IMG/VR virus record: IMGVR_UViG_3300030450_002462
Location: 1-21,992 of that record
Origin: a virus
Reading direction: 5' to 3' (one strand)
DNA: 21,992 nt
Shown here: piece by piece, positions 1-21,992 of the stretch
Numbering within the stretch: position 1 is the first letter of the stretch
How the letters are laid out: each line of letters starts with the position of its first letter
Notes under the pieces: generated by a model
Told to the model about the DNA's origin: nothing
The model's database searches: none
What the model saw: the letters and a program-made list of their open reading frames with translations, nothing else
Translations under genes and position numbers: made by a program

Positions 1-705
1 TTCGTCTGTTGGAACGCCATTGGAGAATCCAACGTGCATGGATGGTGTCATTCCACTTGTGATATTAGATAAATGAAACTGAGCTATTTCTAGTTCCATT
101 TGAATCCAATCTGTAGCCGCCACATAATCTGGTGCAAAACCATAGAATAATGCTGGGTTTTTATCTCTAATCATTAAGATTTGACTAGCTTGTGTTCTAT
201 CATCTGTATTGAAGGCAGCATAGGGTCTTGGTCTGTATTCTCCCTTTTTATACTTAGCCCAATTTGCACTATAATAATATGTGTCTATTTGACCGTCAAC
301 CATTTTACCAGAACGGATATATTGTGCTGGTATATGTTTCATTTTAGCAATCCTGCTTCTATCTCTTGACCAGATCACATTTACGTAACAACCGCCAAAT
401 AGCTTTAAATCCATTGCTAGGTCTTTTAATACATCATCATCAGAATTGTCTAATAATTCAGTTAAACGCAAATAAGACTCTTTTGTATCTGTATTATCAT
501 CTACATTTGTTGCTCCCAATCCCTCACCATATATCATTGCACCAATAGACTTAATTAATGCACCGTTAATGGCACTACCTAAGAAAAGGTCTAGTATATA
601 ATTTGGATATAAATTATCTTCACCGAAAGAAACCCAATCGTTTTTGGAATCTTCAACTAAATGGGGAATGTTATAATGTGATAATTTTACTAAGTTTAAA
701 TTCAT
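1..705 (-). CDS. Phage portal protein (N-terminal 235 residues, cut by window edge)
   Basis: The portal forms the dodecameric ring at one capsid vertex through which DNA is packaged and ejected, and to which the terminase and tail bind. The gene starts at ATG 705 and stays open to base 1, so the C-terminal half is missing. The protein begins MNLNLVKLSHYNIP. It contains a WVSFGEDNLYPNY segment, a FGGCYVNVIW strand, a cluster reading ADYVAATDW-like (APDYVAATDWIQMELEIA) and a HLSNITSGMTPSMHVGF stretch. This pattern (Y/W-rich strand, then PDY..A..WI..E, then FH..NI..G..PS) is what I associate with portals of Bacteroidota phages. It lies two bases after the preceding gene and is the last gene of the leftward late block seen here. 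Its position downstream of the capsid gene is unusual. The family call rests on remembered pattern, not a search. Confidence 0.85.
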   Translation of the reverse strand, partial: MNLNLVKLSHYNIPHLVEDSKNDWVSFGEDNLYPNYILDLFLGSAINGALIKSIGAMIYGEGLGATNVDDNTDTKESYLRLTELLDNSDDDVLKDLAMDLKLFGGCYVNVIWSRDRSRIAKMKHIPAQYIRSGKMVDGQIDTYYYSANWAKYKKGEYRPRPYAAFNTDDRTQASQILMIRDKNPALFYGFAPDYVAATDWIQMELEIAQFHLSNITSGMTPSMHVGFSNGVPTDE

Positions 706-707
706 AA

Positions 708-1160
708 TTAAATTGTTATATAAACGCTTTCTGTATCAGAATCGTTTGTTGTATATTCTGTGTATTCAACAGGCGGTACTTCACCGCTATTCATAGCCAT
801 ATTCATAAGTCCTGTATATAGTAGCGTCAATCCAGACGAATCCAAATTTGTGTTGGAAGTGTTTTGATATATAAAAGCATCATAAAAGCCTAAAGGAAAA
901 TCCGTGTTTCCCATAAATATATTTCCCGCTGTTAAATTTTCTGAACCAGAAGCTCGTACCGTATTATAAGTTAATTCAACGTACCTTTCTTGGCTTGTGT
1001 AACTTGCGGTAACAGTAAATTTTTTCACACTTTCTGTGAATTGACTTTTAAAATAAATCAATGGTCTATAATCTGTATTGGTCATTTTATCATACAAATC
1101 TAAGTATATTTTGTTTTGCAAGATTAGACCATCCGTATCATTTATTAAGGTTTGTATCAC
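708..1160 (-). CDS. Unknown phage protein between capsid and portal genes (150 aa)
   Basis: I do not recognise this 150-residue protein. It starts with GTG at 1160, which overlaps the TGA stop of the preceding small gene (GTGA), suggesting translational coupling. No better ATG is visible: the first internal one (Met-Thr-Asn-Thr) lies 25 codons in. The sequence is rich in Thr, Ser, Tyr and Asn with alternating hydrophobic residues, consistent with a soluble beta-rich protein. It has no signal peptide, membrane segment or cysteine. A structural or connector role is inferred only from its place between the tail-tube-like gene and the portal. The stop lies two bases before the portal start. Confidence 0.75.
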   Translation of the reverse strand: MIQTLINDTDGLILQNKIYLDLYDKMTNTDYRPLIYFKSQFTESVKKFTVTASYTSQERYVELTYNTVRASGSENLTAGNIFMGNTDFPLGFYDAFIYQNTSNTNLDSSGLTLLYTGLMNMAMNSGEVPPVEYTEYTTNDSDTESVYITI

Positions 1161-1312
1161 TTCTTTTTATTCTTAGGTTTTTCTTCTATAAATAGTGACT
1201 TTCTTACGCTTTCGTTTAGCTTTTTAATTTGATTCTGTGATAAATCATCTAATGGGATGTTGATATTATCAACGCTTTTACCTTCCCATTCTTTTTTAAG
1301 TTTCCAAGCCAT
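1157..1312 (-). CDS. Small basic protein upstream of the portal gene (51 aa)
   Basis: This short gene starts at ATG 1312 and stops with TGA at 1157-1159, inside the GTG start of the next gene. It encodes 51 residues beginning MAWKLKKEWEGKSVDNINIP and ending in a Lys-rich tail (EEKPKNKKK). A middle LDDLSQNQIKKLNESV segment looks helical. The 4-base stop/start overlap, the reading frame filling an otherwise empty gap, and an A/T-rich leader like those of neighbours support it as real. Small proteins of this form (a hydrophobic/basic start, a SQ.QI..L motif and a Lys tail) are common near head genes of related phages, but no function is known to me. Confidence 0.7.
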   Translation of the reverse strand: MAWKLKKEWEGKSVDNINIPLDDLSQNQIKKLNESVRKSLFIEEKPKNKKK

Positions 1313-1330
1313 AGTATTTTATTATAAATA

Positions 1331-1363
1331 TAAATATAAGATTATTGTTTTTTATTGTACAAA
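1331..1363 (-). promoter_or_regulatory. Candidate promoter for the portal gene group
   Basis: Read on the minus strand there is TTTG (bases 1363-1360), a 21-base spacer, then TATATTTA (1338-1331). This matches the Bacteroidota TTG-N(17-23)-TAnnTTTG pattern with one mismatch in the -7 box. It sits just after a terminator-like hairpin and about 20 bases before the ATG at 1312. The match is in very A/T-rich DNA, so chance is possible. Confidence 0.4.
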
Positions 1364-1386
1364 AAAAGGGGCAAAAAACCCCTTTT
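1361..1386 (-). terminator. Rho-independent terminator after the tail-tube-like gene
   Basis: Bases 1364-1371 and 1379-1386 form an 8-bp stem (AAAAGGGG / CCCCTTTT) with a 7-base loop. On the minus strand the stem is followed by a run of seven T. It lies 22 bases after the stop of the 1408-2001 gene. Because both flanks are A/T tracts it could also act on rightward transcripts. Confidence 0.75.
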
Positions 1387-1407
1387 CTTATATATATAGA
1401 GTAACGA

Positions 1408-2001
1408 TTAAGTTCCTACTGTGATTGTTAAATTAGCTTCGTCAGCTAATCCATCAAACGGGAATTTAGCTGTTCCAGCACCAGCACTAGCAGGTAACTG
1501 AATTAACGCGTTCTTTTCTTCTGCACCCCAATTAATAGTGTAGCCGTTTAAATCACCTTTAGCTGTTCCTGTAATAACAGTTCCGCCCGTTACGTAGCAA
1601 CCACCATCAATTCCTAATAAAAATACATTGTCCATAGAATCTTGTACAAATATCTGTGAACGTGAATATGCCATAAGTCTAAGCTCATTAGTCATATCAT
1701 GATCTATTTTTTGTAGTGTCACCGCTAATGTTTGCTCAAAAAATGTAGTTCCGTTAGCATTATCAGAATTTATATTAACTGTAAGACTAGAAAGATTCTG
1801 TACTAAGTCATATTTAAATACTTCTACAGTACCGCCGCAACAAGACCATGTAGCAAAACCTGCTGTAGTCATTTCTGTGGTGTTTATTGTAGCAACAGCA
1901 GAAACATTATTACTATAAGACTTAGCAATATATATAGCTTTTAAACCACCTATACTGTCTTTGCAATCTATTAATCGTCCTCTTGTAATATTACAAGCCA
2001 T
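1408..2001 (-). CDS. Structural protein, putative major tail tube protein (197 aa)
   Basis: The protein starts MACNITRGRLIDCKDSIGG. A short start of this kind (MAC.IT.G...DC.DS.GG.K.I) recurs in proteins next to capsid genes of Bacteroidota phages, and I take it as a virion structural family. The rest is rich in Thr, Gly, Val and Ala with few charges, as expected of a self-assembling beta-rich tube or decoration protein. Six cysteines are present, including a CC pair near residue 54. It has its own terminators on both sides (a hairpin after the capsid gene and another after its own stop), so it may be transcribed as a separate abundant message, which fits a major structural protein. Tail tube versus head decoration cannot be settled by eye. 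Confidence 0.6.
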   Translation of the reverse strand: MACNITRGRLIDCKDSIGGLKAIYIAKSYSNNVSAVATINTTEMTTAGFATWSCCGGTVEVFKYDLVQNLSSLTVNINSDNANGTTFFEQTLAVTLQKIDHDMTNELRLMAYSRSQIFVQDSMDNVFLLGIDGGCYVTGGTVITGTAKGDLNGYTINWGAEEKNALIQLPASAGAGTAKFPFDGLADEANLTITVGT

Positions 2002-2026
2002 AATTATTTATTTATTAAAAGTTAAT

Positions 2027-2052
2027 AAAAGGGCAGTATATTTCAACTGCCC
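2027..2052 (-). terminator. Terminator-like hairpin between capsid and tail-tube-like genes
   Basis: Bases 2031-2037 (GGGCAGT) pair perfectly with 2046-2052 (ACTGCCC) around an 8-base loop. On the minus strand the stem is followed by TTTTATT. It starts 14 bases after the capsid stop. It probably ends or attenuates the capsid message. It could also stabilise the 3' end of a processed transcript. Confidence 0.7.
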
Positions 2053-2066
2053 ATTTAAAGTATCTA

Positions 2067-3053
2067 TTAAGTCCAAACAGTTGAACCGTAAACACCGTCT
2101 GTACTAACCGCAGTTTGTACTCCTACAGCGAAGTTCATAACAACTCTTACGTTATCAGAACCATCATATTCGTAAGTTGGTATTAATCTAGCTTCAGTCC
2201 AATCAGTAGCTAGGTTAGTTCCAAATACTAAGTTTTCAGGATATGTAAATAAAATTACATCATTAAAAATCCCGGGACACCTGTAGATGGGGTAGCCAAA
2301 ATAAGTTGCTGTGTCAGCTTTTGCGTCAAATCCTAATCCAGAAATTTGTCCTTGATTAGAACCTGCAGAAGCTAATGCTTGAATGTAGAATCCATAAGTT
2401 TTGTTGTTCATATAGAAACCAACACCCGGCTTAGTAAGAATACCAGAAATATCTGAAGCAGCTTTGTCATAAACAGAAGCCATATCAGTTAAGATGTCTG
2501 AAGCTGCTAAAGCATCAGCGAAATCTACTTCGCTAAAGTCTTTACAAGCAGAAGCATCAGCACCCGCTTCGTCTTGCGTTCCGTCATCAGATAAGAAACC
2601 CGTTCCAAATGGAGCAGCTCCTTGCCATATTCCGATTTCTAATTGAGCAGCAGCTTTACCTGCAATTACTTGTAATAAGAAATCTCCAAAATTTTGTGGT
2701 AAGTTACCATTTCTGTCCATTCCTTGACCCATCCAAGTAGGGAAAATTGTACCTCTACAAATTTCTTCATTTACTTTAAGATCAGTCAAAGTAAGTACTT
2801 GTTCAGAAGTTGAAGTGTCATTTCCACTTGAGAAAGAACACGCAGCAGCAACAATAGGATTGCTAGAAGCAATGTTGTTAATTACTGCACTTTTCGTTAA
2901 ACCGTCTATTGTTCTAACGTAACCTTTAGCAACTGTGTCAGGACTTCTCAAGGCAGCAGTCACATAAGGCAGCGAATGTACACCTGCGTAGGTGTCACCG
3001 TTTACGGTAATATCAAATTCTCGCTTTTTTGATAATTGAATTTTATTTGCCAT
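2067..3053 (-). CDS. Major capsid protein, HK97-fold type (328 aa)
   Basis: This is the likely main shell protein. It follows the scaffold-like gene by eight bases and the prohead protease by one gene, the usual order protease-scaffold-capsid. The N-terminal part ends in a conserved-looking segment (residues about 85-115, with EEICRGTIFPTWMGQG). The C-terminal third (GYPIYRCPGIFNDVILFTYP, then NLVFGTNLATDW) looks like the HK97 P-domain/beta-hinge, where a 'nominal' strand precedes a fixed-length loop. It ends with the hydrophobic VVMNFAVGVQTAV and an aromatic tail VWT. The length of 328 is typical of small HK97-fold capsid proteins. There is a Gly/Ala/Ser-rich composition and almost no Lys in the second half. 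A terminator-like hairpin follows. Confidence 0.85.
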   Translation of the reverse strand: MANKIQLSKKREFDITVNGDTYAGVHSLPYVTAALRSPDTVAKGYVRTIDGLTKSAVINNIASSNPIVAAACSFSSGNDTSTSEQVLTLTDLKVNEEICRGTIFPTWMGQGMDRNGNLPQNFGDFLLQVIAGKAAAQLEIGIWQGAAPFGTGFLSDDGTQDEAGADASACKDFSEVDFADALAASDILTDMASVYDKAASDISGILTKPGVGFYMNNKTYGFYIQALASAGSNQGQISGLGFDAKADTATYFGYPIYRCPGIFNDVILFTYPENLVFGTNLATDWTEARLIPTYEYDGSDNVRVVMNFAVGVQTAVSTDGVYGSTVWT

Positions 3054-3061
3054 TTTTAAAT

Positions 3062-3742
3062 TTATTTTAAGTTATTAATGTAATATGCTGTCCTCTCATT
3101 TGGTGACAGTTTCGCTAAGTCAACAGTCGAGTTAAAGCCATCACCTTCTGGATTGTAATTTATACCCTCACTAGCAGGTTCACCACTTAATTCAACTACT
3201 TTACTTTTAAGTTCTTCTATTTGTGTCATAAGTTCTCCGATAAGCTCTTTTGACATTTCTGTTTTTTCTTCAACCTCTCCTTCAACTTCTTCAGATAATT
3301 CCGCAGACGCTTCTACTTTATCAGCTTTTAAATCAGCTACAGCATCTTCAAGGTTTTTGATTCTAATTTCCATCCCTTTCCAATCAGCAACATCAGCTTC
3401 TTCAGCTAATTCTTCTTCTTTAGATTCAACCTCTTCAGAAAGCTCTTCTTCAGATGCTTCAACATCTTCAGCTTCTTTTTCTTCGCCTAAGTCTAAGATT
3501 TCAGACGAATCACCGATTGTCATTTTATTACCATTTTCCATAGTGTAGCTTCCAGCAGCTAAAGGTTCAGCTTCGCCATCATCACCGATAGCAAAAACTT
3601 TAGACCCGATCATAAATTGCTCATCTTCTGTAGCAAGTGTACGACCGTCATCTAATTTCATTTCAGCGTAGAACTTTACGCTATAAGATTTAGGTTCATT
3701 TTTCATTTTTAAGATATTTAAAATTTTTTCTATTGTTCCCAT
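3062..3742 (-). CDS. Scaffold-like protein, Glu-rich coiled coil (226 aa)
   Basis: The gene lies directly between the prohead protease and the capsid gene, which is the position of the scaffold. I chose ATG 3742 (Met-Gly-Thr-Ile-Glu-Lys): the longer reading frame from 3820 would add 26 residues overlapping the protease gene, and the shared A/T leader element sits five bases before 3742. After a basic N-terminal helix and a short beta-like part, residues about 90-185 are extremely Glu-rich (EEELSEEVESKEEELAEE) with heptad-like spacing, then a helix (TQIEELKSKVVELSG). The last residues (LAKLSPNERTAYYINNLK) look like a conserved capsid-binding tail. Acidic helical composition fits a scaffold that is removed by the protease. 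Function is inferred from position and composition. Confidence 0.7.
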   Translation of the reverse strand: MGTIEKILNILKMKNEPKSYSVKFYAEMKLDDGRTLATEDEQFMIGSKVFAIGDDGEAEPLAAGSYTMENGNKMTIGDSSEILDLGEEKEAEDVEASEEELSEEVESKEEELAEEADVADWKGMEIRIKNLEDAVADLKADKVEASAELSEEVEGEVEEKTEMSKELIGELMTQIEELKSKVVELSGEPASEGINYNPEGDGFNSTVDLAKLSPNERTAYYINNLK

Positions 3743-3747
3743 AACAT

Positions 3748-3761
3748 TAATAAATATAAAG
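3748..3761 (-). promoter_or_regulatory. Recurring leader element CTTTATATTTATTA (copy at scaffold gene)
   Basis: Minus-strand CTTTATATTTATTA ends five bases before the ATG at 3742. Near-identical copies precede 4779 and 13251. It could be a translation signal replacing Shine-Dalgarno, or a nonstandard -7 box (TATATTTA). Confidence 0.45.
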
Positions 3762-3783
3762 GTGTTAAAATTGTTTATTTCTT

Positions 3784-4779
3784 TTAGCGTCTTACTGTTC
3801 TGTTCTTGATGGCAGCACATACTTTTGCTGCTGTTTCTTTGTTGCCGTATTCTTTGATTTGGTCACGCATACAATCATCCCAAGAGTATTTAAGCATAGC
3901 CTTTCTTTTAGCAAAAGCAACATATTCTAGCATCTTGTATTTTCTCTTTCTTTTCTTTCTTCCTGTCTTAGCGTACTCTTCACGTGTTGTTGCATCAGCG
4001 TGTGTGTCACAAGGCATATATAATTTCACGCCATCTACAGTATGTGTATGACTTCCAGAACAACCCTTGAACATCTCAGCATATAGATCCGCCTCTTCTT
4101 TTGTTCTAAATAATGGCTCACCATCTAATGCACCTACAGGATTTAACTCGTTTTGTAAAATAACATCTTTGATTTTTCCCATCATTACTTCGTCTGGACA
4201 ATCCTCACATACTTCGTCTAATATATCAACTTGTTTTGATTGCTCAATTAGCTTGTCCGTAAAATATCCTTCTATACTAAAACCCCTTACTTCTTTATTT
4301 TTAATAGCATCCCATATTTCGGGATTGTTTTCAGCACTCACTTGTACAAACCACGTACCGATTGGTAATTTACTGAATCCATACATATTTGATTTATCGT
4401 ATTTTGCATCTTCTTTAATCCATGATTCTACGACAGTTAATCCTTGTATTGGTTCTTTATGTTCAAGAGTGTGGTTATTGTTGTTTAAACTAGACATAAA
4501 TAGCTTCTGTGCTCTTTTAATGGTTTCTTTAGTGAAAAACACTTCATACTCTTCGTTAGTGTCTTTATCTAATCTAGGAATCTTCTTATCGGGAATAAGT
4601 ATTGCTCCTATTAATTGTTTTTTTTCTTCATCTGCTTTTGCAAGTGATAAAAAGTCGTTATTAAAAAAAACGAAATTTTCTTCTATGGCAGGAAATTTAA
4701 CAACGCTAATTGCATCCACTCCAAAGAAGTCTGCTGTTTCGTCTATAATTAATTCTATAAGTTTTTTCTTTTTGTCCAT
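3784..4779 (-). CDS. Prohead maturation protease, XkdF-like (Peptidase S78-2 type), with Cys/His cluster (331 aa)
   Basis: The protein probably cleaves the scaffold and capsid delta region during head maturation. Residues about 50-175 fit the XkdF-like serine protease domain: LIGAILIPDKKIPR, then a His in LEHKEPIQG (His107) followed by VVESWI, then WFVQVS, and a Ser in VRGFSIEGYF (Ser168). His and Ser at this spacing are the expected catalytic pair. After this come two additional parts. Residues 240-260 hold Cys240, His244, His246, Cys257 and His260 (GCSGSHTH ... YMPCDTH), which looks like a metal site. Residues 300-325 hold a small helical motif with Cys303 and Cys321 (DDCMRDQIKEYGNKE). A strongly basic linker (GRKKRKRKYK) separates them. 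It precedes the scaffold-like and capsid genes. It is longer than a bare protease domain because of these C-terminal parts. Confidence 0.8.
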   Translation of the reverse strand: MDKKKKLIELIIDETADFFGVDAISVVKFPAIEENFVFFNNDFLSLAKADEEKKQLIGAILIPDKKIPRLDKDTNEEYEVFFTKETIKRAQKLFMSSLNNNNHTLEHKEPIQGLTVVESWIKEDAKYDKSNMYGFSKLPIGTWFVQVSAENNPEIWDAIKNKEVRGFSIEGYFTDKLIEQSKQVDILDEVCEDCPDEVMMGKIKDVILQNELNPVGALDGEPLFRTKEEADLYAEMFKGCSGSHTHTVDGVKLYMPCDTHADATTREEYAKTGRKKRKRKYKMLEYVAFAKRKAMLKYSWDDCMRDQIKEYGNKETAAKVCAAIKNRTVRR

Positions 4780-4784
4780 AATAC

Positions 4785-4798
4785 TAATAAATATAAAG
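4785..4798 (-). promoter_or_regulatory. Recurring leader element CTTTATATTTATTA (copy at protease gene)
   Basis: Identical to the 3748-3761 copy over 14 bases and also five bases before its ATG (4779). The constant distance favours a role in translation initiation, though a TATATTTA -7 box is contained in it. Confidence 0.45.
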
Positions 4799-4811
4799 TT
4801 CTTTATTTTGT

Positions 4812-6314
4812 TTATAATGTAGCTTGTATTTCTAGTTCTTCTTGTAGTGCTTGTGCATCACTAATATCATTTTCCACTACATACGCTTGAACAGGTTGCG
4901 GAGCTCCATCTGGCAATTCAACTGATTCCATATTTGGTATTAAACCACCTATTCCCCCAGCACCCAAATCAGCAGCAGGAACACTTGGCGTTCCGCCACC
5001 CCCATTATCACCACCGGGTAATTTTTGATCTGTGATTGCTTTTACATTTGCAATACCTTGTGCCACTATTCCAGCAGCAGCAGCAATACCTAAAATCCCC
5101 CCTTGTGACAATGCTTTGTTTGCCGCAGCAAAGGTGTCTATTATAGCTAATGCTTTAGCAACCTTTTTTCCTTTTTTACTTTCTTTATCAATAAGCGAAC
5201 TAATACCCCCCAAAGCACCCCTAATAATACTTTGTTTCTCTTCTTGTGCTTTTTTGGTAGCTTCAACGTCTGTTTCTCCAGATTTCTGTGATTGCTCACC
5301 TGTATCTTTTAAACTTTCGTTATATTCATTTTGCAATGCTATAAGGTTCACTAATTGTTCTGATTTTTGACCTGTAATCCTTTCTTCTAAGTCAGCTAAG
5401 TCTGTTTGTGCATTTATTAATTGAACTTGTAAATCTATATTGTTTTTATCTAGAGATAATTCCATTTCAGCTAATGCTATTTTCTTTTCAGCTAACGCCT
5501 TTTCTTTTTCAAATTGTTCCTCTAATATTTTCCCTAATTTGTTATTTGCTTCTATTCGTTCTTCAAAAGTTAAATTAACATTATCTCTAATTTGCCTTTG
5601 TATTTCTGCATCTTTCTGGTATGTTAATTGTAGCTGTCTTTGATTTGCTTCAGCTAGTTTAACTTCGTTTCTCAGCTTCACCAAACTAGTAGCGTATTCA
5701 TTTGATTCAGTAACCGTATTTTTTAGCTCAACTACGGTAGTTTTTAGAGTTTCTACAAACCCCGTCTGTTCCACTTCTGTCATTCCTGTTGCTAATTGTA
5801 TCAATCCGGTTTTAGCCTCAGCAGCCCCTTCTTTTATCATAGCTAAATCTGTACTCCAAACCCCCTTCAGAACCTTTCCCAACGCCCCAGCAGCATCTAT
5901 TAATCCTTCAATTCTATCTACAAAATTTTGTTTTATTGTAATCCATAAATCTTTTACTGCTTGTTGGGGGTCTGTAAATGCTGACGTAAGTTTATTTCCA
6001 ACATCTATTGCTGAAGTTATTAATTTTTGAAACACAGCATTTATAGTTTCAGCGGCTATATTTAATTTGTCCATAACCACCTGATTCCGCCCTAGGGCTT
6101 CTTTAAGTCCAACAAGTGCTGAAATAATAAGTCCAATTCCTAATGCTTTAAAAGCCACACCAACACCAATAATACCCTGTCGCATAATGGTAAATCCATG
6201 CTTTGTTTTCGCCGCATTATCATCTACATTGCTAAGTCCATGCCCCAACTCATCAACTGTTTGCTTCGCATCTTTAGCATCTACTCTTAATTTTACTACA
6301 TATTCTTTTGCCAT
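4812..6314 (-). CDS. Tail tape measure protein (500 aa)
   Basis: Tape measure proteins set tail length and leave the tail ahead of the DNA. The N-terminus (MAKEYVVKLRVDAKDAKQTV) resembles the usual start of the family. A hydrophobic stretch at about residues 47-70 (IIGVGVAFKALGIGLIISAL) is followed by amphipathic helices. A long Glu/Gln/Lys-rich coiled coil covers about 200-345. Near the C-terminus come AKALAIIDTFAAANKALSQG, a second hydrophobic stretch (GILGIAAAAGIVAQGIA), a Gly-rich linker, and the ending QAYVVENDISDAQ, which I recognise from tape measures of Bacteroidota phages. At roughly 0.15 nm per residue, 500 residues would give a tail near 75 nm. It lies downstream of the large tail proteins and upstream of the head genes, the reverse of the common order. 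Confidence 0.85.
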   Translation of the reverse strand: MAKEYVVKLRVDAKDAKQTVDELGHGLSNVDDNAAKTKHGFTIMRQGIIGVGVAFKALGIGLIISALVGLKEALGRNQVVMDKLNIAAETINAVFQKLITSAIDVGNKLTSAFTDPQQAVKDLWITIKQNFVDRIEGLIDAAGALGKVLKGVWSTDLAMIKEGAAEAKTGLIQLATGMTEVEQTGFVETLKTTVVELKNTVTESNEYATSLVKLRNEVKLAEANQRQLQLTYQKDAEIQRQIRDNVNLTFEERIEANNKLGKILEEQFEKEKALAEKKIALAEMELSLDKNNIDLQVQLINAQTDLADLEERITGQKSEQLVNLIALQNEYNESLKDTGEQSQKSGETDVEATKKAQEEKQSIIRGALGGISSLIDKESKKGKKVAKALAIIDTFAAANKALSQGGILGIAAAAGIVAQGIANVKAITDQKLPGGDNGGGGTPSVPAADLGAGGIGGLIPNMESVELPDGAPQPVQAYVVENDISDAQALQEELEIQATL

Positions 6315-6320
6315 ATTTAT

Positions 6321-6494
6321 TTATCTAAAAATTATTCTTTTTATTTCTTTAAACATTCTTCTAAAACTTGTATGGTACTCTTCAACACCATAAGCAAAAT
6401 CTAGTTCTTTATCTTTATTTTCTACTAACTGAATATGATCAATCGTAGGTATAATTAACTTTACTGTTGATTCTATATATTTTTTTAATTCCAT
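6321..6494 (-). CDS. Small basic protein before the tape measure gene (57 aa)
   Basis: I do not recognise this protein. The start chosen is ATG 6494 (Met-Glu-Leu-Lys-Lys-Tyr), which overlaps the last 10 bases of the 1169-residue tail gene; a longer reading frame from 6551 would lie inside that gene in another frame and is less likely. The sequence has a helical N-terminus (MELKKYIESTVKLIIPTI), an acidic middle (ENKDKELDF) and a very basic end (RRMFKEIKRIIFR). The end could be an amphipathic helix. It stops six bases before the tape measure start, so the two are probably co-translated. Function unknown. Confidence 0.65.
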   Translation of the reverse strand: MELKKYIESTVKLIIPTIDHIQLVENKDKELDFAYGVEEYHTSFRRMFKEIKRIIFR

Positions 6495-9400
6495 ATTAAA
6501 TAATCTCCGTTTTGTAATACTATAGTTTGTGCATTTTGATACAACGCCCAATTCTCATCATATGCTAAGGCCATATTATTAATTCTGTTCACATCTAAGT
6601 CCACAGATAATTGCCATAATCTTTTAGTGTCGGTTTGGCTATCATCTAATGCAAATTGTAAAATTCCATTAGCAGACGTTATTATAGCTAAAGTACAAGT
6701 AGTTGATAAACCAGATTGTGTGATGCTAAATTCTTGAACACCACCAGCAGTTCCTATTCTTGTGATAGTTCCGTTCATATCTTTGAAAGCCGCATAATAT
6801 GCAAACGCCTCAGTAGTTCCCAATGGATATGTGCTGCTTGTGCCACCAATTACAGTAGCAATACCTTTAACTCTAATTATCATATTACTATTTAGAGGCA
6901 TTCTTAATGGTGTGTTGTAAACGTCTGATTCTGGATAAGCATATCCTCTTGTGTTTCCAGATGTATTTCCAGATAATATCAATCTATGTGATTCGCCTTG
7001 TAATTGGGGAATTGGATATTTTTTTGTTCCATATTTTATGACCATATCATCACCGTATAGTGGCATGATTGCAGAATCGTATTTAGTATTATAAACACCT
7101 CTAACTAAAGGTCTATTTAATCCGCCTAATTTATCAAATACAATGCTTTTTAATCGTTTTGTGTCTAATATATCTGTTGTTCCAAATATATTTTTTAATC
7201 TAATTGGTAAACTGCTTGTATTTGCCATACAAGGATATAAACCATTAGCAGCTTGTGAAGTCCAATTCCACAAAATCATTCCTCCGTTGCAAGAACAGCA
7301 TTCTGGGCTTGTATAAGCACCTACAACACTTGGTAATGTTGTAACGGGAGTACAAGATGGGTCGTTATCAGGACACCATAGAAAAAATGTATCTAAATAT
7401 AAATTACTATCTCCAAATTTTCCCGGAACATAATCACATCCCTCACAATTTTCTTTGCTATCTAACGATTTTATTAGCGTTACTTTAGTAGATGCGAGAG
7501 AACCAACTTGATAATTGTGTATATTAAGGATTCTCCAATAACTATCTTTTATAAAGATTTCGTCTGCAAAGCTAAAACTAAATATATCTACTTCATTTAG
7601 GTTCAAATGACATTCCATTATTCTAGCTTGTGAACTATATATATTATCTAAATATGGCTTCCAATACTTTCCATACAATGTGTTATTAAACCAACTACCA
7701 ATATCATTATTGTAATTAAACACCGATAGATTTCCAACAATAGGAGGTGTGGAGTTCCAATATAAAGAATTATTAGCAACATTTAGCGCATAGGTGTTAG
7801 CGGGATTACTACCAGATCCGGGAGTTATATCAAAAGGACTGCAAACAGGATATGTTGTGAAGTTATATGCTGTAACTGTTAAAGTGCCACTATTATCATA
7901 GGTTCTATGGAGATTGTATGATGTGGTTGTTCCATCTACTGACAATACTGTTGTTGCTGTTCCACAATAATAAAATAGTTTTGGCTTAGTTACTTTTATA
8001 GTGTTTTCAGTTTGACCATCTCTTTGGTCATAGCTAAATTCATATTGAGGGGAAAAGTTTGGTAAATATGTTCCTAGCTGTGTATCTTCACCAGCAAAGA
8101 CTTGGCTATTTATAAACGGAGAAAATATAGATTCATTTTTCAATTCTCCTTTAGCGAAATCATTATTAAAATTTGTGATTTTTAAATGTCCGAAAACATT
8201 TACATCACTATATCTTTCTTTAATAGACTTATTAAATAAATCCACATCTTCTTGGTCAGTTAGATGCACTATCTTTTTTTGTATATCAGTAGTGTCTTTT
8301 ACGATTATTTCTTTAGAAGTATCTAGCTTTTCAGACCAATGCTTTAATTCCCCACTAGCTATAAAGTCGTTGTATGGTTCGATAATTAGGTTTGTATCGT
8401 CATCTGGATTTGTTAATATAACCAGATTAAATCTTTGTAGAATATCTTTTAAAAACTGTCTTTGAGTAATTTCGGGATCAATACAGGCAGGAACATCTAT
8501 AATTTCACCATAAGTTTCTGCACTACTCCAAACCCAATCCATTCTAATGTTGCTATATAAATCATTGCCAACTAACCACCCCATCCAAGCATAGCCTGTA
8601 GATGACCCCAGCGTTAATGTCATTGTGCCGCCAGAACTTTTGTAATTACTAACTTGAACAACAATTTGAGCTGAAGCACCAACGGGCATATTTTCAAGTG
8701 AAATACTGTAATCCCAAGGAATAAACAGGGTGTTACCAACGGTTGTTGTTATGTTCCACGTAATTGATTCTCCATAACTAGGAATACTAAAATCTGGCGC
8801 TGCTGTTGCTGCATCAAATGGTCTTAATATAGCTTTAAACTCAATGGGAGAATTAGCTATATACGGAGCTATATTACTTGCTTCTACAAAGTGACTAATA
8901 CTCACCTGCATCATTCCATTATCTGCTCTTGTGAAATAATTATATTGTTCATTCCAAACATCATCTGGGTCTTGAGGTGCTGTGTTTCCTGGTGTTGGTA
9001 TTACTGTATCTGCTGGTACTATACACTCATATTCCTGTGCTGTTCCGGATGTAGTTGTTTCAATTCCCCAAGCAGCACTATTTCCAACATCCATAATTCC
9101 ACTAGGAGCAGCGTTTGCGTTTGTTGTAGGAATTGTTGGAGTTTCTAAATGATTCCCTGTGGTCATAAAGAGTTTTCCAAAATAAGAACCATCTATAAAT
9201 GATGACGTATAAGAAAAACCTGCGTTAGCTAATATACGATTAAACATTTCCTTCAACTGTATGGAAGGCCTAAATTGTGTGATAGGAACACTAATGTCAC
9301 TAGAGATAGTAGCGTCATCAATACTTGAGATTGCTGAAGCATCTAATCTTAGGTATCTTTTTATGTCATTACCAGAAGCATCAATATCATTTTCATTAAA

Positions 9401-9994
9401 ATAAAACTTATCTTGAGTAACTGAAATGGGGTACATAACCTTCTGAACACCCGCAGCCGCATCTCTTAATGATGCACCTGCTGCATTTATAAATGCACTA
9501 CTTGCACCATTCCAAGAGAGTACCATTTGCGTATTGGTGAAATTGTGGTTTAAGTCTGCACTATAACTGCCATTCTCATTTTTGAATACATCTTTTAGCC
9601 TTTTTTCACCTATCGTACTAAATAGAGTTGCACTACTAGACATCATAACCACTTCGTAAACACCAGCTTTTGTATATACTGATTTAAGTTGTAAGCTGCC
9701 CTCAAATTGTGGAACTGTGCCAACATATAAAATAGCATCAAATTTTGTTCTTGTGTTGAATACTAAAGTTTCTAAATTCACATTATACCAATCTTGAAAG
9801 AATTGATGGTTATTGTCAGTAAACGGAAGTTTGAAAGTTTGAGAATAACTTGACTTTCTACTTTCAGGTTCTTTAATATCTGAGAATTGAAAATTCAAAG
9901 AAACATTTGGTGCTTCTTGTAAATCCAAATTATAAGCTGTTGTAGAACCAGCACTACTTGTAGCTTTTCGATATGCAACTAAACGTACATTCAT
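6485..9994 (-). CDS. Large tail tip / baseplate-like protein (1169 aa)
   Basis: This is the largest gene of the window. The first 120 residues (MNVRLVAYRKATSS, then LNFQFSDIKEPESRKSSYSQ and TFKLPFTDNNHQFFQDWY) match a start I have seen in large structural proteins of Bacteroidota phages, where 'R(K/S)SYSQTFKLPFT' is a hallmark. I infer a tail hub, tip or host-contact protein. The middle is long, Asn/Thr/Ser-rich and probably beta-sandwich in nature. Residues about 849-899 form a Cys-rich patch (CEGC, then WCPDNDPSC, then CCSC). The end is a smooth Thr/Ser-rich region with an ending GDYLIWN. Its start ATG shares one base with the TAA of the preceding gene (TAATG), so the two are coupled. A tail fibre is an alternative. 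Confidence 0.65.
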   Translation of the reverse strand: MNVRLVAYRKATSSAGSTTAYNLDLQEAPNVSLNFQFSDIKEPESRKSSYSQTFKLPFTDNNHQFFQDWYNVNLETLVFNTRTKFDAILYVGTVPQFEGSLQLKSVYTKAGVYEVVMMSSSATLFSTIGEKRLKDVFKNENGSYSADLNHNFTNTQMVLSWNGASSAFINAAGASLRDAAAGVQKVMYPISVTQDKFYFNENDIDASGNDIKRYLRLDASAISSIDDATISSDISVPITQFRPSIQLKEMFNRILANAGFSYTSSFIDGSYFGKLFMTTGNHLETPTIPTTNANAAPSGIMDVGNSAAWGIETTTSGTAQEYECIVPADTVIPTPGNTAPQDPDDVWNEQYNYFTRADNGMMQVSISHFVEASNIAPYIANSPIEFKAILRPFDAATAAPDFSIPSYGESITWNITTTVGNTLFIPWDYSISLENMPVGASAQIVVQVSNYKSSGGTMTLTLGSSTGYAWMGWLVGNDLYSNIRMDWVWSSAETYGEIIDVPACIDPEITQRQFLKDILQRFNLVILTNPDDDTNLIIEPYNDFIASGELKHWSEKLDTSKEIIVKDTTDIQKKIVHLTDQEDVDLFNKSIKERYSDVNVFGHLKITNFNNDFAKGELKNESIFSPFINSQVFAGEDTQLGTYLPNFSPQYEFSYDQRDGQTENTIKVTKPKLFYYCGTATTVLSVDGTTTSYNLHRTYDNSGTLTVTAYNFTTYPVCSPFDITPGSGSNPANTYALNVANNSLYWNSTPPIVGNLSVFNYNNDIGSWFNNTLYGKYWKPYLDNIYSSQARIMECHLNLNEVDIFSFSFADEIFIKDSYWRILNIHNYQVGSLASTKVTLIKSLDSKENCEGCDYVPGKFGDSNLYLDTFFLWCPDNDPSCTPVTTLPSVVGAYTSPECCSCNGGMILWNWTSQAANGLYPCMANTSSLPIRLKNIFGTTDILDTKRLKSIVFDKLGGLNRPLVRGVYNTKYDSAIMPLYGDDMVIKYGTKKYPIPQLQGESHRLILSGNTSGNTRGYAYPESDVYNTPLRMPLNSNMIIRVKGIATVIGGTSSTYPLGTTEAFAYYAAFKDMNGTITRIGTAGGVQEFSITQSGLSTTCTLAIITSANGILQFALDDSQTDTKRLWQLSVDLDVNRINNMALAYDENWALYQNAQTIVLQNGDYLIWN

Positions 9995-11445
9995 TATGAG
10001 TTCGTATTTACAGGATTAGCGTATTCTATATTAATAGTGTATCTTATTAATCCGTCATTAGCAACTGTTTTTTTAACATAACTACTGTCGGTTATTGTTA
10101 CTGCTTCTGTGTATGTGGTTTCAGCGTTTTCTACAACATATACATCTGTTGACATTATTAGCTTTTCTAATAGGTTTGCATCCGCTTCTGAAATCCAATC
10201 TGTATTTAATGTTTCCCTTAAAATAGCAGTTGTTTTACGGGTTGTTACGCCCCTTTGAGTATTATTGTAGTTCCATTTATCTTCATTCCATATACCTAGC
10301 ATGGTATTGTACTTATCTCTTTCTACATTTATAGTTTGAGTAGATTTCATTTTGAAATTAAAATAATCATAACAACCTAAGCTGTTTCTCCAAGCTAATC
10401 TTCTTACATTAAATCCTTTGCAGCTTCCATCTTGTTTAATAAAGTAATATGGTGCTGTTTTAACTACAGCTGAATTATCTGATCCTTGAATTGTGTAATA
10501 CGCCCAATTACTAAAATTAGATGGTCGAGCATCCCCCGAACTTCCGCCCACAGGTGTTACAGTTGACGCTTGTAAATTTGCAGGACCAGAACCAAAATAA
10601 ACCAATCTGTGTATATCTGTAATTCCTACTCCTCCAGGACCTCCTCCACCATGAGCACCAATGTTAGTGATTTGCTGTGTGCTTCCTATTTGACTACCTG
10701 CACTATCATAATACTTAATCAGTATTCTTTCTATGTCACTATCAAAATTAGCATTGTCATTTAAAAAAGCTATGGTATGATAGTCTGATTCTCTAACGTG
10801 ATTAATATAACCAGATATATTATATTCACCTGTGCTTTGTTCCAGATCACTCAAGAAAAGGTCTGTTGCACTATTCCCGTTATAAACATCAAAAGCTGTT
10901 CCTTGAATATAAGCTGCATCTGAACCTCTATCGGTTAGCAATGGAAGTGAAGCTGCCATATATATCAATGTGTCATTAACGCTTGGAGTTGTATCTTCAG
11001 CGGGAACGGCAGACGCAGAACTGCTATATTCTTGATATGCTTTTACATATATGGTTTTTATTTGACTATTATTAGTAGCGAATGGCTTTGCTGGAACATT
11101 AGCACCTAATTTGTGAATCGTTGTATATGGAACACTTGTGTCGTTTGGATCAAGTACGGTGTTTAATAGTTGAGTATTAACAATCCGTCCAACATCAAAA
11201 TATGCTCTTGCTTTATCATTAGCAACATCATCTGGCTCTCCATTTCTACGTTGTTTTATCTTAGCTAATAAAGTACCAGAAGCATCATCTAATCTAACTT
11301 CTAGTATTAATTTAAAATAAAACAAGCCACTAATATTATCTTGCTTTACCATATAACCAATAGCAGGTGTCCAATTAGTTATAACGGGTACTTTAGACGT
11401 TGTATTTACAGGTTCTTGTTCAAATGTTATATTTCCTAATGCCAT
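9994..11445 (-). CDS. Tail-associated structural protein (483 aa)
   Basis: I assign this to the tail by context and by remembered form: it lies between tail-completion-like genes and the large tail protein, and is coupled to the latter by a one-base stop/start overlap. The protein starts MALGNITFEQEPVNTTSKVP. A middle Gly-rich loop reads GAHGGGGPGGVGIT. The C-terminal third (NVRRLAWRNSLGCYDYFNFK, then STQTINVERDKY) resembles a 'W.N.LG..DY..F' motif seen in proteins of this location in Bacteroidota phages. There is no signal peptide or membrane segment. Composition is Asn/Thr/Tyr-rich and probably mainly beta. It may be a distal tail or baseplate protein that partners the 1169-residue protein. 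Exact role unknown. Confidence 0.6.
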   Translation of the reverse strand: MALGNITFEQEPVNTTSKVPVITNWTPAIGYMVKQDNISGLFYFKLILEVRLDDASGTLLAKIKQRRNGEPDDVANDKARAYFDVGRIVNTQLLNTVLDPNDTSVPYTTIHKLGANVPAKPFATNNSQIKTIYVKAYQEYSSSASAVPAEDTTPSVNDTLIYMAASLPLLTDRGSDAAYIQGTAFDVYNGNSATDLFLSDLEQSTGEYNISGYINHVRESDYHTIAFLNDNANFDSDIERILIKYYDSAGSQIGSTQQITNIGAHGGGGPGGVGITDIHRLVYFGSGPANLQASTVTPVGGSSGDARPSNFSNWAYYTIQGSDNSAVVKTAPYYFIKQDGSCKGFNVRRLAWRNSLGCYDYFNFKMKSTQTINVERDKYNTMLGIWNEDKWNYNNTQRGVTTRKTTAILRETLNTDWISEADANLLEKLIMSTDVYVVENAETTYTEAVTITDSSYVKKTVANDGLIRYTINIEYANPVNTNS

Positions 11446-11449
11446 ATTT

Positions 11450-12028
11450 TTACACTTTTATATTTATTTCCATCTCTTCCGTTCCGCCTAGTATTCCATC
11501 TAGGTCATCAGCAAAAGATTGTGTTATATTATCTGTTTGTTTTTTTAATTGTTGCGTGAATGGTTTGCTGAAAAATTGGGTTCTTTCTAATCCCCTTTGA
11601 AATATAGAACGCTGAATTAAGAACACCAAACTCTTTCTTGGTATAAATCTTCCTTGCTTATCTCTAGCTTCTTTAAGTGGTTTGTTTACAACCCACCTGT
11701 CTATTGCTGTTCTAAATTGCGCCCACTTTCCTCTAGATTTACCACTACCGAATCTAAAATCACTACCATGCCCCCTAGCACGTCCACTACCTTTAAATCC
11801 TCCAGCACCTCTCACACCTTCGTCAACGAATTGCCAATAATCATCAGCACGTCCAAATTCAAATTCTAGTGTTACAGAATTTTGTGCCTTTGTAACTAAA
11901 TAATCAAAATCATTATAAAGGGTGTTTTTGCTTGTGGTCTTTTTCTTACGTTTAAGAATGCCTTTTCCTTCTTTAACAACATTCTTGCCAAGTTTCTGTA
12001 GTGCTTGTATGGTGTTTTTAAATTCCAT
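11450..12028 (-). CDS. Putative tail-completion / head-tail joining protein (192 aa)
   Basis: A very basic protein (MEFKNTIQALQKLGKNVVKE, then KGILKRKKK). The middle has a beta strand LEFEFGRADDYWQFVDEGVR followed by a long Gly/Arg-rich loop (GRARGHGSDFRFGSGKSRGK). This 'strand - Y..FV..G..G - flexible basic loop' layout is like HK97 gp10-type neck and tail-completion proteins, where the equivalent reads 'Y..FVE.GT'. The C-terminal part is helical with LVFLIQRSIFQRGL. It starts with an ATG sharing one base with the stop of the tail-terminator-like gene, which fits a neck/tail-completion pair. Identification is tentative; a DNA-binding role would also suit the basic loop. Confidence 0.5.
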   Translation of the reverse strand: MEFKNTIQALQKLGKNVVKEGKGILKRKKKTTSKNTLYNDFDYLVTKAQNSVTLEFEFGRADDYWQFVDEGVRGAGGFKGSGRARGHGSDFRFGSGKSRGKWAQFRTAIDRWVVNKPLKEARDKQGRFIPRKSLVFLIQRSIFQRGLERTQFFSKPFTQQLKKQTDNITQSFADDLDGILGGTEEMEINIKV

Positions 12029-12519
12029 TATGAATTAGGGCTTACAGGTGCAATACAAAGGTTATTTTTATTATTTACATCAACACTAATTGCTGCACTC
12101 CATCCCGTTAAAAGGTTGTTAAATCTAGCTGTGAACGGTTCTGCTGTTATAGGCAACTCCAATACAACTTCACCATCAACCCAAGATGTTGAATATAAAG
12201 AGTGTTTAAATTCTGCAATGACATCTTTTAGTATATTTAGTGTTTCAGAATAAGCATCAACACGTCCAACCCTTTGTTTGTTTGGTTCGTCACCAACTTC
12301 TTCATTGATCATATCCATCACATATATTGTAAATGAGTAAGTTAGAACGCCTTGATTTATTGTAGCACTTCCGGGTTCAGCATATAGTATTGTATAATCA
12401 GTAGCCCCAAGTTTGTTTATATCAACTTCATCCATCATTCCCGAATGGAAGCTATTTATTTCATAATGCTTTTCAGCTATTGTTTCTAAATATCCTACTA
12501 CGTTTCTAAAAGTTATCAT
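12028..12519 (-). CDS. Putative tail terminator protein (163 aa)
   Basis: The protein (MITFRNVVGYLETIAEKHYE) has an N-terminal helix followed by strands ATDYTILYAEPGS and GVLTYSFTIYVMD, a helix-forming segment RVDAYSETLNILKDVIAEF, and an acidic strand VDGEVVLELPITA, ending LTGWSAAISVDV. A helix plus mixed sheet with a conserved W near the end is the layout of lambda gpU / T4 gp15-like tail terminators, which cap the tail tube. Its start overlaps by 14 bases the end of the tail chaperone frameshift extension. Position next to the chaperone and a tail-completion-like gene fits. Family assignment is by layout only. Confidence 0.5.
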   Translation of the reverse strand: MITFRNVVGYLETIAEKHYEINSFHSGMMDEVDINKLGATDYTILYAEPGSATINQGVLTYSFTIYVMDMINEEVGDEPNKQRVGRVDAYSETLNILKDVIAEFKHSLYSTSWVDGEVVLELPITAEPFTARFNNLLTGWSAAISVDVNNKNNLCIAPVSPNS

Positions 12520-12748
12520 AGTTACTTTTTTGTTTATTATTATAATCTTGAGAATATGCCAAATATGTTAACACTTCTAAGATTGGTAAATTTGTTATTT
12601 TATCAATATCCAATATAGATGATGACATTCCATATAGAACATTATACCATCCCCACTTGGATTGCATTGTTACGCCTTTTGCGGTTTCATTTCCTGTGCT
12701 TGTAAAGATTGCAGCGAAGTCCTTACTAATACGTTTCCTAAAGTCAAA
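12506..12748 (-). CDS. Tail assembly chaperone, -1 frameshift extension (T-like part, 80 residues)
   Basis: This reading frame is open from well upstream of the end of the 193-residue chaperone gene (-1 relative to it) down to a TAG at 12506. If the ribosome slips back one base on the T run at 12746-12754, 80 residues (Phe-Asp-Phe-Arg-Lys-Arg...) are added after residue 168, giving a 248-residue fusion. The extension ends with SKWGWYNVLYGMSSSILDID, then KITNLPILEVLTYLAYSQD. This Trp-rich helix and 'D..K...LP..E.L.YL.Y' pattern is the form I expect of the T part of G/GT-type chaperones. An independent 53-residue product from ATG 12667, two bases after the upstream stop, is the alternative. Without either, the 150 bases here would be empty. 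Confidence 0.7.
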   Translation of the reverse strand, partial: FDFRKRISKDFAAIFTSTGNETAKGVTMQSKWGWYNVLYGMSSSILDIDKITNLPILEVLTYLAYSQDYNNKQKSNYDNF

Positions 12749-13251
12749 AAAAAACCTAAGCTCGATAATGCTATATTCATTGGGCAGTCCTTAAATAGTT
12801 CTTCTTTGAACTCATCTGGATTGTAGGGCTCAATGGCGTATCTTTCATTTACTTTGTTTGTAATTTTCCTATATAAAATACTCATTATAATATGTAGGTT
12901 TTCAACAGGTTCTTTACAATATGTTTCCAAATCTATATATTCTCCTGTTGTTAATTTTGAAAGATTAGGACAAAAACCGTATTCTATCTTTTTAAAAACA
13001 AATGTCTTTTTAAAATCATCTTGTGCTGGTTCAGTATCAATCATTCCTTTAATGATATTCATAATGTCCATTAAGTCAGTATAAGCCATTTTCTTTACAA
13101 CAAATGGTGTTGTATTGCATAATAATGCTATGCTCTTAATCACCTTGTTTTTATCACTTCCCTTTCCTTCTTGGATTTTGACATATCTTTGATATGTTCC
13201 TATTGTTATATCAGACCAATTATCTGGTATGCTTAATTTGACCTCTTTCAT
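12670..13251 (-). CDS. Tail assembly chaperone, G-like short form (193 aa)
   Basis: Tail chaperones coat the tape measure during tail assembly. This protein starts MKEVKLSIPDNWSDITIGTY, followed by QRYVKIQEGKGSDKN. This start (K...IPD.W.DIT.G.Y..Y) is typical of tail chaperone-like proteins in Bacteroidota phages. Later regions are helical (TDLMDIMNIIKGMID) with a strand pair (FVFKKIEYGF). Near its end the gene carries nine T in a row, read GGT TTT TTT TTG, with an open -1 frame beyond (see the extension). After the run it ends LTLGNVLVRTSLQSLQAQEM-KPQKA. A leader element like those at the protease and scaffold genes sits three bases before its ATG. It lies between the terminase and tail-terminator-like genes. 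Confidence 0.7.
   Translation of the reverse strand: MKEVKLSIPDNWSDITIGTYQRYVKIQEGKGSDKNKVIKSIALLCNTTPFVVKKMAYTDLMDIMNIIKGMIDTEPAQDDFKKTFVFKKIEYGFCPNLSKLTTGEYIDLETYCKEPVENLHIIMSILYRKITNKVNERYAIEPYNPDEFKEELFKDCPMNIALSSLGFFLTLGNVLVRTSLQSLQAQEMKPQKA
12746..12754 (-). promoter_or_regulatory. Candidate -1 ribosomal frameshift site (T9 run)
   Basis: The minus strand has nine T after GG, with 0-frame codons GGT TTT TTT TTG. T TTT TTT is a perfect X XXY YYZ heptamer, allowing both Phe tRNAs to re-pair after slipping back one base. RNA polymerase slippage on T9 could give the same protein. I saw no obvious downstream pseudoknot by eye. Confidence 0.65.
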
Positions 13252-13254
13252 TAC

Positions 13255-13269
13255 TAATAAATATAAAAG
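13255..13269 (-). promoter_or_regulatory. Recurring leader element (copy at tail chaperone gene)
   Basis: Minus-strand CTTTTATATTTATTA, one T longer than the copies at 3748 and 4785, ends three bases before the ATG at 13251. Here a TTG also lies 22 bases before TATATTTA, so a promoter role is possible for this copy. Confidence 0.45.
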
Positions 13270-13284
13270 TTAATAATTTGTTTT

Positions 13285-14442
13285 TTACAATATATAATAC
13301 TTACCACTATGATTCACCGATAGCTTATTTAAACACAAATAACGTGTTGCGTCAATTAAGTGGTCGTTAATCTTTACAGGCGTATTTAACACATCACCAT
13401 TTTTATCTGTAGCCCATTTATAAGACCTAAATTCTTTTATAGCATTTAAACTGTCCTTTGTTATATGTAGTTTGTATCTACGCATAATATCTATTCCTAA
13501 ATGTATTCCTGCACCTTTCTTAGCTGGTTTTATGTTAAAGCCCTGTCTATATATTTCTTCTATTGTTTTAGGTTCTGCTGAATCACCTATTATTTCTGAT
13601 TGTCTATCTATTCTAAATTCACGTAGCTTATTAGCTAGATCAGTATTAGTTAATCTCTTTTCATACAGCATTTCTTTAATGTATAAATTGTCATCAGATT
13701 GATATACAGCAACTAAAGCAGAAGGTGAATTAGTAAATCCAAAATCAAGACCATAACCAATTAATCTGCCCTGCACCTCATCAACTAAATTAAAGTTCCT
13801 AAATATCATTGTTTGAACAGAACCTATTTCACCAAGTCCATACACCTGCCAATAATCTGGGTCTAGTTCTTTTAGTCTTTCTATTTCTGCTATTGTATCT
13901 TCGTCTAAAAATGGATTGGCTAAATATGTTGATTTAAAAAATGTGCAATCATCTCTAGTTATTACTTTATCATATATCCAGCTATACGGATCAGAAGGGT
14001 TGTAATCTAAATATATTTGTTCTGTTGTTCTTAGAATTAGCTGCTGCCAATCTTCATAAGCAAATTCATTAGCCTCATTTAGCCATAGATAATTTCTCTT
14101 ACGACCACGGATTTTCTGACTTTGATCTACGCTAATAAATTCTAATAAATTGCCATTTAATGTATATGATAATTCTGATTTATTGTGATTAGCTTCATTA
14201 TATAATTCTAGTTCTTTTAAGATAGAAATTACGTCACGGTAGGCTGTGCCTTTAAGGGCTGGGAGTGTCTTTCTACATATTGTAAACACCTTTCCTGTTT
14301 CTTCTAAGCATTTAACAATAAACAACTGACACAGCGAATAAGTCTTACTAGAACGCGTACCCCCCTGTAAGCACGTTATTCTAGTATCTGACTTATACGC
14401 CCTGTGAAATACATTTGTGCATTTAATCTTTCCCTGTGTCAA
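13285..14442 (-). CDS. terL: Terminase large subunit (385 aa)
   Basis: This is the DNA-packaging motor: an ATPase that pumps DNA into the prohead and a nuclease that cuts it. The Walker A is at residues 26-34 (QGGTRSSKT, the terminase variant with GGTRSSKT), and the Walker B with catalytic Glu is at 118-125 (LWLNEANE). The C-terminal RNase H-like nuclease has Asp233 in YGLDFGF, Asp287 in GDSAEPKT and Asp364 in DHLIDATRY. All expected key residues are present and 385 residues is a normal short TerL. The start at ATG 14442 overlaps the small-subunit gene by 20 bases. TerL of this compact kind (with 'GDSAEPK' and 'L.W.NE.NE') is common in phages with 'PBSX/Sf6-like' terminases, but the packaging mode (cos or pac) cannot be read from here. 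Confidence 0.95.
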   Translation of the reverse strand: MTQGKIKCTNVFHRAYKSDTRITCLQGGTRSSKTYSLCQLFIVKCLEETGKVFTICRKTLPALKGTAYRDVISILKELELYNEANHNKSELSYTLNGNLLEFISVDQSQKIRGRKRNYLWLNEANEFAYEDWQQLILRTTEQIYLDYNPSDPYSWIYDKVITRDDCTFFKSTYLANPFLDEDTIAEIERLKELDPDYWQVYGLGEIGSVQTMIFRNFNLVDEVQGRLIGYGLDFGFTNSPSALVAVYQSDDNLYIKEMLYEKRLTNTDLANKLREFRIDRQSEIIGDSAEPKTIEEIYRQGFNIKPAKKGAGIHLGIDIMRRYKLHITKDSLNAIKEFRSYKWATDKNGDVLNTPVKINDHLIDATRYLCLNKLSVNHSGKYYIL

Positions 14443-14770
14443 GTATTTCTATTTTAAGTTCAGTAAGTGATTTGCCACCACTTGTAATATCTAGCTTTTC
14501 TGCATACCCTCTATCCTTAGCTTTTGACTTTAGATAGAATATAATACTTGTTTCTTTACCGCTAGAGATATTCTTTATTAATTGCCCTTCTACATAATCT
14601 ATCTGTGCTTCTTTAATATCTTCTACTGCTTTAGCGAATTCTTTATCCTCTCGCATATAACGATAGTATGTAGATCTGCTTATATTACCTGCTTTTTTAC
14701 AAGCGTGGTATATTAGTCCTTGCGTTTCTTCTAACGCCTTTAATAGTTTCTCTTTTTTATTCTGTGCCAT
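14423..14770 (-). CDS. terS: Terminase small subunit (115 aa)
   Basis: The small subunit binds the packaging start site and regulates the large subunit. It begins MAQNKKEKLLKALEETQGLI and carries a helix-turn-helix at about residues 18-45 (YHACKKAGNISRSTYYRYMR), as expected for the DNA-binding domain. This is followed by a helical oligomerisation part (FAKAVEDIKEAQIDYVEGQL) and a C-terminal tail with LKSKAKDRGYAEKLDI, a pattern I know from TerS proteins of this type ('K...R.Y.E....'). Position upstream of and overlapping terL supports the call. The start ATG 14770 lies 17 bases after the stop of the ParB-methyltransferase gene. Confidence 0.9.
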   Translation of the reverse strand: MAQNKKEKLLKALEETQGLIYHACKKAGNISRSTYYRYMREDKEFAKAVEDIKEAQIDYVEGQLIKNISSGKETSIIFYLKSKAKDRGYAEKLDITSGGKSLTELKIEILDTGKD

Positions 14771-14787
14771 TTGTATTATTTAATCTA

Positions 14788-15933
14788 TTATAATTTAGTT
14801 GCTTTTTGTCCTGTAAACTGTTCCCATCTTTCTATAATTACATCACAGTATTTAGTATCTAATTCCATTCCATAACATACTCTATTTGTTTTTTCACAAG
14901 CTATTAATGTTGAACCACTACCAAGAAAAGGGTCAATTATTATATTATTTTTATTACTACTATTTAACAATGCAAACTTTATTAGTTGAACAGGTTTGTT
15001 TGTAGGATGTTGAATGTTTCTATCTCTATGAAAATTCCAAACATTACTCTTATCTCTTTTTCCGTTCCAAGTTCTTTTAACTTTTCCTTTTGCTGTTTTT
15101 TCTAAATATAATAATGGCTCAAATTGATTATGATAATCATTTCTACCAGGTACAAAACTATCTTTTACCCAAATAATAGTATCTTTAATTTTAAAATAAT
15201 TTTCTGCTACCATTCTAGTTTCACTTTCTCTGTTATTAGAATAAAACCAATATAAAACCCCCCAATCTTTTAAAGGTATATTTTTAAAAACTGAATCAAA
15301 AAAGTTTATTAATTCATCTCCTTTTAATTCATCATTAATAACTTCTTTTCCTAATCTTGTGCTTTTTAAATCACAGCCATAAGGAGGGTCTGTAAATACC
15401 ATATCTGCTTTCTCTCCATTCATTAGTTTTTTAACATCACTTTCTTTTGTGCTATCTCCACACATTATTCTATGCTTTCCTAATTGCCAAACCTCTCCAA
15501 GTTTAACTTTGCTTTCTTTTACTTCTGGTATATGGTCATCTTCTGTATTGCCTTCTGTGATTTTATCTATGTTTAAATCTAAGTCAATATGCTTAAAACC
15601 CCAATCCACTAATTCGTCTATGTCAAATTCGTTTGCCAATATATCCATATCAAAATCACCTGTATTTTTATTAAGACGTATATTTAATTCACGTTCTTCT
15701 TCTTTGCTTAAATCTAATACTACACAATCTATTTCTGTATGCTTTAAGTCTTTGCATATTTTATATCTTTGATGTCCGCCAATAATAGTCATATCTTTAT
15801 TAACGATAATAGGATCAACCAAGCCAAACTTTTCAACTGATGACTTTAGGTCTTTATACTGCTTTGTAGTAATCTGTCTAGGATTATACGTTGCAGGTTT
15901 TAATTTACTTATTTCTATTTTTTCTATATTCAT
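14788..15933 (-). CDS. ParB-like domain fused to DNA methyltransferase (381 aa)
   Basis: Two domains are visible. Residues about 1-110 are a ParB/sulfiredoxin-like nuclease domain (ISKLKPATYNPRQI, then GLVDPIIV and IIGGHQRYKI at 50-59). Residues about 140-381 are an amino-methyltransferase: DPPYG at 182-186 (motif IV), WYS-like linker, and DPFLGSGST at 334-342 (motif I), then YGMELDTKYCDVI. Motif IV before motif I marks the beta class, which methylates adenine N6 or cytosine N4. Between them lies the recognition domain. It may modify phage DNA so as to evade host restriction; the ParB-like part may bind or nick DNA. No restriction enzyme accompanies it. It overlaps the HNH gene by 29 bases and precedes terS, so it may mark DNA before packaging. 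The target base and site are unknown. Confidence 0.85.
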   Translation of the reverse strand: MNIEKIEISKLKPATYNPRQITTKQYKDLKSSVEKFGLVDPIIVNKDMTIIGGHQRYKICKDLKHTEIDCVVLDLSKEEERELNIRLNKNTGDFDMDILANEFDIDELVDWGFKHIDLDLNIDKITEGNTEDDHIPEVKESKVKLGEVWQLGKHRIMCGDSTKESDVKKLMNGEKADMVFTDPPYGCDLKSTRLGKEVINDELKGDELINFFDSVFKNIPLKDWGVLYWFYSNNRESETRMVAENYFKIKDTIIWVKDSFVPGRNDYHNQFEPLLYLEKTAKGKVKRTWNGKRDKSNVWNFHRDRNIQHPTNKPVQLIKFALLNSSNKNNIIIDPFLGSGSTLIACEKTNRVCYGMELDTKYCDVIIERWEQFTGQKATKL

Positions 15934-16210
15934 TTAGTCTTTTATTTAAGTCTATTAAAGTATATACTTGAATACATACATTTTCTAGATGTTTTATTCT
16001 GCAGAACATATTAAACATACTGTCGCTTTCTGCTTTTATGTGACACTCCCTGCACAAGCCCACCAAGTTCTCTACAAAATCATTCTTGGTTTTATTCCTT
16101 TTTTCAAGATGGTGAATATCTACTGCAATATCATTACACATTTCGCAATATATTTTATCACTAATATCATAGTTGAAAAAATTAAAATATACCTTAGTGT
16201 GATTCTGCAT
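15905..16210 (-). CDS. HNH endonuclease (101 aa)
   Basis: The HNH motif is complete enough to name: Cys22 and Cys25 (YCEMC), the catalytic-type His pair in DIHHLEKR (33-34), Asn/Leu at NLVGLC (49-53), and Cys53, Cys56, His57 (CRECH). The four Cys form the structural zinc site. Many phages carry such an HNH protein next to the terminase genes, where it helps the terminase cut DNA at packaging; here it lies two genes before terS. The C-terminal half is helical (MFCRIKHLENVCIQVYTLI) and basic at the end. It could alternatively be a free-standing homing endonuclease, but nothing here looks like an insertion. Confidence 0.85.
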   Translation of the reverse strand: MQNHTKVYFNFFNYDISDKIYCEMCNDIAVDIHHLEKRNKTKNDFVENLVGLCRECHIKAESDSMFNMFCRIKHLENVCIQVYTLIDLNKRLNEYRKNRNK

Positions 16211-16388
16211 TATGCTTTCTTCTTATTTTAAAATCATCTGTTAAGGATGCAACTACAAATTTACCATTGCAAAAACAACAGCTATTATTAAGCATTAATG
16301 TCACTCTAACACATCTACAGCAAAACCTAAAGCGTTGAGGTTCTGTGCTTACTTTTTCTTTTATAATGCTTTTTGTTTCTATGGACAT
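16194..16388 (-). CDS. Small Cys-rich, probably zinc-binding protein (64 aa)
   Basis: Not recognised. I chose ATG 16388 (Met-Ser-Ile-Glu-Thr-Lys); a GTG at 16421 would add 11 residues. The protein carries FCCRC near residue 24 and SCCFCNGKF about 14 residues later, so two CxxC-like knuckles that could bind one zinc, as in rubredoxin-like or zinc-ribbon mini-proteins. The end is basic (IRRKHNAESH). Its stop overlaps the HNH gene by 17 bases. A minus-strand reading frame at 16327-16482 overlaps it in another frame, and both cannot be judged by eye. Zinc ribbons of this size next to late genes are often DNA- or RNA-binding, but that is only inference. Confidence 0.55.
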   Translation of the reverse strand: MSIETKSIIKEKVSTEPQRFRFCCRCVRVTLMLNNSCCFCNGKFVVASLTDDFKIRRKHNAESH

Positions 16389-16482
16389 AATGTCTTGATT
16401 TAATTCTATAAAATGGGTCACGTTTTTTATCTGCCTTGACCTCTATATCTTTTAGCAGGTTTTCTGTTTTTTGAGTGGACAC
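16327..16482 (-). CDS. Possible small, very basic protein, GTG start (51 aa), overlapping the Cys-rich gene
   Basis: This frame has no ATG. From GTG 16482 it encodes 51 residues: VSTQKTENLLKDIEVKADKK, then RDPFYRIKSRH, ending in a run rich in Lys, Arg and His (KKHYKRKSKHR). The frame is open a little further upstream (ATA ATA AAA...), where a nonstandard start is possible. It fills a 110-base gap between the 16531-16887 gene and the Cys-rich gene and then overlaps the latter by 62 bases. The basic, aromatic composition looks protein-like rather than random, and a promoter-like box lies 34 bases upstream. It is equally possible that it is chance. Confidence 0.35.
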   Translation of the reverse strand: MSTQKTENLLKDIEVKADKKRDPFYRIKSRHYVHRNKKHYKRKSKHRTSTL

Positions 16483-16515
16483 CTCTTCGCTTTTTTTTAT
16501 TATTTATTCTATGTA

Positions 16516-16523
16516 CAAATATA
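16516..16523 (-). promoter_or_regulatory. Candidate late promoter -7 box (TATATTTG)
   Basis: The minus strand reads TATATTTG here, a perfect match to TAnnTTTG, immediately after the stop of the 16531-16887 gene. The upstream -33 element is weak (CTG 17 bases before). It precedes the HNH, methyltransferase, terminase and structural genes, so it may start late transcription. The short TAnnTTTG consensus occurs by chance in A/T-rich DNA. Confidence 0.4.
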
Positions 16524-16530
16524 ACTCGCT

Positions 16531-16887
16531 TCATACTTTACAGCTATTAACATAAACTTTAGCTAATTTTGCTAGTGTTTGTTTTACACAGCTTCCACAT
16601 CTAGTTGATTGCTTATTGGCATTAAACACTTTGTTGTATATTTTAACAAGCGAATCTTGATCTCTTCCACTTATTCTGCCATCTTGTATTCTTGGCAAAA
16701 TTTCTTCATATATTTTCATTTCGTCTTGTGTGAATTGCCTTGAGTATGGAAACATTTGATTTAACTTCTTTTTACGTTCTTCACACCCACAATCATCACC
16801 AAGTACTTTTTTTGCAACCTTATCTATTCCTGTTGCTTTTAATGCCTTTTCTATGCTATCACCAAGACCTTTACTTTTTGTCATCAT
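16531..16887 (-). CDS. Conserved-type phage protein with Cys motifs (118 aa)
   Basis: No known function. The sequence begins MMTKSKGLGDSIEKALKATG, with a following DKVAKKVLGDDCGC; a 'GLGD.I.....TGI......GDCGC' start is one I have met in small proteins of Bacteroidota phages. Cysteines: CGC near residues 33-35, CGSC near 97-100, and one more near the end (VNSCKV). They may bind one metal. The middle (FPYSRQFTQDEMKIYEEILP) looks helical. Its start overlaps the preceding gene by 17 bases; MTKSKG two codons in is an equally good start. It is the last gene before the putative late promoter at 16516. Confidence 0.65.
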   Translation of the reverse strand: MMTKSKGLGDSIEKALKATGIDKVAKKVLGDDCGCEERKKKLNQMFPYSRQFTQDEMKIYEEILPRIQDGRISGRDQDSLVKIYNKVFNANKQSTRCGSCVKQTLAKLAKVYVNSCKV

Positions 16888-17110
16888 TTAAACCTTTTAA
16901 AATTTTATTTTTTAATTTTACATCATCAAGTATATTAAAGGTTCTATTTAATATAACATTTATAGAGTTGGTGATTATATTCATATAATGCGGTTGTTCT
17001 GCTAAAAAATACTCTTTGCCCTTTTCGTCTTTAAAAGACAATACACTATCTGTTTTGAAAGCATCTTGTTTACAATTCTTTAATGCTCTTAGTATTCTGG
17101 TTTTTTTCAT
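16871..17110 (-). CDS. Unknown small protein (79 aa)
   Basis: Not recognised. It starts MKKTRILRALKNCKQDAFKT and contains a strand-like segment VLSFKDEKGKEYFLAEQ and a helix MNIITNSINVILNRTFNIL, ending in a charged, Lys/Asp-rich tail. Its ATG overlaps the TGA of the 29-residue membrane peptide gene (ATGA), and its stop overlaps the next gene by 17 bases. This tight coupling supports a real gene in one operon. Confidence 0.6.
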   Translation of the reverse strand: MKKTRILRALKNCKQDAFKTDSVLSFKDEKGKEYFLAEQPHYMNIITNSINVILNRTFNILDDVKLKNKILKGLNDDKK

Positions 17111-17196
17111 ATTAATGCTAGTATAAAAATTATTATTACTACTGACCCAATTATTAGCATTGCTCTATCAGCAAATTTTTCTGTTTTATCTTTCAT
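17107..17196 (-). CDS. 29-residue membrane peptide
   Basis: A very short gene: a charged N-terminus (MKDKTEKFADRA, residues 1-12) and one hydrophobic helix (MLIIGSVVIIIFILALI, residues 13-29) ending right at the stop. The topology is probably N-in. Its ATG overlaps the last 11 bases of the sigma-like gene and its TGA overlaps the ATG of the next gene (ATGA), so it fills the gap exactly with coupled starts. Such precise fit supports translation. Role unknown: a membrane anchor, superinfection-exclusion peptide or small lysis-regulating peptide are only guesses. Confidence 0.55.
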   Translation of the reverse strand: MKDKTEKFADRAMLIIGSVVIIIFILALI

Positions 17197-17692
17197 TTAT
17201 TAAGTAGTTTTTTACGTTCTTGATTGCTTTGTATAATGTGTTTTTATTTATCTTAGTTACTTTGCTCATTTCCGATAAACTAAAACCTTCCTTATAATAT
17301 ATTCTGAACACTTCAGCGTCAAACCAATACAGGTCTTTCAGCTTTTCTTCAATCCATGCCAATTTCTCTTCTACTTGCTGTTTATTCTTTGTGTTGTTTT
17401 TAGAATTATCTGGACTTAATGATTCTATGGTCGTAGTGACGTGATATTCATAATACTTTCTGTACTTATAATGGTATCTACTTGTTTTAGATTGATACTG
17501 ATTAATCATTACTCTAACCACATAGAAAGTCATTTGTTTTTTTTCTATTATCTCTTTCAATCGTATTTGGTCACACTTGTAAAGCTCTTCAATTACAAAA
17601 CTTAATAAATCATCTTTTTCTTTTACTCCAGCTATATTGTGTGATATGTCCTTTAGTTTATCATAATTCTCTATAAGGTATGTGTCTAACAT
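17186..17692 (-). CDS. Sigma-factor-like transcription regulator (168 aa)
   Basis: The C-terminal part (residues about 120-165: WFDAEVFRIYYKEGFSLSEM, then SKVTKINKNTLYKAIKNVKN) is a typical sigma region-4 helix-turn-helix ('F...Y.EG.S..E......I...T....I'). The N-terminal part (KEKDDLLSFVIEELYKCD) resembles region 2.1 helices, and a basic Tyr-rich linker (YHYKYRKYYEYH) and an Asn/Lys spacer lie between. Together they fit a short ECF-like sigma factor or a phage late-gene activator. It is the likely switch from early genes to the late block that follows, possibly acting at the 16516 box or at the recurring leader elements. It could instead be a TerS-like or other HTH protein. Confidence 0.65.
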   Translation of the reverse strand: MLDTYLIENYDKLKDISHNIAGVKEKDDLLSFVIEELYKCDQIRLKEIIEKKQMTFYVVRVMINQYQSKTSRYHYKYRKYYEYHVTTTIESLSPDNSKNNTKNKQQVEEKLAWIEEKLKDLYWFDAEVFRIYYKEGFSLSEMSKVTKINKNTLYKAIKNVKNYLINER

Positions 17693-17967
17693 ATTTTTAT
17701 TACTGAGGGTACTTTATTCTGCTTTAATAAGTTATATTCTAGATCACTAATCCTGCTTGTATTTATTTCTGCAACATTAGCAAATCTGTTATCTAATCTC
17801 TTATAAATATAATTTAATATATTTTCGTTTTTTTTCAAATCTCGCAAAATAAAAGACATCTCCGCACCCGAATCAAATAGAATTATAAACAAATAGTTGT
17901 TAGTATCTACATAATCCCAATACAATCGTTCGTTTCTGCTATTAAAAAATGTTCTTTTAACTTTCAA
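17686..17967 (-). CDS. Unknown protein (93 aa)
   Basis: No match that I know. MKVKRTFFNSRNERLYWDYV begins a segment with several Tyr/Trp/Phe residues and strands (NNYLFIILFDSGAEMSFILR), then a helical C-terminal half (NENILNYIYKRLDNRFANV) ending KQNKVPSVIKIC. The layout suggests a small alpha/beta fold. It overlaps the VRR-NUC gene by 11 bases and the sigma-like gene by 7 bases, so it belongs to the same coupled operon. Confidence 0.6.
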   Translation of the reverse strand: MKVKRTFFNSRNERLYWDYVDTNNYLFIILFDSGAEMSFILRDLKKNENILNYIYKRLDNRFANVAEINTSRISDLEYNLLKQNKVPSVIKIC

Positions 17968-18304
17968 TTTTTCCTTGCAAATAATGATTAATAACTTCTA
18001 GTGTGTCATCTATTCCATTGCATATCTCGGCCACATATCCACGTTTGTTTAATTCATTACGCCAATGTAGTTGTTCTTTCGTTGCCCTGTTATATCCTGT
18101 CTTTAATTCTATTGCCAATCCATGCCATTTGCCAATAGGTTCATAGATAAATAAATCGGGGAATCCTTTTTTATATCCAGACTTTTTAGCCTTGATCCTT
18201 TGTGACATATGGACTTGATACTGTCCGCCCATAGAGCCACAGTATAATACATTCTGTAAATCTAAGTATTTACATACTGCTTTTTGTAATTGATATTCTT
18301 TCAT
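17957..18304 (-). CDS. VRR-NUC domain nuclease (115 aa)
   Basis: A small PD-(D/E)XK-type nuclease of the virus-type replication-repair class, which acts on DNA structures during replication and recombination. The motif order is clear: GFPDLFIYEP with Asp50, LAIELKTG with Glu66 and Lys68, and then ATKEQLHWRNELNKRGY with Gln78, followed by strand AEICNGIDDTLEVI. A Glu at the N-terminal helix (KEYQLQKAV) is also expected. The start ATG 18304 overlaps the stop of the methyltransferase gene (ATGA). Length is normal for stand-alone phage VRR-NUC proteins, which are often next to replication genes. The exact substrate is unknown. Confidence 0.9.
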   Translation of the reverse strand: MKEYQLQKAVCKYLDLQNVLYCGSMGGQYQVHMSQRIKAKKSGYKKGFPDLFIYEPIGKWHGLAIELKTGYNRATKEQLHWRNELNKRGYVAEICNGIDDTLEVINHYLQGKIES

Positions 18305-18951
18305 AACAATTTAAATTGTTTAGTGTTTTCTTTAATTCTTTTAATGCTATCGTTATAATAATCTATATTTAATTCTATTCCTACAAATTCTTTGCAACCA
18401 TAATAAAAACTAGATATAGCACTAGAGCCACTTCCTAAATGAGTATCTAATATTTTATCTGTTTTTTTTGCATATTTTTTTAAAATCCAATCATATAATG
18501 TAATAGGTTTTTGACAAGGGTGTATATCAGTTTTTCTTAATTCATTATATTTATCTGTATTTGTCCAATCATATCTAAAAAAATCTACTTTTTTATATCT
18601 ACTAAAACTTGCTATTTCACATTGCGACATATTAGGGTGTTTTTGGTCTTTATACCAAATAATTGCACCACCTTTTTCTTCAAAACAATTATAATAATTT
18701 GCACCAAATATTATCCTATCTTTACTTATTCTTTTTAATTCTTCAAAATATAATTTACAAGGTATTTCATTATTCCAATTATAATTATATTTACTTTGAC
18801 CATTACCATAATGATTTTTAGGGCTAAAATTACCTATACCAAAAGGCGGATCAACTATTGCTAAATCAAAATAATTATCAGAATAATCTTTCATAATATC
18901 CATGCAATCAGCATTTATTATTTTAATATTTTTGTGATTATATTCTTTCAT
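18301..18951 (-). CDS. DNA amino-methyltransferase, beta class (216 aa)
   Basis: Motif IV is DPPFG at residues 34-38 (LAIVDPPFGIG) and motif I is LDTHLGSGSS at about 168-177, followed by GIELNIDYYNDSI. This order marks the beta class (adenine N6 or cytosine N4). The recognition part in the middle contains WYKDQKHPNMSQCE and HPCQKPITLYDWI, close to the Dam-like/M.HinfI-like type where 'HP.QKP' is a signature. It shares its start with the stop of the replication gene (ATGA overlap). The coding stretch looks even richer in A and T than the neighbours, with many AAA, AAT, TAT codons, which may point to separate acquisition. Together with the ParB-methyltransferase, the phage has two methylases and no restriction enzyme in view. 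Target unknown. Confidence 0.9.
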   Translation of the reverse strand: MKEYNHKNIKIINADCMDIMKDYSDNYFDLAIVDPPFGIGNFSPKNHYGNGQSKYNYNWNNEIPCKLYFEELKRISKDRIIFGANYYNCFEEKGGAIIWYKDQKHPNMSQCEIASFSRYKKVDFFRYDWTNTDKYNELRKTDIHPCQKPITLYDWILKKYAKKTDKILDTHLGSGSSAISSFYYGCKEFVGIELNIDYYNDSIKRIKENTKQFKLL

Positions 18952-19709
18952 GCTTTATATTTTTTACGCCAAGTTGTTCCTGCGGTTGGTGAATAAATAG
19001 ATTCCCACCCTAATGATTTTAAATAATCTGTGTATTCTTTTTTTCTTGTACTATCTAGCTTTTTATAAGTGTACTCATCCCAATAATCCAAATAGCTAGA
19101 TTTTTGCTTACTGAATCCATTTGAAGCCCACCTTTTTAATCTTAGGTTTATATCAAATGTCTTTTGCATCTCAGCTCTAAACTTAGAACCACTCTTATTC
19201 TTTTCTGTCCAATATAAGAAGAAATCATTTTTATCATCATCACTAATATCTTCTATTGCGTGAATGGATTTTTTAAAATCCTCTATTCTTTTATTAATAC
19301 TTTTACTATTACTTTTACTACTACTAATACTAATACTAGCATTGGGTTCGCTATGCGTTCGCATTGCGTTCGCATTATTCCAACGCCTAGAAGCACTTTC
19401 TTTAGCTTTATTACTCTTAGTATTTATTTCTTCTATATGCTCATTTAAACGCTTAGAATAAAAGCAACCATCTTGTACTACAAATAAATCAAAATCCTCA
19501 ATAACTTGTTTTAGTATATTAGAATCACATTGTAAACTAAATGCTAAAGCATCATAGTCATCAATACATAATTTATTTTCTTCATTAAATAGTAGTTCTA
19601 ATAACGCCCAAAATATACCATAAGATTCAATTCCTAGTTTGCTGCGCATCTTAATGATCTTATAATCTTGGAAGGAGTTTGATTGATGTATAAAGTAGGT
19701 TTTTTTCAT
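18948..19709 (-). CDS. Replication protein, Lin1244/Lin1753 (DUF4373)-like N-terminal domain (253 aa)
   Basis: The first 100 residues (FIHQSNSFQDYKIIKMRSKL, then GIESYGIFWALLELLFNE, and a C-terminal part ending FYSKRLNEHI) match the winged-helix-like domain found at the start of phage replication proteins (DUF4373, Lin1244/Lin1753-like, related to DnaD-N). Residues 112-140 are a low-complexity linker (Asn/Ala/Ser/Lys). The rest has helices (KNDFFLYWTEKNKSGSKFRA, where 'F..YW.E.......R.E..K.FD...RL..W' is a known C-terminal pattern). The role is probably initiation of phage DNA replication or helicase loading. The linker's DNA contains three 11-bp iterons. It starts at ATG 19709 after an A/T-rich leader with an inverted repeat, and overlaps the methyltransferase gene by four bases. 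Confidence 0.8.
   Translation of the reverse strand: MKKTYFIHQSNSFQDYKIIKMRSKLGIESYGIFWALLELLFNEENKLCIDDYDALAFSLQCDSNILKQVIEDFDLFVVQDGCFYSKRLNEHIEEINTKSNKAKESASRRWNNANAMRTHSEPNASISISSSKSNSKSINKRIEDFKKSIHAIEDISDDDKNDFFLYWTEKNKSGSKFRAEMQKTFDINLRLKRWASNGFSKQKSSYLDYWDEYTYKKLDSTRKKEYTDYLKSLGWESIYSPTAGTTWRKKYKA
19346..19378. repeat. Three 11-bp iteron-like repeats (GTTCGC core) inside the replication gene
   Basis: GTTCGC occurs at 19346, 19357 and 19368, exactly 11 bp apart. The units read GTTCGCTATGC, GTTCGCATTGC and GTTCGCATTAT. They form a GC-rich patch in A/T-rich DNA. To the left, 19298-19339 has A/T-rich short repeats (TACTTTTACTAT-type, then TACTAA-type). Iterons next to an A/T-rich tract within an initiator gene recall the lambda O/ori arrangement. 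Chance codon repetition of the Asn-Ala linker is the alternative. Confidence 0.5.
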
Positions 19710-19725
19710 AATGTGTTTTTTAAAA

Positions 19726-19794
19726 GATAATGGCTATACTACAAAAAATAATAGAAAATTAAAAAAACAAGTATATAGTAATATAGCCATTATC
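19726..19794. repeat. 13-bp perfect inverted repeat with A-rich spacer
   Basis: GATAATGGCTATA (19726-19738) and TATAGCCATTATC (19782-19794) are exact reverse complements separated by 43 bases rich in A. It fills the gap between the SSB-like gene and the replication gene. It could be an operator, an RNA stem controlling the replication gene, a weak terminator or an origin element. Confidence 0.6.
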
Positions 19795-19802
19795 GGAATA
19801 AT

Positions 19803-20120
19803 TTAAAATGGTGGTTGATTATCTACTAATGTAGTAAAATCCTGCTCAACCCTAATATCTTTTATATTTAAAGTATTAAAGAATTTTCCCTTCCATTCAT
19901 TAGATTTAATATAAAAATCTATAGTTGCATATTTATCAATCTTTATTTTCTCCCTATGCAAATCTATTGCCTCTTTACCAAATATCTCAAACTGATGTTT
20001 ATGATCAAAACCAGATTCTGTTTCTACTATAGTTATAAACATTTTTTCAAATGTATCACCTTTTTTACTTTCAATAGTTTCAACTCTATTATCTACTATT
20101 TTACCTCTTATTTTATACAT
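19803..20120 (-). CDS. SSB-like protein, DUF3127 type (105 aa)
   Basis: Probable single-strand DNA-binding protein of replication. It begins MYKIRGKIVDNRVETIESKK, followed by GDTFEKMFITIVETE and HKHQFEIFGKEAIDL, and then YATIDFYIKSNEWKGKFFN. This strand order (MY.I.GK.......T...G..F.K..F....) is what I know from DUF3127, an OB-fold-like SSB relative of Bacteroidota and their phages. I chose ATG 20120 and not the longer frame from 20192, because the extra 24 residues overlap the preceding gene and the family starts at MY. The end (DNQPPF) resembles the acidic PF tip of SSB that binds partners. It follows the annealing-like gene by 10 bases. Confidence 0.8.
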   Translation of the reverse strand: MYKIRGKIVDNRVETIESKKGDTFEKMFITIVETESGFDHKHQFEIFGKEAIDLHREKIKIDKYATIDFYIKSNEWKGKFFNTLNIKDIRVEQDFTTLVDNQPPF

Positions 20121-20130
20121 ATTTATTTTA

Positions 20131-20520
20131 TTATTGATTATTACTTCTTTTAAACGCATCAGCTTCTTCTTCACCAAATACATTATTCTCATAAAAACCC
20201 GCCAACTTTAAACAAGCCCTGCTCATAGCACGTTTTTCTGCCATGGCAACAGGATAAGAATTTTGAGTATTCATTGGTGCAGCTTCACCAAATGTTTCAA
20301 TTACTTTATCGCCCATTTTAGCAGTAGCCTTAATAATAACACATTTAGTGTCTTGTGAATTAAAAATTAAGTTATAATTGATTTTTATATCATTAGCTGC
20401 TTGAATTTTATCTATTCCACTACGAGTGATAATAGTATAAAACTTGTGCTTAAAATAATCTTCGTCAGTTAAATTATTTTCCACAAATAATCTATTTAGT
20501 ATTCCTTGTTTTGTTTCCAT
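20131..20520 (-). CDS. Putative recombination protein, single-strand annealing-like (129 aa)
   Basis: The region 78-112 (GEAAPMNTQNSYPVAMAEKR, then AMSRACLKLAGF, residues 97-109) is close to a motif of phage proteins linked to recombination ('GEA...N.....YP.AMAEKRA.SRA.LKL.G'), often placed beside SSB. The first 77 residues contain an alpha/beta part (EDYFKHKFYTIITRSGIDKI, then KINYNLIFNS). The end is acidic (FGEEEADAF). Position between the HTH protein and the SSB-like gene fits an annealing or ssDNA-handling role such as the ERF/Sak/Rad52-like group. It is shorter than full-length ERF (near 200 residues), so this is tentative. The leader TTTTAATT before ATG 20520 is A/T-rich. Confidence 0.45.
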   Translation of the reverse strand: METKQGILNRLFVENNLTDEDYFKHKFYTIITRSGIDKIQAANDIKINYNLIFNSQDTKCVIIKATAKMGDKVIETFGEAAPMNTQNSYPVAMAEKRAMSRACLKLAGFYENNVFGEEEADAFKRSNNQ

Positions 20521-20522
20521 AA

Positions 20523-20732
20523 TTAAAAGGGTTTTATAAATTTAATAATATCTAGATCAATTAAATCACAAAGCCTTTCAGCATCCGTAACCGTCATTAA
20601 ACTAGGTGACTTTAACTTTTTTAATGTTGTAGGATATGACCATTCTAATGCTTTGGCTATATCCATTTTGTTCATTTCTTTTACAGACATAGCTATTCTA
20701 ATAACCTGCCTACGCATATATCTTGAGTTCAT
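20523..20732 (-). CDS. Small HTH regulator, Cro/CI-like (69 aa)
   Basis: Likely a DNA-binding switch protein. Residues about 20-55 (MNKMDIAKALEWSYPTTLKK, then LKSPSLMTVTDAERL) have the layout of an HTH_3-type domain with 'DIAKAL...' as helix 2 and 'SYPTTLKKLK' as the recognition helix. The ending (CDLIDLDIIKFIKPF) is helical, perhaps a dimerisation part. The basic N-terminus (MNSRYMRRQVIRIAMS) precedes it. It is the first gene leftward from the divergent promoter region, the usual position of a Cro-like repressor. It may bind sites at 20785-20885. MNSRYM is the first ATG; Met6 or Met15 are alternatives. Confidence 0.6.
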   Translation of the reverse strand: MNSRYMRRQVIRIAMSVKEMNKMDIAKALEWSYPTTLKKLKSPSLMTVTDAERLCDLIDLDIIKFIKPF

Positions 20733-20784
20733 ATATTTATTTTTAATAGTTAAAGTGCAATAATAATAAAAATTCTTTACAACA

Positions 20785-20813
20785 CAAAAAGATTATTTAA
20801 TACTTATTAACAA
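20785..20813 (-). promoter_or_regulatory. Candidate early leftward promoter
   Basis: On the minus strand TTG (20813-20811) lies 18 bases before TCTTTTTG (20792-20785), one mismatch from TAnnTTTG. It would start the leftward operon about 50 bases before the HTH gene. Region 20733-20964 carries no gene; besides this and the rightward promoter I see only A/T-rich DNA. Confidence 0.4.
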
Positions 20814-20853
20814 TCACAATGTTAATAACTTATAAACTTTTTTTTACATTTAC

Positions 20854-20885
20854 TTGCATTGTATTAAAAATTTTTTATATATTTG
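20854..20885 (+). promoter_or_regulatory. Candidate early rightward promoter (TTG-N21-TATATTTG)
   Basis: TTG at 20854-20856, a 21-base spacer, then TATATTTG at 20878-20885, a perfect match to the Bacteroidota -33/-7 consensus. Transcription would begin near 20890 and run through the five small genes to the right, leaving a leader of about 75 bases. It is the best promoter match in the window. Confidence 0.65.
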
Positions 20886-20964
20886 TGTAAACAAGTAAGG
20901 ACAGCGTTAGTAAATAAGATTGAGAAATTAACCAAGTCAAAATATAAATTAATAAATAAAAAAA

Positions 20965-21219
20965 ATGTCAAAATATACAATATACTCTACAAAGCAAGAT
21001 TGGGAAAATCTTTACAAAGAATTTCAAATTATGAAAGACGTTTATTCTTTTAACATTGATATAAAGAAAATTAAAAAATCTACATCTTATGATTCAATGT
21101 GGTCAATGTTACAATTAATGAAAAGAAAGGTTGGCTTATATGAAACCCAAAGCTATAAGAAACGTGAGGGGGTTGAGGTTTACGAATCAGTAAATGATTA
21201 TCTAAATAAAAATAAATAA
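20965..21219 (+). CDS. Unknown small early protein (84 aa)
   Basis: First gene of the rightward set. Not recognised. It starts MSKYTIYSTKQDWENLYKEF and is Lys-, Tyr- and Ser-rich with mostly helical character (QIMKDVYSFNIDIKKIKK, then MWSMLQLMKRKVGLYETQ). The end is charged (YLNKNK). An A-rich leader (AATAAATAAAAAAA) precedes ATG 20965. Being first after a strong promoter, it may act early in infection or on the host. Confidence 0.6.
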   Translation: MSKYTIYSTKQDWENLYKEFQIMKDVYSFNIDIKKIKKSTSYDSMWSMLQLMKRKVGLYETQSYKKREGVEVYESVNDYLNKNK

Positions 21220-21224
21220 TAACA

Positions 21225-21242
21225 GGGGGGTGAGATTCCCCC
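21225..21242 (+). other. GC-rich hairpin in an intergenic gap
   Basis: GGGGGG (21225-21230), TGAGATT, CCCCC (21238-21242) can form a 5-bp G:C stem with a short loop in otherwise A/T-rich DNA, six bases after the stop at 21219. No T run follows, so it is not a standard terminator. It may be an RNA element or processing stem for the gene at 21274. Confidence 0.45.
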
Positions 21243-21273
21243 ACTAAAACAAGTATAAATTAAAAAATAGAAT

Positions 21274-21483
21274 ATGAAAATAGAATTAAGCTCATCAGAA
21301 TATGGAACTTTAAAAGTAGTACTAATAAAAGAACAGTACGCTGTTAATTGTAGTATTGAACAAGACCTAGTTAGATTAAACGCATCTAAGAATACAGAAG
21401 ATGTTAGAAGCCTTAATCATTTGGTTAAAATACAAAGAAACAAGCTGAGATATATTAATAACCTTTTAAAAAAACTTAAATGA
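21274..21483 (+). CDS. Unknown small helical protein (69 aa)
   Basis: Not recognised. The sequence MKIELSSSEYGTLKVVLIKE is followed by charged helical segments (QYAVNCSIEQDLVRLNAS, then SLNHLVKIQRNKLRYINNLL) and ends in KKLK. The repeated Leu spacing suggests a coiled coil or helical bundle. Its TGA overlaps the ATG of the next gene (ATGA), so translation is coupled. An A-rich leader precedes ATG 21274. Confidence 0.55.
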   Translation: MKIELSSSEYGTLKVVLIKEQYAVNCSIEQDLVRLNASKNTEDVRSLNHLVKIQRNKLRYINNLLKKLK

Positions 21484-21629
21484 AAATAGAAATTATTAGA
21501 TTTAATACAGAAACTAAAGAGGGATTCAAAAAAGCTATTGCTTTTGAAAAAGAAAATCCGAATTATAAATTAATAAGCAGTAGATTAGATTTTGATTGGT
21601 ACTATGAAAAAAACACAGCAAATGATTAA
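21480..21629 (+). CDS. Unknown mini-protein (49 aa)
   Basis: A short gene: ATG 21480 overlaps the preceding stop (ATGA) and the TAA is at 21627. It reads MKIEIIRFNTETKEGFKKAI, then AFEKENPNYKLISSRLDF and a DWYYEKNTAND end. The start MKIE resembles that of the preceding gene but the rest differs. It overlaps the next gene by 26 bases. Function unknown. Confidence 0.5.
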   Translation: MKIEIIRFNTETKEGFKKAIAFEKENPNYKLISSRLDFDWYYEKNTAND

Positions 21630-21834
21630 CGAATACTTAATACAAGGAAAAGGCTATTTTAATATAGCTAGAGAGGACACTACATTCGCTAGAAAAGATT
21701 GTAGTGATATAATTAGCAGGAATGGATATATTGAGTTCAAAGGAACGGAAGATCAACTAGACATATTTTTAACACGCCTCTATGAAGATGAGAGTACATT
21801 TAAAGTGATAGGCGTATATAAAGCAAATGAATAA
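21604..21834 (+). CDS. Unknown small protein (76 aa)
   Basis: I chose ATG 21604 (Met-Lys-Lys-Thr-Gln-Gln); a TTG at 21592 would add four residues. The protein has a helical start (MKKTQQMINEYLIQGKGYF), then a strand-rich centre (DCSDIISRNGYIEFKG), and a helix plus strand end (EDQLDIFLTRLYEDE, then FKVIGVYKANE). It could be a small alpha/beta fold. Its TAA shares a base with the next ATG (TAATG). No family recognised. Confidence 0.55.
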   Translation: MKKTQQMINEYLIQGKGYFNIAREDTTFARKDCSDIISRNGYIEFKGTEDQLDIFLTRLYEDESTFKVIGVYKANE

Positions 21835-21992
21835 TGAATAATATACAAATTTTAGATTGGTGGAATAATGAATCAGAAACCGTTTCTGAGAAATTAGAGA
21901 AACTAGATTTAATGATCAAAGAAAATCCAGATAGCAAAACGCTAAAGGATTTTAAACAAATGCTAACTGAAATACTTGATTTATATGAATGA
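21834..21992 (+). CDS. Unknown mini-protein ending at the window edge (52 aa)
   Basis: ATG 21834 shares one base with the preceding stop (TAATG), and a TGA ends exactly at the last base of the window. The sequence is MNNIQILDWWNNESETVSEK, followed by LEKLDLMIKENPDS and a helix with acidic and hydrophobic residues (FKQMLTEILDLYE). It is acidic and helical. No family recognised; coupling to its neighbour supports it as a gene. Confidence 0.5.
   Translation: MNNIQILDWWNNESETVSEKLEKLDLMIKENPDSKTLKDFKQMLTEILDLYE

Follow-up and report, generated by a model that had tools for sequence, protein, structure and literature searches.

A T9 run as a probable site of programmed -1 recoding in a tail-assembly-chaperone-like gene of long-tailed phages

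The viral DNA analyzed here (the window: 21,992 nucleotides, IMG/VR record IMGVR_UViG_3300030450_002462) carries a gene with nine consecutive Ts near its end, beyond which the -1 frame stays open, and this raises two questions: whether part of the products of the gene enter the -1 frame at the run, and whether the ribosome or RNA polymerase would be the agent of the frame change. A first-pass annotation of the window had proposed a programmed -1 frameshift in a tail chaperone gene of the lambda gpG/gpGT type, with polymerase slippage as an alternative route to the same protein. Judging from the relatives of the gene, we consider it quite probable that programmed -1 recoding takes place at this locus, and that the gene, which resembles those of tail assembly chaperones, belongs to a long-tailed phage with a probable host among the Bacteroidota. 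Most products would then end at 12670 as a G-like protein of 193 aa, while a minority would switch to the -1 frame at the T9 and yield a GT-like fusion of 248 aa with a conserved C-terminal domain. That the fusion is produced, that the ratio of the G-like protein to the fusion matters for tail assembly, and which agent acts at the run are all points that we infer.

Two frames at the T9 run

The features of the site are collected in Table 1. What the first-pass annotation had read from the letters was reproduced, namely the nine Ts at 12754-12746 of the minus strand, the heptamer T_TTT_TTT in the right phase, and a -1 frame that runs for 80 codons without a stop, ends at 12506 and gives a fusion of 168 + 80 = 248 residues when read through; it had missed T_TTT_TTG, which is also in phase. 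From the base composition, the chance of an 80-codon open frame is about 0.0008. This T9 is the only A/T run of at least nine in the 22-kb window, and the TGA directly after it would end any product of a one-U loss or a two-U gain.

Table 1. Features of the recoded locus and its surroundings (coordinates of the window)
Feature	Coordinates	Strand	Remarks
0-frame gene, G-like product	12670..13251	minus	193 aa + TAA; PHROG 32199, E 2.2e-10, function not known
T9 run (A9 on + strand), probable recoding site	12746..12754	minus	0-frame GGT TTT TTT TTG, codons 166-169
In-phase heptamer T_TTT_TTT	12748..12754	minus	sequence
Second in-phase heptamer T_TTT_TTG	12745..12751	minus	sequence
-1 frame extension, putative T-like domain	12506..12748	minus	80 codons + TAG (12508-12506); conserved as protein
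KWGWY motif in -1 domain	12644..12658	minus	WGWY invariant in 21-sequence alignment
Internal ATG of -1 frame	12665..12667	minus	CTA or TTA in 8 relatives; not required start
+1-frame TGA directly after run	12744..12746	minus	sequence
Terminase large subunit, immediately upstream	13285..14442	minus	PF04466 1.1e-27; phrog_2 3.1e-42
Next gene, 163 aa	12028..12519	minus	starts 14 nt inside -1 ORF; sequence
Short tape-measure-like protein, 500 aa	4812..6314	minus	about 6 kb downstream; phrog_21537 1.1e-21, phrog_3336 1e-10

Both frames of the overlap are under coding selection

A search for near relatives yielded 80 viral contigs, from which 75 loci were scored, 3 of them ending before the site; the 0-frame gene in the relatives is 65-99% identical. 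Exactly nine Ts in the same phase were found in every scored locus that reaches the site (the 75 less these 3), and in all contigs long enough to show it the -1 frame stays open over at least 80 codons and encodes the same peptide. The T9 recurs in two independent assemblies (L002 and L003, 99% identical), showing that it is not a sequencing error. Homopolymers are prone to error, and a mistake in sequencing or assembly could split one gene into two, but the run length and the frame relation are identical in hundreds of assemblies and in two isolate genomes, with both frames conserved; the relatives thus refute this explanation, whose probability is practically nil.

Coding selection was measured on 34 clusters, each with its representative, over the 25 codons from the run to the 0-frame stop. 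Before the run, the entropy at 0-frame positions 1/2/3 was 0.38/0.27/0.96, whereas in the overlap it was 0.37/0.76/0.62, so that the peak falls on the wobble position of the -1 frame. No representative (0/34) had a -1 stop in the overlap, as against about 29 expected when synonymous 0-frame codons were redrawn; in every one of the 500 runs of this procedure at least 23 of the 34 acquired such a stop. The -1 identity in the overlap was 0.67 versus 0.36, and past the 0-frame stop 73% of the codon differences were synonymous in the -1 frame. The overlap therefore consists of two frames that are both under coding selection.

The selected stretch of the overlap lies upstream of the ATG at 12667, and this, together with the loss of that ATG in 8 relatives, indicates that translation of the -1 frame continues from the first gene. 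The -1 domain could otherwise be a separate small gene (53 aa) started at this ATG by translational coupling, as might be thought from its position 2 nt past the 0-frame TAA in this clade and from the annotation of gp41 and gp39 in the cultured phages P12024L and P12024S described below. In the 8 relatives, however, a separate start is rejected because CTA or TTA stands in its place; in 91 of 201 distinct contexts no ATG, GTG or TTG precedes the W motif; and the -1 frame is already coding ahead of the ATG. The relatives rule out a separately started second gene, which we regard as very improbable.

When the relatives were aligned as the first-pass annotation had proposed, the T run and both frames were kept in all of those reaching the site, and none of the observations it had named as telling against the frameshift (loss of the run, -1 stops before 12667, a second gene always started on its own) was made in any of them. 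The relatives and the overlap statistics strongly support the predicted recoding into the -1 frame, and the T9 is almost certainly a real -1 recoding site.

Distant relatives, cultured phages and probable function

A search with the -1 domain led to the cultured Nonlabens (Persicivirga) phage P12024L, in which gp40 and gp41, directly after the terminase, are homologous to both parts of the gene (hhalign 98.5% and 97.0%). Here the T9 lies inside the 0-frame gene and the second part is in the -1 frame, and gp38/gp39 of phage P12024S have the same layout. The pairs resemble the gene of the window in their place after the terminase, the T9, the -1 frame and the W motif; they differ in that the identity is about 27%, that the run is shifted by one base against the codon register, and that they are annotated as two separate hypothetical proteins. 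In both P12024L (L082, NC_018272.1 23946-24640) and P12024S (L385, NC_018271.1) the recoded gene thus appears mis-split into two hypothetical proteins. Many further viral contigs with the gene came from profile searches, and a DNA-pattern search added three contigs that belong to Winogradskyella and Bacteroidetes MAGs; because of these contigs and the two cultured phages, the hosts are probably Bacteroidota. A genome scan with the first alignment profile (A1) gave no match.

All 365 loci with the W motif (201 distinct contexts) have the domain in the -1 frame and a run of T9 or T10, and none has the two parts fused in frame. The 0-frame ORF overlaps the -1 domain by more than 55 codons in 103 of the 201 contexts. 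The motif itself varies (KWSWY in P12024S, KWKSY in the odd case L233, where TAC TTT TTT TTT GTT again contains exactly nine Ts), and an HMM search with the first part, which is independent of the motif, returned 195 contexts extending to the site, every one with T9 or T10. In all 201 contexts a stop interrupts the +1 frame within 0-6 codons; dual coding may itself impose these early stops. The two parts are held apart in PHROG 32199, which matches the G-like part, and PHROG 38404, which matches the -1 domain weakly (E 0.017), both of function not known and with no record of recoding.

As to function, of 29 family members 9 give a weak match to phrog_166 'tail protein' (best E 0.0011) and one gives a weak match to Phage_TAC_7 (E 0.11). 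The AlphaFold model of a homologue (pLDDT 82.5) retrieved by Foldseek many uncharacterised phage proteins and, as a weaker match, a protein annotated as tail assembly chaperone (prob 0.99, E 0.033); the PDB, searched by sequence and by fold, yielded no match, and the model of the -1 domain is of low confidence (pLDDT 61.6). A gene of Flavobacterium phage 6H gave a weak fold match; it has no T9, and a -1 stop follows at once after T_TTT_TTC. This 6H gene (L381 10927-10040, minus) is followed by 300 nt of unannotated sequence with open frames, possibly another frame change or a sequence error.

Of the tail chaperone assignment made by the first-pass annotation, the architecture and the weak similarity leave the G/GT type plausible, whereas the expected position before the tape measure was not found. 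Recoding might be real in a protein of another kind, such as a head-tail connector or other assembly factor, as would suit a gene that follows the terminase far from the tape measure in a family with no assigned function; against this stand the two-product layout of G/GT and the weak matches to tail proteins and to a protein annotated as a chaperone. We consider such another role improbable and a tail-chaperone role likely. The next gene (12519-12028), called tail-terminator-like in the first-pass annotation, matched no PHROG or Pfam family.

Several other features of the window were observed. It is a 22-kb fragment (relatives reach about 29-32 kb) in which a portal-like ORF runs off the end, and the gene order in 1-6314 looks unusual, with tape measure, protease, capsid-like and portal-like genes after the tail genes. 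The ORF listed at 3062-3820 shares 37 nt with the protease-like gene (3784-4779), and an internal ATG is probably where it really starts. Upstream of the terminase (18304-17186), a VRR-NUC-like ORF of 115 aa and a sigma-factor-like ORF resemble, by eye, the VRR-NUC and sigma-70 region 2 genes of P12024L (L082 2688-3493).

The agent of the frame change and known systems

In the family as a whole, the two TTT codons are flanked by G/A/S with L or F, by V/L/I with Y/W or L, or by F with Y/W or V, and in these three registers the flanking codon pairs always bring the total to 9 or 10 Ts, never to 7 or 8. A slippery heptamer would need 7 (phase 2), 8 (phase 1) or 9 (phase 0) Ts, whereas the observed floor is 9 throughout. 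When we looked in IMG/VR for the commonest context, 79 of 80 examined places with the T9 version were this gene, as against 0 of 56 places with the T8 version. The coding strand of other ORFs (375 non-redundant ORFs, 273 kb) contained no T run of at least nine, versus 12.7 expected from codon shuffles, while T8 was only mildly low and in-phase T7/T8 were not specially avoided. Runs of at least nine As in coding strands were also depleted (18 versus about 58 expected), more weakly than those of T. It seems from these patterns that the conserved feature is a run length of at least nine Ts rather than the register. When 80 representatives were placed on a tree, only 2-3 changes of codon state were seen, and because of so few changes the nine-T rule is without statistical proof independent of descent; dual protein constraint could also explain much of the run length.

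Two readings of the agent have to be weighed. Lambda G/GT and P2 E/E' are both cases of ribosomal -1 slippage, and the ribosome alone could slip here at U_UUU_UUU, or at U_UUU_UUG in this clade. In-phase heptamers are present in all members (every T9 necessarily holds an in-phase T_TTT_TTT), there are tail-chaperone precedents for ribosomal frameshifting (PMC5009743), and HK97-like cases gave 6-7% frameshifting in reporter tests (PMC3711429). However, 7 or 8 Ts would suffice in two of the registers and yet the minimum is 9 in all, in-phase T7/T8 show no particular avoidance in other genes, and there is no signal of downstream structure: among the 80 representatives the mean z against mononucleotide shuffles was +0.28 downstream and +0.16 upstream, with no sign of the downstream stem-loop or pseudoknot of a structure-stimulated ribosomal -1 frameshift. 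Nor was an upstream stimulator detected, the synonymous codons just before the run varying freely. We regard slippage by the ribosome alone as a tentative possibility.

RNA polymerase alone could instead insert one additional U into some of the transcripts, fusing the frames for a ribosome that reads normally. Slippage on runs of 9 As or 9 Ts is documented (PMC5009743), in many bacterial genomes selection against polymerase slippage becomes visible at a run length of nine nucleotides (PMC1088944), and the floor of nine whatever the register, the avoidance of such runs elsewhere and the bacterial A9/T9 precedents (PMC1088944, PMC5009743) agree with this; on the other side, the independent changes on the tree are too few for a test and the runs also retain ribosomal heptamers. 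Polymerase slippage as the sole agent is a serious candidate, if somewhat short of an even chance. The run length kept over the register, the absence of T>=9 elsewhere and the lack of RNA structure suggest polymerase slippage, favoured only slightly because of the few changes on the tree and the dual protein constraint, so that we lean a little towards RNA polymerase adding one U in U9, either as the sole agent or in combination with ribosomal -1 slippage at U_UUU_UUU. The frame change predicted by the first-pass annotation stands on the sequence comparisons, and its polymerase alternative fits the rule of at least nine Ts at least as well as the ribosome does. Whether this widespread family of Bacteroidota phages sets its tail-chaperone ratio by polymerase slippage on an invariant U9/U10 tract instead of ribosomal frameshifting is, in our estimate, evenly balanced.

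Like lambda gpG/gpGT (PMC5009743), the gene pair would give a short product and a minor -1 extended product with a common N-terminus, from a slip site located late in the first ORF, within a late structural gene block, and it has in-phase slippery sequences (T_TTT_TTT and T_TTT_TTG). It differs from lambda in that the site of this family is an invariant run of at least nine Ts, in that many members have an overlap of up to 86 codons between the 0-frame tail and the -1 domain, in that no clear sequence homology to lambda G/T emerged, and in that the pair is not directly upstream of the tape measure, with several genes and about 6 kb between. By analogy, the pair is one that would work like G/GT; we do not place it in the lambda G/GT family, since its similarity to known chaperones is weak and its position relative to the tape measure does not agree.

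The other comparison is with programmed transcriptional realignment at A9/T9 runs, as in Thermus dnaX, Shigella mxiE and IS elements (PMC1088944). The family shares with these systems the run of nine, kept by selection as T9 or T10 throughout (realignment systems keep A/T runs of 8-9 or more), a longer product that an extra mRNA nucleotide would yield, and a stop close by in the other frame, and its run is at least nine in all three registers, but with only the 2-3 tree changes; unlike these systems, its tracts also hold ribosomal heptamers. In the literature that we covered, which is incomplete, no account of this family or of tail chaperones made by slippage was found. The analysis suggests what a large group of unannotated phage genes (PHROG 32199/38404) probably does and points to a fusion product hidden in it; the group includes the wrongly split pairs of two cultured phages. 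It also provides a clean natural test case of whether tail-chaperone recoding must be ribosomal; if the polymerase reading is true, the same assembly logic would be served by a different machine.
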